Assembly: GCF_002944405.1 (NCBI RefSeq)
Contig: NZ_CP024310.1
Location: 682,001 to 746,000, forward strand
From: Sinorhizobium fredii
Lineage (GTDB): Bacteria; Pseudomonadota; Alphaproteobacteria; Rhizobiales; Rhizobiaceae
DNA length: 64,000 nt
Reading direction: 5' to 3'
Each line of letters begins with the position of its first letter. Position 1 is the stretch's first letter. Position numbers and translations under genes: made by a program. This document shows positions 1 to 64,000 of this stretch, piece by piece. The notes under the pieces were generated by a model. The model was not told the DNA's origin. It searched no databases and was given only the letters and a program-made list of their open reading frames with translations.

Positions 1-1470
1 GACAGCTACAAACCAGGAGACGACGAGCGCGATGCCGACGACGTAGAAGAGTGAGCGAACATATTCGCCCGCAGTCGATTCCGCGAAGCCGACGGGAATG
101 AAGCCGGCCGTGGTGATCAGCGTGCCCGTCAGCATCGGGAAGGCGGTGGAGGAATAGGCAAAGCTCGCCGCCTCGATCTTCACGAGCCCCTCCTCGAGCT
201 TCCGCTCCATCAGTTCGACGACGATCATCGCGTCGTCGACGAGCAGGCCGAGCGCGATGATCAACGCCCCGAGCGAAATGCGCTGCAGGTCGATGCCGAG
301 CTCGTACATGATCGCGAAGGTGGCGGCGAGCACCAGCGGGATGGCGACGGCGATTACCAGGCCCGAACGCCAGCCGATCGACAGGAACGAGACGACGAGC
401 ACGATGATCAGCGCCTCGACAAGCGCATGGCTGAATTCGCTGATCGCCTCGGTCACGACCTCCGGCTGGTTCGAGATCTGCTCGACCGCTACACCGTAGG
501 GAAGGGAGGATCCGAAGCGTTCATAGGTCGCCTCGACAGCCTTGCCGACATCGGTGACCTTGTGCCCCTTGGCCATCACCACGCCGATCTGGACGCTGTC
601 GTGGCCATTGAAGCGGAATTTGCGCGAATAGGGGTCTTCGAGCCCGGAGGTGACGGTGGCGATGTCGCCAAGCCGGATCGTCTCGTTGCCGGCGCGCAGC
701 CTCAGCTCACGAATATCCTCGGCGCGTTTCACATCCCCGTCGACGGAAATGCGCACCGAGCGGATGCCCGTCTCGACGCTGCCGGCGGGGTCGACATTGT
801 TCTGTCCGGCGACGGCGTTGCGCAAGTCATTGAGGGTCAGCCCGCGGGCGGCGAGCAGCTTGGAGGAGACATCGATGTAGATCTTCTGCGGCTGGTCGCC
901 GAGGATGACGACCTTCTCGACGCCCGGTGTGGTCAAGAGCATGTCGCGGCCCTCGGTCGCGAAGCGCTTCAGTTCGGGATAGCTGTAGCCGTCGCCGCTG
1001 ATCGCGTGGAGCGTGATGAACGTATCGCCGAATTCGTCGTTGAAATAGGGGCCGAGGACGCTGTCCGGCAGCTCGTTGGCGATATCGCCCACCTTCTTGC
1101 GCACCTGGTAGAAGGCATCGGCAACGTCGTCGGCGTTGGTGTCGCCCTCGATCTGCAGGGTGATGACGGCGCTGCCGGCGCGGGTGTAGGACCGGACGAA
1201 ATCGAGATGCGGCGTCTCCTGCAGCTTGCGTTCGATCTTGTTGACGACCTGGTCCTGCATCTCCTCCATCGAGGCGCCGGGCCAGACGGCCTGCACGACC
1301 ATGGTGCGGAAGGTGAATTCCGGATCTTCGCGCTGCCCCATGCGAACGAGGCCGAGCACGCCGGTAATGATGATCAGTCCGAAAAGGAAGCGCGCGATGC
1401 TCGGATGACCGATCGCCCAGCGCGACAGGTTGAACGGTTTCTTGTCCCCGGTAGAGGCGTGCATCGGCAT
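1..1470 (-). CDS. RND-family efflux permease (AcrB/MexB type), 3' part outside window
   Basis: Inner-membrane proton-driven pump subunit of a tripartite RND exporter. The reading frame is open from an ATG at 1468-1470 down to base 1, so about 490 N-terminal residues are present and the rest lies to the left. The translation begins MPMHASTGDKKPFNLSRWAI, followed by a first membrane segment (FLFGLIIITGVLGLVRM) and the RND-typical stretch around 'QREDPEFTFRTMVVQAVWPGA'. The start of the next gene upstream (membrane fusion protein) is on the same strand and ends only 23 bp before this ATG, so both are co-transcribed. The family is clear; the substrate cannot be told. No outer-membrane channel gene is seen in the visible part. 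Confidence 0.88.
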   Translation of the reverse strand, partial: MPMHASTGDKKPFNLSRWAIGHPSIARFLFGLIIITGVLGLVRMGQREDPEFTFRTMVVQAVWPGASMEEMQDQVVNKIERKLQETPHLDFVRSYTRAGSAVITLQIEGDTNADDVADAFYQVRKKVGDIANELPDSVLGPYFNDEFGDTFITLHAISGDGYSYPELKRFATEGRDMLLTTPGVEKVVILGDQPQKIYIDVSSKLLAARGLTLNDLRNAVAGQNNVDPAGSVETGIRSVRISVDGDVKRAEDIRELRLRAGNETIRLGDIATVTSGLEDPYSRKFRFNGHDSVQIGVVMAKGHKVTDVGKAVEATYERFGSSLPYGVAVEQISNQPEVVTEAISEFSHALVEALIIVLVVSFLSIGWRSGLVIAVAIPLVLAATFAIMYELGIDLQRISLGALIIALGLLVDDAMIVVELMERKLEEGLVKIEAASFAYSSTAFPMLTGTLITTAGFIPVGFAESTAGEYVRSLFYVVGIALVVSWFVAV

Positions 1471-1493
1471 GTTTCCGTTCTGCTTGATTGGTC

Positions 1494-2633
1494 TTAGCGG
1501 ACGATTTCGCCCGTTTCTGCGCGGGCCGATTGCTGCTCGGCGAGGGGCAGCTTGACCTTCAGGTCTTCGGCCATGAATTGCGTGCCGGCGGCGACGACGA
1601 GATCGCCCGGCCGCAACCCTTCGGCGACGCGCACCTGTTCGCCGGCATAGTCGACGAGCCGGACGGGGCGGGCATGCACGGTCGAGGCGCCGCGATCGAC
1701 CACCCAGACGATGTCCTTTCCGTCTTTCTGCGCAAGCGCGCTCAGGGGAATGGCGACGAGGCTCTCTGAACCGGCGGCCGCGGCCTCGACGGTCGCGGTC
1801 ATGCCGAGCAGAATACGGGAATCGCTAGGCAGGCTCACGCGTACCGAGAATGTCCGGGACTGCCGATCCGCGCTGCCCGAGACTTCGCGCACATGGCCGT
1901 CAAGGGTCAGCCTGTCGTTCGACCAGAAGCGCGCTTCGACCGTTTTGCCCGGCTTGAACTCGGCAATGTCCATTTCCGGAACCGCCACCTCGATCTCCTT
2001 CTCGCCGTCGACGGCGACGGTCACGACCGGGGTGCCGGTGCCGACGACCTGGCCGACATCAGCATTGATCGCCGTCACGATGCCGTTCTGGTCCGACTTG
2101 AGATCCGCATACGTGACCTGGTTTTTCGCCTGGCTCAGGCTCGAGGCGGCCGCGTCGCGCGTGGAGACCGCCTGATCATAGAGCAAAGCCGCCTGGTCCA
2201 GCTCGGCTTTCGAGGAAAAAGACCTGGTGAAGAGCTGCTCGGCCCGCTCCTTCGTCAGGGACGTCGTCTGCACCTGCTTTTCGGCGGCGAAGAGCGTCGC
2301 CTCGGCGCTTCTCACGGCAAGTTCATAGTCGGTCGAATCGATGCGCGCGAGAAGGTCGCCCGGCTTCACCCGGTCGCCGACATTGACGCGCCGTTCGGTG
2401 ATCTTGCCGCCGACCCGGAAGCCGAGATTCATCTCGGTGCGCGCCTTCACGGTACCGGAATAATCGAGCCGACGAGCCTCGCCCGTGGCGGCAATCTCGA
2501 CCACCTTGACCGGCCGTATGGTCTCCTTCGTTTCCGCCTTCTCCTCCGAGCAACCGGAGAGCATGGCGGCAAGCGCGGCTAGGGCCAGGACATGGGCGAA
2601 GAGCGGCCGATTGTAAGCTCTCGGTGAAAACAT
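1494..2633 (-). CDS. RND efflux periplasmic adaptor (membrane fusion protein, HlyD/AcrA family)
   Basis: 379 residues. An N-terminal lipoprotein-type signal with an LSGC lipobox near residue 28 is followed by the adaptor architecture: first lipoyl half with 'GGKITERRVNVGDRVKPG' (about 76-93), a coiled-coil alpha-hairpin (about 105-175), the second lipoyl half ('SDQNGIVTAINADVGQVV') and beta-barrel and membrane-proximal domains. It links the RND permease to an outer-membrane channel. It lies 40 bp downstream of the tetR start-proximal gene end and 23 bp upstream of the permease, so tetR-adaptor-permease form one minus-strand operon. Lipid anchoring is inferred from the lipobox only. Confidence 0.9.
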   Translation of the reverse strand: MFSPRAYNRPLFAHVLALAALAAMLSGCSEEKAETKETIRPVKVVEIAATGEARRLDYSGTVKARTEMNLGFRVGGKITERRVNVGDRVKPGDLLARIDSTDYELAVRSAEATLFAAEKQVQTTSLTKERAEQLFTRSFSSKAELDQAALLYDQAVSTRDAAASSLSQAKNQVTYADLKSDQNGIVTAINADVGQVVGTGTPVVTVAVDGEKEIEVAVPEMDIAEFKPGKTVEARFWSNDRLTLDGHVREVSGSADRQSRTFSVRVSLPSDSRILLGMTATVEAAAAGSESLVAIPLSALAQKDGKDIVWVVDRGASTVHARPVRLVDYAGEQVRVAEGLRPGDLVVAAGTQFMAEDLKVKLPLAEQQSARAETGEIVR

Positions 2634-2673
2634 CGTTCGGACTCCTGATCCGGTATCTGGCAGCGCGGCTGCC

Positions 2674-3282
2674 TTATTTCTTCAGCGCCTTGATGGCGTA
2701 CTCGACCAGTTCGTCGGGTGTCGGGCGGTTCTCCTTCGCCAGACATTGCGCGACGATCTGCGGATGACAGAGGGTGACGATGCTCGCGCCGAAGCATCGG
2801 GCGGCAACCTCAGCGTCCTGCTCGGCGAATTCGCCGGCCTCGATGCCGCCGCGGATGATGCCGGCGAGAAGCTTGTCGATGCGGTCGAGATGTTTCTCGA
2901 TGACGTGCCATTCCTGTTCGATCGCCACGACGACCATCTCGTGGGCCTTCTGCTCATCGAGCATGGTTTCAACGGTCATCTTGTGCTGTGCAAGCACGTA
3001 GCGTCGCAGGCGCTCGGTAGCACTCACGGGGAGGCGGGAAATTTCGTAGGCCTGCTGATAGCTCGCCTCCAGCATGCGCGCGCAAAGCGCCTGATGGATC
3101 TCCGTCTTGGAGCTGAAAAAACGATAGATGTTGGCCGGCGACATGCCGAGGTCGCGCGCAATGTCGGCCACATTCGTCTTCGTGTAGCCGTAATGCCGGA
3201 AAAGCCGCTCCGCGGCATCGAGAATGCGCGCGATGTTTTCCTGCCTGGTCGTGTCGATGCTGCTTTCTGCCGGGTCGTTCAT
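2674..3282 (-). CDS. TetR/AcrR family transcriptional regulator
   Basis: 202 residues, the usual TetR length. The N-terminal DNA-binding domain covers about residues 14-60, with helix-turn-helix core 'NVADIARDLGMSPANIYRFF'. The C-terminal part is an alpha-helical ligand domain resembling the TetR_C_7/AefR type. It is the first gene of the efflux operon and reads in the same direction as the adaptor and pump, so it very probably represses its own operon and is released by a pump substrate. The ATG at 3280-3282 gives the start; no clear operator palindrome was identified upstream. The ligand is unknown. Confidence 0.88.
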   Translation of the reverse strand: MNDPAESSIDTTRQENIARILDAAERLFRHYGYTKTNVADIARDLGMSPANIYRFFSSKTEIHQALCARMLEASYQQAYEISRLPVSATERLRRYVLAQHKMTVETMLDEQKAHEMVVVAIEQEWHVIEKHLDRIDKLLAGIIRGGIEAGEFAEQDAEVAARCFGASIVTLCHPQIVAQCLAKENRPTPDELVEYAIKALKK

Positions 3283-3626
3283 GGGCTCGCATTCGTGATG
3301 AGTGACGATTTTCGAATTTCGTCAGTCATAATCCGGCAGGCGACACTTGTCAATCGTGCGCGCCGCGTGATTTGCTGTGCAGGGACGGCTGGGGAGAAGC
3401 ACGATTGCGGTGATCTGGCCTGAGCGAGCGGAGACAAAATCGTACGATGGATAAAACGGGAGGCGCTGCGGATGGTCGCTCTTAACGGAGGACTGGCAAT
3501 ACCGATTGCCGCCGAGGAGCGTCAGCTCCTCCGGCAAGGTCGCTTGCGAGGCAGTGCGCCGCCGTCGCGAGACAAGGGCTCGGCCGCGCAAGCGGGTTTC
3601 GCTGGCGAGCGGGGCTTACCTTCTCC
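3283..3626. other. intergenic region between efflux operon and serralysin gene
   Basis: 344 bp upstream of tetR and downstream of the protease stop. It should carry the efflux-operon promoter. An 89-codon open frame on the minus strand here has no family resemblance and no good ribosome site, so I do not call it. I see no repeat or RNA gene. Confidence 0.5.
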
Positions 3627-5165
3627 CTAGAGGACGAAGTAGCCCTTCTGCAGCGTCACGGCATCGTCGAGATGGATGGCGAAGTCGGCCTTCTTGTCGC
3701 CGTTGACGTCGCCGTAGATATAGGTGTCGGAGGCAGCGCGGTCGTAGCGCAACTCGCCCTTCTTGCCGCTGAAAGCGGCGGTTCCAACGAAGCTGAAGGC
3801 CTGGTTTCCAGTGGTGGTTGTGTTGGCGTCGATTGCGGAAAGATCGATCCGATCGGATGCCGAGGCCAGGAAGTCGTATATCGTATCGCGGCCCGACGTG
3901 GCAACGGTGCTGTCCGCCACTGACTTGAACTGGAATGTGTCGGCGCCGCTCACGCCGGTTAGCTTGTCGGCGCCGCCACCGCCATAGAGCACATCATTGT
4001 TCGATTCGCCGTACAAAGTATCATTGCCGTTGCCACCATAGAGCTTGTCGGCGCCCGAGCCGCCGTAAAGTGTATCGTTGCCGGAGTCGCCACTCAGTGT
4101 GTCATTGCCACTGTTGCCCCACAGCCGGTTGGCCGCCTGATTGCCGGTGATGGTGTCGCCGGCCGAACCTCCTTTGACGTTCTCGATCAGCGAGCGCGTA
4201 TCGCCGTGATAGAGCAGCGCGTTGAAGATGTTGCCGGCGGCAAAGCCGCTGTTGGAACCGCCACCGAGCCAGGCGAGCTGGTCGATGCTGAAGGTCGAGG
4301 CCTTGCCTGGACGCAGGTCGATCTTGAGGCCCGTTGCATATGCCGAGAGATCGTAGGTGTCGTTGCCGCCGCCATCCCATATGGTCGCGAAAATCCGATT
4401 GGCACCGGGAGCAATGCCGACTGCGCCATTCACGAGCGTCGCGCCGCTATTGGGCGTCCACTTGTAGACCGTATTGCCGCTGTTGGTGCTGAAATCCGCG
4501 CCGTACATTTCCTGCAGCGCCGCAATGTCAGCCATCATGAACGTTTGCGGCGCGCCGTATTGTTCGTAATAGTAACCCTCGCCTGCTCCAACATAGCCGC
4601 TATAGGTCATGATCGAATATTCGATCGAATCGTACTGGGCAGGCAGAGGCTGGAAGGCTCCCTCTTGTTCATGCCCGTGCTTCAGGCCAAGCGCATGGCC
4701 GAGTTCGTGCATGAGCGTGTGCCAGGCATAGTTTCCGGCAACCGGCTTGCTGTAGTCGTAGATGGTGCCGGCATAGGTCTTGCCAAACCAGATGTCGCCG
4801 GCTTCGGCATAGGCGCCCGGCAGATACGCCCAGGCGGTCGAGGGCAGGGTCGACTGCGCAAACCGGATTGTCGCGCTGGATGCGCTTCCGGAGGTGAAGT
4901 CGGCATTGGTGAAGCCCTCGACGGAGAAGCCGTCATTGGCGGTTGAGCCGAAGGTTTGCTCCATCGCGAACAGCGCGGCGTCTATCTGCGCCTGCGAGAC
5001 CGCGGCAAAGCCATTGTCCTTCTCGCCGCTATAGCTGTAGCTGCTCTTCGATGCCGGGAAGGCATAGGTGATCGGCCCGGTCCATGCGTAGCCCGACAGC
5101 ACGCCGTCGATCAAACTGTTGCCGGTCGTGTTCAAGGTCTTGCCGGTTTTGCCGGTACCGCTCAT
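3627..5165 (-). CDS. Serralysin-type secreted zinc metalloprotease (M10) with RTX calcium-binding repeats
   Basis: 512 residues. The catalytic motif HELGHALGLKH at about 153-163 fits HExxHxxGxxH, with a Met-turn (SIMTY) downstream. A block of glycine/aspartate-rich nonapeptide RTX repeats ('GNSGNDTLSGDSGNDTLYGG' and more) lies at about 345-410, followed by the serralysin C-terminal domain ending in hydrophobic residues (YFVL). There is no N-terminal Sec signal, as expected for type I secretion with a C-terminal signal. The protein should be exported in one step, folding on calcium outside the cell, and degrade extracellular protein. No type I ABC transporter, membrane fusion protein or inhibitor gene is next to it, so it must use an exporter encoded elsewhere. 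Confidence 0.93.
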   Translation of the reverse strand: MSGTGKTGKTLNTTGNSLIDGVLSGYAWTGPITYAFPASKSSYSYSGEKDNGFAAVSQAQIDAALFAMEQTFGSTANDGFSVEGFTNADFTSGSASSATIRFAQSTLPSTAWAYLPGAYAEAGDIWFGKTYAGTIYDYSKPVAGNYAWHTLMHELGHALGLKHGHEQEGAFQPLPAQYDSIEYSIMTYSGYVGAGEGYYYEQYGAPQTFMMADIAALQEMYGADFSTNSGNTVYKWTPNSGATLVNGAVGIAPGANRIFATIWDGGGNDTYDLSAYATGLKIDLRPGKASTFSIDQLAWLGGGSNSGFAAGNIFNALLYHGDTRSLIENVKGGSAGDTITGNQAANRLWGNSGNDTLSGDSGNDTLYGGSGADKLYGGNGNDTLYGESNNDVLYGGGGADKLTGVSGADTFQFKSVADSTVATSGRDTIYDFLASASDRIDLSAIDANTTTTGNQAFSFVGTAAFSGKKGELRYDRAASDTYIYGDVNGDKKADFAIHLDDAVTLQKGYFVL

Positions 5166-5291
5166 GCTGAATTCCCACCAGAAAAGCGCGGGGCCGTTGT
5201 CTCGCGCTCATAAAATGCAGATCGTGCCGGCGACGTTAGGCTCCGAATGCCTACGATTGTTGTAACGAACTCGATAAGATTGGAGAGAAAC

Positions 5292-5555
5292 GTGCCGTTC
5301 ATCAGGTTGCTGTCGTGTCTTGCCGCCGTGATTGTAGCGGCGCTGTGTGTTGCACCTATAGCGTCAGGTACGGCCAAAGCAAGCGGGGTGGACATGCAGA
5401 AGCCTCCGGATCACGAGGCGGCCGTCCGGGCGGAGTTCGAGACGGTGAGGGCGGAGGATACCGTGGAAGCCTATGAGCGCTTCATCCGGCGCCATCCGGA
5501 CCATCCATTGGTCAAGGACGCGGCAGAAGCGCTGGCGCGGCTCAAGAAGCAGTAG
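5292..5555 (+). CDS. Small exported protein of unknown function
   Basis: I prefer the GTG at 5292 because GGAGAG lies four bases upstream; this gives 87 residues starting with 'VPFIRLLSCLAAVIVAALC', a good signal peptide. An upstream ATG at 5247 in the same frame would give 102 residues but spoil the signal. The mature part is short, acidic then basic, with 'EAYERFIRRHPDHPLVKDAA', which looks like a single tetratricopeptide-like helix hairpin. It is transcribed divergently from the serralysin gene. Function unknown; a periplasmic location is inferred. Confidence 0.6.
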   Translation: MPFIRLLSCLAAVIVAALCVAPIASGTAKASGVDMQKPPDHEAAVRAEFETVRAEDTVEAYERFIRRHPDHPLVKDAAEALARLKKQ

Positions 5556-5596
5556 CGCAGTAGGCGGCGAGGCCAGCTGTCGTTGCGTTTGTCCGC

Positions 5597-6646
5597 TTAT
5601 TTCGCGCGTAGCAGCATGCCGAACAGGTCGCGGGGATCGTCCGGATCGGCGATCATGTCGAGATTTTGATAGAAGCCCGTGCCGGACAGCCGGTCGCGCA
5701 CGTAGCGGAGCGCCGAAAAATCCTCGATGGCGAAGCCGACGCTGTCGAACAGCGTGATCTGCCTTGCATCGCGGCGGCCGGGTGCGGCGCCCGTCACGAC
5801 CTTCCAGAGCTCGGTCACCGGGAAGTCCGCTGCCATCTGCTGGATCTCGCCCTCGATGCGGGTCTGCGGCGGATATTCCACGAAGACGTCCGAGCGAAGC
5901 AGGATGTCGCGGTGCAGTTCCGTCTTGCCGGGGCAGTCGCCGCCGATCGCATTGATATGGACGCCGGCGCCCACCATGTTGTCGGTGAGGATCGTTGCGA
6001 ACTGCTTGTCGGCCGTACAGGTGGTTATGATCTCGGCCCCCTCGATCGCAGTCTGGGCGGTCGTGCAGGAGACGATCTCGAGGCCCGAGCCAGCCAGGTT
6101 GCGTGCCGTCTTCTCGGTTGCGCGAGGATCGACGTCGTAAAGGCGGACGGTGTCGATGCCGCAGACGGCCTTCATCGCCAGTGCCTGGAACTCGGCCTGG
6201 GCGCCGTTGCCGATCATCGCCATGGTGCGCGCGCCCTTTGGTGCCAGGTGGCGCGCAGCCATCGCCGAGGTCGCGGCGGTTCTCAGCGCCGTCAGCATCG
6301 TCATTTCCGTGAGCAGCACCGGATAGCCGGTCGAAACTTCGGCAAGGAGCCCGAAGGCGGTCACGGTCTGCAGCCCGTCGGCGATGTTCTTGGGATGGCC
6401 GTTGACATATTTGAAGCTGTAGACGGCGCCGTCGGAGGTCGGCATCAACTCGATCACGCCGTCGCGCGAATGGCTGGCGACGCGCGGCGTCTTGTCAAAG
6501 CTCTCCCATCGGCGGAAATCGGCCTCGATTGCCTCCGTGAGCTCCGCCAGAACGGTCTCGATGCCCAGGTGGTGGACGAGATGCATCATGTTCTCGACGC
6601 TGACGAAGGGCACCATCGCCCTGGCTGACGGGAGCGGTGAAAGCAT
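5597..6646 (-). CDS. Ornithine cyclodeaminase / mu-crystallin family protein
   Basis: 349 residues, normal for the family. The Rossmann NAD(P)-binding motif is seen in 'MAMIGNGAQAEFQALAM' at about 145-161, and the conserved 'NAIGGDCPGKTEL' region follows at about 235-247. Family members deaminate ornithine to proline plus ammonia using bound NAD+, or act as related amino-acid/ketimine dehydrogenases. The DCPGKTEL segment is typical of true ornithine cyclodeaminases. A strong GGAGGAA ribosome site precedes the ATG. The gene is divergent from an Lrp/AsnC regulator 131 bp away, the usual pairing for amino-acid catabolism under local control. Confidence 0.88.
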   Translation of the reverse strand: MLSPLPSARAMVPFVSVENMMHLVHHLGIETVLAELTEAIEADFRRWESFDKTPRVASHSRDGVIELMPTSDGAVYSFKYVNGHPKNIADGLQTVTAFGLLAEVSTGYPVLLTEMTMLTALRTAATSAMAARHLAPKGARTMAMIGNGAQAEFQALAMKAVCGIDTVRLYDVDPRATEKTARNLAGSGLEIVSCTTAQTAIEGAEIITTCTADKQFATILTDNMVGAGVHINAIGGDCPGKTELHRDILLRSDVFVEYPPQTRIEGEIQQMAADFPVTELWKVVTGAAPGRRDARQITLFDSVGFAIEDFSALRYVRDRLSGTGFYQNLDMIADPDDPRDLFGMLLRAK

Positions 6647-6777
6647 CGCGGTTCCTCCTGCATGTGCGGGCTATCCCAAGAGAGTAATGGCAGGCGCTGC
6701 TGGTCGAAAGCGCAAAGCTGTGCTATTTTCGTCATCCCACTGAGCAATTTTGCCGGCCCGATTGCGCAATTTATCCA

Positions 6778-7230
6778 ATGACAGCGACAGACAGAGCAAC
6801 CGCAAAATACGCGCCGGATGATCTCGACCGGCGGATCATCGCCCACCTGCGCGTCGATGGCCGGGCTTCGCTCTCCAAGCTGTCCGATGCGCTCGGCGTC
6901 GCGCGCGGAACGGTGCAGAACCGACTGGATCGGCTGCTGGAAACGGGAACTCTGATGGGGTTTACTGTGCGTGTCCGCGAGGACTACGACCTGAACACCG
7001 TCCAGGCGGTGATGATGATCGAGGTCGTCGGGAAATCGACGACCCAGGTCATCCGCAAGCTGCGCGGCATTCCCGAAATCCATAAGCTGCACACGACGAA
7101 CGGCAATTGGGACCTGGTCGCCAATATTCGCGCTGCGAACCTTTCCGAATTCGACCGCATCTTGCGCGAGGTGCGGATGATCGACGGCGTCGCCAACAGC
7201 GAAACCAGTCTTCTCCTGAGCAGTGTTTGA
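6778..7230 (+). CDS. Lrp/AsnC family transcriptional regulator
   Basis: 150 residues. The N-terminal winged helix-turn-helix covers about 15-60 ('DLDRRIIAHLRVDGRASLSK', then 'LSDALGVARGTVQNRLDRLL'). The C-terminal RAM (ligand-sensing) domain covers about 75-145. It is divergently arranged with the ornithine cyclodeaminase-like gene, so it most likely activates that gene in response to ornithine, arginine or a related amino acid. The shared intergenic region holds the small palindrome ATTGCGCAAT at about 6763-6772, a plausible binding half-site region. The effector is inferred from context only. Confidence 0.9.
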   Translation: MTATDRATAKYAPDDLDRRIIAHLRVDGRASLSKLSDALGVARGTVQNRLDRLLETGTLMGFTVRVREDYDLNTVQAVMMIEVVGKSTTQVIRKLRGIPEIHKLHTTNGNWDLVANIRAANLSEFDRILREVRMIDGVANSETSLLLSSV

Positions 7231-7322
7231 GCGGGTCCTACGATATCGGCAGTTGAAAGCCGAGCGCCCGCCAATTAGGTTCCGGCCGCAATCAACGGAA
7301 GTCCGGGGTGGGGAATAATCGC

Positions 7323-7919
7323 GTGAATACAGGCAATCGGCCCTTTCTCCTGCTGGCCTGTCTGGGATCATTGTCCTCGCCAGCCAACGCGGACTGGCAG
7401 GCGGTCGAGACGGTGAAGAACTACGCGATAACCGGGCAATCCGGCCCGGAGCTCTATGCATCGATCGGCGAGCACGGTCCGAAGCTCGGGCCAACGCGCG
7501 CCATCGCGCATACGAGCTTCAAGCTGACCTGGTCGCGAAAATACGAGGCTCACGGCGATGCCTGCGTTCTCGTGTCGGCGCTGCCGAAGCTTGCGATCAC
7601 CTATACCCTGCCGAAACCCTCCAAGCCCCTGCCGGCAGGCACGCGGGAGCACTGGGAAACCTTCATCGACGGCGTCCATGAGCACGAATTGGTGCATGGC
7701 GATTTCATCAAGGACATGGTGAAGAAGATCGAGGCCGCAACTGTCGGGCTCACCGTTCCCGCCGACCCGCAATGCCGCAAGATCAAGTCGGAAATGACCA
7801 AGCGGCTCGGGGCGCTCTCCAACGCCCAGCGCCAGCAGAGCCGAGATTTCGACCGCGCGGAACTCAGCGACGGCGGCAAGGTTCACCAGCTGATCCTCAA
7901 TCTGGTGAACGGCGGATAG
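7323..7919 (+). CDS. Exported DUF922 domain protein (putative zinc peptidase)
   Basis: The frame opens at a GTG at 7308. I favour the GTG at 7323 because GGGGTGGGG lies upstream and because the product then starts with a clean signal peptide (VNTGNRPFLLLACLGSL, cleavage near SPANA-DW). About 198 residues. DUF922 proteins are predicted secreted Zn-dependent proteases. The expected metal motif is seen as 'HEHELVHGDFIKDM' (HExxH-like, EHELVH) at about residues 119-132. Two cysteines (the 'GDACVLVSAL' and 'DPQCRKI' regions) may form a disulphide. It stands alone, downstream of the Lrp gene in the same orientation. Activity is unproven for the family. Confidence 0.75.
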   Translation: MNTGNRPFLLLACLGSLSSPANADWQAVETVKNYAITGQSGPELYASIGEHGPKLGPTRAIAHTSFKLTWSRKYEAHGDACVLVSALPKLAITYTLPKPSKPLPAGTREHWETFIDGVHEHELVHGDFIKDMVKKIEAATVGLTVPADPQCRKIKSEMTKRLGALSNAQRQQSRDFDRAELSDGGKVHQLILNLVNGG

Positions 7920-8140
7920 AGGCTCGTCCGCCACGGGGCAGCGCGCCGTAAGCCGCAATAGATGCACGCAAAAAGCTGGTGACGGCCACAAACACGCCCC
8001 CGAATTGTCTCAATGGAGTTGAACTGTGCCGCGGCGTTACACGCGTGCGTCGTCCACCTTTCGTGGCGATGCGGGCTGTCCAATGCTGAATTTGTGTCGG
8101 AAGGGCGAGCCTCTCCGCCGGTCCGAGAAGGGAGTCATGC

Positions 8141-8671
8141 ATGCACAGGAATCTTGTCGCCGCCTTTTCCGCAGCTTCTCTGTCTTTCGTCGGCTTCGCC
8201 GCCCATGCAGCCGACCTCGCTCCCTATCGAGAGCCCGCGCCACCCCCGGCGCTGGACGAGCAGGACGGCGTCAAGATCGGTTATCTGGAATGCGATATCG
8301 GCGGTGGCGCCGGCTATGTTCTCGGATCGTCGAAGGAGATCGAGTGCGTCTTCCGCTCGCTTGGCGGCGATGAGATCGAGGATCGCTATACCGGCGAAAT
8401 CCGCAAGCTCGGCGTCGATATCGGCTTTACCATGCGAAGCCGACTGCTCTGGGCCGTCTTCGCGCCGACGGCCGGCTATCACCACGGCTCGCTGAGCGGC
8501 CTCTACAAGGGTGCGACCGCCGAGGCAACCGTCGGTGCCGGCGTGGGTGCTAATGTGCTCGTCGGCGGCACGTCCGGCTCGATTCACCTCCAGACCGTCA
8601 GCGTCACCGGGCAGCTCGGGCTGAACGTCGCCGCCGCCGGCACGTCGATGACCCTCAACTCCGTCAATTGA
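8141..8671 (+). CDS. DUF992 family exported protein
   Basis: 176 residues with a signal peptide (MHRNLVAAFSAASLSFVGFA, cut near AHA-ADL). The mature part has the DUF992 pattern: 'GYLECDIGGGAGYVLGSSKE', a second cysteine in 'IECVFRS', then 'YTGEIRKLGVDIGFT' and a glycine-rich C-terminal half with alternating small residues. The family is common in rhizobia, periplasmic or outer-membrane associated, and has no known biochemical role. A stem-loop follows the stop codon. It is probably monocistronic. Confidence 0.8.
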   Translation: MHRNLVAAFSAASLSFVGFAAHAADLAPYREPAPPPALDEQDGVKIGYLECDIGGGAGYVLGSSKEIECVFRSLGGDEIEDRYTGEIRKLGVDIGFTMRSRLLWAVFAPTAGYHHGSLSGLYKGATAEATVGAGVGANVLVGGTSGSIHLQTVSVTGQLGLNVAAAGTSMTLNSVN

Positions 8672-8692
8672 GCGGCCTCAAGCTTTCGTCGC

Positions 8693-8710
8693 GGTCGCCT
8701 TGCGGCGACC
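8693..8710 (+). terminator. stem-loop after the DUF992 gene
   Basis: GGTCGCC (8693-8699) pairs perfectly with GGCGACC (8704-8710) around a 4-base loop, starting 21 bases after the stop codon. There is no run of T after it, so termination here is possible but not certain. Confidence 0.4.
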
Positions 8711-8711
8711 A

Positions 8712-8761
8712 TTCGATCATCATGGTTTAGGGTCGTATCGACTGAAACCATGATGATCGAA
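8712..8761. repeat. perfect 17-bp inverted repeat with 16-bp spacer
   Basis: TTCGATCATCATGGTTT at 8712-8728 is exactly complementary to 8745-8761. It follows directly on the terminator-like stem and its right arm contains the only ATG codons (8750 and 8753) that could open the methyltransferase frame downstream. It is not followed by a T run. It may be an operator, an mRNA structure hiding the start codon, or a short mobile palindrome. Confidence 0.8.
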
Positions 8762-8821
8762 CATGACGCGGGGTGAAGCAAGGCTGCTGCTCTCGATCCG
8801 CTTAAACTCCTTTTCGGCGGG

Positions 8822-9520
8822 TTGGCAAAGCTCGGGCCCGGCAGCGACGCCGACACGCTGCGGGCCCTGCATAGCCTGCCGAAGGACCGGCTTGGCCTCG
8901 TCGTCGACGCAGGCTACGGCGCGGGGCTGCAGACGCTCGTGCTGGCCAAGGCGCTCGGCCCGACGATTCACGCGGTCGACTCGCACCAGCCGTTCCTCGA
9001 TGCATTGCGGCGACGCGCCGAAGAGGCCGGCGTTGCGTCGTTGATCCAGCCGCATTGCATGGACATGGGTGACATACCGGCCGTTTTCTCTTCGATCGAC
9101 CTGCTCTGGTCGGAGGGCACCGCCTACAATATCGGCTTTGCCAAGGCGCTTGCGCGGTGGGCTGCGGCGCTGCGTCCTGGCGGCTTCGTCGTCATCAGCG
9201 AACTCGCCTGGTTGAGCGAGGTGCCGCCGGCCGCGGCGCGCGACTTCTTCCGTACCGGCTATCCCGACATGAAACTGGCCACCGAGAACGTCGGCCTCGC
9301 CGAAGAGGCGGGCTACCGCGTGTTGGGGACCCGCACCCTGCCGCAGGCGGCCTGGATCGACGACTACTACGAAGTGCTCGAGCCGCGTGCAACGGCGCTT
9401 GCCGGTCATGAAGATGCCGCGGTCAGGGCCTTCGCGCAGGAGACATTGAAGGAGATCGAGGTCTTCAAAGCGGCCGGCGACAGCTACGGCTATGTTCTTT
9501 ACCTGCTTCAGCGATTGTGA
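8822..9520 (+). CDS. Class I SAM-dependent methyltransferase, 5' end uncertain (possibly broken)
   Basis: About 232 residues from a TTG at 8822. The SAM-binding motif I is 'LVVDAGYGAGLQTLVLAKAL', with later motifs 'ITELLWSEGTAYNIGF'-type residues (written LLWSEGTAYNIGF) and 'ALRPGGFVVISELAWL'. The substrate is unknown. Homology-like sequence continues upstream of the TTG: the same frame from 8777 reads 'SKAAALDPLKLLFGGLAKLG', which resembles the normal N-terminus of this family. That stretch has no start codon and is separated by a TGA (8774-8776) from two ATGs at 8750 and 8753. So either translation starts at a poorly placed TTG with no spacing from its GGCGGG, or the gene carries a nonsense mutation in codon 9. 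Confidence 0.7.
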   Translation: MAKLGPGSDADTLRALHSLPKDRLGLVVDAGYGAGLQTLVLAKALGPTIHAVDSHQPFLDALRRRAEEAGVASLIQPHCMDMGDIPAVFSSIDLLWSEGTAYNIGFAKALARWAAALRPGGFVVISELAWLSEVPPAAARDFFRTGYPDMKLATENVGLAEEAGYRVLGTRTLPQAAWIDDYYEVLEPRATALAGHEDAAVRAFAQETLKEIEVFKAAGDSYGYVLYLLQRL

Positions 9521-9535
9521 GGAGCGCGCCTTTGC

Positions 9536-10297
9536 TCACGACGCGTCACGGTTGGCTCTTGCAGCCGAGCGCCAGAAGAGGATCAGCATCGCGGCGCTCA
9601 TTAGAGCCAGGCAGAACCAGGTGATGGCGTAGACGAGGTGATTGTTGGGGAAGGCGACACGTGTCAGACCGCCGACGGGGAGGCCGCCGGGGTTGGGTGA
9701 GACATCGGCGTCGATGAAATAGGGCGCAACACCGGAAAGGCGGCGGGCCGCGGCGATCGCGCCGACGTCCCGGGAGTACCAGCGCTCCTCCTCAGGCCTG
9801 TTCGAGCGCAGCAGCGAGCCCTTCGGTTCATCCATGCGCATCAGGCCCCTCACCTCCGCATCGACCTCGACTTGGCTCTGCATCCGCGACGAAGCCTCGC
9901 GCTTGTCGGTCGGCACGAAGCCGCGATTGACGAGCACCGTCGTGCCGTCGTCGAGCGCGAGCGGGGTCATCACCCAATAGCCGGCCCCGAGCTCGGTTGC
10001 GGCATAGACCAGCGTCTCCTTGTCGTAGAGGAACTGCCCCCGGACCCGTACGCGCCGGTACTCGTCGCGGGCCCGGCTGACGTTCGGCCAATCGCTTCGG
10101 GAAGGCGGGGGTACGGGCGCCGCGTGGATACGGTGTTCGACACGGGCAATGAGATCGCTCTTCCAGGAGAGCCGTCCGACCTGCCATGTGCCGAGCGCCA
10201 GCAGGCCGGCAATCAGCAGGAGGCCGAGCGAGCTCACCGCAATGAGCGATGTCCGGGAGCGACGGCTGGGTGCGGTGTCGTCCTTGGGATTGATCAT
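9536..10297 (-). CDS. SURF1 family cytochrome oxidase biogenesis protein
   Basis: 253 residues. It has a membrane helix near the N-terminus (LIAVSSLGLLLIAGLLALGT) and a second near the C-terminus (LVYAITWFCLALMSAAMLIL), with a soluble periplasmic domain between, the SURF1/Shy1 layout. 'GYWVMTPLALDDGTTVLVNR' and the 'GFVP' that follows are family hallmarks. SURF1 proteins help insert haem a into haem-copper oxidases. Its place 209 bp after cyoD on the same strand suggests it serves the adjacent cytochrome bo3 oxidase, although hairpin-rich DNA lies between them and may reduce read-through. Confidence 0.9.
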   Translation of the reverse strand: MINPKDDTAPSRRSRTSLIAVSSLGLLLIAGLLALGTWQVGRLSWKSDLIARVEHRIHAAPVPPPSRSDWPNVSRARDEYRRVRVRGQFLYDKETLVYAATELGAGYWVMTPLALDDGTTVLVNRGFVPTDKREASSRMQSQVEVDAEVRGLMRMDEPKGSLLRSNRPEEERWYSRDVGAIAAARRLSGVAPYFIDADVSPNPGGLPVGGLTRVAFPNNHLVYAITWFCLALMSAAMLILFWRSAARANRDAS

Positions 10298-10365
10298 GGA
10301 GTGCCGCCGTGTCGGCTCGGGATACGAACTAACCTAAGGGGTTCATCGCTCATCCGGCCTGCCGG

Positions 10366-10470
10366 TCTCCTTCTCCCCGCAAGCGGGCGAAGGAGACTCG
10401 CAGCGCCGTCTCGGCCCTCTCCCCGCGCGCGGGGAGAGGGCTAGTCCTCGGGCTAAACCCGAGGAGAAAA
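10366..10470. repeat. palindromic intergenic elements (RIME-like) between cyoD and SURF1
   Basis: Three nested hairpins: CCTTCTCCCCGC/GCGGGCGAAGG near 10369-10393, a perfect 26-bp palindrome at 10416-10441 (core CCCCGCGCGCGGGG), and CCTCGGG-CTAAA-CCCGAGG near 10447-10465. On the minus strand the last is preceded by a T-rich run (CCTTTTTTCTCC). Such mosaics are common between rhizobial genes and can stabilise or terminate mRNA. Confidence 0.65.
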
Positions 10471-10506
10471 AAGGACAACCAAGGCAGAAGATGGACGTCC
10501 GCTGCC

Positions 10507-10908
10507 TTACGGCATGTTCCTCATCATCTCGGGGCTCATCGGCATCATGTTCACGTCGAGATGATGCATGACCCAAAGCGAACCGGAGAGCGTGATGGCG
10601 ACCAGCACGATGGTGAAGATCAGCGCCATCATAGTCCAGCCGCCTTCCGAGCGCGTGTTCATGTGCAGGAAGAAGATCATGTGCACGACGATCTGGACGG
10701 CGCCGAGTGCCATGATGATGACTGCCGTCAACACCGGGCTGACGAGGACATCGGCCATCACCAGCCAGAAGGGAATGGCGGTCAGGATGACGGAGAGGAC
10801 AAAGCCGGTGATGTAGCTTTTCAGAGTGCCGTGGCCGGCGTCGTGGCCGTGGCTGTGGCCATGATGGGCTTCAAATGCATCCTCGTGCGACGGTGCGTGC
10901 ATGCTCAT
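10507..10908 (-). CDS. cyoD: Cytochrome bo3 ubiquinol oxidase subunit IV
   Basis: 133 residues from ATG 10906-10908, which overlaps the cyoC stop by four bases (ATGA), fixing the start. Three membrane helices at about 33-52, 57-82 and 93-115 match CyoD; 'IVVHMIFFLHMNTRSEGGW' is the family signature. The N-terminal tail is rich in histidine (HHGHSHGHDAGHG, about 15-27), which might bind metal. The C-terminus is Met-rich. It is a small inner-membrane subunit that aids assembly of the binuclear centre. Confidence 0.93.
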   Translation of the reverse strand: MSMHAPSHEDAFEAHHGHSHGHDAGHGTLKSYITGFVLSVILTAIPFWLVMADVLVSPVLTAVIIMALGAVQIVVHMIFFLHMNTRSEGGWTMMALIFTIVLVAITLSGSLWVMHHLDVNMMPMSPEMMRNMP

Positions 10909-11534
10909 CCGAGAACTCCCATCAGATAGACGAAGGAGAAGACGCCGATCCACACGACGTCGAGGAAGTGCCAGAACATCGACAGGCACATTAGGCGACG
11001 TTTGTTTTCGGCGATCAGGCCGTGTTTCGCCACCTGGGCCATCAGCACGAACATCCAGACGATGCCGGAGGTCACGTGCAGGCCGTGCGTGCCGACGAGC
11101 GTAAAGAAAGAAGACAGGAACGCACTGCGCTGCGGTCCGGCGCCCTCGTGAATCATGTGCGCGAACTCGTAGAGTTCGAGCCCGACGAAGGCGATGCCGA
11201 AGAGGGCGGTGACGGCCATCCAAGCAAGCGTCGAGTTCCTGTTGGCCTTCTCCATCTCCAGCATGGCGAAGCCATAGGTAATGGAGGAGAAGAGCAGCAT
11301 CGACGTGTTCACGGCGACGAGCGGCAGGTCGAAAAGATCGGCAGGCGAGGGGCCGGCCGCATAGTTGCGGCCGAGCACGCCATGGGTGGCGAAAAGCACC
11401 GCGAAGATCAGGCAGTCGCTCATCAGGTAGAGCCAGAAGCCGAGCATCGTGCTCCCTTCGGGATGATGCTCCTCCTTCAGATAGAAGGTGGGCGCCTGGC
11501 CCTCGCGTACGGAGTGGTCGGTAAACTCGGTCAT
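10905..11534 (-). CDS. cyoC: Cytochrome bo3 ubiquinol oxidase subunit III
   Basis: 209 residues starting at ATG 11532-11534 (MTEFTDHSV). The longer in-frame opening at 11594 lies inside cyoB and is rejected. It has five membrane helices, with 'GFWLYLMSDCLIFAVLFATH' as the first and 'TLVGTHGLHVTSGIVWMFVL' carrying the conserved His. It is the haem-copper oxidase subunit III/COX3 family, quinol type. The start lies 4 bp after the cyoB stop and its end overlaps cyoD, so translation of the operon is tightly coupled. Confidence 0.95.
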   Translation of the reverse strand: MTEFTDHSVREGQAPTFYLKEEHHPEGSTMLGFWLYLMSDCLIFAVLFATHGVLGRNYAAGPSPADLFDLPLVAVNTSMLLFSSITYGFAMLEMEKANRNSTLAWMAVTALFGIAFVGLELYEFAHMIHEGAGPQRSAFLSSFFTLVGTHGLHVTSGIVWMFVLMAQVAKHGLIAENKRRLMCLSMFWHFLDVVWIGVFSFVYLMGVLG

Positions 11535-11538
11535 GGTC

Positions 11539-13542
11539 CTACACCTCGCTGGCAAGCATTTCGGTGCGCTTGCCCTCGGTTTCGGTGACGACATCGGCCG
11601 GGATGTAGAAATCGCGGTCGTAGTTGAAGGTGTGGCCGATCGCGACCGCGACCATGGCGACGAAGGAGAGGCCGGCGAGCCACCAGATGTACCAGATCAT
11701 GCCGAAGGCGAAGGCGACGCTGAGCGCGCCAAGAATGACGCCAGTGCCGGTGTTCTTCGGCATATGGATCGGCTTGAAGCCGGCAAGCGGCCGGCTGTGG
11801 CCGCGCTTCTTCATATCCCACCAGGAATCCTGGTCGTGGACGATGGGGGTGAAGGCGAAGTTGTAGTCCGGCGGCGGCGAGGCGGTAGACCATTCGAGGG
11901 TGCGGGCATCCCAGGGGTCGCCGGTCGTGTCGCGCAGTTCTTCGCGCCGGATGAAGCTGACGACGAACTGGACGAGGAGCGACAGGATGCCGAGCGCGAT
12001 CAGGAAGGCGCCGAAGGCAGCGATCACGAACCAGATCTGCAGCGACGGGTCCTCGAACTGGCTGACGCGGCGGGTGACCCCCATCAGGCCGAGCACGTAG
12101 AGCGGCATGAAGGCGAAGTAGAAGCCACTCAGCCAGAACCAGAAGGACATCTTGCCCCAGAACGGATCGAGCCTGAAGCCGAAGGCCTTCGGGAACCAGT
12201 AGTAGACGCCGGCCATCAGCCCGAAGACGACGCCGCCGATGATGACGTTATGGAAGTGGGCGATGAGGAACAGCGAGTTGTGCAGCACGAAATCGGCCGG
12301 CGGGACGGCGAGCAGGACGCCGGTCATGCCGCCGATGACGAAAGTCACCATGAAGCCGACGGTCCACAGCATCGGCACCTCGTAGCGGATGCGACCGCGA
12401 TACATGGTGAAGAGCCAATTGAACATCTTCGCGCCGGTTGGGATCGAGATGATCATCGTCGTGATGCCGAAGAAGGCGTTGACGCTGGCGCCCGAGCCCA
12501 TGGTGAAGAAGTGATGCAGCCAGACGATATAGGAGAGGATGGTAATGACCACCGTCGCATAGACCATCGAGGCGTAGCCGAAGAGCCGCTTGCCGCAGAA
12601 GGTGGCGACGACCTCCGAGAAGATGCCGAAGGCTGGCAGCACGAGGATGTAGACCTCCGGGTGGCCCCAGATCCAGATGAGGTTCACATACATCATCGGA
12701 TCGCCGCCGAGGTCGTTGGTGAAGAAGTTCGTGCCGGCGTAGCGGTCGAGCGTAAGCAGCGCGAGCGTCGCGGTCAGCACCGGGAAGGTCGCGACGATCA
12801 GCACGTTGGTGCAGAGCGACGTCCAGGTGAAGACCGGCATCTTCATCATCGTCATGCCGGGGGCGCGCATCTTGACGATGGTGGCGATCAGGTTGATGCC
12901 GGAGAGCGTCGTACCGATGCCGGCCACCTGCAGGCCCCATATGTAATAGTCGACGCCGACACCGGGACTGTAGTCGGCGCCCGAGAGCGGTGGATAGGCG
13001 AGCCAGCCGGTGCGCGCGAACTCGCCGACGAAGAGCGACAGCATGATGATGATCGCGCCGGCGGTCGTCATCCAGAAGCTGAAATTGTTGAGGAACGGGA
13101 AGGAAACGTCGCGTGCGCCGATCTGCAGCGGCACGACGAAGTTCATGAGTCCGGTGACGAAAGGCATCGCCATGAAGAAGATCATGATGACGCCATGGGC
13201 GGTGAAGATCTGGTCGTAGTGATGCGGCGGCAGGTAACCCTCCGAGCCGCCGAAGGCGATCGCCTGCTGCAGGCGCATCATGATTGCGTCGGCGAAGCCC
13301 CGCAGCAGCATCACCAGCGCCAGGATGACATACATGATGCCGATCTTCTTGTGGTCGACGCTGGTCAGCCAATCGCGCCAGAGCGTTCCCCAGAACCGGT
13401 AATAGGTGATCAGGCCGAGGAGCGCGATGCCGCCGATGACGACGGCGGCGAATGTCGCGACGAGGATCGGCTCGTGATAGGGGATCGCCTCGAGGGTCAG
13501 CCGGCCAAAGACGAACTTCAGGAGATCTGGATCGGAGAACAT
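11539..13542 (-). CDS. cyoB: Cytochrome bo3 ubiquinol oxidase subunit I
   Basis: Catalytic subunit, 667 residues from ATG 13540-13542 ([10 protein letters not shown]); a TTG at 13557 would add five residues. It reduces O2 to water and pumps protons at the inner membrane. Visible metal ligands include the CuB/cross-link motif in '[17 protein letters not shown]', the double histidine in '[10 protein letters not shown]', and haem ligands in '[12 protein letters not shown]'. An N-terminal extra helix before '[10 protein letters not shown]' and C-terminal helices are as in E. coli CyoB (663 residues). It is the second gene of cyoABCD. Confidence 0.97.
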
Positions 13543-13578
13543 GGGAAACCCGTTCAATGTTAGCGCAAGCGGCCAGAG

Positions 13579-14739
13579 TTAGTGGTTGAGTTGCGGCGGT
13601 GCGGGATCGCCGCCCCCGTCGGGCATCGAATGCCCCTCGTGCCCTCCCATTCCCGGCATGTCGTGCTGCATCGGTTCGTTGGCGCCGCCGGTACCCTGCG
13701 GTTCCGCCTGGCTGCGCGCTGGTGTTCCGGTGGCCGGAAAGGTCGCAGCCGCGGCGCCCTCTTCGAGGGCGTGCCTGTTGTCGTATTCAAGACGCCCCCG
13801 GTTCTCGACACTTTCCTTGCCCGCGCCGCCCATGGCGTCGATGTGCATCATCTCGTGCATGCACATCTTGCCGGCCGTCACGCACATGTTGAGGATCGCG
13901 TCGTAGAGGCCCGCCTCGACCGTGGCGAAATAACGGACCGGCTCCCGCTCGCTGGGCTTTTCAAGCTTCAGATAGGCATCGCGGTTGAGCGCCGTGCCTT
14001 GCGATTTTACGCGGGCGACCCAGGCGTCGAAGCCCTGCCGGTCAACGCCGTGGAACTTGAAGCGCATGTGCGAGAAGCCGTCGCCGCTGAAATTGGCCGA
14101 GAAGCCGTCGTATTCGCCAGGCTTGTTGATGACTGCATGCAGCTTCGTCTGCATGCCCGGCATGGCGTAGATCTGGCCGGCCAGGGCGGGGATGTAGAAT
14201 GAGTTCATCACCGAGGATGCGGTGATCTTGAAATTGATCGGCACGTCCACCGGTGCGGCGAGCTCGTTGAGGGTCGCTATGCCCTGGTCCGGGTAGAAGA
14301 ACAGCCATTTCCAATCGAGCGCGACGACCTCCACTGTGAGCGGCTTCGCGTCTGCCGGGATCGGCCGCGCGGCGTCGAGCCGGTCGAGCGGCCGGTATGG
14401 ATCGAGCTTGTGGGTGCTGATCCAGGTGACGGCGCCGAGCGCGATGATGATGGCGAGCGGTGCCGACCAGATCACCACTTCGAGCGCGGTCGAATGATGC
14501 CATTCCGGATCATAGGTGGCATTGGTGTTCGACCGGCGGTATCGCCAGGCGAAGAGAAGCGTCAGGAAGATGACCGGCACGATGATCAGCAGCATCAGGA
14601 CCGTGGAAATCACGATCAAATCGCGCTGTTGCGTCGCTATGTCGCCGGAGGGCGCCATGACCACGAGATCACAGCCCGCAAGCAGCAGCAGCGGCGGCAC
14701 GAGGGCGAAGCGGCGGGGAAACTTCAGAAATGCTGACAT
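13579..14739 (-). CDS. cyoA: Cytochrome bo3 ubiquinol oxidase subunit II
   Basis: 386 residues. The lipoprotein signal ends in 'PLLLLAGC' (Cys about 23), followed by two membrane helices and a periplasmic cupredoxin-like domain ('SSVMNSFYIPALAGQIYAMP', about 200) with the CuA ligands lost, as in quinol oxidases, then the COX-ARM region with 'CMHEMMHIDAMG'. The C-terminal tail of about 80 residues beyond this is Pro/Gly-rich and ends in a His/Met-rich stretch (MQHDMPGMGGHEGHSMPDGG), longer than in E. coli CyoA (315). First gene of the operon; the promoter should lie in the roughly 270 bp before the divergent MFS gene. Confidence 0.95.
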   Translation of the reverse strand: MSAFLKFPRRFALVPPLLLLAGCDLVVMAPSGDIATQQRDLIVISTVLMLLIIVPVIFLTLLFAWRYRRSNTNATYDPEWHHSTALEVVIWSAPLAIIIALGAVTWISTHKLDPYRPLDRLDAARPIPADAKPLTVEVVALDWKWLFFYPDQGIATLNELAAPVDVPINFKITASSVMNSFYIPALAGQIYAMPGMQTKLHAVINKPGEYDGFSANFSGDGFSHMRFKFHGVDRQGFDAWVARVKSQGTALNRDAYLKLEKPSEREPVRYFATVEAGLYDAILNMCVTAGKMCMHEMMHIDAMGGAGKESVENRGRLEYDNRHALEEGAAAATFPATGTPARSQAEPQGTGGANEPMQHDMPGMGGHEGHSMPDGGGDPAPPQLNH

Positions 14740-15011
14740 TTTCTGAGCCCTTTCTGATGACGACCGCCCTGCGACTAAAGTAGGAGTGAGTCAAACGGTA
14801 TGAGGTTTTTGGTCGCACCGCAGCATTCTTGTGCATTGCGGCGTAGAGTCGAGGCATGTCGGCTGCCGGTGATCGTGTCCCGGAGGACCCGGATTTTTAC
14901 TACGGCAAGCCGCAATTTCGCAATTCAAGACTTGATATGATCCGGTCTTTGATCAACATCGCCTTGAGAGGCGCGCGTCAGACCGGCGCCGAGCAGCGGG
15001 AGGCTTTGTTT

Positions 15012-16352
15012 ATGAGAAGTGTGACGCAGCAGTCCCTCGGCCCGTCGTCTTCCTCGATGGAGCGAGACGCGCGGCGCATGCACGACGACCGGCCCGTATC
15101 GGCAGGCAATATCGCCATCGGCGTCGTCATCGGCCGGGCCGCCGAATTCTTCGACTTCTTCGTTTACGGCATTGCCTCCGTTGTCGTCTTCCCGCAGCTT
15201 TTCTTTCCGTTCGCGCCCGACCGGCTGACCGCAACGCTCTATTCCTTCGCCATTTTCGCGCTGGCCTTTGTCGCCCGTCCCGTCGGCTCCCTTGTCTTCA
15301 TGGCCGTCGACCGGACCTATGGCCGCGGCGTCAAGCTGACCATCGCTCTCTTCATTCTCGGCGGCTCGACCGCTTCGATTGCCTTCCTGCCGGGTTATGC
15401 AACGCTCGGGGGCTGGGCGATAATCATGCTGGCGATCTGCAGGCTGGGGCAGGGATTTGCGCTCGGCGGCGCCTGGGACGGGCTCGCCTCGCTGCTGGCG
15501 CTCAATGCGCCGCAGCATCACCGCGGCTGGTATGCAATGATCCCGCAGCTCGGCGCGCCGATCGGCTTCATGCTGGCGAGTGCGCTCTTTGCCTATTTCC
15601 TGATGTCCCTGTCCGAGGCCGATTTCCTCAGCTGGGGATGGCGCTATCCGTTCTTCGTCGCCTTCGCGATCAATGTCGTGGCGCTCTTCACGCGGCTGCG
15701 CCTGGTGATGACGAAGGAATTCGGCACCCTGCTTGAGGAGCACGAGCTGCAGGCAAGGCGGGTCACCGAAGTGCTGCGATTACATGGGCGCAACGTGCTT
15801 ATCGGCGCCTTCGTGCCGCTTGCGAGCTTCGCACTCTTCCATCTCGTCACCGTCTTTCCGCTCGGCTGGGTGGAAATTTACACGGATCACGGCGCGAGCT
15901 CGTTCCTGATCGTGCAGTTCGTAGGAGCCATCTGCGGCATTCTTGCCATCGTCACCTCGGGTCTCGTCGCCGACCGCATCGGCCGGCGCTATCACCTCGG
16001 CGTCTGCGCCGTGCTGATCGCGATCTTCAGCTTTGTCGCGCCGATGCTGCTCGAGGCGGGCGTCGCCGGCAGGAATGCTTTCGTGATCATCGGCTTCAGC
16101 CTTCTGGGCCTGTCTTTCGGCCAGGCTGCCGGTGCCGTCGCATCGCGCTTCGGCCGGGCCTATCGCTACACGGGTGCCGCGCTCACCTCCGACCTGTCCT
16201 GGCTGATCGGCGCGGGGTTCGCGCCGCTGGTGGCGCTGGGTCTGACCAGCCGTTTCGGTCTGGCTTTCGCTGGCTACTACCTGCTTTCGGGCGCCCTTTG
16301 CACCATCGCCGCGCTGGTCTTCAGCAAGACGCTCGAGATCCACAACGAATAG
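15012..16352 (+). CDS. MFS transporter, metabolite:H+ symporter-like
   Basis: 446 residues from ATG 15012, chosen because GGGAGG lies nine bases upstream; the same frame opens earlier (14856) but that part has no ribosome site and no membrane character. Twelve membrane helices are predicted. 'GRAAEFFDFFVYGIASVVVF' at the first helix and the loop 'DRTYGRGVKLTIALFILGGS' fit the sugar-transporter/MHS (proline, citrate, alpha-ketoglutarate) group. It is divergent from the cyo operon. Such a gene next to cyoA is frequent in rhizobia, but the substrate is unknown; an organic acid or osmolyte is likely by family. Confidence 0.85.
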   Translation: MRSVTQQSLGPSSSSMERDARRMHDDRPVSAGNIAIGVVIGRAAEFFDFFVYGIASVVVFPQLFFPFAPDRLTATLYSFAIFALAFVARPVGSLVFMAVDRTYGRGVKLTIALFILGGSTASIAFLPGYATLGGWAIIMLAICRLGQGFALGGAWDGLASLLALNAPQHHRGWYAMIPQLGAPIGFMLASALFAYFLMSLSEADFLSWGWRYPFFVAFAINVVALFTRLRLVMTKEFGTLLEEHELQARRVTEVLRLHGRNVLIGAFVPLASFALFHLVTVFPLGWVEIYTDHGASSFLIVQFVGAICGILAIVTSGLVADRIGRRYHLGVCAVLIAIFSFVAPMLLEAGVAGRNAFVIIGFSLLGLSFGQAAGAVASRFGRAYRYTGAALTSDLSWLIGAGFAPLVALGLTSRFGLAFAGYYLLSGALCTIAALVFSKTLEIHNE

Positions 16353-16477
16353 CAGATAGCACCCGGTCCGATCCAGGCTTACGAGATTCTGGTAGAGCTG
16401 CCGTGCCGGCTGGAAACGGCGTGCTACACTCCCCGTTCGGTGAAACGGCTGGGCCCGCTAGGGCCTGAAAGGAGAAC

Positions 16478-17806
16478 ATGCCCACCCCTGACAGTAGCCT
16501 GTTCGATTTTCTCGGAATCATGGCGGTGTTCCTGCTTGTGGCTGCCAACGGCTTTTTCGTTGCGGCCGAATTCTCCCTGGTCTCGGTTCGGCGTAGCCGC
16601 GTTGCGGAACTGGTGACGCAAAACCGGATGAATGCGAGCGCGCTGCGCCGCGCCGTCGACAATCTGGACGCCAATCTCGCCGCGACGCAACTCGGCATCA
16701 CCATCTCGTCGCTCGCTCTCGGATGGATCGGCGAGCCGGCTCTCGCCCATCTTATCGAACCCTTGCTGTCGATCCTGCCGCAGTTCTGGGCCATCGCCGG
16801 TTCGCACGCCGTCGCCGCCGTGATCTCCTTCGTGATTATCACCGCGCTCCATATCGTGCTCGGAGAATTGGCGCCGAAGAGCCTGGCGCTGCAGCGCAGC
16901 GAGGGTACGGCGCTTGCAGTCGTCCGGCCGCTTGGTCTTTTCCTGTTTCTGCTCAGGCCGGCCATCCTGGTGCTGAACGGGCTCGGCAATATGGTCCTGC
17001 GTCTCGCCGGCTTGAGGACGGGAGCAGGCGAGGCCTCGCTGCACTCGCCGGCGGAGCTGAAGCTCATCGTTGCGGAGAGCCACGAGGCCGGGCTTCTGGA
17101 TGTCGCCCAGCAGGAGCTGGTGCAGCGCATCTTCAGCATCGGCGATCGGCGGATTTCCGATTTCATGACGCCACGGGTCGACGTCGACTGGATCGATGCC
17201 GACGATACGCCGGCCGATGTGCTCAGGACGATCCGCGACTGCCGGCATGAGCAATTGCTGATTGGCAGGGGCAATATCGACGAGCCGATCGGCATGGTGC
17301 TGAAGAAGGATCTGCTCGATCAATTGCTCGACGGCAAGCCGGTCAACCCGTTCGGCGTCATGCGCGAACCGTTGATCCTCCACGAGGCGACCCCGGTTTT
17401 CCGCGTTCTCGAGCGCTTCAAGTCGGCGCCCGTCCGTCTCGCGACGATCGTCGATGAATATGGAAGCCTCGAAGGCATCGTCACCCAGACGGATCTCTTG
17501 GAGGCGATCGCCGGCGAACTGCCGGATCTTGAGGCGGAGGAACGCTCGGTGATTGAACGCGAGGACGGGTCCCTACTCATCGACGGAATGATGCCTGCCC
17601 ATGACGCCTTCGACCGGCTGAAGCTGCGCGACCGGCCGCAGGACGGCGGTTATCATACGATCGCAGGCTTTGCGCTGCACATCCTCGGGCATCTCCCCGA
17701 GGCCGGGGAATGTTTCGAGTTCGATGGCTGGCGCTTCGAGATCGTCGACATGGACGGCAGACGGATCGACAAGATCCTGGCGACGAGCCTCGCCGAGCCG
17801 CAATAA
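16478..17806 (+). CDS. Hemolysin-family membrane protein (CNNM, CBS pair, CorC/HlyC domains)
   Basis: 442 residues. An N-terminal CNNM/DUF21 domain with three to four membrane helices (about 1-200; 'FLLVAANGFFVAAEFSLVSV' and 'ATQLGITISSLALGWIGEPA') is followed by two CBS domains (about 215-335; 'ISDFMTPRVDVDWID', 'IVDEYGSLEGIVTQTDLLEA') and a C-terminal CorC_HlyC transporter-associated domain (about 350-435). Related proteins take part in Mg2+/Co2+ efflux or regulation. The ATG is preceded by AAAGGAGA. It reads toward the stress island but has its own context; it is probably monocistronic. Confidence 0.9.
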   Translation: MPTPDSSLFDFLGIMAVFLLVAANGFFVAAEFSLVSVRRSRVAELVTQNRMNASALRRAVDNLDANLAATQLGITISSLALGWIGEPALAHLIEPLLSILPQFWAIAGSHAVAAVISFVIITALHIVLGELAPKSLALQRSEGTALAVVRPLGLFLFLLRPAILVLNGLGNMVLRLAGLRTGAGEASLHSPAELKLIVAESHEAGLLDVAQQELVQRIFSIGDRRISDFMTPRVDVDWIDADDTPADVLRTIRDCRHEQLLIGRGNIDEPIGMVLKKDLLDQLLDGKPVNPFGVMREPLILHEATPVFRVLERFKSAPVRLATIVDEYGSLEGIVTQTDLLEAIAGELPDLEAEERSVIEREDGSLLIDGMMPAHDAFDRLKLRDRPQDGGYHTIAGFALHILGHLPEAGECFEFDGWRFEIVDMDGRRIDKILATSLAEPQ

Positions 17807-17833
17807 AAGCCTCTCCAATCCGGCGCAGTTCGC

Positions 17834-17858
17834 GGAACATAATCCGATCTCGCCGGTT
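17834..17858 (+). promoter_or_regulatory. EcfG/RpoE2-type promoter upstream of the DUF3008 gene
   Basis: GGAAC at 17834-17838, 16 bases, GGTT at 17855-17858. It fits GGAAC-N18/19-TT, the consensus known for S. meliloti RpoE2. About 93 bp before the gene start. Confidence 0.6.
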
Positions 17859-17950
17859 CCGAGGGCCTCGACATGGCCGATGGCCCGGAGCCGAATGATG
17901 CGTGATCGCCAGGCTGCGGCCTCTCGGTTCGCGTGAGCGGAGGAAGAGAA

Positions 17951-18139
17951 ATGCCAGCAAAATCGAAGGCTCAGCAGAAGGCGGCCGGTGCCGCGCTCGC
18001 CGCCAAGCGCGGCGACATGAAAAAGAGCGAGCTCAAGGGGGCGTCCAAGGGCATGGCCGACTCCATGAGCGAAAAGGAGCTAGAGGAGATGGCGTCGACC
18101 AAGCGCAAGGGCAAGAAGGAACACGTGTCGAAGTCCTGA
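17951..18139 (+). CDS. DUF3008 family small stress-type protein
   Basis: 62 residues from ATG 17951 (MPAKSKAQQKAAGAALAAKR), preceded by GGAGGAAGAG. The protein is highly charged and Lys-rich with no hydrophobic core ('KGASKGMADSMSEKELEEMA', then a basic tail KRKGKKEHVSKS), matching DUF3008, a short family found in stress-induced gene sets of alphaproteobacteria. It is likely cytoplasmic, perhaps intrinsically disordered or nucleic-acid binding. An RpoE2-like promoter lies upstream. Molecular function is not known. Confidence 0.8.
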   Translation: MPAKSKAQQKAAGAALAAKRGDMKKSELKGASKGMADSMSEKELEEMASTKRKGKKEHVSKS

Positions 18140-18288
18140 GAGCGCACCCTGGAGGCCGATCTGCCGCCACACTTCTGGCGCCGTCAACCTTCGGCCGGTG
18201 ACGATCCGACTGCGCCGCTTGCGGCAAAGTTGTTCCAATTCAAGGGGATAAGGTTTTCGTGTCGGCTTCGTTTTGGTGATTTACACCA

Positions 18289-18313
18289 GGAACCGGGGAC
18301 CATATTTTAGGTT
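18289..18313 (+). promoter_or_regulatory. EcfG/RpoE2-type promoter upstream of the NepR-like gene
   Basis: GGAAC at 18289-18293, 16 bases, GGTT at 18310-18313, 28 bp before the ATG of the small gene. Spacing suits a short 5' leader. Confidence 0.6.
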
Positions 18314-18340
18314 CGGCACCCCGGTAAGAAGGACGGACGA

Positions 18341-18499
18341 ATGAGCGAACCAAAGGCCCGTACGGACGCAGACGCAGACATGGCCGTCGAGGAGCGGATC
18401 GCATTTCTGTTGGGCAAGATCGAAAAGGAACCGGTGCCGCAACGTCTGCTTGAACTGGCACAGCGGTTGCAGGAGGCGCTCAACGCCCGCAAGAAGTGA
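18341..18499 (+). CDS. NepR-like anti-sigma factor candidate (52 residues)
   Basis: Not long enough for usual gene finders. It starts at ATG 18341 with AAGGACGGACGA before it. After a charged N-terminus (MSEPKARTDADADMAVEE) comes 'RIAFLLGKIEKEPVPQRLLE', then 'LAQRLQEALNARKK'. This has the NepR pattern of two amphipathic helices around an 'EPVPxRLLEL' turn. NepR proteins bind and inhibit EcfG-type sigma factors and are released by phosphorylated PhyR. Its stop is 19 bp from the end of a convergent ECF sigma gene and it has its own EcfG-type promoter. The usual nepR-ecfG order is tandem, so the convergent layout is unusual. The family call is by pattern, not by search. Confidence 0.55.
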   Translation: MSEPKARTDADADMAVEERIAFLLGKIEKEPVPQRLLELAQRLQEALNARKK

Positions 18500-18518
18500 C
18501 GGGCCGGGGGTGCATTAT

Positions 18519-19040
18519 CTAGTTCAGGGGGTTTCCGTGCATCTGCACGGTCAACTCATCGCGCGCGCGGCTTAGTCGGCTCTTGATCGTTCCGATCGCA
18601 CAGTCGCAGATATCGGCTGCCTCTTTATAGCTCATGCCAAAACCCGCAACGAGCACCAGCACTTCGCGATGCTCGGGAGAAAGACACCCCAAGGCGGTCC
18701 GCAGCTCGCCATTGAGCACCGACCACTCCTGGGAAGGAGCCATTGGGATCGGCAACTCCGCGCAGTTCGTGCTTCCCGGGCCTTCACGCGTGCGAATCTT
18801 GTACTGCGTGCGGAACGCATTGCGCATGATCGTGAACAGCCAAGATTTGAGGCTCGTGCCCGGTGCGAACTGATCGATGCTGCGCAGGGCGCGAAGCAGC
18901 GTTTCCTGGACGAGATCGTCGGCCTCGAAGGACGCCGACGTAAAAGTCCGCGCAAAGGCCCGCAACGCCGGGATCAGGTCCACGACCTGCTCTTCAATGT
19001 GCGGTGAGGGCTGCGACGCGTGACCGGCGGTGGCAGGCAT
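18519..19040 (-). CDS. ECF-family RNA polymerase sigma factor, EcfG/RpoE2-like
   Basis: 173 residues from ATG 19038-19040. Upstream in-frame codons to 19301 exist but carry no ribosome site or sigma homology. Region 2 contains 'EADDLVQETLLRALRSIDQF' and region 4 'GMSYKEAADICDCAIGTIKS' followed by RLSRARDEL. These match EcfG/sigma-T group proteins that run the general stress response in alphaproteobacteria; S. meliloti encodes several (RpoE2, RpoE5). Nearby genes show repeated GGAAC-type promoters, so this sigma factor, or a chromosomal paralogue, probably transcribes the island. A weak GGAAC-N18-TT is also found upstream of this gene, consistent with autoregulation. Confidence 0.85.
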   Translation of the reverse strand: MPATAGHASQPSPHIEEQVVDLIPALRAFARTFTSASFEADDLVQETLLRALRSIDQFAPGTSLKSWLFTIMRNAFRTQYKIRTREGPGSTNCAELPIPMAPSQEWSVLNGELRTALGCLSPEHREVLVLVAGFGMSYKEAADICDCAIGTIKSRLSRARDELTVQMHGNPLN

Positions 19041-19091
19041 ATCAAATATCGCCCTTCTGGACCTGAGTACTTTTTTGGTGACGCGAAGGAA

Positions 19092-19116
19092 AATGCCTGT
19101 CTGCGGTTTTGGTTCC
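19092..19116 (-). promoter_or_regulatory. possible EcfG-type promoter of the ECF sigma gene
   Basis: On the minus strand GGAAC (19116-19112), 18 bases, TT (19093-19092), about 50 bp before the sigma gene ATG. The -10 part (CATTT) is weaker than the others. Confidence 0.35.
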
Positions 19117-19282
19117 TGGAGAGCCGGACAATTCGCGGCGTTTGGTACGGGAGCAGCGTCGAAATCGCTCATTCGCCGGTGCTCGCATCGATCGCCCCCG
19201 TCTCTCCAGGTCGGGCCAGAATCCGAGTATTTCTGCTTGGCACGATAAAGATGTTCGCCAGGAGGGGCCAAACGGTTTGCGG

Positions 19283-19308
19283 GAACCAAATGCTGTCGCA
19301 CTCGGTTA
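19283..19308 (+). promoter_or_regulatory. EcfG/RpoE2-type promoter upstream of the DUF1236 gene
   Basis: GGAAC at 19283-19287, 17 bases, GGTT at 19305-19308, 26 bp before the start codon. Confidence 0.6.
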
Positions 19309-19333
19309 GGTGGGTCCTAGAAAGGAGAAAATC

Positions 19334-19612
19334 ATGAAGAAGTTTGCCTTGATTTGTGCCGCCCTGATCCTCCCGGCATCAGCGATTGCCCAAACGACTG
19401 TCGTGCTGCCAGGTGAGGTCAGGACCTATGTCATGGAGCAAAAGACGCCATCCGTGGCCTTTGAGGGGGAGATCGTCGTGGGACAGCCCCTGCCGGAGAC
19501 GGTGGAGATCCATACCATTCCTGATCAGCCGGACTTTGCCTATGCGATCGTGAACGAAAAGCGGGTGGTCATAAATCCCAAGACCCGCGCGGTCGTGGAG
19601 GTCGTTCAGTAA
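19334..19612 (+). CDS. DUF1236 family exported protein
   Basis: 92 residues from ATG 19334, behind AAAGGAG. A signal peptide (MKKFALICAALILPASAIAQ) is followed by the DUF1236 pattern 'VVLPGEVRTYVMEQ' and the closing 'YAIVNEKRVVINPKTRAVVE'. Family members occur as single or tandem copies in rhizobial periplasmic proteins and resemble RcnB/PepSY-like small beta folds. Function unknown. An RpoE2-like promoter 26 bp upstream points to induction under general stress. Confidence 0.8.
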   Translation: MKKFALICAALILPASAIAQTTVVLPGEVRTYVMEQKTPSVAFEGEIVVGQPLPETVEIHTIPDQPDFAYAIVNEKRVVINPKTRAVVEVVQ

Positions 19613-19673
19613 TAATTCAAATTGCGGCATGGCGGACTTCTTCCATGCCGCACTTCTGGTCTGTGAGGCGACC

Positions 19674-19940
19674 ATGCAGGATATTGAATTTCAGCTGGCA
19701 GCCCACCGGGAAATCCTAATTGCCATCCTTTCGGCGCTGGCGCGCCACGAGGATGTTTGGCCGGAGATCAACCGTGTCCTCGACGAGGTCCGGGTTGTCC
19801 AGGATCATGAGGAAGATCCCGGAATCGTCCCCTCGGAGGCCTTCGCGAGGCAAAATGCAATGACGGAGGAGATCACCGCCATTCTTCGGGCCGCCACGAT
19901 GCGCGCCGCGCTCGATCCGGATTCACCGCGACGCGGTTAA
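19674..19940 (+). CDS. Hypothetical protein, helical, rhizobial type
   Basis: 88 residues from ATG 19674 (MQDIEFQLAAHREILIAILS), preceded by GAGGCG. An ATG at 19629 would add 15 residues but has no ribosome site. The sequence is all-helical and acidic, with 'HEEDPGIVPSEAFARQNAMT' in the middle, a conserved-looking segment. No domain is recognised with confidence. It lies 61 bp after the DUF1236 gene on the same strand and could share its promoter. Confidence 0.6.
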   Translation: MQDIEFQLAAHREILIAILSALARHEDVWPEINRVLDEVRVVQDHEEDPGIVPSEAFARQNAMTEEITAILRAATMRAALDPDSPRRG

Positions 19941-19965
19941 ACAGCAAAGCCAAGAAAATTTGTAG

Positions 19966-19991
19966 GGAACCGCACTCTCTGTTGGCGCGTT
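19966..19991 (+). promoter_or_regulatory. EcfG/RpoE2-type promoter, full consensus
   Basis: GGAAC at 19966-19970, 17 bases, CGTT at 19988-19991. This is the closest match to GGAAC-N16/17-CGTT in the window and precedes the small basic ORF, CBS and DUF982 genes. Confidence 0.7.
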
Positions 19992-20046
19992 AACCGAAAG
20001 TCCGCGCGTTTGCGCGGAGGTCCACGTCAACAGAAGGGATTGAATC

Positions 20047-20253
20047 GTGCGACAGCGAGTGAAGAAAATGCGTCCGAGGGTTGCCCGGCCGCCGGAAAAT
20101 CCAAATCACAGCAAGAAGGCGCAACGGAACGCATGGCAACCGCAAGTGGCCGTGCCGCATCAGGTCGACCTGCCGCTCAAGAAATCGCCGGATGAGGAAA
20201 TCGCGGTGCCGGCCTCCGTCAATGGCAGGAGCCTTGTAGATGGCCGGCCCTGA
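20047..20253 (+). CDS. Small basic hypothetical protein
   Basis: 68 residues from a GTG at 20047 with AGAAGG nine bases upstream. The product is rich in Arg, Pro and Lys ('VKKMRPRVARPPENPNHSKK'), with no hydrophobic segment. Its end overlaps the CBS gene start by 14 bases, which suggests translational coupling, and it directly follows the strongest stress promoter. It could be a nucleic-acid-binding or disordered stress protein. A chance open frame cannot be excluded. Confidence 0.45.
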   Translation: MRQRVKKMRPRVARPPENPNHSKKAQRNAWQPQVAVPHQVDLPLKKSPDEEIAVPASVNGRSLVDGRP

Positions 20254-20737
20254 GGAAAAGGCCCTTATGGATAAGGCGTCGCGCGTCCGCGATGTGATGT
20301 CACGCCAGGTCTACACCGTTTCACCGACCGATACGGCGCAGTCCGTCGCCCGGCTGATGAAGGAGACCGGAGTGGGCGCATTGCCGGTCGAAGTTCCGGG
20401 GGTGGGTACGATCCTCGGAATCGTCACCGATCGCGACATCCTGATCTCGGTCGTCGCCCAGGGATTGTCGACATCGACGGCCGTGTTCGAGTTCATGACG
20501 GTGGCGGCCGAATCCTGCGAGGAAGGAGACAGCATCCTGCTCGCGGCCCAGAAGATGCACGATCTGAGGATTCGGCAGCTCGTCGTCGTCGACGAAAAGC
20601 GTCACGCCGCCGGCATCATCGCGCTCGCAGACATCATTCGCGTTAACCCGGAACTCGGCGGCCTCGTGCTGGACGGCATGTCCCGCCACGAACCGGAAAG
20701 ACAGCAGCTTGAAGGAATGACGCCATGCCCGGCCTGA
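20240..20737 (+). CDS. CBS-domain pair protein
   Basis: 165 residues made almost only of two CBS domains: CBS1 about 16-75 ('VRDVMSRQVYTVSPTDTAQS', 'ILGIVTDRDILISVVAQG') and CBS2 about 85-145 ('VFEFMTVAAESCEEGDSILL', 'RHAAGIIALADIIR'). Stand-alone CBS proteins bind adenosine nucleotides and modulate partner enzymes or transporters. The gene overlaps the ORF before it and the DUF982 gene after it (13 bp), so all three probably form one stress-induced transcript. The start ATG at 20240 could alternatively be at 20267 (MDKASRVRDV). Confidence 0.85.
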   Translation: MAGPEEKALMDKASRVRDVMSRQVYTVSPTDTAQSVARLMKETGVGALPVEVPGVGTILGIVTDRDILISVVAQGLSTSTAVFEFMTVAAESCEEGDSILLAAQKMHDLRIRQLVVVDEKRHAAGIIALADIIRVNPELGGLVLDGMSRHEPERQQLEGMTPCPA

Positions 20738-20994
20738 CGCAGGACCGCCTGTGGAGCGAAGCGGTGATACTCGAAGGAGAGAACCGCGTGCTTCGGGTTC
20801 AGAGCACGCGTGACGCATTGCTTTGCCTAAAGAATCATTGGCCATTGGCGGACGGAGAGGGGACTGCGAGGAGCGAGGCGCTCGCCGCCTGCGATCGGGT
20901 GATCGACGGACAGGACGAGCCGGATATTGCTCGCGGCGCCTTCATCAAAGCGGCCGAGGAAGCCCGGTTCACCGTCCATAGCTGGACAGAGTGA
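20725..20994 (+). CDS. DUF982 family protein (copy 1)
   Basis: 89 residues. DUF982 hallmarks are 'VQSTRDALLCLKNHWPL' (helix with conserved Trp-Pro), the mid cysteine 'AACDRVIDGQ', and the end 'ARGAFIKAAEEARFTVHSW'. Small rhizobial family, cytoplasmic, function unknown. It overlaps the CBS gene by 13 bp, fixing its place as last gene of that operon. Two more members lie about 3 kb downstream on the other strand. Confidence 0.82.
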   Translation: MPGLTQDRLWSEAVILEGENRVLRVQSTRDALLCLKNHWPLADGEGTARSEALAACDRVIDGQDEPDIARGAFIKAAEEARFTVHSWTE

Positions 20995-21015
20995 GAGCGC
21001 CGGATCGGCGACTGC

Positions 21016-21324
21016 TCATGTCCTGCTGTCGGATCGGTTCTTTCCGGCGGCAGGCGGCTCGTAGCGGCGCGCTATGGCGGCCTGAACTTCGGCCTGGAAG
21101 GCGAGCACTTGGCCGCGGATTTCGTCCTCCCTGAGGCCAAGCTGGGAAAGCTCATCCGCAAGCTTGCGGCATTCCATTTTCCAATATTGCAGAGCGGCGT
21201 TTCCGTGTACCCGGTCAAGTTCCCGGGCGCAACGATCGACGTCCCCGCTACGCGCCTCGAGAGGAAATGCGACAATCCCGCCGGCCTTCAACATGCTCGT
21301 CCGCTCGTTCACTTCGGCTTCCAT
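21016..21324 (-). CDS. DUF6074-like small protein
   Basis: About 102 residues from ATG 21324 (MEAEVNERTSMLKAGGIVAF); the frame extends to 21366 (116 residues). 'GGIVAFPLEARSGDVDRCAR' then a helical region with 'ALQYWKMECRKLADELSQLG' and 'REDEIRGQVLAFQAEVQAAI' resembles the short rhizobial DUF6074 family, which keeps VxxFPLxxR followed by helices. Role unknown. It runs opposite to the CBS-DUF982 operon and ends 22 bp after it. The family call comes from memory of the motif. Confidence 0.6.
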   Translation of the reverse strand: MEAEVNERTSMLKAGGIVAFPLEARSGDVDRCARELDRVHGNAALQYWKMECRKLADELSQLGLREDEIRGQVLAFQAEVQAAIARRYEPPAAGKNRSDSRT

Positions 21325-21442
21325 CGAATCACCCTGCACTCGCCTTAGGGGAAGCTCTATCGGCAAGATAGTTAATGATTTCCTCGTCCGGTCCCCGAAG
21401 GCAGCCCCTCAGCCGAGGAGGACAGATTATTTCCGCTCGCCG

Positions 21443-21467
21443 GGAACAAATCGGAGCGGTTCCGGTT
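21443..21467 (+). promoter_or_regulatory. EcfG/RpoE2-type promoter of a candidate small RNA
   Basis: GGAAC at 21443-21447, 16 bases, GGTT at 21464-21467. No plus-strand gene follows; instead an intrinsic terminator ends at 21578. Confidence 0.6.
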
Positions 21468-21473
21468 TTTCCA

Positions 21474-21578
21474 ATCGGAATGCGCGGAACAGTTCCCTCT
21501 CCGCAAGCCCCTTACGGATCCGCGCTTTTCCATAGTGCTGATGCGAATAATGGGCCCCGCCACCCGGCGGGGCTTTTT
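21474..21578 (+). ncRNA. Candidate stress-induced small RNA, about 100 nt
   Basis: Defined by a GGAAC-N16-GGTT promoter at 21443-21467 and a canonical intrinsic terminator at 21554-21578, with no convincing plus-strand ORF between. The 5' part can fold: GCGGAAC-type bases near 21483 face GTTCC and CTCCGC downstream. It has exposed pyrimidine runs (TTCCCTCTCC near 21491-21500, CCCCTT near 21508) that could pair with Shine-Dalgarno sequences, as known for stress-related sRNAs of alphaproteobacteria. The ends are inferred: transcription start about 7 bases after the -10. It does not match a small RNA I can name. Confidence 0.5.
21554..21578 (+). terminator. intrinsic terminator of the candidate small RNA
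   Basis: GCCCCGCC (21554-21561), loop ACCC, GGCGGGGC (21566-21573), then TTTTT. Perfect 8-bp GC stem. Read on the minus strand it has A before and no T after, so it acts on plus-strand transcripts. Confidence 0.8.
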
Positions 21579-21600
21579 CCGTCACCGAAGCGGGGATCAG

Positions 21601-22383
21601 TCAGCGCAGCAGCCCCTGTCCGCCGTCGACCCAGACGGGACTGCCGGTGATGTGCCGTGCCTCATCCGAGACGAGGAAGCGGATGAGTTCGGCGACGTCT
21701 TCGCTGCGCCCGGGCCTGCCGCCGGTGATCGGAACCTGTCCCTCCGGCCACTCGACCGCGATCGCCGTTTCCTGCTCGTGGCGCAAGCTCGTATTCTCGG
21801 CAATGCTGGTGTCGATCTCGCCCGGGCAGACGGCGTTGACCCGGATCTGGTGCCTCGCCAGTTCGAGTGCAAGTTGCTGGACCATGGCGACCTGGGCAGC
21901 CTTGGTGGCCGTATAGGCCGTTGCGCCCGGTGTGGTAAAGGTTCGCGTACCGTTGATCGACGAGACGACGACGATGGCGCCACCACCGCTTCGTTTCAGA
22001 TGGGGGACTGTCGTGTGCAGAGTGAGAAAGGTGCCCCGCAGGTTGACGGCGATCGTTTCGTCCCATTCGAAGGGCTTGAGATCGTCGATTGGCGCCCAGA
22101 CGCCGTTGATGCCGGCATTCGCGACGACGATGTCGAGCCCGCCGAAGTCGGACACGAGCTTGTCCACCGCCTCGCGCATCGGTGCTTCCTCGGAGACGTC
22201 TGCCTCGAGGACCAGCGCCTGTCCGCCCTCGGTGCCGATTTCTCCGGCGACATCCTCAAGCTCGGGCCGTGTGCGCCCGAGCACGCCGACCCTGGTGCCT
22301 CTCCTGGCGAGCGCACGTGCCGTGGCCCTGCCGATGCCGGATCCCGCGCCGGTGACGAGCGCGACAGAGGAGACGCCGCCCAT
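21601..22383 (-). CDS. SDR family NAD(P)-dependent oxidoreductase
   Basis: 260 residues, classical short-chain dehydrogenase length. Cofactor motif 'TGAGSGIGRATARALARRG' at about 11-29, NAG motif 'VVANAGING', catalytic Ser in 'VVVSSINGTR', Tyr-x-x-x-Lys in 'GATAYTATKAAQVAMVQQLA', and the closing 'HITGSPVWVDGGQGLL'. Substrate unknown. The start is only 2 bp after the stop of the gene upstream, so both share one transcript, probably from the stress promoter at 22858-22883. Confidence 0.9.
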   Translation of the reverse strand: MGGVSSVALVTGAGSGIGRATARALARRGTRVGVLGRTRPELEDVAGEIGTEGGQALVLEADVSEEAPMREAVDKLVSDFGGLDIVVANAGINGVWAPIDDLKPFEWDETIAVNLRGTFLTLHTTVPHLKRSGGGAIVVVSSINGTRTFTTPGATAYTATKAAQVAMVQQLALELARHQIRVNAVCPGEIDTSIAENTSLRHEQETAIAVEWPEGQVPITGGRPGRSEDVAELIRFLVSDEARHITGSPVWVDGGQGLLR

Positions 22384-22385
22384 GG

Positions 22386-22808
<423 letters not shown>

Positions 22809-22857
22809 TCATCAACCGGGCAAATTCTGACTCGCGCTTCCTCTGTGCCTGCAGGCA

Positions 22858-22883
22858 AACGGCCCTGCGTTGTTTTTAGTTCC
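22858..22883 (-). promoter_or_regulatory. EcfG/RpoE2-type promoter, full consensus, minus strand
   Basis: On the minus strand GGAAC (22883-22879), 17 bases, CGTT (22861-22858). It points at the 124-residue gene and the SDR gene. Confidence 0.7.
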
Positions 22884-22901
22884 ACCCGGCGAGGGCGCGG
22901 A

Positions 22902-23324
22902 CTATCGGATCCCGGCGCGCTTCGGCTTCCGGTCGGCGGCCTTGGTGATCTTCCGATGCAGCGCCTGATCGCCCTCGCTCGCCGCATGCTCCTTCAAGAG
23001 TTCGCTAAGACGCTTCAGTTCCCCGTCATCGAGTTTTTCAATTCCGATGAAACGGTTCTCGGCCTCGCTCGTCAGGATGAGCTCATCCAGTTTCGCTTGG
23101 AGCGCCGTGCCATCGCGATTCTGCGAATTCTGGAGAACGAAGACCATCAAAAAGGTCACGATCGTCGTCCCGGTGTTGATAATCAGTTGCCATGTCTCGG
23201 AGAAATCGAAAAGCGGTCCGGTGAGACCCCAAAGCGCGACCGTTGCAACCGCGACCACAAAGGTGACCGGCCTGCCGGAATATTCCGCGACGGCTGTTGA
23301 AAATCTGCTGAAGTTGTTCGCCAT
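22902..23324 (-). CDS. Low-affinity iron permease family protein
   Basis: About 140 residues from ATG 23322-23324 (MANNFSRFSTAVAEYSGRPV); MKG at 23345 is another possible start. Two membrane segments ('VTFVVAVATVALWGLTG' and 'TGTTIVTFLMVFVLQNSQNR') are followed by a cytoplasmic helical tail ('ALQAKLDELILTSEAENRFI'). This is the small bacterial form of the Fet4-like low-affinity iron permease family (COG5478). Iron transport is assumed from the family name and is poorly tested in bacteria. A weaker GGAAC-N19-TT lies about 100 bp upstream. Confidence 0.82.
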   Translation of the reverse strand: MANNFSRFSTAVAEYSGRPVTFVVAVATVALWGLTGPLFDFSETWQLIINTGTTIVTFLMVFVLQNSQNRDGTALQAKLDELILTSEAENRFIGIEKLDDGELKRLSELLKEHAASEGDQALHRKITKAADRKPKRAGIR

Positions 23325-23422
23325 CCGAGAGACCGTTCCTTTCATTGCGATAATCACGGAATTGTCCCGGCCGCAGCCGGCCAATCCAAAAGCGGAAATC
23401 CGCTTCTCGTCGGCTCGCGGTA

Positions 23423-23448
23423 AATGCCCGAAACCAAAAAAGAGTTCC
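23423..23448 (-). promoter_or_regulatory. possible EcfG-type promoter of the iron-permease-like gene
   Basis: On the minus strand GGAAC (23448-23444), 19 bases, TT (23424-23423). It fits only the relaxed consensus. Confidence 0.35.
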
Positions 23449-23511
23449 CGGAGGTCGATGTCGCCGTCGGAAGCTGGCAACGCCTTGAGGTGCGGATGAA
23501 GACGGGTCAGG

Positions 23512-23802
23512 TCACTCCAGCCGCCGATGTGGATCGCCGGCGAGGTCCACGCCGGCGCGCGCGGCGATCGTCAGGAAGGCTTCGCGGGAAGCGGCGAGGA
23601 AAGCGGCGCGAGCTTCCTCCGGTCTTTTGCGATGCTTCAGCGCCGCATTGCAGGTGCGCACCGCGCAGCCGTAATAGGCGCCGTGGCGGACCGGCCACTC
23701 GCTTTGCAGACACTTTATTGCGTCGAGCGGCCCAACGACGGTGCGGCACTTGCCGTCCAGCATGTTCAGGCTGACGGGTTTTTCCCAGGGGATCTCGATC
23801 AT
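23512..23802 (-). CDS. DUF982 family protein (copy 2)
   Basis: 96 residues from ATG 23802 (MIEIPWEKPVSLNMLDGKCR). 'VVGPLDAIKCLQSEWPVRHG', 'AVRTCNAALKHRKRPEEARA' and 'AFLAASREAFLTI' follow the DUF982 pattern, including the Trp-Pro and mid cysteine. Cytoplasmic, unknown function. It is followed about 190 bp downstream by the iron-permease-like gene and preceded 75 bp upstream by copy 3, all on the minus strand. Confidence 0.82.
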   Translation of the reverse strand: MIEIPWEKPVSLNMLDGKCRTVVGPLDAIKCLQSEWPVRHGAYYGCAVRTCNAALKHRKRPEEARAAFLAASREAFLTIAARAGVDLAGDPHRRLE

Positions 23803-23877
23803 GGCCGCTCCTTTCGCCCCTCCTGCGTGTCGGCGCTCTCGCGAAGGCGGGCTTCGACTACATCAGAATATGCGCCA

Positions 23878-24129
23878 CTATTGACTGCGAATCGATATGT
23901 GCGCTTCCTCCGCCGCCTTGATGAAGGCCTTGCGGGCTTTCTCGGTCGCGATCTTGCCGTCCAGTGCTTGGAGGCAGGTCCGCTTGGCGGCCGCCAGCGC
24001 CCGGCCGTGGTTTTGCGGCCAACGCGACGACAGGCATTCGACAGCCTCCCGCGTACTTTTCACGGCCCGATAACCACCCGTTCCGCCGAGCTCCAATTCG
24101 ACGGTCTTGTCCCACCAGAAACAGTGCAT
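23878..24129 (-). CDS. DUF982 family protein (copy 3)
   Basis: 83 residues from ATG 24127-24129 (MHCFWWDKTVELELGGTGGY). 'KSTREAVECLSSRWPQNHGR', 'AKRTCLQALDGKIATEKARK' and 'AFIKAAEEAHISIRSQ' are close to copies 1 and 2. A GGAAC-N19-TT element lies 40 bp upstream. The three copies keep the core but diverge at both ends, so they are old paralogues and not a fresh duplication. Confidence 0.82.
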   Translation of the reverse strand: MHCFWWDKTVELELGGTGGYRAVKSTREAVECLSSRWPQNHGRALAAAKRTCLQALDGKIATEKARKAFIKAAEEAHISIRSQ

Positions 24130-24168
24130 GACGCTTTGCCTCGCCCGCTGGTTTGCCGATGGAAATCA

Positions 24169-24194
24169 AACTGGTGGAGCCGGTCTTTGGTTCC
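24169..24194 (-). promoter_or_regulatory. EcfG-type promoter candidate upstream of DUF982 copy 3
   Basis: On the minus strand GGAAC (24194-24190), 19 bases, TT (24170-24169; AGTTT context), 40 bp before the start codon. Confidence 0.45.
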
Positions 24195-24542
24195 CTGGCG
24201 GCGGCGATGTCGCCGCAACAGCGGCGCGTGTGAAAGCCGCAGGGAACCCGATGGTTGCTGCCTCTTGCGTCTTGACGCCAAGCTCGATGTCGCTAAGTAA
24301 AGAAACGCTCCCGCTCTCAGACATCGGATCGCGGGAGGAACATTGGTGCCGGGCCCCTCTGGCGAGAGTTATTACGGCGCTCTCGTGATGTCGGTACCGC
24401 CAGCAAATCAGCCGGCGGATAACGCTACCATGAAAACTCCACTCATGCTCCACGCATGTGGCCGTTCGGCCGTGCGTTCTTTTCTATCCAACAACCTCTC
24501 GGTTGCAAACGCGACGAAGTCGCGGGCAGGGGAGGGTCGCCA

Positions 24543-25640
24543 ATGACACAGTCTCACTCGCAGTCGGCCGCACTTAACTATTTCAAGTGGGCCTTTCTCA
24601 CCACGGCCGCCGGTCTGGTTCTCGGCGCCTGGGTCGGTTGGCAATCGACCGGTACGCTCAGCGGCATGCTGACGGTCTTCTTCGTCTGTGCCGTCCTCGC
24701 TGTTCTCGAAATCTCTCTCTCTTTCGACAATGCCATCGTCAACGCCAACAAGCTCAAGGACATGACACCCGTCTGGCAGCAGCGGTTCCTCACCTGGGGC
24801 ATCCTCATCGCTGTCTTCGGCATGCGCATCGTCTTTCCGCTGTTGATCGTGGTGATCGCGGCGAATATCGGGCCGATCGACGCGGTCATCCTCGCAGCGG
24901 CCCGGCCGGAGGAATATGCCCGCATCATGCATGAGGCGCATCTGCCGATCGCCGCTTTCGGCGGAACGTTCCTGATGATGGTCGGCCTCAACTACTTCTT
25001 CGACCATGAGAAGGACGTCCACTGGATCGCCTGGATCGAGCGCAAGATGGCCCGCTTCGCGACCATCAGGGGCATCGAGATCGCCTTCGTGCTCGCCCTC
25101 ATTCTCGGTTTCTCGACCTTGCTCGAGGGGGAAGAGGCGATCGCCTTCGTGCATGCGGCGGTCTACGGCCTGCTGACATTCCTCGTCGTCGAGATCGTCG
25201 GTGGCCTTCTGGATGCCACGGAGCAGACGATGAGCGCCGCCGCCCGCGGCGGCTTCGGTGCCTTCCTCTATCTGGAAGTGCTCGATGCGAGCTTCTCTTT
25301 TGACGGCGTCATCGGCGCCTTCGCCCTGACGCAGAACCTGTTCATCATCGCCATCGGCCTCGGCATCGGTGCCATGTATGTCCGCTCGATGACGGTGATG
25401 CTGGTCGAAAAGGGAACGCTCAGCGAATATCGCTATCTGGAACACGGCGCTTTCTACGCGATCCTGATCCTCTCCGTGGTGATGTACTTCCAGACCCTCA
25501 TCCATATCCCCGAGGTCATCACCGGCCTTGGCGGCGCTGGCCTGATCGGCCTTTCGCTCTGGTCGTCGATTCGCCACAACAGACGCCAGGCGCAAGGCGA
25601 GGCTTTGGCGGGCGAGCCGGACGGGCGGCTTCGAGCCTAG
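24543..25640 (+). CDS. TerC-family integral membrane protein (DUF475)
   Basis: 365 residues from ATG 24543, which follows GGGGAGGGTCGCCA. About nine membrane helices. The acidic-helix motifs 'VLEISLSFDNAIVNANKLKD' (about 61-80) and 'LYLEVLDASFSFDGVIGAFA' (about 240-259) are the paired TerC/DUF475 signatures. The group includes tellurite-resistance-associated and Mn2+/metal exporting proteins. A role in metal export or metal loading of exoenzymes is inferred by family. It sits in the stress island but no GGAAC promoter was seen upstream. Confidence 0.88.
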   Translation: MTQSHSQSAALNYFKWAFLTTAAGLVLGAWVGWQSTGTLSGMLTVFFVCAVLAVLEISLSFDNAIVNANKLKDMTPVWQQRFLTWGILIAVFGMRIVFPLLIVVIAANIGPIDAVILAAARPEEYARIMHEAHLPIAAFGGTFLMMVGLNYFFDHEKDVHWIAWIERKMARFATIRGIEIAFVLALILGFSTLLEGEEAIAFVHAAVYGLLTFLVVEIVGGLLDATEQTMSAAARGGFGAFLYLEVLDASFSFDGVIGAFALTQNLFIIAIGLGIGAMYVRSMTVMLVEKGTLSEYRYLEHGAFYAILILSVVMYFQTLIHIPEVITGLGGAGLIGLSLWSSIRHNRRQAQGEALAGEPDGRLRA

Positions 25641-25974
25641 TTCCGAACGCCACCTTTGAGATGGACGGCCCGGCAATCCCATGCCAGGCCGTTCCGTTTT
25701 GGTTGATTGCCTGCAGCGCCGCAGCCATTTTGCGGCAGCAGCGCGCCCCTTCTACAGCACAGGCCGAAAGGTGGAGCAAGCCGGCGCTGCCTCCTCATTT
25801 CGGGTCAGCCGGAGCGACGCGGATGTCCTCCGCCATCCATCGAAGTGCCGTGCGCGAAATTTCGCTTCATGCCTTTCTTTGCCGGAAAAGGGTCACAGTT
25901 TCGGGCGAAGGCCGAGCACGCCGGGCGCGCTTCCCGGAGGCTTGGTTATCAGGAAACGACGCGGAGGAACGCTG
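25641..25974. other. intergenic region after the TerC gene
   Basis: 334 bp. Short imperfect inverted repeats only. Open frames crossing it lack ribosome sites and family features. No promoter of the GGAAC type. Confidence 0.4.
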
Positions 25975-26319
25975 TTGAACGCCAGCCCGAACGATCTTGC
26001 GCTGATTGCCGTCATGCGCCGCTATTTCCAATTGAAGGACGAGGCGAGCGCGTTGAAGCAGCGGTTGGAGGCCGCCCGCAGGGATGCCGGCGAAGAAATC
26101 ACCCGCTTCTACGATCCGCGGCTGAATGCCGCCCATGCCGACGATATTCTCGCCTGGCATCGGCTCCGGAAGGAGCAGGAAGAACTGATGAGTCTTGCCG
26201 CGCGGTGGGGACGGGGCGGCAGCATCGAAGACTACCCTGTCGAAAGAGAGGCGCCCACGAAAGCCGGGGCGGCGGTGGAAACCGTCCACATGCTCGGCAT
26301 CCACGCCTTGACGGACTGA
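25975..26319 (+). CDS. Hypothetical coiled-coil protein
   Basis: 114 residues from TTG 25975, chosen because GGAGGAA lies five bases upstream; the frame is open further but without signals. 'IAVMRRYFQLKDEASALKQR' and 'LEAARRDAGEEITRFYDPRL' predict a helical hairpin, followed by 'DDILAWHRLRKEQEELMSLA' and a short extended tail. No known domain. It converges with the Pro-rich membrane protein gene; a strong hairpin lies between them. Confidence 0.5.
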   Translation: MNASPNDLALIAVMRRYFQLKDEASALKQRLEAARRDAGEEITRFYDPRLNAAHADDILAWHRLRKEQEELMSLAARWGRGGSIEDYPVEREAPTKAGAAVETVHMLGIHALTD

Positions 26320-26346
26320 TGGACTGCTGAGCTACAGTCTCAGACA

Positions 26347-26370
26347 CTCGCGCCCGGCGGGGGGCGCGAG
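26347..26370. terminator. hairpin between convergent genes
   Basis: CTCGCGCCC (26347-26355) pairs with GGGCGCGAG (26362-26370) over a 6-base loop. It sits midway between two converging genes and may work for both, though neither side has a T run. Confidence 0.5.
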
Positions 26371-26397
26371 GTCTTCCCTACGCGATAGCCCGAAGCG

Positions 26398-26655
26398 CTA
26401 TTGCGGCGTAGCGGGCGCGGGCGTGGTGGGCGCCGGGGTCGTCGGTTCTGGTGTCGCCGGTGCCGGCGTCGTCGGTGCGGGTTCGGGTGCCGGCGCGGGA
26501 GCGGGTTCGGGTGCCGCGGGTGCGGGAGCCGGTTCTGTCGGGGCCGGTGCCGGGGGCGTCTCGGCAGTCTGTTCGGTGCCACCCGGCATCAGAAAGATTA
26601 CCGCGAGGATGACGATCGCGACCACTATGATACCGATGATCACGTTTCTGTTCAT
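26398..26655 (-). CDS. Small membrane protein with Pro/Ala/Thr-rich tail
   Basis: 85 residues from ATG 26653-26655, with GGAGGAATT upstream. A single N-terminal membrane helix (MNRNVIIGIIVVAIVILAVI) is followed by a low-complexity tail of about 60 residues built from EPAPAPA, TTPAPA and TPEPT units, with no folded domain. The tail probably extends into the periplasm as a spacer crossing the peptidoglycan, like the Pro-rich part of TonB. The repetitive codons make length variation between strains likely. Confidence 0.65.
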   Translation of the reverse strand: MNRNVIIGIIVVAIVILAVIFLMPGGTEQTAETPPAPAPTEPAPAPAAPEPAPAPAPEPAPTTPAPATPEPTTPAPTTPAPATPQ

Positions 26656-26869
26656 TGAAGAATTCCTCCGATACTGGAGACCCATCCTGGGTTGATGGTC
26701 TCGACTCGATTATTGGAGCGGCCAGTCTGCTATGCAATCAGAGATCAGTGAACACGGCCCATAATCACCCTTGAACGGGGTGATTCGCAACCCGACTGCC
26801 TGTTTTCCCCGACGCGAGAGCCGTTGACGAACGGCTGCATCGGCATTGCTGCCAATTGGCGCGGCTGCA

Positions 26870-27031
26870 TTAGAAAACCGCGAGATACCGCAGCAGCGAC
26901 AGGACGCCGATGATAATCACGATCACCTGGACGATTTGCTTGGTTCGTCCGTCCAGCGGCAACCGGTTAACGAGGTAGAGCACCAGGATGACGACGAGGA
27001 AGGTCACAAGCACACTGATCAGTAAGGACAT
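26870..27031 (-). CDS. Thivi_2564 family small membrane protein (53 residues)
   Basis: Starts at ATG 27029-27031 with GAGCGGAAATAC before it and ends in TAA at 26870-26872. Two membrane segments, 'LLISVLVTFLVVILVLYLVN' and 'QIVQVIVIIIGVLSLLRYLA', are joined by the short loop RLPLDGRTK. This is the pattern of the tiny Thivi_2564-type proteins found next to stress genes in many proteobacteria. Function unknown. Together with the Pro-rich protein it closes the stress island. Confidence 0.7.
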   Translation of the reverse strand: MSLLISVLVTFLVVILVLYLVNRLPLDGRTKQIVQVIVIIIGVLSLLRYLAVF

Positions 27032-27268
27032 GTATTTCCGCTCCCGTTGCGTTGCTTACAAATCTTTACCTATGGGAGCCGAAGCGGAAGGAAAGACCTG
27101 AGCCGCCAGATTGCAGATGCCGCTTTGCGTGCAAGGGAGGATCGGCGCTCAATTCGCGCGTCTCGATCGGCCGTGGCGCGAATATTTTCGAGCACGTCGG
27201 CGGCAACGGACCAAGCGGCACGGCTGGTGTTGCGTTCCGACCTTCGAAGATGTCCAGAAACGCCGGCA

Positions 27269-27288
27269 GTGAGAAAACGTTTTCTCAC
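27269..27288. promoter_or_regulatory. LacI-type operator O1
   Basis: Perfect 20-bp palindrome GTGAGAAAACGTTTTCTCAC with the central CG typical of LacI/GalR operators. It lies just upstream of a TTGACA (27290-27295) and 59 bp before the lacI start. Confidence 0.8.
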
Positions 27289-27301
27289 CTTGACATCTGT
27301 C

Positions 27302-27321
27302 GTGCGAAAAGGTTTTCTCAC
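27302..27321. promoter_or_regulatory. LacI-type operator O2
   Basis: GTGCGAAAAGGTTTTCTCAC, an imperfect copy of O1. Centre-to-centre distance 33 bp, about three helical turns, so two dimers would sit on the same DNA face. It lies downstream of the TTGACA box, where a repressor would block transcription. Confidence 0.75.
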
Positions 27322-27346
27322 CTTTATATCTAAGGCGGAGGCTGAT

Positions 27347-28366
27347 TTGACGACGCAGCGGGCCAGAGGCGGACGCGTGACCATTCACGATCTGGCGCGG
27401 GTGGCCGGGGTCAGTGTCTCGACGGTGTCGAAGGCGCTGAACGACAATGGCCGCATGGCCGCCGAGACGCGGGCGCGGATCAAGCGGATGGCCGCTGAAA
27501 TAGGCTTCCGGCCGAACGCATTGGCGCGGGGGCTGCTCTCGAGCCGGTCGTTCACCATCGGGCTTCTGACCAACGACACCTATGGCCGCTTCACCCTGCC
27601 GGTCATGGCCGGCGTTTCGGAGGCGTTGGTCGATCACGGCGTCTCGGTCTTCCTCTGCGCCATCGAGGACGATCCGGTCCTCGGCAAGGTCCATGTCGAC
27701 GCCATGCTGGACAAGCAGGTGGACGGCATCATCGCGACAGGCAAGCGGATCGACAGGTCTCTCCCGGTCGATCTCGCTGGCCTGCCGGTGCCCGTTATCT
27801 ATGCCTTCACCGCCGGAGCGCCGGAAAGTGTCACATTCACGGCCGACGACGCGCAGGGGGCGACGCTCGCCACGGCCTGGCTCAAGAAGCTCGGTCGCCG
27901 CAGGCTGGTGCATATCACCGGCCCCGAGGATTTCGTTTCCGTACGCGAGCGCGCCTCCGCCTTCATAAACGAGGCGGGCGAGGCTGGCTCGGTGCGCTAT
28001 GGCGTCTGGTCGGAGAGTTGGGGGCACCAGGCGATTGCCGATCTGTGGGGTGCCGGCGGCGTGCTGCCGGACGGCATCTTCTGCGGCAACGACCAGATCG
28101 CCCGCGGCGTCATCGATGCGCTTCGGGAGCGTGGCGTCCGGGTGCCGGAGGAGGTTTCCGTCATCGGCTTCGACAATTGGGAAATCCTGGCCGAACAGAC
28201 CCGACCGCCGCTGACGACAATCGACATGAACTTGAAGGAACTCGGCAGGGAGGCCGGGTTGATGGTGCTTGCACTTGCCGAAGGACGCCCGGCCGAGCCG
28301 GGCTTGCGCAAGCTGCCCTGCAAGCTGGTCGTCCGGCAATCCTGTGGTGGCGCCCAGACCAACTGA
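27347..28366 (+). CDS. LacI family transcriptional regulator of the sugar operon
   Basis: 339 residues from TTG 27347, selected because GGAGG lies six bases upstream and the operators are then outside the gene; the open frame runs up to 27047 but would read through both operators. The helix-turn-helix is 'TIHDLARVAGVSVSTVSKAL' at about 13-32, followed by a periplasmic-binding-protein-like sensor domain (about 65-335; 'SFTIGLLTNDTYGRFTLPVM', 'ICGNDQIARG'-type region written FCGNDQIARGVIDAL). It precedes the transport operon in the same direction by about 100 bp, so it should repress itself and the operon. Confidence 0.9.
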   Translation: MTTQRARGGRVTIHDLARVAGVSVSTVSKALNDNGRMAAETRARIKRMAAEIGFRPNALARGLLSSRSFTIGLLTNDTYGRFTLPVMAGVSEALVDHGVSVFLCAIEDDPVLGKVHVDAMLDKQVDGIIATGKRIDRSLPVDLAGLPVPVIYAFTAGAPESVTFTADDAQGATLATAWLKKLGRRRLVHITGPEDFVSVRERASAFINEAGEAGSVRYGVWSESWGHQAIADLWGAGGVLPDGIFCGNDQIARGVIDALRERGVRVPEEVSVIGFDNWEILAEQTRPPLTTIDMNLKELGREAGLMVLALAEGRPAEPGLRKLPCKLVVRQSCGGAQTN

Positions 28367-28463
28367 ATGAGCGCGCCTGGTTAGGCCTCGCCGGCCGAGT
28401 GCGACTGAGCGAGGAGGAGGGGGCCTGCATTGAGGCGACTCCGGTCAAGAGGAGGAATGAAAA

Positions 28464-29699
28464 GTGTTGAAGAGATTACTTGCCGCAACGACGCTTGCCT
28501 ACGGGCTGGGGCTCTCCGTTGCTTCCGCCGAAACGATCAGCATGTGGGTGCGCTCTGGTATCGGCGACTCCTTCAAGGAGGTCGTCAAGGCCTATAATGC
28601 TGCCGGTGAGGACAAGGTGGAACTCACCGAAGTTCCCTTTTCCGAACTTGTGCAGAAATATGCCACCGCCATCGCCGGCGGCGAGGCGCCGGATGCGCTG
28701 TCGCTCGACCTCATCTATACGCCGGCTTTTGCGGCCGCCGGGCAGCTCGAGGACCTCAGCGAATGGGCGAAATCGCTTCCTTATTTCAATTCGCTGTCGC
28801 CGTCGCATGTCAAGCTCGGCACCTATGAGAACAAGATCTACGGCCTTCCGCTTTCGGTCGAGACCTCGATCTTCGCCTGGAACAAGGAGCTCTACCGCAA
28901 GGCAGGCCTCGATCCGGAAAAGGCGCCGAAAACCTGGGAGGAGATCACCGCCAATGCCGAGAAGATCCGCGCGCTCGGCGGCGACACCTATGGCTTCTAC
29001 TTCTCCGGAGGCGGCTGCGGCGGCTGCATGATCTTCACCTTCACGCCGCTCGTCTGGGGGGCGGGCGCCGACATCCTCTCGACCGACAGCAAAAAGGCGA
29101 CACTCGACACGCCTGAAATGCGCAAGGCCGTCGACATTTATCGCAACCTCGTCGCCAAGGACACGGTCCCCGCCGGTTCCGCCAGCGACAACGGCGTCAA
29201 TTTCCTGACCTTCACGAACGGCAAGATCGGCCAGCAGAGCATCGGTGCCTTCGCCATCGGCACGCTGGTCACCCAGCATCCGGAGATCGACTTCGGCGTC
29301 ACGCTGATCCCGGGCGTCGACGGCAAGCCGTCTTCCTTTGCCGGCGGCGACAACTTCGTCGTCACCAAGGGCACGCCGAAGCTGGAAGCGGTCAAGAAAT
29401 TCCTCGAATATACCTATTCGATGGAGGGCCAGAAAATCATGGCGAAATACGGCAGCCTGCCGACCCGCGGCGATATTGCCGGTGAGGTTCTCGAAGGGCT
29501 CGATCCGCGCCTCAAGGTCGGCATCGAGGCGATCGCAGTCGCAAAGACGCCCTACACGCTGCAGTTCAACGACCTGATCAACTCATCGAACGGCCCGTGG
29601 GCAACCTTCATCAATGCGGCGATCTATGGCGACGACGTCGACGGCGCCTTCTCGAATGCGCAATCCGAGATGCAGTCGATCATCGACGCCGGACAATAA
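28464..29699 (+). CDS. ABC transporter sugar-binding protein (CUT1 family, SBP type 1)
   Basis: 411 residues from a GTG at 28464 with GAGGAGGAATG upstream. Signal peptide MLKRLLAATTLAYGLGLSVA, cut near SA-ETI. The mature protein has the family-1 extracellular binding pattern ('LTEVPFSELVQKYATAIAGG' and 'YGLPLSVETSIFAWNKELYR'). It captures an oligosaccharide in the periplasm for the two permeases encoded next. The cysteine pair in 'SGGGCGGCMIF' near 178-188 is unusual for the family and may form a disulphide. Confidence 0.92.
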   Translation: MLKRLLAATTLAYGLGLSVASAETISMWVRSGIGDSFKEVVKAYNAAGEDKVELTEVPFSELVQKYATAIAGGEAPDALSLDLIYTPAFAAAGQLEDLSEWAKSLPYFNSLSPSHVKLGTYENKIYGLPLSVETSIFAWNKELYRKAGLDPEKAPKTWEEITANAEKIRALGGDTYGFYFSGGGCGGCMIFTFTPLVWGAGADILSTDSKKATLDTPEMRKAVDIYRNLVAKDTVPAGSASDNGVNFLTFTNGKIGQQSIGAFAIGTLVTQHPEIDFGVTLIPGVDGKPSSFAGGDNFVVTKGTPKLEAVKKFLEYTYSMEGQKIMAKYGSLPTRGDIAGEVLEGLDPRLKVGIEAIAVAKTPYTLQFNDLINSSNGPWATFINAAIYGDDVDGAFSNAQSEMQSIIDAGQ

Positions 29700-29764
29700 G
29701 TCCCGTACCGCTGGGAGGGCAATTTTGCCTTTCCAGCACCCGCACCTGGATCGAAGAAACACGC

Positions 29765-30682
29765 ATGACGATGTCGGGCATCGCATTTCCGTCGCTGCAT
29801 CACCGCAAGAGGAAGCGGTCCGGCTGGCGCGGCCTCCTCTACATCGCACCCGCGATGGCGCTGGTGACAGTGTTCTTTGTCCTGCCGGTGGTCTTCACCG
29901 TCTGGATGAGCCTGCACAAGTGGCCGCTGCTCGGGAAGCCGGCCTGGATCGGTTTCGGCAACTATGTCCGCATGGTGAGCGACGCGCGCTTCATGGCGGC
30001 GCTCGGCTTTACGGCGCACTATACGATCATCGTCACCATCGCGATCTTCGCCGTCGCCTTTCCGCTGGCGATGTTCGTCGAGAAGCCGCGGCCGCTGGTT
30101 TCCGCCTATCGAACGATCATCTTCCTGCCGGTCGTCGTCGGGCTCGCCTCGGCCTCGCTGCTGTGGGTGTGGCTTGCCAATGTCGACAGCGGCCTCTTCG
30201 CCCCGCTCATTCAGCGGCTCGGGTTAACCGGTGGCCGCATCAATCTGCTGGCCGATTTCGATACGGCATTCCTGACCATCATCGTCATGGTCGTCTGGAA
30301 GATCGCCGGCTTCACTATGATCATCCTGCTCACCGGGCTGCAGGCGATTCCGGCGGAGCTGACGGAGGCGGCCCGTATCGACGGCGCGAGGCGGTGGCAG
30401 CGCTTCCGTTACCTGACGCTGCCGCTGATGCGTCGGACCATGGCGCTGGCGCTGATCCTGTCGGTCACCGGCTCCATCCTCGCCTTCGACCAGTTCTATA
30501 TCATGACCAGCGGCGGCCCGCAGAACCGCATGATCTCGGTCGTCTACTACATCTTCAACCAGTCCTTCGTGTCCTTCAATCTCGGCTATGGCGCGGCGCT
30601 GTCGATCGCGCTCCTCGCCATTCTCGTCACCATCAGCATTTTCCAGCTCTGGCTGCTCAAGGTGGGGGATGAGAGGCCATGA
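29765..30682 (+). CDS. ABC transporter permease, MalF/UgpA type
   Basis: 305 residues from ATG 29765 (MTMSGIAFPSLHHRKRKRSG). Six membrane helices. The inner-membrane EAA loop reads 'ELTEAARIDGARRWQRFRYL' at about 200-219, the contact to the ATPase. It overlaps the next permease by four bases (ATGA). Carbohydrate uptake subfamily 1. Confidence 0.93.
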   Translation: MTMSGIAFPSLHHRKRKRSGWRGLLYIAPAMALVTVFFVLPVVFTVWMSLHKWPLLGKPAWIGFGNYVRMVSDARFMAALGFTAHYTIIVTIAIFAVAFPLAMFVEKPRPLVSAYRTIIFLPVVVGLASASLLWVWLANVDSGLFAPLIQRLGLTGGRINLLADFDTAFLTIIVMVVWKIAGFTMIILLTGLQAIPAELTEAARIDGARRWQRFRYLTLPLMRRTMALALILSVTGSILAFDQFYIMTSGGPQNRMISVVYYIFNQSFVSFNLGYGAALSIALLAILVTISIFQLWLLKVGDERP

Positions 30683-31542
30683 GGACGCGCCGGGAAATCC
30701 GCGCCCGCAAGGCGCTGCGCGACCGGGTCGCCTATCACGGGATCGGCATCGGTACGGCGTTCTTCTTCCTGGCTCCTTTCGGCATCGGCTTCCTGGCATC
30801 GTTCCGGCCGAACAGCGAATCCGGTCTGCCGCCGCTGCCGCCATGGCCGCTGTCGGGTATCAGCTTCGATGCTTATCGCATCCTCGACGGCTTCGGCTCT
30901 GGCGTCTGGCAGCACACGATGAACTCGCTGGTGGTGTCGCTTGGAACGGTGGTCTTGACCGTCGCGATCAGCGTGCTTGCCGGCTATGGCTTCTCCCGCT
31001 ACCGCTTTCCTTTGAAGAATGCGCTTTTCGTCCTGATCATCGCGACGCTGATGATCCCGTTCCAGTCGATCCTGACGCCGCTTTTCATCATCCTGGCGCG
31101 GCTCGGACTCAACAATTCGCTGTTCGGCCTGATGCTCGTCTATGTGACGCTGCAACTGCCGTTCTCGGTCTTCATGATGCGCAACGCCTTCGATGCGGTG
31201 CCGAAAGAGATCGAGGAGGCGGCCCGCATCGACGGCGCCCGCGACCTGAAGCTGCTGGTGCGGGTGCTGTTGCCGCTTGTCATGCCCGGCGTCGCGACGG
31301 TGTCGATCTTTGCCTTTCTCAATGCCTGGAACGAGTTCTTCGCGGCCCTCGTGCTGCTCTCCAGCAATGACAATTATACGCTACCGGTGCTGATGACGGC
31401 CGTCCGCGCCGGTCGCCTCGGAGCGATCAACTGGGGTGCAGTCCAGGCCGGCGTTGCCGTCATGGTGGTGCCGTGTCTCATCGTCTTCCTGCTGTTGCAA
31501 CGCTACTACATGCGCGGGCTGATGGCCGGCGCGGTCAAATGA
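30679..31542 (+). CDS. ABC transporter permease, MalG/UgpE type
   Basis: 287 residues. Six membrane helices, EAA loop 'EIEEAARIDGARDLKLLVRV' at about 175-194, and a short C-terminus (RYYMRGLMAGAVK) typical of MalG-like subunits. The start overlaps the stop of the partner permease. The stop is 17 bp before the glycosidase gene. Confidence 0.93.
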   Translation: MRTRREIRARKALRDRVAYHGIGIGTAFFFLAPFGIGFLASFRPNSESGLPPLPPWPLSGISFDAYRILDGFGSGVWQHTMNSLVVSLGTVVLTVAISVLAGYGFSRYRFPLKNALFVLIIATLMIPFQSILTPLFIILARLGLNNSLFGLMLVYVTLQLPFSVFMMRNAFDAVPKEIEEAARIDGARDLKLLVRVLLPLVMPGVATVSIFAFLNAWNEFFAALVLLSSNDNYTLPVLMTAVRAGRLGAINWGAVQAGVAVMVVPCLIVFLLLQRYYMRGLMAGAVK

Positions 31543-31559
31543 CGAGAGAAAGGGATATC

Positions 31560-33482
31560 ATGAGCAAGAAGGACCGTCAGTTCAGGCCCGTGGCCGTTCC
31601 GGATGTGCAAGTCGGGGGATTTTGGGGCAAGTGGCAGGACGCTGTCTGCAACGCCACGGCCGAGATTCTGCTCGACCGTTGCGTCGAGGCGGGGATGTTG
31701 CAGGCGCTCGACGTGAGGCGCCCGGGACCGGGGATCATCATCCCCATCCAGCCGTGGGGCGGAACGACCCAGATGTTCTGGGACAGCGATCTGGCGAAGT
31801 CGATCGAAACCATTGCCTATTCGCTCTACCGCAAGCCCAATCCGCAACTGGAGGCCAGAGCCGATGAGATCATCGACATGTATGAGCGACTGCAGGACAA
31901 GGACGGCTATCTGAATTCCTGGTTCCAGCGCGTGCAGCCGGAGCGGCGCTGGACGAACCTGCGCGACCATCACGAGCTCTATTGTGCCGGTCATCTCATC
32001 GAAGCGGCGGTCGCCTATTTCCAGGCGACCGGCAAGCGCAAGCTGCTCGACATCATGTGCCGCTTTGCCGACTACATGATCGGCAAATTCGGCCATGGCG
32101 AGGGGCAGATCGCCGGCTATTGCGGCCATCAGGAAGTCGAGCTTGCGCTTGTCAAGCTGGCGCGCGTCACCGGCGAGAAGAAGTATCTCGAGCTTTCGAA
32201 GTTCTTCATCGATGAGCGCGGCCAGGAGCCGCACTTCTTCACGGAGGAGGCGATCCGCGACGGCCGTTCGCCCAAGGACTATATCCAAAAGACCTACGAA
32301 TACAGCCAGTCCCACGAGCCCGCGCGCCGGCAGAAGAAGGTCGTCGGCCATGCGGTTCGCGCCATGTATATGTATTCCGGCATGGCCGATCTCGCCACGG
32401 AGTACAAGGACGACACGCTCACAACAGCACTCGAGACATTGTGGGACGATCTTACGACCAAGCAGATGTATGTAACGGGCGGGATCGGCCCGTCGGCGAA
32501 GAACGAAGGCTTCACCGACTATTACGACCTGCCGAACGACACGGCCTATGCCGAGACCTGCGCCTCGGTCGCGCTGGTCTTCTGGGCAAGCCGTATGCTA
32601 GGGCGCGGCCCGAACCGGCGCTTCGCCGACATCATGGAACAGGCGCTCTACAACGGCGCGCTGACCGGTCTTTCACTGGACGGCAAGACCTTCTTCTATG
32701 ACAATCCGCTGGAAAGCACCGGCAAGCATCATCGTTGGAAGTGGCACAATTGCCCCTGCTGCCCGCCCAATATCGCCCGGCTCGTCGCCTCGGTGGGTGC
32801 CTATATGTATGGCGTCGCGGCCGACGAGATCGCCGTTCATCTCTATGGGGAAAGTACCGCGCGGCTGGAACTGGGCGGCTCTGGCGTCACGTTGCGGCAA
32901 GTCACCAATTATCCCTGGGACGGTAAGGTCTCGATCCGGCTCGAACTCAAGCAGCCGCGGCAATTCGCCTTGTCTTTGCGCATTCCGGAATGGGCGGATG
33001 GCGCCGGCCTTTCGGTCAATGGCGGCCGCATCGATCTCGATGCCGTGATGCTGGACGGCTATGCCCGCATCGAGCGGACGTGGACCGATGGCGACGAGGT
33101 TTCGCTCGACCTGCCGCTGACCCTTCGGCCGCAATACGCCAATCCGAAAGTTCGGCAGGATGCCGGCCGTGTCGCGCTGATGCGCGGGCCACTGGTCTAT
33201 TGCGCCGAGGAGATCGACAATGGCGGCAATCTCAGTGCCATCGTCGTGCCGAAGGACCTTCCTGAAACGAAGACGTCGATCATGAAAGACCTCGAAGATG
33301 CGATCGCCGTGGAGTTACCGGTCGAGCGCGAGGACCCGACGGACTGGGGCAAGGCGCTGTATCGCGCCACACCGCCGACCAGGCACGAGGCAAATCTGCG
33401 CCTGGTGCCTTACCACCTCTGGGACAACCGCGCGCCCGGCGAAATGCTCGTCTGGCTGCAAGCCGAGAAGCGTGGCGCCTAG
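31560..33482 (+). CDS. Glycoside hydrolase family 127 protein (DUF1680; beta-L-arabinofuranosidase-like)
   Basis: 640 residues from ATG 31560 with GAGAAAGGGATATC before it. An (alpha/alpha)6 barrel enzyme. The metal and catalytic residues expected for GH127 are visible: Glu and Cys in 'AYAETCASVALVFWASRML' and the Cys-Cys pair in 'HNCPCCPPNIAR', where a cysteine acts as nucleophile and zinc is bound by Glu plus three Cys. No signal peptide, so it works in the cytoplasm on imported oligosaccharide. Family members release L-arabinofuranose from beta-1,2-linked chains (hydroxyproline-rich plant glycoproteins). Encoded between permease and ATPase genes, hence same operon. Confidence 0.88.
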   Translation: MSKKDRQFRPVAVPDVQVGGFWGKWQDAVCNATAEILLDRCVEAGMLQALDVRRPGPGIIIPIQPWGGTTQMFWDSDLAKSIETIAYSLYRKPNPQLEARADEIIDMYERLQDKDGYLNSWFQRVQPERRWTNLRDHHELYCAGHLIEAAVAYFQATGKRKLLDIMCRFADYMIGKFGHGEGQIAGYCGHQEVELALVKLARVTGEKKYLELSKFFIDERGQEPHFFTEEAIRDGRSPKDYIQKTYEYSQSHEPARRQKKVVGHAVRAMYMYSGMADLATEYKDDTLTTALETLWDDLTTKQMYVTGGIGPSAKNEGFTDYYDLPNDTAYAETCASVALVFWASRMLGRGPNRRFADIMEQALYNGALTGLSLDGKTFFYDNPLESTGKHHRWKWHNCPCCPPNIARLVASVGAYMYGVAADEIAVHLYGESTARLELGGSGVTLRQVTNYPWDGKVSIRLELKQPRQFALSLRIPEWADGAGLSVNGGRIDLDAVMLDGYARIERTWTDGDEVSLDLPLTLRPQYANPKVRQDAGRVALMRGPLVYCAEEIDNGGNLSAIVVPKDLPETKTSIMKDLEDAIAVELPVEREDPTDWGKALYRATPPTRHEANLRLVPYHLWDNRAPGEMLVWLQAEKRGA

Positions 33483-34559
33483 ATGACCGAACGAGATAGG
33501 ATCGGTGTGGCACTCAGCGACGTGCGCAAGAGCTTCGGTGCGCTGCAGGTCGTCCATGGTATTGATCTGACGATCAGGGACGGAGACTTCGTCGTCTTCG
33601 TCGGCCCGTCGGGTTGCGGGAAATCGACGCTGTTGCGGATGATCGCCGGGCTCGAGGAGGTGACCGACGGGGAAATCGCCATCAAGGGTCGCGACGTGAC
33701 GGATCTCGATCCGTCCGAGCGCGGCATTGCCATGGTCTTTCAGTCCTATGCGCTTTATCCGCATATGAGTGTGCGAGACAATCTCGCATTCGGACTGAAG
33801 ATGGCCCGTACCGAGCGTACCGAAATAGAGCGGCGCGTCGGGCAAGCGGCCGGGATCCTCAAGATCGACCATCTGCTCGACCGGCGGCCGGGACAATTGT
33901 CGGGCGGCCAGCGCCAGCGCGTGGCGATCGGCCGGGCGATCGTGCGTAAGCCGGACGTCTTCCTGTTCGACGAGCCGCTCTCTAATCTCGATGCCGAGCT
34001 GCGCGTCTCGATGCGTGTGGAGATCGCGCGGCTGCACCGCGAACTCGGCAACACGATGATCTATGTGACGCATGATCAGACCGAGGCGATGACGCTTGCC
34101 GATCAGATCGTCATCCTGCGGGACGGCAGGATCGAGCAGACGGGGGCGCCGCGCGATGTCTACGAGAATCCCCTCAACATCTTCGTCGCCGGCTTCATCG
34201 GCTCGCCGCGCATGAACCTGCTCGACGCGGAATGGCGAGGCCCGGGAAAGATGCGGCTCGCCGCCTGCGAGATGGACGCGCGCCTGGATGGACTTCGACC
34301 CGGCGATAGGATCGTCTTCGGCATGCGGCCCGAACATATTAGGATCGTCGCCAGCGGACCGGATGCCGTGCAGGCGACCGTGGAATTCACCGAATATCTT
34401 GGTGGCACGCGCTATGTCTATTGCAGGCTCGGCGACGGACAGAATGTCGTTGTGGAGTTGCGGGAGAGCGACGACATTCCGTCGGGATCGACAGTATGGC
34501 TGACAGCGCCGCGCGAGCGCAGGCGGTATTTCGATGCGAGCGGCGCGCGGATTGCCTGA
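33483..34559 (+). CDS. ABC transporter ATP-binding protein (UgpC/MalK/MsmX type)
   Basis: 358 residues. Walker A 'GPSGCGKST' at about 41-49, signature 'LSGGQRQRVAIGRAI' at about 138-152, Walker B 'VFLFDEPLSNLD', and a C-terminal TOBE/OB regulatory domain (about 240-350). It energises the sugar importer. The ATG follows the glycosidase stop codon with no base between. Last gene of the operon. Confidence 0.93.
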   Translation: MTERDRIGVALSDVRKSFGALQVVHGIDLTIRDGDFVVFVGPSGCGKSTLLRMIAGLEEVTDGEIAIKGRDVTDLDPSERGIAMVFQSYALYPHMSVRDNLAFGLKMARTERTEIERRVGQAAGILKIDHLLDRRPGQLSGGQRQRVAIGRAIVRKPDVFLFDEPLSNLDAELRVSMRVEIARLHRELGNTMIYVTHDQTEAMTLADQIVILRDGRIEQTGAPRDVYENPLNIFVAGFIGSPRMNLLDAEWRGPGKMRLAACEMDARLDGLRPGDRIVFGMRPEHIRIVASGPDAVQATVEFTEYLGGTRYVYCRLGDGQNVVVELRESDDIPSGSTVWLTAPRERRRYFDASGARIA

Positions 34560-34594
34560 ACCTGGCGGACCGGACGGAAGCCGCAGACCTCCCG

Positions 34595-34810
34595 TCAAAA
34601 CTGCGCAAGGTCGCGATAGCGGATTGGAATGCCCGCCGCCTCATGGAATTTCGCAAGGCTTTCCAGCCAGCAGGCCAGGTCTTCCGGGATTTCGGCCTGT
34701 CCGCTTTCCATCGCCTCGATCCAGGCGAGCTGGCATTGGAGTGCGGATGTCAGGTCGATCGTCGTCCATCGCAAACTGGCGAGACATTCGGCAAAACGTT
34801 TAGGCGTCAT
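34595..34810 (-). CDS. Small HTH-like hypothetical protein
   Basis: 71 residues from ATG 34808-34810 (MTPKRFAECLASLRWTTIDL); the frame opens up to 34894. 'LRWTTIDLTSALQCQLAWIE' followed by 'MESGQAEIPEDLACWLESLA' has the spacing of a Cro/XRE-like helix-turn-helix of the type found in short rhizobial proteins (SLRWs...LA..L.....W..G...IP...A.WL). It is convergent with the sugar operon. Regulatory targets unknown. Confidence 0.55.
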   Translation of the reverse strand: MTPKRFAECLASLRWTTIDLTSALQCQLAWIEAMESGQAEIPEDLACWLESLAKFHEAAGIPIRYRDLAQF

Positions 34811-34985
34811 CGGCAGGTTCTTCGTTCGGATGCTGGCGCGTCCAGTTGCGCCGCTCCTTTTATCGACAGCTCTGCCGTAATTCGGCGTTCCCATGGTAAC
34901 AGGCTGTTGTCGGGCGGCTCTCCTGCGGCTCGACCGGCTGGTAGCGGCGTTGCGTCAGAGCCGGCCCTGCCTTTGCCGCCTGCCC

Positions 34986-35954
34986 TCAGCGGCCTCGCAT
35001 CGTTTGCGAAGGCAGGACGCCGAAGCGCTTCTTGTAGTCGGCTGCGAAGCGGCCAAGATGGGTGAAGCCCCATTTCAAGGCGATATCGGCGACGCTATGG
35101 GTCTCATGGGTGTTGATGAGATCCTGGTGGGCGGCGGTCAGCCGCATTTCGTGCAGATAGGCCATGGGGGTGGTCATGCGGAACTGCCGGAATCCCTGCT
35201 GCAGCGTGCGGACGCTGACCTTCGCCGCCGCGGCGATATCCGCCAGGGTAATCGGCTCCGCGATATGGGCATGCATGAAATCGATCGCCCATTTCACATG
35301 CCTCGGCGCCGGCAGCGGCGCCGTACTGGCAAGCTGGTCCGAGTAGCGATGCGGAACGGCTTCCAGTATGAGATGGGTCACCGCATCGCCGAGCGACGCG
35401 AGAGCCAGCGGCGATTGCCGCAAAGGGGCATCGCCCCGCAGCCCCTCGCAGGTGGTTTCGACAAGTTGTGCCAAAGCCAGCCCCGGCCCGGCGCTGAGAT
35501 CCATATGCGGGTAGAACTCGATATTGCCGCTGATGGTCCGCTCCAGAATGCTGATCAGGTGATTGGCAATCTTGCGCTGGTCGATGAACAAGGTGAGGTG
35601 CCGGCGCGGGCCATATAGCCGAACGCCTTCACTGCGCGCTCCATCGACGATCGTTCCGTGTCCCGGCCGCGACCAGATTTCCCTGCCGCCGGGCTCGAAC
35701 AGGGCAGCTCCTCGTGTCGGCAGGAAGATCAGCAGCTTGTCGCTCGGCGCCTGCCGCCTGCATTCCATTTCGCCTTCATAGGCGCAGCTGCCGAAGGATA
35801 TAACCCCGGTGGAATAGAACTCGCAGTCAAACGAAAGTGCTTCACCACTCAGCCTGTTGACTTTGATTGGAGAAGCAGGCGTGGACAGGACGGCTGCAAG
35901 TTCATCCGGATCGACGCCGCGAAATGACGTGGCTGCAATAGAGATCCTGTCCAC
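34986..35954 (-). CDS. AraC family transcriptional regulator (paralogue 1)
   Basis: About 322 residues from GTG 35952-35954 (VDRISIAATSFRGVDPDELA) preceded by GGAAGGTAACAGCGA; the frame is open upstream but aligns with its paralogue only from here. The N-terminal sensor domain (AraC_binding_2 type) covers about 1-190. The C-terminal double helix-turn-helix covers about 215-315 ('ITLADIAAAAKVSVRTLQQG' and 'SVADIALKWGFTHLGRFAAD'). It is similar over its whole length to the AraC gene at 40470-41447. These AraC/LuxR genes sit together as a regulator island; targets cannot be named. Confidence 0.85.
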   Translation of the reverse strand: MDRISIAATSFRGVDPDELAAVLSTPASPIKVNRLSGEALSFDCEFYSTGVISFGSCAYEGEMECRRQAPSDKLLIFLPTRGAALFEPGGREIWSRPGHGTIVDGARSEGVRLYGPRRHLTLFIDQRKIANHLISILERTISGNIEFYPHMDLSAGPGLALAQLVETTCEGLRGDAPLRQSPLALASLGDAVTHLILEAVPHRYSDQLASTAPLPAPRHVKWAIDFMHAHIAEPITLADIAAAAKVSVRTLQQGFRQFRMTTPMAYLHEMRLTAAHQDLINTHETHSVADIALKWGFTHLGRFAADYKKRFGVLPSQTMRGR

Positions 35955-36369
35955 TTCGCTGTTACCTTCCCCAAGCGGAGGCGGGTCTGGCCACAGGCAA
36001 AGCGAAAATAGAGGCCGCCGGCTGCAGCTGCCGGCGCCACCTGTTTTCCGCTTCCCGGGGTGTGCGAAGCTATCCCGCCATCCCATTCTCGCGAATGAAG
36101 AATCGCACGGCGCTATTCGTCCTTCCGGACGGACTAAAGCTCCACAAAAATATCGCGCGGCCAAGACATCTCGGCGTCATACGGACAGAAGTTGCGCGCT
36201 ATGGATATTGCGTTTCATGAGGTCGGCAAGGCGATCTACCTGCGATCGAACTTGCTCTGCGCCACGTGCTTGCCGCGTCGATTCGGCGCCGAAGGTCGGG
36301 TGATTTCTGCCTGACTGCAACAACACTCTACCCTTGGCCTTATCGCAGGACGGCAGAAGCGATGTCGCC
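35955..36369. other. intergenic region between AraC and LuxR genes
   Basis: 415 bp upstream of AraC paralogue 1 and downstream of the LuxR gene. It contains a stem GCCGGC-TGCAGCT-GCCGGC near 36017-36035. No gene recognised. Confidence 0.4.
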
Positions 36370-37278
36370 TCATTCGCGCTTCTCGGAGCCGCGATCGTCC
36401 GCGCTCGTCACACGTGGTTCCTGTGAGGGGTGATCCGGAAACAGGTCGTTGATCTTGTAGGCGACCTCGGTCCTGTTGGCCGCCTTGATCTTCTTCATGA
36501 TGTTGCGGACGTGGACCTTGACCGTGCTTTCCCGCAGGTTGAGCTCGTAGGCGATGACCTTGTTTGCCTTCCCACGCCGCAGGGCCTCCACCACCTCCGC
36601 CTGGCGGTCGGTGAACAGACCGGCCAACGGTCGCTCGGCGGCGCCCTCCGTTTCGAACAGGTGGCGCATCGCGAACACGCTGCTTGCGGGAACGAAGATG
36701 CCGCCAGCCAGGGAAAGCGAGATAGCCTCGATGCAGACATCGACGCTTACCGAGGAAGGAATATAGCCTTTTGCGCCACATCTCAGCGCTTTTACGATCT
36801 GGGTCAGGTCGTCCCTGTCGGACAGGACGATCACCGGCACCGGGGCGACCTCTGATGCGAGTGCCGTGATGTCCTGTTCGATAGCCGGATCATCAATCTT
36901 CTTGTCGGCGATGTTCAAGAGGATGGCCGACGGCGGCGCAGTTTCCTCGCGTTGCCGTCTCCATTCGGCGGAGGACTCGAATGTGAGGATGGGCTTGCCG
37001 GGATGGTCGGCGGCGATGTTTCGTGCAAGGCTGTCGCGCCAGAGCACCCGCCCGTCGATGACCACAAGGTGCCGCTCTTGCGGCAGGCGCGCTTCCGTTT
37101 CCGTCTCGTGCGGTGTTTCACCGGCGTCGTCGGGAGCAGCGTTGGCCTGGGCCTCCCCGCGGTCGATCGGGCCGGAAGAGCTTACGGCCGGTTCCCCTCC
37201 GCCGCTCGTCAAACTTTCGTTGGGGTCGAGGGAGCTGTTTTCTGGGCTATTGCGAAACGCGCTTACTTCGTTAACCAC
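36370..37278 (-). CDS. LuxR-type response regulator with atypical receiver domain
   Basis: 302 residues. An N-terminal low-complexity linker (about 1-65) precedes a receiver-like domain (about 70-190) in which the phospho-acceptor strand reads 'AILLNIADKK', Asn where Asp is expected; a conserved 'VPVIVLSDRDDL' and 'GAKGYIPSSV' follow. The C-terminal GerE/LuxR HTH covers about 225-285 ('EVVEALRRGKANKVIAYELN' then 'LRESTVKVHVRNIMKKI'). It is a close paralogue of the gene at 39439-40215. Phosphorylation is unlikely if the Asn is real. It diverges from the LuxR remnant and the next LuxR gene. Confidence 0.85.
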   Translation of the reverse strand: MVNEVSAFRNSPENSSLDPNESLTSGGGEPAVSSSGPIDRGEAQANAAPDDAGETPHETETEARLPQERHLVVIDGRVLWRDSLARNIAADHPGKPILTFESSAEWRRQREETAPPSAILLNIADKKIDDPAIEQDITALASEVAPVPVIVLSDRDDLTQIVKALRCGAKGYIPSSVSVDVCIEAISLSLAGGIFVPASSVFAMRHLFETEGAAERPLAGLFTDRQAEVVEALRRGKANKVIAYELNLRESTVKVHVRNIMKKIKAANRTEVAYKINDLFPDHPSQEPRVTSADDRGSEKRE

Positions 37279-37399
37279 ATTTGCCTCGAAACAATACTAA
37301 TTACTATAAGAATCTGAGGATTCTGAAAAAGTGCGAGATAATATCAAAAATATATCGGCAATATCGTTATCGTAGTCTCTGTCATTTGTTCGCGTCTGA

Positions 37400-37620
37400 A
37401 CAGTGCAGAAAAATGTGTACACTTGAAGCATATGGCGAGGAAAGAACATACGCCTTTTGGCGCAGCTTTCTCTATCCTCAAACCCTTCTTTTAATTGACC
37501 TAGTTCGCGTTCCAAATGCCGTGGCGATCGGTGCATGAGCAACCGCAGCTGCTAGAGAAAGGCACTTCCGGACTTATTCCGTTGCGAGATCGATTTGAGG
37601 TCAATCCTTGGGGTCCGTCG
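37400..37620 (+). pseudogene. decayed LuxR-type regulator fragment
   Basis: In AT-rich DNA between two divergent LuxR genes. One frame contains 'AFWRSFLYPQTLLLIDLVRV', matching 'ACRSFLYPVALILVDIGLMR' of the intact LuxR protein encoded at 38004-38801. Another frame just downstream contains 'LLEKGTSGLIPLRDRFEV', matching 'LLRSPLVRGMLPMNVRLDV' of the same protein, in the right order and roughly the right distance. No HTH part was found. This looks like a frameshifted, C-terminally deleted copy. Confidence 0.5.
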
Positions 37621-38003
37621 AGCGATACATCACTGCTCTTGGACGACATCCCAGGACTTCGCGAGTGTTGCCAATTCCTCAGCAAATATATCGGTGCAAG
37701 ACGGAACGGAACAATGGGGATCAACGTCTGCGATCTCACTTAGCTTCGACGCTTGCTGGCGCCCTCGTCATGCGGCTGCCCTAGCGCGCGCAGAGGGCTC
37801 TCAAGGCTTCACTAGATGGATGCTGTCGCGGTACTGCTCTCGTTCATTTGGATGAAGCAGGGCAGGGCAAAGCTTCGCCGACCAGTAAACTTTCAATGGA
37901 TAGGTCACACTTTTTGCTTCGTCGCTACTGGGTGCGCCCTCAGCTAGAGTTCGCGTAAGCGACGTGAATTGCGCAGGTTCGATCGACCAGCAGTTGCCGA
38001 TCG
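37621..38003. other. intergenic DNA upstream of the plus-strand LuxR gene
   Basis: 383 bp with no supported gene. Short open frames are present without ribosome sites. It must carry the promoter of the LuxR gene at 38004. Confidence 0.4.
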
Positions 38004-38801
38004 ATGGAGCGGGTGAGGGGTATGGCGTTACGGAACGTGGCTGATCAGGGTAGAGTTGGAGCCTCAGGCTTTGCGGAGGGTAAACGGCGGGCAGAGCCCC
38101 GCCGCGTCATTCTGATCGTATCGAGCGTCGGAAGCGTTTCGGAGCGGCTAATCGAGGCGATGGAACGCGAATTTCCATGGGTGCTCGTCGACCAGGTCGA
38201 CGACGTCGATGCCGCATGCCGGTCCTTCCTGTATCCAGTCGCCTTGATTCTTGTCGACATCGGCCTGATGAGGGCACTCGAGGGAGCCGCTACCCGACTC
38301 TTGCACCTGCACCCTCAAGCCCTCACGGCGGTCATTGAACCGCATAGACAGGGCCAGAATACGTCCTTCGCCGACCTTCTGAGGTCGCCCCTCGTCCGGG
38401 GCATGCTGCCCATGAACGTCAGACTTGACGTATGGCTGTCGGTGATCCGGCTGATGCTCTGCGGCGGCGCCTATTTTCCGCCGGAACTGATCTTCCAGGC
38501 CAGCAAAGGCGCTCACCACTTGCCGTCCGACAATGGGATCGCCACGAACGCGCGCAGCGAGGTCGAGGGAGTTGCCGACCTGACCGCCCGCGAACTGCAG
38601 ATTCTCGAGATGGTTTCCCGCGGGCTGCAGAACAAGCTCATCGCGGCTGAAATCCGCCTGTCGGAACATACTGTGAAAATCCACCTGCACAATATCATCA
38701 CCAAGCTGGGCGCTCACAACCGGACCGAGGCGGCGGCTCGTTATCGCAGCTTTCAGGACCGGAAGTCATCGGCGCTGAAGGAGTTCCGCTCCACGACCTG
38801 A
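38004..38801 (+). CDS. LuxR-type transcriptional regulator with receiver-like domain
   Basis: 265 residues from ATG 38004; ATG 38022 (GTGAGGGGT before it) is a good alternative, giving 259. The receiver-like part (about 33-150) keeps an Asp at the acceptor position in 'ALILVDIGLMRALEG', unlike the two neighbouring paralogues. The LuxR HTH is at about 190-250 ('DLTARELQILEMVSRGLQNK' then 'LSEHTVKIHLHNIITKLGA'). A sensor kinase gene is not nearby. Confidence 0.85.
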   Translation: MERVRGMALRNVADQGRVGASGFAEGKRRAEPRRVILIVSSVGSVSERLIEAMEREFPWVLVDQVDDVDAACRSFLYPVALILVDIGLMRALEGAATRLLHLHPQALTAVIEPHRQGQNTSFADLLRSPLVRGMLPMNVRLDVWLSVIRLMLCGGAYFPPELIFQASKGAHHLPSDNGIATNARSEVEGVADLTARELQILEMVSRGLQNKLIAAEIRLSEHTVKIHLHNIITKLGAHNRTEAAARYRSFQDRKSSALKEFRSTT

Positions 38802-39438
38802 GCGCCTCCGGCAGGGCTGGGCCTGCCGGAAAGCCGGTCCGCTGCGGTCGCATCATCGGCCGCTTGCCGCTTCCAATTGCGCCGTGAATACTGCGAAAGG
38901 CGGATGGGGGAGACCGGTGAGCCGTCGAAGGCGGTAGCCATCCCCTCTTTTTCTGAAATTGTCAAATGCGATCAGGCGTCACCTAATCCGATGCTTCGCC
39001 TTACTGCATGTCTCCCTAAAGACATGCAGCGTCTGATAAGACGGCGCTGTAGGGGGCGGAGCCTGGGCTTGTGGCGCTGCTCATTCGGGAAAGGAGAAAG
39101 CTTGTCATCCGCTCGGAAAGTACCCGACCCCGTCAGCCGCCACCGGGCGGAAGGAGACGGGCAACAGAGCCGCAGATCATTATCGCCCATATGTGGGCGA
39201 CGGCGCGGCCTTCTAGCGGGCTCTCTTCCTTTTTCGGTGATGCTCTACTAGACTATTGTGTATTACGTGTTTATTTTTGATGATGCAGTGTCGAGTTTAA
39301 GTTTTTCTCCTGAAGAGCGACGCCGATAGTATTAGTTCGAAAGTGGTATTTTGAGTATTTCCAGAAACTTTTACGGGTCAGGACCTTCGGGGTTGTGGCG
39401 CTTGTATCTATAGAGATCTTTTTTAAGGGGATTTTGCA
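38802..39438. other. long intergenic region with palindromic repeat
   Basis: 637 bp. Near 39004-39028 it holds CATGTC-TCCCTAAA-GACATG, a short inverted repeat of the kind scattered through Sinorhizobium genomes. The last 200 bp (39240-39438) are clearly AT-rich compared with the surroundings and contain the promoter of the next LuxR gene. No gene is supported. Confidence 0.5.
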
Positions 39439-40215
39439 ATGGCTACCTTGATTTCGAGATTTGAGAAAATGCCGGCGTTTGCGCAGGAGACTCTCGGTGC
39501 AAACAGCCTCGCCCAGCTTGCGAGAGATGGGGAAATGCAGCAGGCGGAGGGGGTCGACAAACGCTGCCTGCTTCTGCTCGACAGCCGCGCTTTGGATCGT
39601 GAATGCTTGGCGAGGACCTTAACCACCCATGGGCTCGGCATGGAAGTCGGTGCCTTCGGTTCCATCGATGAATGGAGGGCGAAGCAGAGCAAATGCCCGC
39701 CGATCGGGGCCGTTCTCCTCAATATCGGCGCGCGCAAGGTTGCCGACGTCGCCGCCGAAATCGCCAAACTCGCCTCCGAGTTCCGGCCGGTGCCGATCGT
39801 CGTCCTCTCCGATATCGACGACCTCTCCCAGATCCTGCGGGTGCTCGAATGCGGCGCACGGGGATATATCCCTACCTCCGTTGGCGTGGAGGTCTGCATC
39901 GAAGCGATCGGATTGGCGATAGCGGGCGGAATCTTCCTGCCGGCGAGCAGCGTCCTCGCGGTCCGGCATTTGATCGAAAACCAAAGGCCGGAGGCGCCGC
40001 CGCTGGCCGGCATGTTCACGCTTCGGCAAGCGGAGGTCGTCCAGGCGCTTCGCAAGGGCAAGGCGAACAAGATTATCGCCTATGAGCTCAACCTTCGCGA
40101 AAGTACCGTGAAGGTCCATATCCGCAACATCATGAAGAAGCTGAAGGCGACGAACCGGACCGAGGTGGCATACAAGCTGAATGATCTCTTTACCGGCGAG
40201 GCGGGCTATCATTGA
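39439..40215 (+). CDS. LuxR-type response regulator with atypical receiver domain (paralogue)
   Basis: 258 residues from ATG 39439. Receiver-like domain at about 38-160 with 'AVLLNIGARKVADVAAEIAK', again Asn in place of the phospho-acceptor Asp, and 'VPIVVLSDIDDLSQILRVLE' plus 'GARGYIPTSVGVEVCIEAIG'. LuxR HTH at about 190-250 ('EVVQALRKGKANKIIAYELN' then 'LRESTVKVHIRNIMKKLKA'), nearly the same as the protein encoded at 36370-37278. The two probably recognise the same DNA. The following AraC gene is convergent. Confidence 0.85.
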   Translation: MATLISRFEKMPAFAQETLGANSLAQLARDGEMQQAEGVDKRCLLLLDSRALDRECLARTLTTHGLGMEVGAFGSIDEWRAKQSKCPPIGAVLLNIGARKVADVAAEIAKLASEFRPVPIVVLSDIDDLSQILRVLECGARGYIPTSVGVEVCIEAIGLAIAGGIFLPASSVLAVRHLIENQRPEAPPLAGMFTLRQAEVVQALRKGKANKIIAYELNLRESTVKVHIRNIMKKLKATNRTEVAYKLNDLFTGEAGYH

Positions 40216-40469
40216 TCGTCCCGACCTGTACAGGGGGATCGGCTCGCACGAGCCGGTCCATGCCTGTTGCGTTATGCCCGTGGAGCGGTGACGTTGCCGC
40301 ATGTTTCCCTGAGCCGTCGCGGATTCGACGGTAGAAAAATGCAGTAACTGGAAGCGCCGCTCGCCTAAACACAGTACGTGACGGTGGCGTATTGGGCGGC
40401 GTCTGGCGGCTGCGTTTTTCTGTCTCATCAGCAGTCGGTCGTGGCCCGTGCGGCGCCGCCGCGCATTTT

Positions 40470-41447
40470 TCAATCGCCCGAATCCAAGTGAAGGGGCCGA
40501 CCCCTTAGCGATTCCGAAGGCGGGCACCCGTAGCATTTGCGATATTCGGTCGCGAAGCGACCCATATGCCTGAAGCCCCATTTGCGGGCGATTTCCGCCA
40601 CTGAAACCCTTTGGCCGGCTTTCAAGAGATCCCGATGGACCGCTTGCAGGCGAAGCTGGGCGAGGTAGCTGATCGGCGTCGTGCCCTTGAAGCGCTTGAA
40701 GCCCTCCTGCAGGGACCGAACGCCGATGCCGGCCGCCTCCGCGATCTCGGTCATCGACAACGGCCTGTCGAGATTGGCGTGCATGAAATCAACTGCACGC
40801 TTGACGTGCCTCGGTGACGGCAGCCACTCGCCCTGATTCAAGGCGGTGGAGAACCGATGCGGCACCGTATCGACAAGCAGGTTGACGATGCTTCCTGAGA
40901 GATGGGAAAGCGTTTCGGGCATATCACGCATCCCGCCGTCCGCGCCGAGGCAGGTGGCCATGATCTGCGACAGCCTGAAGATGATCTGGCCGGCCCCGGC
41001 TGCGAGGTCGAGTTGGGGGGTGAAGTCGAGCGAGCCGTAGACCGGCCGTTCCAGGGAGCCACGGAGGCGCTGGAAAATATCTTCCTGGTCTATGACGAAG
41101 GAAAGGTGGCTGCGGCTTCCCTCGATCTGCAGTTCCGACAGTCTGTTGCCGTCGAGGATCGCAGCTTCGCCCGGCTTGGAAATCAGATTCTCGCTCCGTC
41201 CTATCTTCACGCAGGCGGAGCCGTGCAGGGGAAGCAATATCAGCAGCTTAGGCACCTCGTCCTTCTGTCCGATGCTAAGAGTGCCCCGCGAAATCACGCG
41301 GCTGAAGGCGACCCGTCCGGCGGCGGCGAACTCATAGCTGTAGGAGAGGTCCGTTTTCAGCGGCCTTTGCACCCGGACAGGCCCGATGCAGCGCGTCAGA
41401 ACTTCGGACAGCTCTTCGGCGTCGCTGCCCAGATATGAGAGTTTCAT
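40470..41447 (-). CDS. AraC family transcriptional regulator (paralogue 2)
   Basis: About 325 residues from ATG 41445-41447 (MKLSYLGSDAEELSEVLTRC); an ATG seven codons upstream is possible. Sensor domain about 1-195, HTH pair about 215-315 ('LSMTEIAEAAGIGVRSLQEG' and 'SVAEIARKWGFRHMGRFATE'). It is similar to the protein encoded at 34986-35954 throughout, including 'PSPRHVKRAVDFMHANLDRP' versus 'PAPRHVKWAIDFMHAHIAEP'. The family includes OxyR-independent activators that sense small molecules; ligand unknown. Confidence 0.85.
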   Translation of the reverse strand: MKLSYLGSDAEELSEVLTRCIGPVRVQRPLKTDLSYSYEFAAAGRVAFSRVISRGTLSIGQKDEVPKLLILLPLHGSACVKIGRSENLISKPGEAAILDGNRLSELQIEGSRSHLSFVIDQEDIFQRLRGSLERPVYGSLDFTPQLDLAAGAGQIIFRLSQIMATCLGADGGMRDMPETLSHLSGSIVNLLVDTVPHRFSTALNQGEWLPSPRHVKRAVDFMHANLDRPLSMTEIAEAAGIGVRSLQEGFKRFKGTTPISYLAQLRLQAVHRDLLKAGQRVSVAEIARKWGFRHMGRFATEYRKCYGCPPSESLRGRPLHLDSGD

Positions 41448-42300
41448 TCCCTGCCTTTGCCCTTGCATCGTCAGTTTCCCGATGAGAAATCAAGACATCT
41501 CGACCCGGCGCATCCTCCCGTTGCGCCCGGCCGCGTTTCTAATGCATGTCGCCCAAAACTGTGCAGCGGTTTTGGGATGACGACATGCACAAAAACAAAG
41601 ACCTAAAGCGCGCCGCGTGAATACGTTTGAACGCGACGGGCTTTAGCACCTTATGGGTCCATTGCTCTGACACCCGCCGCAGTCCCGCGAGCGACTTGAT
41701 CGAATAGACGGGCCAACGCGTGCGAGCCACGCAAAGTCGCTGACGTCTCCTCCCGGTTTTGTTAGCGCGCGCTTATGCAACAAGACGGCGGCTTACAAGT
41801 AGGAAGATTGAAATTTCCGATTCCTTCCCTTCGAGTGACGCCGCCGCCTCCTACTGCTGCTCAAATGTTGTGCGGAGTGCCGCGCGAAGTGGCAGAGTCC
41901 CCTGAAGTTCGATGCTGCTCCTAAGACTGGAATCCTACCGTCCTCGCTTCCGCAGGGAACAGTTAATTCGCGGTAATCTTCAGCCGCCCTTGAGATCGGA
42001 AGTTCTAGATCGGACGGGGGAGTTCTCTCTTCCAGGATGTTAAGAGATGCTCGAAGAGCGGGGTTATCCGCCGCGCTGGATCAAGGCGTCGGGATACTGG
42101 ATCCTGGGTCAGGCCACGAGAAGTTCGACGAGGCTTAGGCCGCATCGAAATTTCCACGTGCCGTAGCTCATCCGCCGGTTTGTCATGGATCGTCCTTAAT
42201 ACTGCCACGACCGGTGCGGGAGACGGAGCACGGATTCACTTCGTCGTGAGTTTTAGGTGAAGGTAATGACTTCGGCGCCCGTTCGCCCTAGGTCGAGGCG
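41448..42300. other. long intergenic region
   Basis: 853 bp between the AraC gene and the beta-lactamase-like gene. It contains a RIME-like repeat (separate entry). A 39-codon frame at 42047-42166 and a minus-strand 67-codon frame at 42005-42208 lack convincing support. Nothing else seen. Confidence 0.45.
41541..41670. repeat. Sinorhizobium-type interspersed palindromic repeat
   Basis: GCATGTCG at about 41544-41551 pairs with CGACATGC at 41581-41588 around an inner stem CCCAAAA...TTTTGGG, followed by AAAGACCTAAAGCGCG, a layout I recognise as a common rhizobial intergenic repeat. It is non-coding. Confidence 0.65.
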
Positions 42301-43308
42301 ATGATCAGATCTCTGGCCGTCGTTCTATTGCTCTTGCTGCCGCTTGCCTCCAGCGCAGCCGCGGAGTCTCCTGCCGTTCCCGATCTGGTGAAGGGGCTTG
42401 CCGATCGGGAAGAGCTGAAGCCGCTGAAGACCGTCATAGTCGCGCGTGACGGTGAGACAATCGCCGAGCAGGGCTATCGCGGCCACTCTCCGGGCGAATC
42501 GACCAATATCAAGTCCGCGTCGAAGTCGATCATATCGGCCCTGGTCGGGATCGCGATCGACAAGGGCCTCCTGGACGGTCCTGAACAGAAGATCGCACCG
42601 CTGCTGAAGGAGGATCTGCCCTCGCCGGCGGATCCGCGGATCAATGATATCACCATCGGCAACCTGCTTTCCATGCAGGCCGGACTTGGCCGGCTGTCGG
42701 GGCCGAATTACGGCCGTTGGGTATCGAGCCGCAATTGGGTTCGCTTCGCGCTCTCGCAGCCTTTCGCCGACGAGCCTGGCGGCCGGATGCTCTATTCGAC
42801 AGCCTCGACGCACCTGCTTTCGGCGATCCTCACCAAGGCCGGCGGCAAGTCGACGCTCGCGCTCGCGCGCGATTGGCTCGGTCCGCTTCAGGGTTTCAGG
42901 ATCGGTGCCTGGGAACGCGATCCCCAGGGCATTTATCTCGGCGGTAATCAGATGGCGATGAGCGCAAGATCGTTGCTTGCCTTCGGAGAACTATACCGCA
43001 AGGGCGGCCGGGCGTCCGACGGACGGCAGATCGTTCCGGCGGACTGGATCGATCTTTCGTGGCAGCCCCACACGAACTCCTATTTCTCCGGCGACGCCTA
43101 TGGCTATGGCTGGTTCACCCGCCGGATCGGCGGCGAGACGGTCCATTTCGCCTGGGGCTATGGCGGCCAGATGCTCTACATCGTCCCGGCGCTGAAGCTC
43201 ACCGTGGTCATGACCTCCGAGGAGAGCGGCCCGTCGGCGCGCAACGGCTACCGCGACGCGTTGCATCGCGTCCTGGCGGAAATCGTCAGCGCAGTGAAAG
43301 CGGATTGA
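42301..43308 (+). CDS. Serine beta-lactamase-like hydrolase (class C / 6-aminohexanoate-dimer hydrolase family)
   Basis: 335 residues with a signal peptide (MIRSLAVVLLLLLPLASSAA, cut near AAA-ES). The active-site SxxK tetrad is 'SASK' at 72-75 in 'TNIKSASKSIISALVGIAID', followed by 'YSTASTHLLSAIL' (the Tyr-based second motif) and a C-terminal beta-strand 'HFAWGYGGQMLYIVPALKL' that supplies the HxG/KTG-like third motif. Exported serine hydrolases of this family act as esterases, amidases or D-aminopeptidases; penicillin hydrolysis cannot be assumed. It stands alone and is convergent with the peroxiredoxin gene. Confidence 0.85.
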   Translation: MIRSLAVVLLLLLPLASSAAAESPAVPDLVKGLADREELKPLKTVIVARDGETIAEQGYRGHSPGESTNIKSASKSIISALVGIAIDKGLLDGPEQKIAPLLKEDLPSPADPRINDITIGNLLSMQAGLGRLSGPNYGRWVSSRNWVRFALSQPFADEPGGRMLYSTASTHLLSAILTKAGGKSTLALARDWLGPLQGFRIGAWERDPQGIYLGGNQMAMSARSLLAFGELYRKGGRASDGRQIVPADWIDLSWQPHTNSYFSGDAYGYGWFTRRIGGETVHFAWGYGGQMLYIVPALKLTVVMTSEESGPSARNGYRDALHRVLAEIVSAVKAD

Positions 43309-43386
43309 GTTGGGGAGGACTATCGAAGCCGCGAAAGGCTAAACGAGCCCTTCGCGGCTGTTGGTCGTTACGCGCTGCCCAGGGCC

Positions 43387-44046
43387 TCATGCCGTCGGCT
43401 GCTTCGTCTTCCTGAGATAGGGAAGAACGGTGTCGAAGGAGCCGAAGCGCTGGATGGCGTCCTCGTTCGATACTGCGGCCGTGATGATGACATCTTCGCC
43501 CTGCTTCCAGTTTGCCGGCGTTGCGACCTGATGCTTGGCGGTGAGCTGGATGGAATCGATGGCGCGCAGGATCTCGTTGAAGTTGCGGCCGGTGGTCATC
43601 GGATAGGTGAGGATCAGCTTGATCTTCTTGTCGGGTCCGATGACATAGACCGAGCGCACGGTGGCGTTGTCGGCGGGCGTGCGGCCCTCGGACGTGTCGC
43701 CGACGCCGGCGGGCAGCATGTCGTAGAGCTTGGCCACCTTCAGATCCCGGTCGCCGATCAGCGGATATTCGACGTCGAAGCCGGTCGCGACCTTGATGTC
43801 GTTCTTCCACTTGGCGTGGCTGTCGACGGGATCGACCGAAATGCCGATGATCTTGACGCCGCGCTTGCGAAACTCGCCTTCGATCCCGGCCATGGCGCCG
43901 AGTTCGGTGGTGCAGACGGGCGTGAAATTCTTCGGATGCGAGAAGAGCACCGCCCAGCCATCGCCGATCCATTCATGGAAATTGACGGTGCCTTGTGTCG
44001 TCTCGGCGGTGAAATCGGGGGCGGTGTCGTTGATGCGGAGGCTCAT
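43387..44046 (-). CDS. 1-Cys peroxiredoxin (Prx6 type)
   Basis: 219 residues from ATG 44044-44046, with GAGCAAGCC before it. The peroxidatic cysteine is in 'NFTPVCTTELGAMA' (Cys about 46), with the supporting Thr and a downstream Arg in 'DNATVRSVYVIGPDKK'. The long C-terminal domain ('TPANWKQGEDVIITAAVSNE') is characteristic of the Prx6/1-Cys group; there is no resolving cysteine. Cytoplasmic reduction of H2O2 and organic peroxides. It is divergent from the thiD riboswitch region. Confidence 0.93.
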   Translation of the reverse strand: MSLRINDTAPDFTAETTQGTVNFHEWIGDGWAVLFSHPKNFTPVCTTELGAMAGIEGEFRKRGVKIIGISVDPVDSHAKWKNDIKVATGFDVEYPLIGDRDLKVAKLYDMLPAGVGDTSEGRTPADNATVRSVYVIGPDKKIKLILTYPMTTGRNFNEILRAIDSIQLTAKHQVATPANWKQGEDVIITAAVSNEDAIQRFGSFDTVLPYLRKTKQPTA

Positions 44047-44230
44047 GGCTTGCTCCTTTCGGGTCGACGGGAATGGGCCCAAGAATAGCGCAATCAACGG
44101 AGTTTTCGAGGACGAAACGCGCCGTCGCGACGCGCAGGAGAAACGTCTGCAGCGTGTTTCTGCCGCTTCAGAGAAAAATCTTCCATCGGCAGATGGCGGG
44201 TCCGCAAGCAGTCGCTCGCAGGTGGCAGCG

Positions 44231-44261
44231 TTGACACTGCCGCATGCTTGCCGCATAGAAT
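44231..44261 (+). promoter_or_regulatory. probable sigma-70 promoter of thiD
   Basis: TTGACA at 44231-44236 and TAGAAT at 44256-44261 (19-bp spacing; CATAGA gives 17). It lies directly before the riboswitch. Confidence 0.5.
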
Positions 44262-44264
44262 GTC

Positions 44265-44356
44265 GGCATTCCGAGGGGAGCGCCGAGCGGCGCTGAGACG
44301 GCGGTGAGCCGGACCCTTGAACCTGATCCGGGTCATGCCGGCGTAGGAACGGAAAG
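44265..44356 (+). ncRNA. TPP riboswitch (THI element)
   Basis: The conserved core is present: GAGGGGAGCGCC near 44272, CTGAGACGGCGGTGAGCCG near 44292-44310 and ACCCTTGAACCTGATCCGGG near 44313-44332, then GTCATGCCGGCGTAGGAACGG closing the aptamer. It binds thiamine pyrophosphate and switches thiD off when thiamine is plentiful. Confidence 0.93.
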
Positions 44357-44390
44357 AGGCTACCCTCCGCCACGTCTTCGCCTTCACCTG

Positions 44391-44418
44391 GGTCTCCGTG
44401 ATTTTTCACCAGGAGATC
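44391..44418 (+). promoter_or_regulatory. Shine-Dalgarno-sequestering hairpin (riboswitch expression platform)
   Basis: TCTCC-GTGA (44393-44401), loop TTTT, TCAC-CA-GGAGA (44406-44416), with a further G-C and G-T pair outside. The right arm contains the AGGAGA ribosome site of thiD, six bases before the ATG. It suggests control of translation initiation. Confidence 0.6.
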
Positions 44419-44423
44419 GACCA

Positions 44424-45242
<819 letters not shown>

Positions 45243-45347
45243 GGCGGATTCATATTAGGCGGGATTGCCGCCACGCCCACCGGCAATTGCAGCAGCTATA
45301 GGCGAACCCATTCAGGGCCGCCTATAGCACCGCGCAGGAGTTCGCGG

Positions 45348-47711
45348 TCAGGCGGCCGTGTGCCGGCTCGTGACGCCTTCCTCGATATAGTACTTGCCGT
45401 AGCGGTGCCGATATTTCTCCGCACCGCCGAAGTCGCTGTATTTCTCGAGTTCGTCCATGTCGGTCTTGTTGAGGATCACGCCCAGGACCTTTGCATCGAT
45501 CTGCGGCTCGGAATTCAAGAGGTCCCGAACGAGCCTCGAGGGCGTGCGGCCCCATTCTACCACGAAGAGGACGCCGTCTGCGAGCGGCGTGAAGGCCTTC
45601 GCGTCGACCACGGGAGCAAGCGCGGCGAGATCGACCACGACGTAGTCGAAGGAATTGCGGGCATTCTCGATGAGCCCCGCCATCGCCTGGGAGGCGAGCA
45701 GTTCGTTGCTCTGATGCCTGCGATCCGACGCTCCGCCGCCGGCCGGCAGGATCGCAAGCTTTGTACGCTGATCCACCTTGATGCCGGCGGGCCAGGTCGC
45801 TTCTCCCGTCAGCGTCTCGACCAGCCCCGTGCGCGGAGCCGGCGTGATCATCTGGGTGAGACCGGGCTTGCGGATGTCGGCGTCGATCAACAGTGTCCGC
45901 TTGCCGCTCGAGGCCAGCAGCGCCGCGAAATTGGCCGCGACGATCGACTTGCCCTCGTCCGGAAGGGCCGAGACGATCGCGATGACGCGGCTCTCGTTTC
46001 CGGGCAGCATATGGTCGCAGGCGAGCTTGGCATTCCGGAATGTCTCCGCGAAGGCGGAGCGCGGCGCATCGAGCACGATCCGCGAAAGGCGTTGGAATGG
46101 CGTGGCGCCCTCCGAAGGGTCGTGCGGTTGTCGGTCCGATCCGAAACGGGCACGCACGAGCTGCGTCGTTTTCTTCGTCCGCGAGCCGATCAGCGGAACG
46201 TAGCCGAGCGATCGGTGGCCGAGCATGGAGCGCACCTCGCCTTCAAGCCGGAAGGTTCTTTCGCGGAATTCGAGGAATGCGGCATAGGCGCCGCCGAACA
46301 TCAGGCCGAGCACGGCCGAAAGCGCCAAGGTCATGGTCTTCTTCGGGCTCGACGGCGCCGTCGGGACGCCGGCTTCGGAAATGACGCGCGCCTTGGCGAT
46401 CGGGAAGGACTGTTGCTGCGTTGCCTGTTCGTAGCGGCCGAGATAGGATTCGTAGAGCGTCTTCAGCGCCGCGGCCTTCTGCTCGAGGACGCGCAACTGC
46501 ACCAGCGACTTGCTGGCGTCGGAATTCTTGCCGGCGATCCCCTCGATGCTCTTGCGCAGCGAGGCCTCGCGCGAGCGGGCGACTTCGAACTCGTTCTTGT
46601 AGCTTGCCGTCAGCTGCTGCAGTTCCTGATAGATCTGCCGGCCGATGTCCTCCTTCTCGGCCCGAAGCGAAACCGCCTGCGGATGGTCCTCGCCGAAATT
46701 CTGCGCCACCTCCTGCTCCCGCTTGCCGATGCCGAGATAGCGGGTGCGCAGGTCCCGGATCACCGAATTGTCACCCTCCTTGGGGGAGATGGTGGCATTG
46801 TTGACGGCGGCCTCCGGCCCCTGGTCGATGATCGACTTGAACTGTTCGTAGCGCGCCGAGGCACTGGCCGTATCCGCCTGCGCGACGATCAGCTGACTGT
46901 TGAGATCGGCGAGCTGCTGTTCGGACATCAGTTCGCCGCGCGCCGCGGTCAGGCCGTTCTCGCTGCGGAACTGCTCGACCTCGAGGGCGGCCGCCTGCGA
47001 GCGCTGCCGCAGATCGTCAAGCCGCTCCTGCAGCCAGACCGAAGCCCGTTCCGTCGCTTCGAAATTGGCGTTCAGCTGGTCGGTCAGATAGGCTTCAGCA
47101 TAGGTCCTGACGACACCGGCGGCAAGCTGCTGATCGCTCGATCGGAAGGAAAGCGCAATCACCGAACTGCGGCCGACGCGTTCGACATATAGCGACTGCT
47201 GCAAGATTGCCGAGGCTTTCAGCCGGCGGCCATTGCGCGCCGCTTCCTCCGAAACGCCCGGCCCGCCCGAGAACAGGCCGGTCGCCGTCTTCAGCCAGTC
47301 CTTGACGACGGCGGCAGGCGAACGGGGCGGATTGACGATGGTATTGTTCTCCGAAAGGTTGAGCTTGTCGACCACCCGCAGCGCCAGCTCCCCGGACTTC
47401 AGGATCTCGACCGCGCTGGCGATCTGCGTGTCGAGCATCTGGCTGTTGGTCGGCACCGGTTCTTCCTCGGCATATTTCGACAGGTTGTCGTCGAGGAGGA
47501 TCTGCGTCAGCGAGGTGTAATAGGGGGTCGCGAACAGCAGATAGGCGGCCCCGAGCAGGATGAAGAGCACCACGAACGCTGCAACGAGCCTTGCCCGGCG
47601 GACTACGACGGCCAGCAGACGGTCGAGATCGATAAAGCCGTCCGATTGTTCCTCGTGGGGCACGATGCTCAAGGGTACACTTCTCTGTTTCATGGGGGCC
47701 GTTCTGTTCAT
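45348..47711 (-). CDS. exoP: Exopolysaccharide polymerisation/transport protein ExoP (Wzz domain plus BY-kinase)
   Basis: 787 residues from ATG 47709-47711 with GGAG five bases upstream; S. meliloti ExoP has 786. The N-terminal Wzz chain-length domain is framed by membrane helices (about 45-65 and about 495-515) around a long periplasmic coiled coil. The C-terminal cytoplasmic bacterial tyrosine kinase domain has Walker A in 'SALPDEGKSIVAANFAALLA', Walker A' 'LLIDADIRKPG', and a tyrosine cluster near the end ('YRHRYGKYYIEEG'). It sets the ratio of high to low molecular weight polymer with ExoQ and ExoF. Last gene of the K-L-A-M-O-N-P direction, convergent with thiD. Confidence 0.96.
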   Translation of the reverse strand: MNRTAPMKQRSVPLSIVPHEEQSDGFIDLDRLLAVVVRRARLVAAFVVLFILLGAAYLLFATPYYTSLTQILLDDNLSKYAEEEPVPTNSQMLDTQIASAVEILKSGELALRVVDKLNLSENNTIVNPPRSPAAVVKDWLKTATGLFSGGPGVSEEAARNGRRLKASAILQQSLYVERVGRSSVIALSFRSSDQQLAAGVVRTYAEAYLTDQLNANFEATERASVWLQERLDDLRQRSQAAALEVEQFRSENGLTAARGELMSEQQLADLNSQLIVAQADTASASARYEQFKSIIDQGPEAAVNNATISPKEGDNSVIRDLRTRYLGIGKREQEVAQNFGEDHPQAVSLRAEKEDIGRQIYQELQQLTASYKNEFEVARSREASLRKSIEGIAGKNSDASKSLVQLRVLEQKAAALKTLYESYLGRYEQATQQQSFPIAKARVISEAGVPTAPSSPKKTMTLALSAVLGLMFGGAYAAFLEFRERTFRLEGEVRSMLGHRSLGYVPLIGSRTKKTTQLVRARFGSDRQPHDPSEGATPFQRLSRIVLDAPRSAFAETFRNAKLACDHMLPGNESRVIAIVSALPDEGKSIVAANFAALLASSGKRTLLIDADIRKPGLTQMITPAPRTGLVETLTGEATWPAGIKVDQRTKLAILPAGGGASDRRHQSNELLASQAMAGLIENARNSFDYVVVDLAALAPVVDAKAFTPLADGVLFVVEWGRTPSRLVRDLLNSEPQIDAKVLGVILNKTDMDELEKYSDFGGAEKYRHRYGKYYIEEGVTSRHTAA

Positions 47712-47739
47712 CTTTTTCTCCGGTCCTCCTGCCTGCTTC

Positions 47740-47800
47740 CTTAAAAACATGCAGTATTTCAAAGCGCTGCAGCGATTTCTCCCGCGTCCTGCAGGACACG
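47740..47800. repeat. short Sinorhizobium-type palindromic repeat between exoN and exoP
   Basis: CTTAAAAACATGCAGTATTTCAAAGCGCTGCAG near 47740-47773 plus CGTCCTGCAGGAC. Similar CATG-containing repeats occur at about 39004 in this window. It shows that exoP has its own leader region rather than overlapping exoN. Confidence 0.45.
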
Positions 47801-47810
47801 CGACGCTCTG

Positions 47811-47840
47811 CTCCCGGCGGCCTCGCGCGGCCGCCGGGAG
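47811..47840 (-). terminator. strong hairpin after exoN
   Basis: CTCCCGGCGGCC (47811-47822) and GGCCGCCGGGAG (47829-47840) form a perfect 12-bp GC stem, starting 7 bases after the exoN stop on the minus strand. There is no T run; it may attenuate read-through into exoP or protect the mRNA. Confidence 0.5.
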
Positions 47841-47847
47841 CTTGGGC

Positions 47848-48753
47848 TTATGCCGCGCGGATGCGGCTTTCGTGAGACAGGACGATCTCGCGGACGGATT
47901 CGAACACGACGTCGCCGATGTCGGCGCGGGCAAGCGCGAAGGCGACATTGGCTTCGATGAAGCCCTGCTTCGAACCGCAGTCGAAGGTCCGGCCCTCATA
48001 GGGATGGGCATGGAAGGACTGGTCTGCCGAAAGCTTCAGCATGCCGTCGGTCAGCTGGATCTCGTTGCCGGCCCCGCGTGACTGGTGCGCGAGAATGGAG
48101 AAGATCTCCGGCTGCAGGATATAGCGGCCGTTCAGATAGTAGTTGGACGGCGCCCGCCCCGCCGGCGGCTTTTCGATCATCTCGGTGACCGAGAAACCGT
48201 GGCGCACCGTATCGCCCTTGCCGACGATGCCGTATTTCGAGGCCTCTTCGGGGGCGCATTGCTCGACGGCGACGACATTGCCGCCGACCTCGCGGTAGAG
48301 ATCCATGAGGCCTGCCATGCAGCCGCGTGCGCCGAAGGAGACCATGTCCGGCAACAGCAGTGCGAACGGCTCGTCACCGATCAGGTCGCGTGCGCACCAG
48401 ACGGCGTGGCCGAGGCCGAGCGGCGCCTGCTGGCGCGTGAAGCTGACGGAGCCGGCCTTCGGCAGCATAGCTTCGAGCTCGGAGATCTGCGCATTCTTGC
48501 CGGAGCGCGTCAGCGACGAGATGAGTTCCGGCGTGTCGTCGAAATGATCCTCGATCACCTGCTTGTTGCGGCTGGTGACGAAGACGATGTGCTCGATGCC
48601 GGCCTGGCGCGCCTCGTCGACGGCGTACTGGACGACCGGGCGGTCGACGATCGTCAACATTTCCTTCGGCACGGCCTTTGTCGCGGGAAGGAACCTCGTT
48701 CCGTTCCCGGCAACGGGGATCACTGCTTTCCTGACGGTCCTGATGCGGTCCAT
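47848..48753 (-). CDS. exoN: UTP-glucose-1-phosphate uridylyltransferase
   Basis: 301 residues from ATG 48751-48753 ([20 protein letters not shown]); a longer frame starts at 48783 but AAAGGATAACAAA precedes this ATG. The nucleotide-binding motif '[19 protein letters not shown]' and '[20 protein letters not shown]' are GalU signatures. It makes UDP-glucose for succinoglycan-type EPS. Only 4 bp separate it from exoO. Confidence 0.95.
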
Positions 48754-48757
48754 TTTG

Positions 48758-49804
48758 TTATCCTTTGCTTGTGTGAGGATCATTGCCCAGCGGGGATCGT
48801 TCAGCCGCCACCGTGATCGGGGCGGGTTGCGGCGCCCGCGCCGCCAGGCGGCGCCATCGCGCGGCGATCGGCATCCGGAGATGCCGAAGCGCTATCGGGT
48901 CGGCGAGCGCGGTCTTCAGCGCGCCAGCCAACGATCTCGATTTCAGTTGCTCGACCAGGAGAAGAAACGAGCGCGCCTGGCGGAAGCCGCGCGCACGTTT
49001 GCGCTGCATCCTTCGCGACAGCGGGTCGAGCGCATACCGCTGCAGGAATGCCTCGTCGGCCGCCATCATCGCATCGATGTGCTCGAGTTTCAGCACGCGC
49101 GAGATCGAGCCCTCGCGGATATGATAGGTGTAGCCGGCCGAGGGCTCGACCGCGCAGCGGCCGCCGCAGGCCAGTGCGGATGCGAGCAGGATGTAATCCT
49201 CGCCAATCCTGAGCGACTCGTTGAAAAAGAGACCATGTTGGGCGAGGAAGCGGCGCTCGAACACCGGTTTCATATAGCCGTAATTGTGCTCGGAGCGGAA
49301 AATCACGTTCGACTCGATGAAGGCCGGCAGGGTGAGTTCGGGGAGGGCCTCGAGCTCGGCGTCCTCGAACATCCGGACATTGCTTCCGTCGAGCGACAGC
49401 ACGTCGAGATTGTCGACGACCAACTGCGCGCCTGTCGCTTCGGCGCGCGCAATCATCCGCGCCAGTCTTGCCGGGCGTACCGTGTCGTCCGAATCGAGAA
49501 CGGCGATCCAGCGGCCGCGCGCCGCCGCGAAGCCGGCATTGCGGGCCCCGCCCGGGCCGCGATTTTGCTCAAGCGAAACGAGCCGGACCCTCGGGTCGTC
49601 GATCGCGGTGACAAGAGCAACTGTGTCATCCGAGGAGCAATCGTCGACGACGATCGCTTCGACCGCGACGCCTTCCTGAGCGAGGGCGCTACCAACCGCA
49701 CGGGTGATCGTGTCGGCGGCATTATAGGCGGCGATGACAAAGGTGACGTCCGGCGTGGATTCGTTCACGGTTGTGTGCATGGGAGGGTTGACGGGCGCGG
49801 TCAT
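48758..49804 (-). CDS. exoO: Succinoglycan glycosyltransferase ExoO (GT2)
   Basis: 348 residues from ATG 49802-49804, which overlaps the exoM stop by four bases. GT-A fold: '[20 protein letters not shown]', '[15 protein letters not shown]' and DxD-type '[20 protein letters not shown]'. In S. meliloti ExoO adds a beta-1,6 glucose of the side chain. It shares sequence with ExoU encoded at 55837. Confidence 0.93.
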
Positions 49805-50727
49805 CGGGAGGTCACCTCGGCGGCTCCATACTGCTCGAGCTCCTTGTGACCGAGGAGGCCGCTGATCACGCCGGCATGCAGCACGGCGCGCAGCGCATAG
49901 CGATTTCGCCGGACGGCTAACGGCAGAAAGAGAACCGCGGCGCATCCGCAAAAGGCGGCCTTGGAGGCGGCGAGCGCAAGGTTCAGCGGCTGGCCCGCAC
50001 CGCGCGCCTTTTCCGTCAGCAGCCGTCCGTGGGTTTGGCCGGAGCGGAAGCGCCGTTTGGCGAGCCAAGCAAACGAGGCCCGGCCTTCCGGCACCGGCTC
50101 ATGCACCCAGGCCTCCTGAGCAAAGGCGATCGTTCCTCCTGCCTGGTGCATGCCAGTGAAGAAATCCGTGTCCTCGCCTCCGCTGCGGCCGAGCGCGAGC
50201 TTGAAGCGGCGGCCATGGAGCGACGGGGCCCTGATCCGGAGCAGCGCATTGCAGGTATAGCCCGTGCGGATTTCGCCCTTCACCCACACCGGCAAAGTGG
50301 AGTGGAAGTCGCCCTTGCGCATCCAGGCGGGCGCCGACGGGGCGTAGTGGGCCCGGACCGGGCCGAGGACAGCGTCCGCGCCGCTCGCCTGCGCCTCTTC
50401 CAGCAGGCTGACCAGCCAGTCGCTCGAGGCGGTCTCGTCATCGTCGATGAAGGCGAGCAGGTCGCCGGTGCTGTTGTCGAGGCAGGCGTTGCGGGCGATC
50501 GAGATGTTCGATGCCGGGCAATGGAGATAGGTGACCTCGAACGGCATTTCCGGCCGCAGTCTCTCAACGAGCGCCCGGGCGCTCGGCGTGGAATCATTGT
50601 CGGCGACGATGACGCGAAGCGTCGCCCTCGCGGGCAGCGTCACCGCCGCAAGCGACCGAAGCGTCGCGGCGAGTTCGGGCCGACGGAACGTGCAGACGCC
50701 GATGTCGATATGAAGGGCCGCGCTCAT
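49801..50727 (-). CDS. exoM: Succinoglycan glycosyltransferase ExoM (GT2)
   Basis: 308 residues from ATG 50725-50727 (MSAALHIDIGVCTFRRPELA), overlapping the exoA stop. GT2 motifs 'IDIGVCTFRRPELAATLRSL' and 'DLLAFIDDDETASSDWLVSL' with the DDD metal site. It contains a C-terminal hydrophobic stretch ('LALAASKAAFCGCAAVLFLP') for membrane association. Adds the fourth sugar (beta-1,4 glucose) in S. meliloti. Confidence 0.94.
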   Translation of the reverse strand: MSAALHIDIGVCTFRRPELAATLRSLAAVTLPARATLRVIVADNDSTPSARALVERLRPEMPFEVTYLHCPASNISIARNACLDNSTGDLLAFIDDDETASSDWLVSLLEEAQASGADAVLGPVRAHYAPSAPAWMRKGDFHSTLPVWVKGEIRTGYTCNALLRIRAPSLHGRRFKLALGRSGGEDTDFFTGMHQAGGTIAFAQEAWVHEPVPEGRASFAWLAKRRFRSGQTHGRLLTEKARGAGQPLNLALAASKAAFCGCAAVLFLPLAVRRNRYALRAVLHAGVISGLLGHKELEQYGAAEVTSR

Positions 50728-51719
50728 TGCTCCACCCGACGCCGGAAATCGAGGAGTTCGCGCCAGAAGCCGGCGGACCAGGCGAGATGCATGACCATGG
50801 CCGAGAGCGCCGCCAGCGGCCCGTAGGGGTTGCGCTGGCCGACCGCCATCCAGACGCCATAGCCGAGGCACGCCGCTGCCCAGACGCCGAAGGGGATGAT
50901 CGCCGCCCAGTTGATGATGGCAAGAAGTGCGCCGAAGGCGACGGGCGCGACGCCAAGTGGCAGCATCTGCCGGAGCCCGGGCATCGCGCGGTGCTTGAGG
51001 ATGTTCTTGGCGCGGCCGCGGCCATAGCCGAAATACTGCTTGAACAGCGGCACGATCCGATTGCGCGGATAGTAGACCATGCTGGTCCTGTCGGTCATCC
51101 AGATGCGATAGCCGGCTTTGCCCAAGCGAAAATCCAGTTCGGCATCTTCATTGTGGCTGAAGGTCTCGTCATAGCCACCGACATCGGTGAAGGCGGCAAT
51201 GCGCATCAGGGCGTGATGGCCGTGCTCGGCCCAATGGCCGGCCGCACCGGTCCGGTGCTTGGAGCCGCCATTGCCGAGCTTGGAGTTCTGGGCATAGGCC
51301 GTCGCCTTCTGGAAGGTGCCGAAACCCTCGGTCTGCATGGCGACGACGACAGAGTCGGCTTCGGTTGCGAGCGCTTCCTCGACGAGTCGCTCGCAATAAT
51401 CGTCCGGGTAACTCGCATGCGCGTCGATGCGGATCAGGTAGTCGAAGCCCGAACCGAGTTCGGCGACGGCGCGGTTGACGGCAGCGCTTTGGATTCGCTT
51501 CGGATTGTCGAGGAAGAGGACGCGCGGGTCCTCTTCGGAGAGGCGGCGAGCGATCTCGCGCGTGCCGTCGTCACTGCCGCCGTCGGCAATGACGATCTTC
51601 GCGTTGAGGACGCCAAGCGACGGACGCAGCTTCGCGACAAGCGCTTCGATATGCAGCGCCTCATTGAGGCAGGGGATGACGATGAGGGTAGACGTCGACG
51701 CCGGGCTCTCCGCGGTCAT
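50724..51719 (-). CDS. exoA: Succinoglycan glycosyltransferase ExoA (GT2)
   Basis: 331 residues from ATG 51717-51719. 'TLIVIPCLNEALHIEALVAK', 'IVIADGGSDDGTREIARRLS' and 'YLIRIDAHASYPDDYCERLV' are the donor-binding and DxD-like motifs. Two C-terminal membrane helices ('GVAPVAFGALLAIINWAAII'). In S. meliloti it adds the first beta-1,3 glucose to the lipid-linked galactose. Overlaps exoL and exoM by ATGA. Confidence 0.94.
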   Translation of the reverse strand: MTAESPASTSTLIVIPCLNEALHIEALVAKLRPSLGVLNAKIVIADGGSDDGTREIARRLSEEDPRVLFLDNPKRIQSAAVNRAVAELGSGFDYLIRIDAHASYPDDYCERLVEEALATEADSVVVAMQTEGFGTFQKATAYAQNSKLGNGGSKHRTGAAGHWAEHGHHALMRIAAFTDVGGYDETFSHNEDAELDFRLGKAGYRIWMTDRTSMVYYPRNRIVPLFKQYFGYGRGRAKNILKHRAMPGLRQMLPLGVAPVAFGALLAIINWAAIIPFGVWAAACLGYGVWMAVGQRNPYGPLAALSAMVMHLAWSAGFWRELLDFRRRVEQ

Positions 51720-52927
51720 AGCAATCCACTTTCGTTGTGACGGGCTTCCGCAAGGGCAGCGGCCGGAATGATCGTTTGCGTTGCGTCGTGGGTGAGCGTT
51801 GCCAGCCGCCGCACGAGCGTCTCGCAATCCGCGCGGTCGAACACCCAGGTGGCGGGATGACACCGGCCGATCCGGTCGGCGGCTTCGGAAAACTTGTCCG
51901 CCGTCATCGAGCCCAGGAGCGCGGCGAGGGCGTCGGCATCGGCTTCTTCAATGACGAGACCGATCCCGCGCACGGCGAGAAAGCGGGCCGTCTCCGTACC
52001 CTTCATCGCAATCGGAACGCGGGTGTGGCGGCATCCTTCATAGAGCCGGTTGGGCAGTAGCCAGTTGGAGTTCTGGCCCTCCTCGAAGAAATCGATCGCC
52101 CAGGTGAAGTGGACGGCGCCGTAGATCTCGGCGAGGTCCTCGGGGTTTCGATAGGGGCCGTCGAACCGCATGAACGGCTCGTTCTGCACGAAGCCGTCAA
52201 AATCCCTGAATTCCGAATAGGCGGGCCTGCCGCGCAGAACGACTTCGAAGCGGCCTTCCATCCTGCGGGAAAAATCGGCGAGGAGGTGGAGCGACTTGCG
52301 GCAGCGAAGCGCTCCGAACCAGCCGATCCTCCAGGGCGCACCGGGTTGGGGATATTGGGCTGGGACGCCCGCCGGCAGCGTGCTCCCATCGATTTCAAGC
52401 ACCTTGTTCTCGAGCAGCATCGGCGGCGCCTCGAGGCCCGAAAGGGGGCGGAAGTAGTGCTCGATGAAGGCCGGCGAACTGGTGATCAGCGAGCGGGCGT
52501 CTCGGCCGAGCCGGGCCTCGGCGGCGCGGAGCGCCCGCCCCACCATGTCCCTGCGCAGCATCAGCCGGTGAATGTCGAGGCACTCATAGACAATCGGAAC
52601 GTCGCCGCCGAAGAGCGTCACGGCGCGTTTGGCGACGGCGAGCATTTCGAGATTGCGGGCGATGATGAGGTCGGGCTTGCGAAGATGGCCGAGCCTGCCC
52701 TTCAGCGACAGGCAGGCGGCGGCGACGGCGCCGAGCCGCTGGGCGAAGCGCCCGTCCGCCGTCGTTCCGAGTTCGATCGGCTCGACGCCGCTCACGGTTG
52801 CAAGCGGGTTGCCGCCGCGGCGGAAGCCCGCCAGCGTGACATGGGCACCGCCGGCGACCAGTGTCAGCGTTCTTCGCCGCACCGCGGGGTCGGCAAGATC
52901 CTGTGCCAAATAGAGTATCTGCAGCAT
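51716..52927 (-). CDS. exoL: Succinoglycan glycosyltransferase ExoL (GT-B)
   Basis: 403 residues from ATG 52925-52927 (MLQILYLAQDLADPAVRRRT). A GT-B fold is suggested by the N-terminal 'LVAGGAHVTLAGFRR' and the C-terminal 'NWLLPNRLYEGCRHTRVPIA' donor-site region. In S. meliloti ExoL adds the third sugar. The stop overlaps exoA; about 110 bp separate it from exoK. Confidence 0.94.
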   Translation of the reverse strand: MLQILYLAQDLADPAVRRRTLTLVAGGAHVTLAGFRRGGNPLATVSGVEPIELGTTADGRFAQRLGAVAAACLSLKGRLGHLRKPDLIIARNLEMLAVAKRAVTLFGGDVPIVYECLDIHRLMLRRDMVGRALRAAEARLGRDARSLITSSPAFIEHYFRPLSGLEAPPMLLENKVLEIDGSTLPAGVPAQYPQPGAPWRIGWFGALRCRKSLHLLADFSRRMEGRFEVVLRGRPAYSEFRDFDGFVQNEPFMRFDGPYRNPEDLAEIYGAVHFTWAIDFFEEGQNSNWLLPNRLYEGCRHTRVPIAMKGTETARFLAVRGIGLVIEEADADALAALLGSMTADKFSEAADRIGRCHPATWVFDRADCETLVRRLATLTHDATQTIIPAAALAEARHNESGLL

Positions 52928-53036
52928 GAAAACATCCGTTTCCCTGCTCAGCCCGGGCCGAGCTTAGTTCAGTTTTTTGTGCACCGCAACAAGTTGTTGC
53001 AATTGCTCATAAAATGGTCAGTTGCTCAGATTGCGG

Positions 53037-53831
53037 TCAGTCCAGTCGGCAGGCGACCGACTCGGGGAATTGGCACTTGTCGCCGGGGGCCGTGAAGGCG
53101 ACCCGATCGACCTGGAGCTTTGTCGGCTCCTTGTAGGAGAAGGTGCCCATCCAATCGCTGAGCGTGTCCGTTCCCCACAGGCTGAAGAAAATCTTCTGGG
53201 CGTTCGCCGGGATTTTGGCGGGATCGGTGACTTCATGAACGAGCTCGCCGTTGATGTAGTAGCGCAGCCGGTCCTTCTCCCAGACGAAGGCATAGTCGTT
53301 GAAGCCCTGGTTAGCGCCGCCCGGCACATCGGCCAGAAATTCGTTGCCACCTTTGGCCGCCACATATTGGTTGATCTGCACCTTCGCGGTGTTCTTGCCG
53401 AGCACCTCGAAATCGATCTCGTCATGCGGCTTCTTGTCGGTCGGGCCGATATAGGTGAAGAAGGCCGAATTCAGCCCGGAACCGTCCGCCGCCTTGATCC
53501 TTGCCTCGTAGGTGCCGTAGCCGAAGCGCTTGCGCGTCTGGATCTCGCCGCAGGCGAAATTACGCTTGCCTTCCTTGCGTTCTTCGAAACCCAGTTCGAG
53601 AACTCCATTGACGATCTTCACCTGCTTCTTGGACCAGGTGCAGTTCTGGTGCGCGCCGTTGTCCCAGCCATCCGAGACGTACCAGACCTTTTTGTCCAGC
53701 TTGTCGAAGTCATCGATGAACGACGTGCCTTTGGCTCCGTCCTGCGCTGTGGCACTGCTCATATTGCAGGCGAGCGGAAGTGCGGTGATAAGGGCGAGGC
53801 ACAACAGGCGCCCGTAGCGATCGGATTTCAT
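53037..53831 (-). CDS. exoK: Endo-beta-1,3-1,4-glycanase ExoK (GH16)
   Basis: 264 residues from ATG 53829-53831. Signal peptide (MKSDRYGRLLCLALITALPL). GH16 catalytic motif 'HDEIDFEVLGKNT' at about 137-149 with nucleophile Glu and acid/base Glu; 'NCTWSKKQVKIVNGVLELGF' and 'NQGFNDYAFVWEKDRLRYYI' are typical lichenase-like strands. It is secreted and cuts nascent EPS to low molecular weight forms. Confidence 0.94.
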   Translation of the reverse strand: MKSDRYGRLLCLALITALPLACNMSSATAQDGAKGTSFIDDFDKLDKKVWYVSDGWDNGAHQNCTWSKKQVKIVNGVLELGFEERKEGKRNFACGEIQTRKRFGYGTYEARIKAADGSGLNSAFFTYIGPTDKKPHDEIDFEVLGKNTAKVQINQYVAAKGGNEFLADVPGGANQGFNDYAFVWEKDRLRYYINGELVHEVTDPAKIPANAQKIFFSLWGTDTLSDWMGTFSYKEPTKLQVDRVAFTAPGDKCQFPESVACRLD

Positions 53832-54617
53832 TGTCTTGCTGCCTTTGCTGCGGAGTCGCGTGGGGGCATGGGAGCCCGGGCGAGGCTCGACTGAGGGTTG
53901 TGGGAAGGCGCGCAAGCGCAGCACCCCGGAGCAGCGCAACGCGCGCGAGGTCAATCTGCGTCGAGACATAAGCGCCCATACTCACGATATCGGTCACTCC
54001 TATCGGGCGGCGCCTCGTGGCGCCCGTTTTAACGAAGCAGACTTAAGCTCACGGCGAACAAACTAGGGCATTTGCAAAGAGAAAATATGGCAGTGCAGCA
54101 GAAAATCGAACGAGGCTATGCTGCAGCGCATCCAAGCGGCGAAGTTTTCGCGAGCGGGTCGACATCGGCTCAAGAGGGCCATCCGGGTTAAATCCCTGTT
54201 TCCCCGCATGTTGAGAAAACTGTGCCCTGCAAAATTTGGGGGCAATCGCGAGTTGTGCGGTGCGGCTGTGAATTTTGCACGAGAGACGTAATTTTTTTGG
54301 CTCCATCCCGCGCTTGGGGAAATTGCCGAGTGGAAATGCGGCAAGGATGAGGCGGGATTTACCCCCGGGGGTTGCTGCGGCGCCGGGCTAACCGATTCGC
54401 ATCTCGATCGGTTGAGCCGGAGGCCGGCGCCGTTCCGCCTGCGGCCTGCAATGTCAGACGACCCCTAAAATGTTACTGGAAAATTGCGGCCCCCCAGACA
54501 ATAGTGTGTCCATACTTTAGTGCTTTCAGTACCAAAGCAAGCCCGCCGCGCAATCGGCGGGTTTTTCGCGATGAGGGGAGCCGCTCTCGATTACATGCAG
54601 CAATTGAGGCGAACGGA
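53832..54617. other. gene-free region between exoK and a small membrane protein gene
   Basis: 786 bp where exoH is found in S. meliloti. I see no exoH sequence, only short unsupported frames, a CCCCCGGGGG palindrome at 54362-54371 and a plus-strand terminator at 54542-54566. Part of it is the exoK promoter. Confidence 0.6.
54542..54566 (+). terminator. intrinsic terminator, plus strand
   Basis: CCCGCCG (54542-54548), loop CGCAAT, CGGCGGG (54555-54561), then TTTTT. No plus-strand gene ends here, so it marks a transcript of unknown kind. Confidence 0.65.
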
Positions 54618-54875
54618 CTAATCGTCCCTGGGCTTGGCCGAGATGGTATCGCGCTCGTTCCCCCGGAGCGGCCTCTTCATTTCGTCAAGTTCGGCCTGAC
54701 GCTCGGCCGCGACGATCGGCTCATTCGATTTCAGCGAAGGCTTCAGGATCGCCACCACCGGGCCGACGGGGCCCAGTACGCAGCCGATTATCAACCAAAG
54801 AAGACTATGTCCGCCCCTGACCGCAGCGACGACCGCGGTCGCGATGGCGCAGAATATCCAAAACTCGACGATCAT
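54618..54875 (-). CDS. Small membrane protein of unknown function
   Basis: 85 residues from ATG 54873-54875 (MIVEFWIFCAIATAVVAAVR). Two membrane helices at about 3-20 and 25-45 ('LLWLIIGCVLGPVGPVVAIL') and a charged C-terminal tail. Such proteins are frequent in alphaproteobacteria but have no assigned role. It lies 38 bp after exoI on the same strand, so it may share its transcript; it is not part of the classical S. meliloti exo set. Confidence 0.6.
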   Translation of the reverse strand: MIVEFWIFCAIATAVVAAVRGGHSLLWLIIGCVLGPVGPVVAILKPSLKSNEPIVAAERQAELDEMKRPLRGNERDTISAKPRDD

Positions 54876-54913
54876 CGACTCTCACTTGACACCTGCCGAG
54901 GAAACCCCTCGGC

Positions 54914-55399
54914 TTACTCTTCCGCCACGTGGCTGGAGGCTTCTGCCCTGGCTTGCCCGCGCCACATGCCGGCTCCAAGTGATCGTGCCATTTCCTGTGC
55001 GGCGGCGTACAGTCCTTTGTCGTGATTTTCTTCACGGCTGACGGCGTGGCCGGATTCAACCAGCCACCGGTTGACGTCCTTGCCGTCCGCTCGGAAGCAT
55101 GCGCCGATATAGCGGCCGTAGCGGTCACGGCCGGCGAATGTGCAGCGGGTGGGGCGGGATGCCGACAAAAACGCCTTGAGGGCCAGCGCCGCTTCCTTGC
55201 CGCAATGATAGTCTGCCCCCGTCTCGTCGAGGCAGAACTGCCAATCCTCGGGTGCATCCACTCCGCAAAGCTGGATGCGCTCGCCCGCAATTTCGATCGT
55301 ATCGCCATCAACCACGGAGGCGTCGCCGCCGACCGGGCCAGCCGCCGCGGCCGCGCCCGGCGCGGCCAGCAGGACAAGCACGATGGGAATCATTCGCAT
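54914..55399 (-). CDS. exoI: ExoI, secreted staphylococcal-nuclease-like protein
   Basis: About 161 residues from ATG 55399 (MRMIPIVLVLLAAPGAAAAA); the frame starts at 55471 but the signal peptide fits here. The SNase OB-fold shows in 'SVVDGDTIEIAGERIQLCGV', 'DAPED', and 'CTFAGRDRYGRYIGACFRAD'. The catalytic Arg/Glu region appears as 'DRYGRYIG'. Present in S. meliloti exo cluster with an unclear role in EPS synthesis. Four cysteines suggest disulphides in the periplasm. Confidence 0.85.
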   Translation of the reverse strand: MRMIPIVLVLLAAPGAAAAAGPVGGDASVVDGDTIEIAGERIQLCGVDAPEDWQFCLDETGADYHCGKEAALALKAFLSASRPTRCTFAGRDRYGRYIGACFRADGKDVNRWLVESGHAVSREENHDKGLYAAAQEMARSLGAGMWRGQARAEASSHVAEE

Positions 55400-55637
55400 T
55401 GGGGGGGACGGCGACGCCGAACGGGCGCGCGGCTCGGCGAGGGTTATTGCGGCGATCCGACTGCCGATCATGCGTCTATCCAGCCCCTGTTCTGGTGCTG
55501 AATCTAGCGCAAGCGGCTCGCGGTTCGCATCCCTGAAAAACTAGGGGAACCAGTTCGAGATCGGTGGATACTGCGCGTTCGACATTGAAGGGGCGCCAGC
55601 CCCTTCAGCAGTCGTCACAGCCTCGCAAGGCTTGCGA

Positions 55638-55712
55638 TCAAAAAACGAACATATAGAGCAGGACGATGACGATCAGGGGAACACCCATCAGCCAGAGAAC
55701 GATGCCTTTCAT
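55638..55712 (-). CDS. Very short membrane peptide (24 residues)
   Basis: ATG 55710-55712 to TAA/TGA region at 55638. The sequence is MKGIVLWLMGVPLIVIVLLY plus MFVF, one membrane helix only. Similar 25-residue 'MKGIxLWLxGxPxxxIxLLY' peptides recur in rhizobial genomes. A possible longer start at 55739 (MVNNYRDSE) adds nine residues. It lies where exoT-W-V would be. Confidence 0.5.
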   Translation of the reverse strand: MKGIVLWLMGVPLIVIVLLYMFVF

Positions 55713-55836
55713 TTCGCTATCCCGGTAGTTGTTGACCATGTCGGGGTAACGCTGCGCGGGGAAAAGCGTTCCTGCTGGCTTCCATGATACAACAGGGCCC
55801 TCTGGGTCGGCGGGCCGCCTGGCAGAGGGCTTTGGT

Positions 55837-56862
55837 TTATTCCGCTCGCTCCAGCGCAAAGGCCTCGAGCAGGTAGCGGACATCGCCGGATCCGCCGAGC
55901 GCCACCGGTGCGGGCGTCCGGGAGCGCCGCAGGTGTTCGGTTTTGTCGGCAGCGATTCCCCGGACGATCGCCGGGAGGGCGCCGGGGTGCGTCAGCGCAT
56001 AGGCAAATGCGGCCGCGATTCCTTCGTTGCGCTTGAGGTCGAGGAAATGCCGCAACTCGTAGCGGCCGCGAATATGGTGCTCGTGCCGCCGCAGCGCCGC
56101 GGCAGCTTCGGTGCTCAGACGGGCCTCGGCGAGGATGGCGCGATCGGCCTCATAGAGACGTCGCAAGTCGATCGTCCGGTGGCTGCCGCTCAAGGAGTCG
56201 CCGCGAACCACCGCCGCATAGCCGCAGCTATGGATGATCTTGTAGCGCGCCCCGAGCGCTAGCGCCCTGGCATAGAGGTCGAAATCCTCGCCGAGGCGCA
56301 GGGTCTCGTTGTAGCGAAGGTCGAATTGATCCAGGAACGAGCGCCGCATCAATGGCTTCAGGAAACCGATTTCGCCCCGCCGGACACCCCGGCGCGAAAT
56401 ATTGCCTTCGACGAAGCCGACGAAATCGATCAGGCGAGGGCTGGGCGCGAAGCGGTCGATCCTGCGCGCAGCACCCATCGCTCGAGCGGCGTCGATGAAG
56501 GCGATATTGTCGGCGATGAAATCCCAGCCGTCCTGAGCAAGCAATTGGCGCATCCGCCCCGGGAAGAAGAAGTCGTCCGCGTCCAATATACCCACGAACG
56601 GGGATTTCGAAACGGCAATCGCATGGTTGCGAGCCGCGGCAGGCCCGCGGTTCTCTTCGAAGCAGACCACGTTCAAACGTCCGGAGCCGTCGTCGGCGGC
56701 GCGCGCCACGGCTGCGGTCTCATCGGTCGAGCCGTCGTCGACGACGACGACTTCTGCGACTTCCGGCTCTGCGAGCGCCGAGTCGATAGCCCGGGCAATC
56801 GTTTCGGCGGCGTTCTTGGCGGCAATGATAATGCAGACATTCGTCGGCGCGGCTGCGGTCAT
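55837..56862 (-). CDS. exoU: Succinoglycan glycosyltransferase ExoU (GT2)
   Basis: 341 residues from ATG 56860-56862. GT2 motifs 'NVCIIIAAKNAAETIARAID', 'VVVVDDGSTDETAAVARAAD' and 'PFVGILDADDFFFPGRMRQL'. In S. meliloti ExoU adds the sixth sugar. Its normal partners exoV and exoW are missing, so the side chain made here must differ. Resembles ExoO over most of its length. Confidence 0.92.
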   Translation of the reverse strand: MTAAAPTNVCIIIAAKNAAETIARAIDSALAEPEVAEVVVVDDGSTDETAAVARAADDGSGRLNVVCFEENRGPAAARNHAIAVSKSPFVGILDADDFFFPGRMRQLLAQDGWDFIADNIAFIDAARAMGAARRIDRFAPSPRLIDFVGFVEGNISRRGVRRGEIGFLKPLMRRSFLDQFDLRYNETLRLGEDFDLYARALALGARYKIIHSCGYAAVVRGDSLSGSHRTIDLRRLYEADRAILAEARLSTEAAAALRRHEHHIRGRYELRHFLDLKRNEGIAAAFAYALTHPGALPAIVRGIAADKTEHLRRSRTPAPVALGGSGDVRYLLEAFALERAE

Positions 56863-57079
56863 ACGGGCCTCCAGCGGTCATCGGATGGGTCTAGTTTCGC
56901 GGCTCCTGCTCGTTGCCTTCGAGTCACCAATTCGAGGGCATACGACGCGCTACAGGTCCCTCTGCACCGGGAGGGCAGGGGGGCCTGGAGCGGGGTACGC
57001 AGCACCATGCATGGCGATCGTGTCGCAAGCGCGTCAAAGAGCAAGATTTTTTCGCAGCTGCGAAGGGCCGAGAAAGCGG

Positions 57080-57370
57080 TCAGGAATTAAAGTGACCGGG
57101 ACGGTTCAGTCGGCGCAGCGGAACCTTGTTCGCCTGCTTTTCGTCATTCGTCGCATCGGCCGGCAGCTTGCCGGAGGATAACTTTCGGCGCTCGCGCGCC
57201 TCCTTCCACACCAGGAAAAGCACGGCGAGAAAGTATCCGACCTGTATCAGAACGGCACAGAGCAGCGTCTGTATGGCCGTCGAGGCGAGCGAACCGGTCA
57301 GAAAGTAGGTGGCGATGGCAAACGCCGCTAGCGCGCCGAACATGCTCATGACGAAGCGTGGTGCGAACAT
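57080..57370 (-). CDS. exoX: ExoX, inhibitor of exopolysaccharide synthesis
   Basis: 96 residues from ATG 57368-57370 (S. meliloti ExoX has 98). Two membrane helices ('MSMFGALAAFAIATYFLTG' and 'TLLCAVLIQVGYFLAVLFLV') followed by a charged tail with 'KEARERRKLSSGKLPADATN', as in ExoX/Psi. It lowers EPS production post-translationally by acting on ExoY. It is divergent from exoY with a 780-bp AT-rich region between. Confidence 0.88.
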   Translation of the reverse strand: MFAPRFVMSMFGALAAFAIATYFLTGSLASTAIQTLLCAVLIQVGYFLAVLFLVWKEARERRKLSSGKLPADATNDEKQANKVPLRRLNRPGHFNS

Positions 57371-58149
57371 TGCCTACCCCGCTTTCCGATTTGCTCGTGG
57401 AACCGTCATTGCACTCCCGCCCTCGCTCCTGTTTCCCACTATATTAGCGGTCGCTTTTCTCTTCAACCTGCAAAACGCAACTTTGTCGCTACAGTTCCTA
57501 GCGGTAAAAGCTTTCCGTCATCTTTAGGTAGACTCAGCAATTCGAATGGGTCCGACGGTTAAACGGTACAATCACCGATAGGTTCGACGGATTTAGGGGA
57601 TTATTTTTCCGCGAAGTGCGGGGGTCAAGCTGACTCGCTGGAGCGGCCCCTAAATTCACAGGGGAAAAGGCGAACTCGTTCTGTTTGCTGCGTCTTTTGC
57701 CGCTGAAACAGCCGTTTTTTCCGATCAACTTTTGTTACAGGCAACAGGGCCTCGGCTCGAGAATATGTGCAGCGCAACAAAATGATGCGATGCAAAAATT
57801 ACCCTCAAAAGTCCGACTTTTAAAATCTTACCGCCGGAAAGCCGTGGTAGCCGCTAGTGAAAAATTGCTGCGTCAAATACAATACTTTAGCCATCGCAAA
57901 TAATGAATGCGCGCCGATGTTTGAAGGGCGAGATGACGAACGCAACTATTTTAGCGGTGAACTCCAAACCGTATACTTAAAATTTCGTAATAGTCTCTGA
58001 CCGGCACGCCCACTAAACACCCTCGCGTCGGCGTCCGCTGGCGTTGCCATCATTCCGCCTTCAAAAATCAAATTCTCACCATACACTCGCGCTAGATGAC
58101 GCTCCGTCCCTCGGGACCGACAATCGCCAACGTAAATGGAGTCACCTCT
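57371..58149. promoter_or_regulatory. exoX-exoY regulatory region
   Basis: 779 bp, clearly AT-rich compared with the flanking genes, with many T runs. No gene supported. In S. meliloti the equivalent region holds the exoX and exoY promoters and binding sites for regulators such as MucR; the same role is inferred here from position and base composition, no site is assigned. Confidence 0.6.
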
Positions 58150-58830
58150 ATGAAGTCCGCGACTCGCTCGGCCAGTACGGCTTTTTTTATTCCCCAGGAG
58201 ACCGGTGCGATCCGGCCGATCGGCGGGATATCAAAGCGAAGCTTCGACATTCTCATCGCCATTCTGGCACTGATCGCCCTCAGCCCGCTTTTCCTGCTCG
58301 TCATGGCGTTGGTGAAGTTTTCGGACGGCGGCAGCATTTTCTACGGTCATCGCCGCATCGGCCATAACGGCCAGACCTTCAAGTGCCTCAAGTTCCGCAC
58401 GATGATGGAAAACGGCGACCGGGTCCTGCAGGAATACCTGAAGGCGAATCCCGCCGCCTACGAAGAATGGCGCACCACCCGCAAGCTGCAGGACGATCCG
58501 CGCGTTACCGTGGTCGGAAGCATTCTTCGCAAGCTCAGCCTCGACGAACTGCCGCAGCTCATCAACATCATTCGTGGTGAAATGAGCATCGTGGGTCCGC
58601 GTCCGGTCGTCGAAGACGAACTGGAGCTCTACGACGCGGCTGCCGAGTTCTATCTGCGCTCGCGTCCCGGCCTGACCGGGCTCTGGCAGATCAGCGGCCG
58701 CAACGATGTGTCCTATGCCACTCGGGTGGCCTTCGATACGCATTATGTCCAGAACTGGTCGCTCATTGCCGACCTCGTCATCGTCTTCAAGACCATCCCC
58801 GCCGTCTGCCTCTCCCGCGGCAGCTATTGA
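58150..58830 (+). CDS. exoY: Galactosyl-1-phosphate transferase ExoY
   Basis: 226 residues from ATG 58150 (MKSATRSASTAFFIPQETGA), the same length as S. meliloti ExoY; an upstream in-frame ATG at 58096 has no matching sequence. One membrane helix ('ILIAILALIALSPLFLLVMA'), then the bacterial sugar transferase domain with 'CLKFRTMMENGDRVLQEYLK', 'KLSLDELPQLINIIRGEMSI' and 'VGPRP'. It starts the repeat unit by moving galactose-1-phosphate to undecaprenyl phosphate. Confidence 0.97.
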   Translation: MKSATRSASTAFFIPQETGAIRPIGGISKRSFDILIAILALIALSPLFLLVMALVKFSDGGSIFYGHRRIGHNGQTFKCLKFRTMMENGDRVLQEYLKANPAAYEEWRTTRKLQDDPRVTVVGSILRKLSLDELPQLINIIRGEMSIVGPRPVVEDELELYDAAAEFYLRSRPGLTGLWQISGRNDVSYATRVAFDTHYVQNWSLIADLVIVFKTIPAVCLSRGSY

Positions 58831-58884
58831 AACCTTGGCGTCGGCTCGCGGCTGAGCACAACGTCAAGCAACGGGAAATCCCAG

Positions 58885-60150
58885 ATGCAATCGATCAGAG
58901 TTCCAGGGGTGCCAGCCGGCTCCCGCAAGCGTTTCCATTTCGCCCGCCTCGCACTCTGCGCGGCGCTTGTCTTATCGGGTGCGGGCATGGCTCGGGCGGA
59001 CGATTATCGCCTCGGCGTCATGGACAAGTTGCGGATTCGTGTTGCCGAATGGCAGACCGCCGAAGGCGCGGTCCGGGATTGGTCGGCTGTCGGCGGTGAA
59101 TACACGGTCGGCGCCTCCGGCAAGGTGTCGCTGCCTTTCGTCGGCGATCTGCCTGCATCCGGCCGCACGACCACGGAACTCGCCGAAGAGATCGGCATCA
59201 AGATGCAAAAGCTCTTCGGGCTTCGCGACCGGCCGTCAGCCTCGGTTGAGATGGCGCAATACCGTCCGGTCTATCTCTACGGCGAGGTCGAGACGCCAGG
59301 CGAATATCCCTATGCCCCCAATCTCACCGTGCTCAAGGCAATCAGCCTTGGCGGCGGACTGCGTCGGGGCCCGACCGGCCAGCGCTTTGCACGCGACTAT
59401 ATCGCCGCGAACGGCGATTCGTCGGTTCAGGTGGCGGAGCGCAACCGACTGCTCATTCGCCGAGCCCGCCTTCAGGCGGAAATTGCCAAGCACGACAAGA
59501 TCACGTTGCCGGAGGAGCTCAAGAACGTCCCCGGTGTCGACAAGCTGCTCGAAAGCGAGACGGCTCTGATGGTGTCGCGCGACAAGCGGCAGGAACGCCA
59601 GCTCGACGCCCTGGCTGATCTCAAATCGCTGCTGCAGAGCGAGATCGACTCGCTGGCGAAGAAATCCGAAACGCAGCAGCGTCAGCTGGAGCTCGCCACC
59701 GAGGACCTGGACAAGGTCGACAGCCTTGCCGAAAAGGGCCTGGCGCTCAGCCAGCGCAAGCTCTCGCTCGAGCAGCGGGTGGCGGACGTCCAGTCGCAGC
59801 TTCTTGACATCGATACGACCTCGCTGAAGGCCAAGCAGGACGTCAGCAAGGCAACGCAGGACGAATCCAACCTGCGCAACGACTGGGATGCGCAACTCGC
59901 CCAGGAACTGCAAAATACCGAAGCCGAACTCGACACGCTGACGCTGAAGCTCGGCACCAGCCGCGATCTGATGACCGAGGCGCTCATGCAATCGGCCGAG
60001 GCGGCACAACTGGACGAGCAGGCTGCAAACATCACCTATTCGATCATTCGTGAACAGGACGGAAAGTCGAAGGAGATCGCGGCGACCGAAACGACGCCGG
60101 TGCTTCCCGGAGACGTGATCAAGGTCAATGCCGCAGTGGCGATGCGGTGA
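58885..60150 (+). CDS. exoF: Outer-membrane polysaccharide export protein ExoF
   Basis: 421 residues, the S. meliloti length. Signal peptide ending near 'GAGMARA-DDY'. Poly_export domain at about 36-120 ('YRLGVMDKLRIRVAEWQ', 'GKVSLPFVGDLPASGRTTTE') with an SLBB-type repeat ('YLYGEVETPGEYPYAP', about 130) and a long coiled coil at about 190-380. Wza-like channel or adaptor for export. Follows exoY by 54 bp. Confidence 0.95.
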   Translation: MQSIRVPGVPAGSRKRFHFARLALCAALVLSGAGMARADDYRLGVMDKLRIRVAEWQTAEGAVRDWSAVGGEYTVGASGKVSLPFVGDLPASGRTTTELAEEIGIKMQKLFGLRDRPSASVEMAQYRPVYLYGEVETPGEYPYAPNLTVLKAISLGGGLRRGPTGQRFARDYIAANGDSSVQVAERNRLLIRRARLQAEIAKHDKITLPEELKNVPGVDKLLESETALMVSRDKRQERQLDALADLKSLLQSEIDSLAKKSETQQRQLELATEDLDKVDSLAEKGLALSQRKLSLEQRVADVQSQLLDIDTTSLKAKQDVSKATQDESNLRNDWDAQLAQELQNTEAELDTLTLKLGTSRDLMTEALMQSAEAAQLDEQAANITYSIIREQDGKSKEIAATETTPVLPGDVIKVNAAVAMR

Positions 60151-60154
60151 ATGC

Positions 60155-61435
60155 ATGCGGATCCGCAAGGCGAGCCTCATCGACCCTGACGCGAATGGGC
60201 TCTACGGCACCGCGGCCGTGGCCCTTTCGCTGTTCGTCTTTGCCTATTCGACCCGTTTCGGACCGATTTCCATCCTCGCCTATTACGGCCTGTGGCTGCC
60301 GCTTGTTCTCGTCGACTACCGCAAGGTCCTCGGCAATTACGGCAGGTTCGTCTGGATCTTCGCCTTCGTGATCCTTGCCTGTCTCTCGACGTTCTGGTCG
60401 GCCGCGCCCGGCGTGACGGCACGTGCCGGGATCCAGTATCTGAGCCACATCGTTTGCGCGCTCATCGCCATGCGGGTGATCGACATCGGCACGCTCACCC
60501 GCGGCGCCATTGCGGGCGTCGCCATCGTGCTCCTCTATTCGCTGCTCTTCGGCGTCCACCATTACGATCCGCTCGACGGCACCTACAGCTTCGTCGGCGC
60601 ATTCGCTTCCAAGAACCAGCTGGGCTTCTATGCCTCGCTCGGCATCTACTTCGCCTTCATGGCCGTCGTCGTTCTTGGCGAGCGAGGCGTCTGGCGGGCC
60701 GCCGCCGGGGGCGCAGGCGCAATCGCCGCCTATTCGCTGTTCGCCTCCCAATCGGCGACCTCGGTGCTGACGACTGTCGCGATCCTCGGGCTTTGTGTCG
60801 CCATGCGAGCGATCACGGCGCTCAGGCCCGCGAGCCGGAAAGGGCTCTTTATCGGCGTGGCGGTTTTCGGCGGTGTCGCCGCGGTTGCACTCATCTATGC
60901 CGGTGTCATCGATCTCGTGCTGGGCGCATTCGGCAAGGATTCGACGCTCACCGGCCGCACCTATCTGTGGCAGCAAGGAATAGAAGCGGCGCAGGCTTCA
61001 CCGATCTTCGGCATCGGCTATCAGGCCTATTGGGTGCAGGGATTTTCCGAGGCTGAGCGTCTGTGGGAAGAGTTCTACATTACCGCCCGCTCCGGATTCC
61101 ACTTTCACAACACCTATATCGAGGCCGCCGTCGAAACCGGACTGGTAGGCCTGATGCTGTTGACGATGCTGCTTCTCACGGCGGTATTCGGGCAATTGAA
61201 GCGTCTGCTGTCCGAGGACCGTGACGCGGAGGCCATGGTGCTGTTCGGCATCGCCATGCTCCTTCTCATCCGCTCCTTCGTCGAGATCGACATCATGAAC
61301 CCGTACCATGTCGGATCCTTCCTGCTTTACTTCACCGCAGGGAAATTGACGGTCGCCCGCCGCCGGCAGGCGGTGACCTGGCTTTGGCCGGGCGACGGGC
61401 CCACTCCGGCGTATCGGCCGCGGCCCAGCATGTGA
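60155..61435 (+). CDS. exoQ: Exopolysaccharide polymerase-like membrane protein ExoQ
   Basis: 427 residues from ATG 60155 (MRIRKASLIDPDANGLYGTA), four bases after the exoF stop. About ten membrane helices with a large periplasmic loop containing 'GRTYLWQQGIEAAQASPIFG', the Wzy/O-antigen ligase superfamily motif. It polymerises repeat units to high molecular weight EPS together with ExoP. Confidence 0.94.
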   Translation: MRIRKASLIDPDANGLYGTAAVALSLFVFAYSTRFGPISILAYYGLWLPLVLVDYRKVLGNYGRFVWIFAFVILACLSTFWSAAPGVTARAGIQYLSHIVCALIAMRVIDIGTLTRGAIAGVAIVLLYSLLFGVHHYDPLDGTYSFVGAFASKNQLGFYASLGIYFAFMAVVVLGERGVWRAAAGGAGAIAAYSLFASQSATSVLTTVAILGLCVAMRAITALRPASRKGLFIGVAVFGGVAAVALIYAGVIDLVLGAFGKDSTLTGRTYLWQQGIEAAQASPIFGIGYQAYWVQGFSEAERLWEEFYITARSGFHFHNTYIEAAVETGLVGLMLLTMLLLTAVFGQLKRLLSEDRDAEAMVLFGIAMLLLIRSFVEIDIMNPYHVGSFLLYFTAGKLTVARRRQAVTWLWPGDGPTPAYRPRPSM

Positions 61436-61455
61436 CATCACGGTCAGAGGGGACG

Positions 61456-62463
61456 ATGGGGACGATCCGGGCGATTCAGTATCTTCGGGCGGCGGCGGCG
61501 CTCGCAGTCGTGATCTTTCACGCCGCCGAAAAGACCGGCCACGATTTTACGATCGGAGCGGCCGGTGTGGACGTCTTCTTTGTCATCAGCGGCTTCATCA
61601 TGTGGGTCATCAGCGACCGGCGGCCGGTGACCCCCGCGAAATTCATCTCCGATCGCCTCCGCCGCATCGTCCCGATCTACTGGTTTGCGACGGCCGTCAT
61701 GATCACCGGGGCGCTCGCCGGCTTGTTTCCCACTTTGGTGCTGACCCTCGACCACGTTCTGGCCTCGCTGGTTTTCTTTCCGGCCCGCTCGCCGAGCAGT
61801 GGCGAGATTTGGCCGGTGCTCGTGCAGGGCTGGACCCTGAATTTCGAGATGCTCTTCTACGTCGTGTTCGCGGCCTCCCTGCTGCTGCCGCGGCATTGGC
61901 GCCTCCCGGCGATTACCGGCCTCTTCGTGGCGCTGGTCACCGTCGGGTTGGTTGCTCCCAGCGAAAATGCTCTCTGGCTGACCTATACGCGGCCGATCAT
62001 CCTCGAATTCGTCGCCGGCATGATCCTCGGCGAGTTCTGGCTCCGCGGGAAGGTTCCCGGGGCGGCAATCGGTTCTTCATTGATCGCCTGCTCGCTCGGC
62101 GGTTTTGCCCTGATCGGGGGCCTTCATCTTTCCTTCGACGAGCGCACGACCGGGCCGCTCGCCGTCCTCCTGGTTCTTGGCGCGCTGTCGCTCGAGGCAA
62201 GCGGACGGATGCCGATGCTGAACCTGCCGGACCTGCTCGGCAATGCTTCCTACTCGATCTATCTATGGCATACCTTCGCGATCTCGGTCGTCGCCAAGGC
62301 CGGCGGCCTATTGGGTATGCCGTCGGCGATTTCGATGGGCCTGGCGATCCTGGCGGGGACGGTCGCCGGTATCGCAGCCTACGGCCTTGTCGAGCGCCCG
62401 CTGCTGCAGCGTGCACGGGCGCCGGCGCCGGCCGTCGCCCTTACCGGGCCTACCGCCCAATAG
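61456..62463 (+). CDS. exoZ: Exopolysaccharide O-acetyltransferase ExoZ
   Basis: 335 residues from ATG 61456 with AGAGGGGACG before it. Acyltransferase-3 family integral membrane protein, ten helices. 'TIRAIQYLRAAAALAVVIFH' with the conserved catalytic-type His, 'GVDVFFVISGFIMWVISDRR' and 'RIVPIYWFATAVMI'. Adds the acetyl group to the repeat unit. Starts 20 bp after exoQ. Confidence 0.93.
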   Translation: MGTIRAIQYLRAAAALAVVIFHAAEKTGHDFTIGAAGVDVFFVISGFIMWVISDRRPVTPAKFISDRLRRIVPIYWFATAVMITGALAGLFPTLVLTLDHVLASLVFFPARSPSSGEIWPVLVQGWTLNFEMLFYVVFAASLLLPRHWRLPAITGLFVALVTVGLVAPSENALWLTYTRPIILEFVAGMILGEFWLRGKVPGAAIGSSLIACSLGGFALIGGLHLSFDERTTGPLAVLLVLGALSLEASGRMPMLNLPDLLGNASYSIYLWHTFAISVVAKAGGLLGMPSAISMGLAILAGTVAGIAAYGLVERPLLQRARAPAPAVALTGPTAQ

Positions 62464-62485
62464 GCCGGCGAGCCTGCAGGCCTGC

Positions 62486-63472
62486 TCAGCCGTTTCGGCG
62501 CGAATGCCAGTTCCAGGCCGATTCGGTGATTGCCGCCAGGTCGTATTGCGGCTCCCAGCCGAGCACTTGCCGTGCCTTGTCGTTGTTGGCGACGAGCGTC
62601 GTCGAGTCGCCCTCGCGGCGGCCGACATAGCTAACATCGAACGGCCGCCTGGAGACCTTCTCGATTGCCCCGAGCAACTCTTTGACGGTTGTCCCCGTGC
62701 CGGTGCCCAGATTGAGCTCGACGCTGTCGCCGCCCTCGAGCAGGTAATCGACGGCGCGCACATGCGCATCGGCAAGATCGAGAACATGGATATAGTCGCG
62801 CACGCAGGTGCCGTCGCGCGTCTCATAATCCGTTCCGAAGACCTTGAAGCCTTCGCGCCGACCCAGCGCCGCGTCGATCGCCAGCGGAATCGCATGCGTC
62901 TCCGGTTCGTGCCATTCGCCGATGCGGCCCTCGAAATCGGCGCCAGCGGCGTTGAAATAACGCAGGATGACGGAGCGCAGGCCCTTGTAGAGGCCGTAGT
63001 CCTTGAGCGCCTGCTCGCAGACCCACTTGGTCCGGCCATAGGGGTTGATTGGAGCCTGCTTGTGGGTTTCGTCCATCGGCACGCTGTCGGGCAGGCCGTA
63101 AGTGGCGCAGGTGGACGAGAAGACGAAAGCCTCGATGCCGGCGGCAAGCGTCGCCGACAAGAGGGTCAGCGTTCCGATGACATTATTGTCGTAGAAGGCG
63201 ACCGGATCCTTGACCGATTCGCCGACCTCGATCATCGCCGCGAAATGCAGCACCGCCCGCGGCTGATGGCGGGCCAGCACTTCGTCGAGCCGCCGCCGAT
63301 CGCGGATGTCGCCCTTCTCCAAAACGCCCCAGCGGACGAATTCCTCGTGGCCGTTGGAAAGATTGTCGTAGACGACCGGGTGATAGCCCTTTTCGGCCAG
63401 TCGAAGGCAGGTGTGAGAGCCGATATAGCCGGCACCGCCGACGACGAGGATATTGTTGTTCTGCACGGGCAA
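62486..63472 (-). CDS. exoB: UDP-glucose 4-epimerase ExoB (GalE)
   Basis: 328 residues as in S. meliloti. Rossmann motif 'ILVVGGAGYIGSHTCLRLAE', SxxxYxxxK as 'SSTCATYGLPDSVPMDETHK' and 'NPYGRTKWVCE', and the GalE C-terminus ('EGDSTTLVANNDKARQVLGW'). Converts UDP-glucose to UDP-galactose for EPS, LPS and other polymers. Convergent with exoZ. Confidence 0.96.
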   Translation of the reverse strand: MPVQNNNILVVGGAGYIGSHTCLRLAEKGYHPVVYDNLSNGHEEFVRWGVLEKGDIRDRRRLDEVLARHQPRAVLHFAAMIEVGESVKDPVAFYDNNVIGTLTLLSATLAAGIEAFVFSSTCATYGLPDSVPMDETHKQAPINPYGRTKWVCEQALKDYGLYKGLRSVILRYFNAAGADFEGRIGEWHEPETHAIPLAIDAALGRREGFKVFGTDYETRDGTCVRDYIHVLDLADAHVRAVDYLLEGGDSVELNLGTGTGTTVKELLGAIEKVSRRPFDVSYVGRREGDSTTLVANNDKARQVLGWEPQYDLAAITESAWNWHSRRNG

Positions 63473-64000
63473 CCTCAGGAATGACTTTCAGAAACCGGAA
63501 TGGAGCGCCGTTCGCTTTCGCAACCAATAGCGGCGATTTTTCAACACAATATGTAAGTTCTGCAAAAGATGGCACTCCACACAACGTCGAATGCCGCTTT
63601 GCTTCGCAGGCGTCGGCGAAGGGAGTAGGTGACTGTGGCAGACATGCAGCACTTTGCTGTCTCCTGGCCGGAGCACAATATTTGCGCTTGGCTCGATCGG
63701 TGTCTTCAACTATAAGCAGTCTTCCGGCAATCAGAACAGGGAGGTTACGATGACAGCCTATTGCTTCTCCCTTAGGGACGGTCCACGATCCTGACCTCGT
63801 GACCGGGAGCGCCCGCGCTTCCTGATTGCCGACGGATCCCGCACCGTCCGGCCCCTCCTTTTTCGGAGACGGCGCCGTTTCATCAATGCCGCACGCGCAA
63901 TCGTTCCGGGCGGCATTCCCTTGCTGATCAGATCTCGGGGCCGGTGCGTTGCCACCGGGCAAATCCTATGGCGTTCACTCGTTTTGCGGCGCGCGATCGT
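63473..64000. other. region upstream of exoB, no certain gene
   Basis: 528 bp including the exoB promoter. A 14-codon frame at 63750-63794 has a strong AGGGAGG ribosome site six bases before its ATG and stops in TGA; the same frame then stays open to the window end. No family recognised. Confidence 0.4.

Follow-up and report, generated by a model that had tools for sequence, protein, structure and literature searches.

GsrN of Caulobacter crescentus, a small intergenic RNA that depends on sigma-T and is part of the general stress response, has an EcfG-family promoter and carries an exposed C-rich loop of six tandem C in its 5' half. GsrN pairs with the katG leader and activates katG, is stabilised by Hfq and is processed to a 5' isoform. 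In Sinorhizobium meliloti, RpoE2 reportedly activates more than 100 genes directly, rpoE5 included (PMC6180224; PMC3616915), and the sigma factor encoded by rpoE5 belongs to group ECF15 (PMC6180224). A map of transcription start sites (TSS) of this species reports 23 sRNAs with sigma-E2 motifs, whose coordinates are given in the supplements, and eight rpoE2-dependent intergenic regions (IGRs) bearing sRNAs, three of them on pSymB (PMC3616915); the regulatory impact of the RpoE2-activated sRNAs was called still unknown in 2018 (PMC6180224). Characterised rhizobial sRNAs carry anti-Shine-Dalgarno motifs that are taken to pair at ribosome-binding sites. For example, the Hfq-binding sRNAs AbcR1, AbcR2 and MmgR of S. 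meliloti have an unpaired CU-rich motif of this type in a stem-loop, AbcR1 being listed with an RpoD promoter and MmgR with RpoD/RpoN promoters (PMC7143759). A named RpoE2 sRNA of S. meliloti, SmelB126 (1325476-1325586), is multicopy, with four copies in strain 1021 (PMC3927594).

Here we describe an sRNA gene in a window of 64,000 nucleotides (the whole stretch of DNA that was analysed) from Sinorhizobium fredii. By analogy, GsrN is its closest functional parallel: both have an EcfG-family promoter and are small intergenic RNAs with a C-rich loop in the 5' half, and the window sRNA, which is likewise predicted to be part of the general stress response, could work like GsrN, judging from a comparison of layout. 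It differs from GsrN in its loop and in its location, which is an rpoE5-like island on another replicon and not the ecfG-nepR-phyR locus. The anti-Shine-Dalgarno motif in a stem-loop is common to the window sRNA and to AbcR1, AbcR2 and MmgR, whereas the promoter of the window sRNA is of the EcfG type. With SmelB126, its family has in common an RpoE2-type promoter, a terminator and a location on pSymB of S. meliloti 1021, but in contrast to the multicopy SmelB126 it gives one strong match per genome in 33 genomes. The sRNA gene is real, well conserved and ordinary in kind; its features and neighbours are listed in Table 1.

Table 1. Features of the sRNA locus and its surroundings (window coordinates unless another locus is named).
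Feature	Position	Strand	Remarks
EcfG/RpoE2-type promoter	21443..21468	+	−35 GGAACAA, 16-nt spacer after GGAAC, −10 GGTTT
Predicted sRNA transcript, 105 nt	21474..21578	+	approximate TSS from mapped rpoE5 offset
5' hairpin	21482..21525	+	stem 21482-21488 with 21519-21525; consensus and single-sequence folds
Hairpin loop	21489..21518	+	near-invariant, C-rich GUUCCCUCUCCGCAAGCCCCUUACGG; alignment and folds
Intrinsic terminator	21554..21578	+	8-bp all-GC stem, ACCC loop, TTTTT
DUF6074 protein (PF19551), upstream divergent neighbour	21016..21324	−	
Short-chain dehydrogenase, downstream convergent neighbour	21601..22383	−	
ECF sigma factor, rpoE5 ortholog	18519..19301	−	listed ORF start probably too far upstream
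Loop-less natural allele	L112, G016 C2:1910439-1910528	−	compared by eye with G015

An earlier note on this DNA had proposed a GGAAC-N16-GGTT promoter, which we found as stated at 21443-21467; the letters at 21443-21468, GGAACAAATCGGAGCGGTTCCGGTTT, contain the −35/−10 pair of EcfG (sigma-E2) promoters. The window holds eight instances of the loose motif GGAAC-N16/17-GTT compared with 2.57 expected, a count reached in 0 of 100 shuffles, and the tight motif GGAACAA-N14/15-GGTTT has a single occurrence in the window, at 21443 (mean of 0.00 in 100 shuffles). We aligned 25 copies of the gene, 23 obtained with a 241-base query and one with a 143-base query, plus that of S. meliloti 1021. GGAACAA and the 16-nt spacer are kept in all 25; the −10 element is GGTTT in 19 copies, AGTTT in five and GATTT in one, with GTTT as its core in 24 copies and ATTT in the remaining one. 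The sRNA gene hence has the GGAAC, 16- to 17-nt spacer and GTT-type −10 of an EcfG/RpoE2 promoter, and the S. meliloti 1021 ortholog has the full promoter. This promoter leads us to expect induction of the sRNA in stationary phase, under heat and in salt; together with the nearby stress sigma gene, it is our basis for inferring stress induction.

The coordinates also bear out the claimed perfect 8-bp GC terminator, with its stem formed by 21554-21561 and 21566-21573 and TTTTT at 21574-21578, and its distance of 86 bp from the promoter (21468-21553). The window has a single case of a promoter followed at an sRNA-like distance by a strong hairpin and a T run, and none of 300 dinucleotide shuffles has one, so that the combination of the two elements is not expected by chance. 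A generic terminator scan of the window did not list the hairpin at 21554-21578, probably because the scanner lengthens the stem by G-T pairs with the T run. The interval was said to hold no plus-strand ORF; mechanical ORFs do cross it, at 21164-21535 and 21375-21650, but these look unconserved. The transcript limits follow from the published rpoE5 promoter of S. meliloti 1021 (Table 1 of PMC6180224, where a start supported by RNA-seq as well as 5'-RACE is set in lower case), which we located at L053 2507-2543 and whose TSS lies 31 bases past the first G of GGAAC. The same offset places the TSS of the sRNA at approximately 21474 and the RNA at 21474-21578, with a length of 105 nt (about 100 nt in the earlier note) and a start that is approximate as its offset is borrowed from rpoE5.

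The gene is conserved throughout the genus. The 241-base query matched 23 of 24 genus genomes, counting the one it came from, and none of 16 genomes of other families. A covariance model trained on sequences from 24 of 33 Sinorhizobium genomes, a search that the earlier note had suggested, found one strong place per genome in all 33, with scores of 85-123 bits in 32 genomes and of 46.6 bits in the last (G016). Among the nine untrained genomes eight scored 85-121 bits, the ninth being G016, and the window copy, which belongs to the training set, was matched at 21470-21594 with 107.5 bits; extra matches inside genus genomes were weak, at 27.3 bits or less. When 394 genomes of the family were searched under stricter filters, the eight belonging to the genus scored at least 103 bits, and in the other 386 no score exceeded 32.9. 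Weak matches up to this score occurred in 60 of the 386 non-genus genomes; four of them were inspected and lacked both promoter and loop, and by their score we took the 60 as chance matches. A core pattern was present in 8/8 genus genomes and 3/386 non-genus genomes, compared with 6/386 for a reversed control pattern. The 20-base core occurs at 19 places in a collection of 84,980 species, of which 17 are labelled Sinorhizobium/Ensifer and all have the promoter, and two (a Planctomycetota MAG and Stutzerimonas stutzeri) are without it. With the 143-base query in BLAST, 162 of 199 family genomes, three of them of the genus, gave matches at E <= 1; the non-genus matches span only pieces of the query, the best (E 3.9e-5) covering 26 bases of terminator. 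The covariance, core-pattern and 84,980-species searches returned no credible copy outside the genus, and by these searches the family is confined to Sinorhizobium/Ensifer within the genomes covered.

The conserved segment has sharp edges. Among seven S. fredii-group copies, the 5' hairpin had a mean pairwise identity, with gaps scored as differences, of 0.89, compared with 0.84 for the promoter, 0.78 for the terminator and 0.71 for the linker. Identity was 0.55 in the 100 bases upstream of the promoter and 0.72 in the preceding 100 bases, which are part of the neighbouring gene; downstream it was 0.12 in the short gap and 0.63 at the 3' end of the next gene. Conservation consequently falls off at once on either side, and the sRNA gene survived the comparison proposed to challenge it, namely whether its sequence decays between close relatives that keep both flanking genes. 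Genus-wide conservation, retention of promoter and terminator, compensatory changes in the helices (below) and these sharp edges argue strongly for an independent small-RNA gene, whose existence we regard as nearly certain from the comparative evidence. It is intergenic, has its own promoter and terminator and contains no conserved ORF, as expected of a trans-encoded sRNA.

We searched for descriptions of the sRNA. Rfam release 15 gave nothing for it at the gathering cut-off in the window, at the S. meliloti locus or at eight further loci, and a lenient-threshold scan of the window gave nothing credible. It shows a weak likeness to BASRCI153 (RF02604), over the terminator only and with 17.5 bits where the cut-off is 137, and to anti-hemB (RF02837), with 16.4 bits where it is 49.5, and is a member of neither family. 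No coordinate beginning 1402 is present in the main texts of PMC2873474, PMC3927594, PMC2780559, PMC2573895, PMC10117765, PMC3616915 and PMC6180224, and none beginning 14026 or 14027 in that of PMC7143759. The 23 sRNAs of PMC3616915 have their coordinates in its supplements, and literature searches yielded no description of the sRNA. The status 'undescribed', as first assigned, is unproven. We lean towards the view that the sRNA is already catalogued, with its S. meliloti ortholog (pSymB ~1402640-1402748, minus strand) contained in the published TSS map. The ortholog, with its full promoter, may well be among the 23 sRNAs with sigma-E2 motifs, and the eight rpoE2-dependent IGRs with their three pSymB members (PMC3616915) point the same way, whereas the main texts are free of matching coordinates and the named RpoE2 sRNA SmelB126 is a different sequence. 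SmelB126 had been our first literature candidate for the identity of the sRNA and was rejected on sequence; its surroundings (40 kb; L056 and L057) contain no match to the model, and L057 lacks the core pattern. Such a cataloguing bears on novelty and would be compatible with the explanation of the gene as a stress sRNA.

The alignment supports a fold with two helices. The consensus structure has 10 pairs in the 5' hairpin and 10 in the terminator, with 96.6% of cells paired (97.6% in the 5' hairpin). Changes on both sides were seen at three pairs of the hairpin and at five of the 10 terminator pairs; the total of eight in 20 pairs was reached in 0 of 500 shuffles and slid partner registers gave two at most, in a test whose consensus structure was drawn from the same alignment and whose shuffles leave kinship in place. 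Single sequences are predicted to fold more stably than their shuffles, with z values of −2.94 for the window copy and −4.10 for the S. meliloti copy. The consensus fold adds a short outer helix GGA/UCC (21477-21479 with 21529-21531), the GGA strand of which pairs with the 3' end instead in the single-sequence fold of the window copy. The hairpin segment AGTYCCCTCTCCGCAA is nearly invariant in the 25 copies, and the pyrimidine-rich stretch that had been noticed in the predicted transcript is present as the C-rich loop, near-invariant across the copies of the genus. Its segment GUUCCCUCUCCGCAAGCCCCUUACGG is presumed to be the mRNA-pairing region. The predicted folds of the window and S. meliloti copies contain a further, inner helix UCCG/CGGA (21500-21503 with 21515-21518), which lies on mostly invariant columns and could mask part of the C-rich loop. 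The window copy deviates at conserved spots, with CCCCTTACGG versus the usual CCCCTACGG and GCGCTTTT versus the usual GCGCGTT.

One natural allele has lost the loop. G016 was missing from the matches of the 241-base query because its copy retains promoter, hairpin stem and terminator but has the entire loop gone between the stem arms, as seen in a by-eye comparison with G015, in which the loop is retained. This suggests that the function resides in the loop and that the loop was dispensable in the G016 lineage; the sRNA is dispensable at least in G016. The allele is a ready natural comparison, and a single-copy, genus-wide sRNA with a near-unchanging loop near rpoE5 provides a handle on the impact of RpoE2-activated sRNAs as well as a new covariance-model family for annotation.

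The genomic setting is shared by most copies. Within the flanks compared, and leaving out L054 (a duplicate of the genome of L007), the DUF6074 ortholog lies upstream of the sRNA at 16/25 loci, the dehydrogenase ortholog downstream at 21/25, in some with intervening DNA, and at least one of the two is present at 24/25. The ECF sigma gene is located approximately 2 kb upstream of the sRNA and its product is 77% identical to the S. meliloti L053 protein, which we identified as SMb21484 (rpoE5) via the published rpoE5 promoter. Six EcfG-type sites cluster within 5 kb around the rpoE5-like gene (window 17834-22883); some of them precede small genes, and the cluster suggests a general-stress island. 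Close to the sRNA there are also a CBS-domain gene and genes for two DUF982 proteins (20725-20994 and 23512-23802); a third ORF at 23878-24129 looks similar by eye. The RpoE2-like sigma gene of the same genome is on a different replicon, next to genes that, from their sequences, we take to be nepR- and phyR-like.

We consider it likely that the gene encodes an independent, trans-acting sRNA of the general stress response that is induced by RpoE2/EcfG and whose loop base-pairs at ribosome-binding sites. Its expression and sigma dependence, the binding of Hfq, the pairing with mRNAs and the direction of regulation are steps that we infer. Under stress, an anti-sigma switch would be released and RpoE2, possibly also RpoE5, would transcribe approximately 21474-21578. 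The 105-nt RNA would fold into a 5' hairpin displaying a 30-nt loop, followed by a variable linker and by the terminator, whose U tail is a plausible Hfq site. The predicted anti-Shine-Dalgarno segment of the loop, CCCUCUCCGC and GCCCC, would base-pair with G-rich ribosome-binding regions of target mRNAs, most likely lowering their translation or stability during stress.

Complementarity of Shine-Dalgarno sequences to C-rich loops by its nature easily arises by chance, and our search for targets gave a lead only. In one clade the word GCGGAGAGGGAA recurs at a distance of approximately 50 kb from the sRNA; it was rejected as a target site, as the four loci read by eye have it inside a reading frame of Asp/Gly-rich repeats and not at a start site. 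The pattern GGAGAGGGA-N0-9-ATG was found at 73 places in 12 genomes versus 38 for a reversed control, and among 30 of these places that were read glmS appeared in five genomes and a dehydrogenase-like gene in two. We compared glmS leaders by taking the best-scoring glmS-like copy, available in 30 of 33 genomes. The leader is GCGGAGAGGGAUAUG or similar in many of them, including S. meliloti 4H41 (G006), the group that holds S. psoraleae (G014) also has a GCGGAGAGGGAUAUG-like leader, and the leader of the window genome is GCGGAGAGCAAUAUG. Using the loop of the window genome for every genome, and 49 background leaders taken from the window with gene starts called by a rough script, the duplex energy of glmS beats all 49 in 20 of 30 genomes; six of the 49 match or beat it in the window genome and 15 in G022. 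No covariation between loop and glmS leader was seen in the 30 genomes, and one clade has GCGGAGUU in the leader despite an intact loop in those members that have one. We therefore keep glmS only as a lead for a target elsewhere in the genus, and as a weak candidate in the window genome. It is unlikely that the genus-specific sRNA is the post-transcriptional arm of the general stress response, a convergently evolved counterpart of GsrN linked to RpoE5 as the second ECF15 sigma factor, and that in part of the genus it directly occludes the glmS ribosome-binding site via 8-11 contiguous base pairs. If true, this occlusion would tie stress to the synthesis of amino sugars, precursors of the cell wall and of Nod factors.

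The same data bear on whether the near-invariant loop acts on mRNA start sites at all, or instead on a protein or on another sRNA by sponging or sequestration. A loop that hardly varies and the lack of covariation with glmS, the sole candidate target examined, would fit the latter, which we nevertheless judge to be unlikely, given that CU-rich anti-Shine-Dalgarno motifs such as those of AbcR1/2 are taken to pair with mRNAs (PMC7143759).

A trans-acting sRNA that pairs with mRNAs could also be a member of the GsrN family itself, candidates for which have been predicted close to the GSR locus of S. meliloti and other Rhizobiaceae (PMC5869019). The layout of the window sRNA, an EcfG promoter and an exposed C-rich 5' loop that the inner helix may partly mask, follows the same logic. 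However, those candidates were chosen by their proximity to sigT-phyR, and BLASTn homologs of GsrN stay within the Caulobacteraceae (PMC5869019), whereas the window sRNA gene sits near the rpoE5 ortholog and on another replicon, and has CCCUCUCC and GCCCC in its loop in place of six tandem C. With our model R1, no match was obtained in the 9.5 kb that surround the rpoE2-nepR-phyR-like locus of the same genome (L123). By eye, the strict EcfG motif occurs in L123 only upstream of the nepR-like and phyR-like genes and at one place within a reading frame, with no GsrN candidate near rpoE2. Membership in the GsrN family is thus quite improbable.

Finally, it is very unlikely that the locus is a small mRNA for a stress peptide: mechanical ORFs do overlap it and translation is reported for some annotated sRNAs of S. 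meliloti (PMC10117765), but in only 2 of the 25 copies does the transcript contain an ATG within its first 45 nt, the offsets from core to promoter span all three phases (15, 7 and 3 copies), and spacing within the core, the most conserved segment, differs by one base (16, 6 and 3 copies), indels that argue against a peptide and led us to drop it. The stress sRNA remains our preferred reading of the gene.

Other genetic elements were observed around the copies and in the window. Some group II introns insert behind terminators, and in S. meliloti 1021 pSymB a group II intron starts approximately 10 bases past the terminator stem of the sRNA (L053 ~5148), with a reverse transcriptase/maturase ORF at L053 5704-6882 and matches to Rfam RF02001 and RF01998. 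The 5' end of the intron is also present in strain CCMM B554 (L055 from ~6148), and strain 4H41 (L215) has no group II intron at the sRNA site. On the plus strand of the window, a terC RNA motif (RF03067, 63 bits) at 24341-24403 immediately precedes a gene for a TerC/DUF475 membrane protein (24456-25640), and a TPP riboswitch (RF00059, 74.2 bits) is located at 44264-44366.
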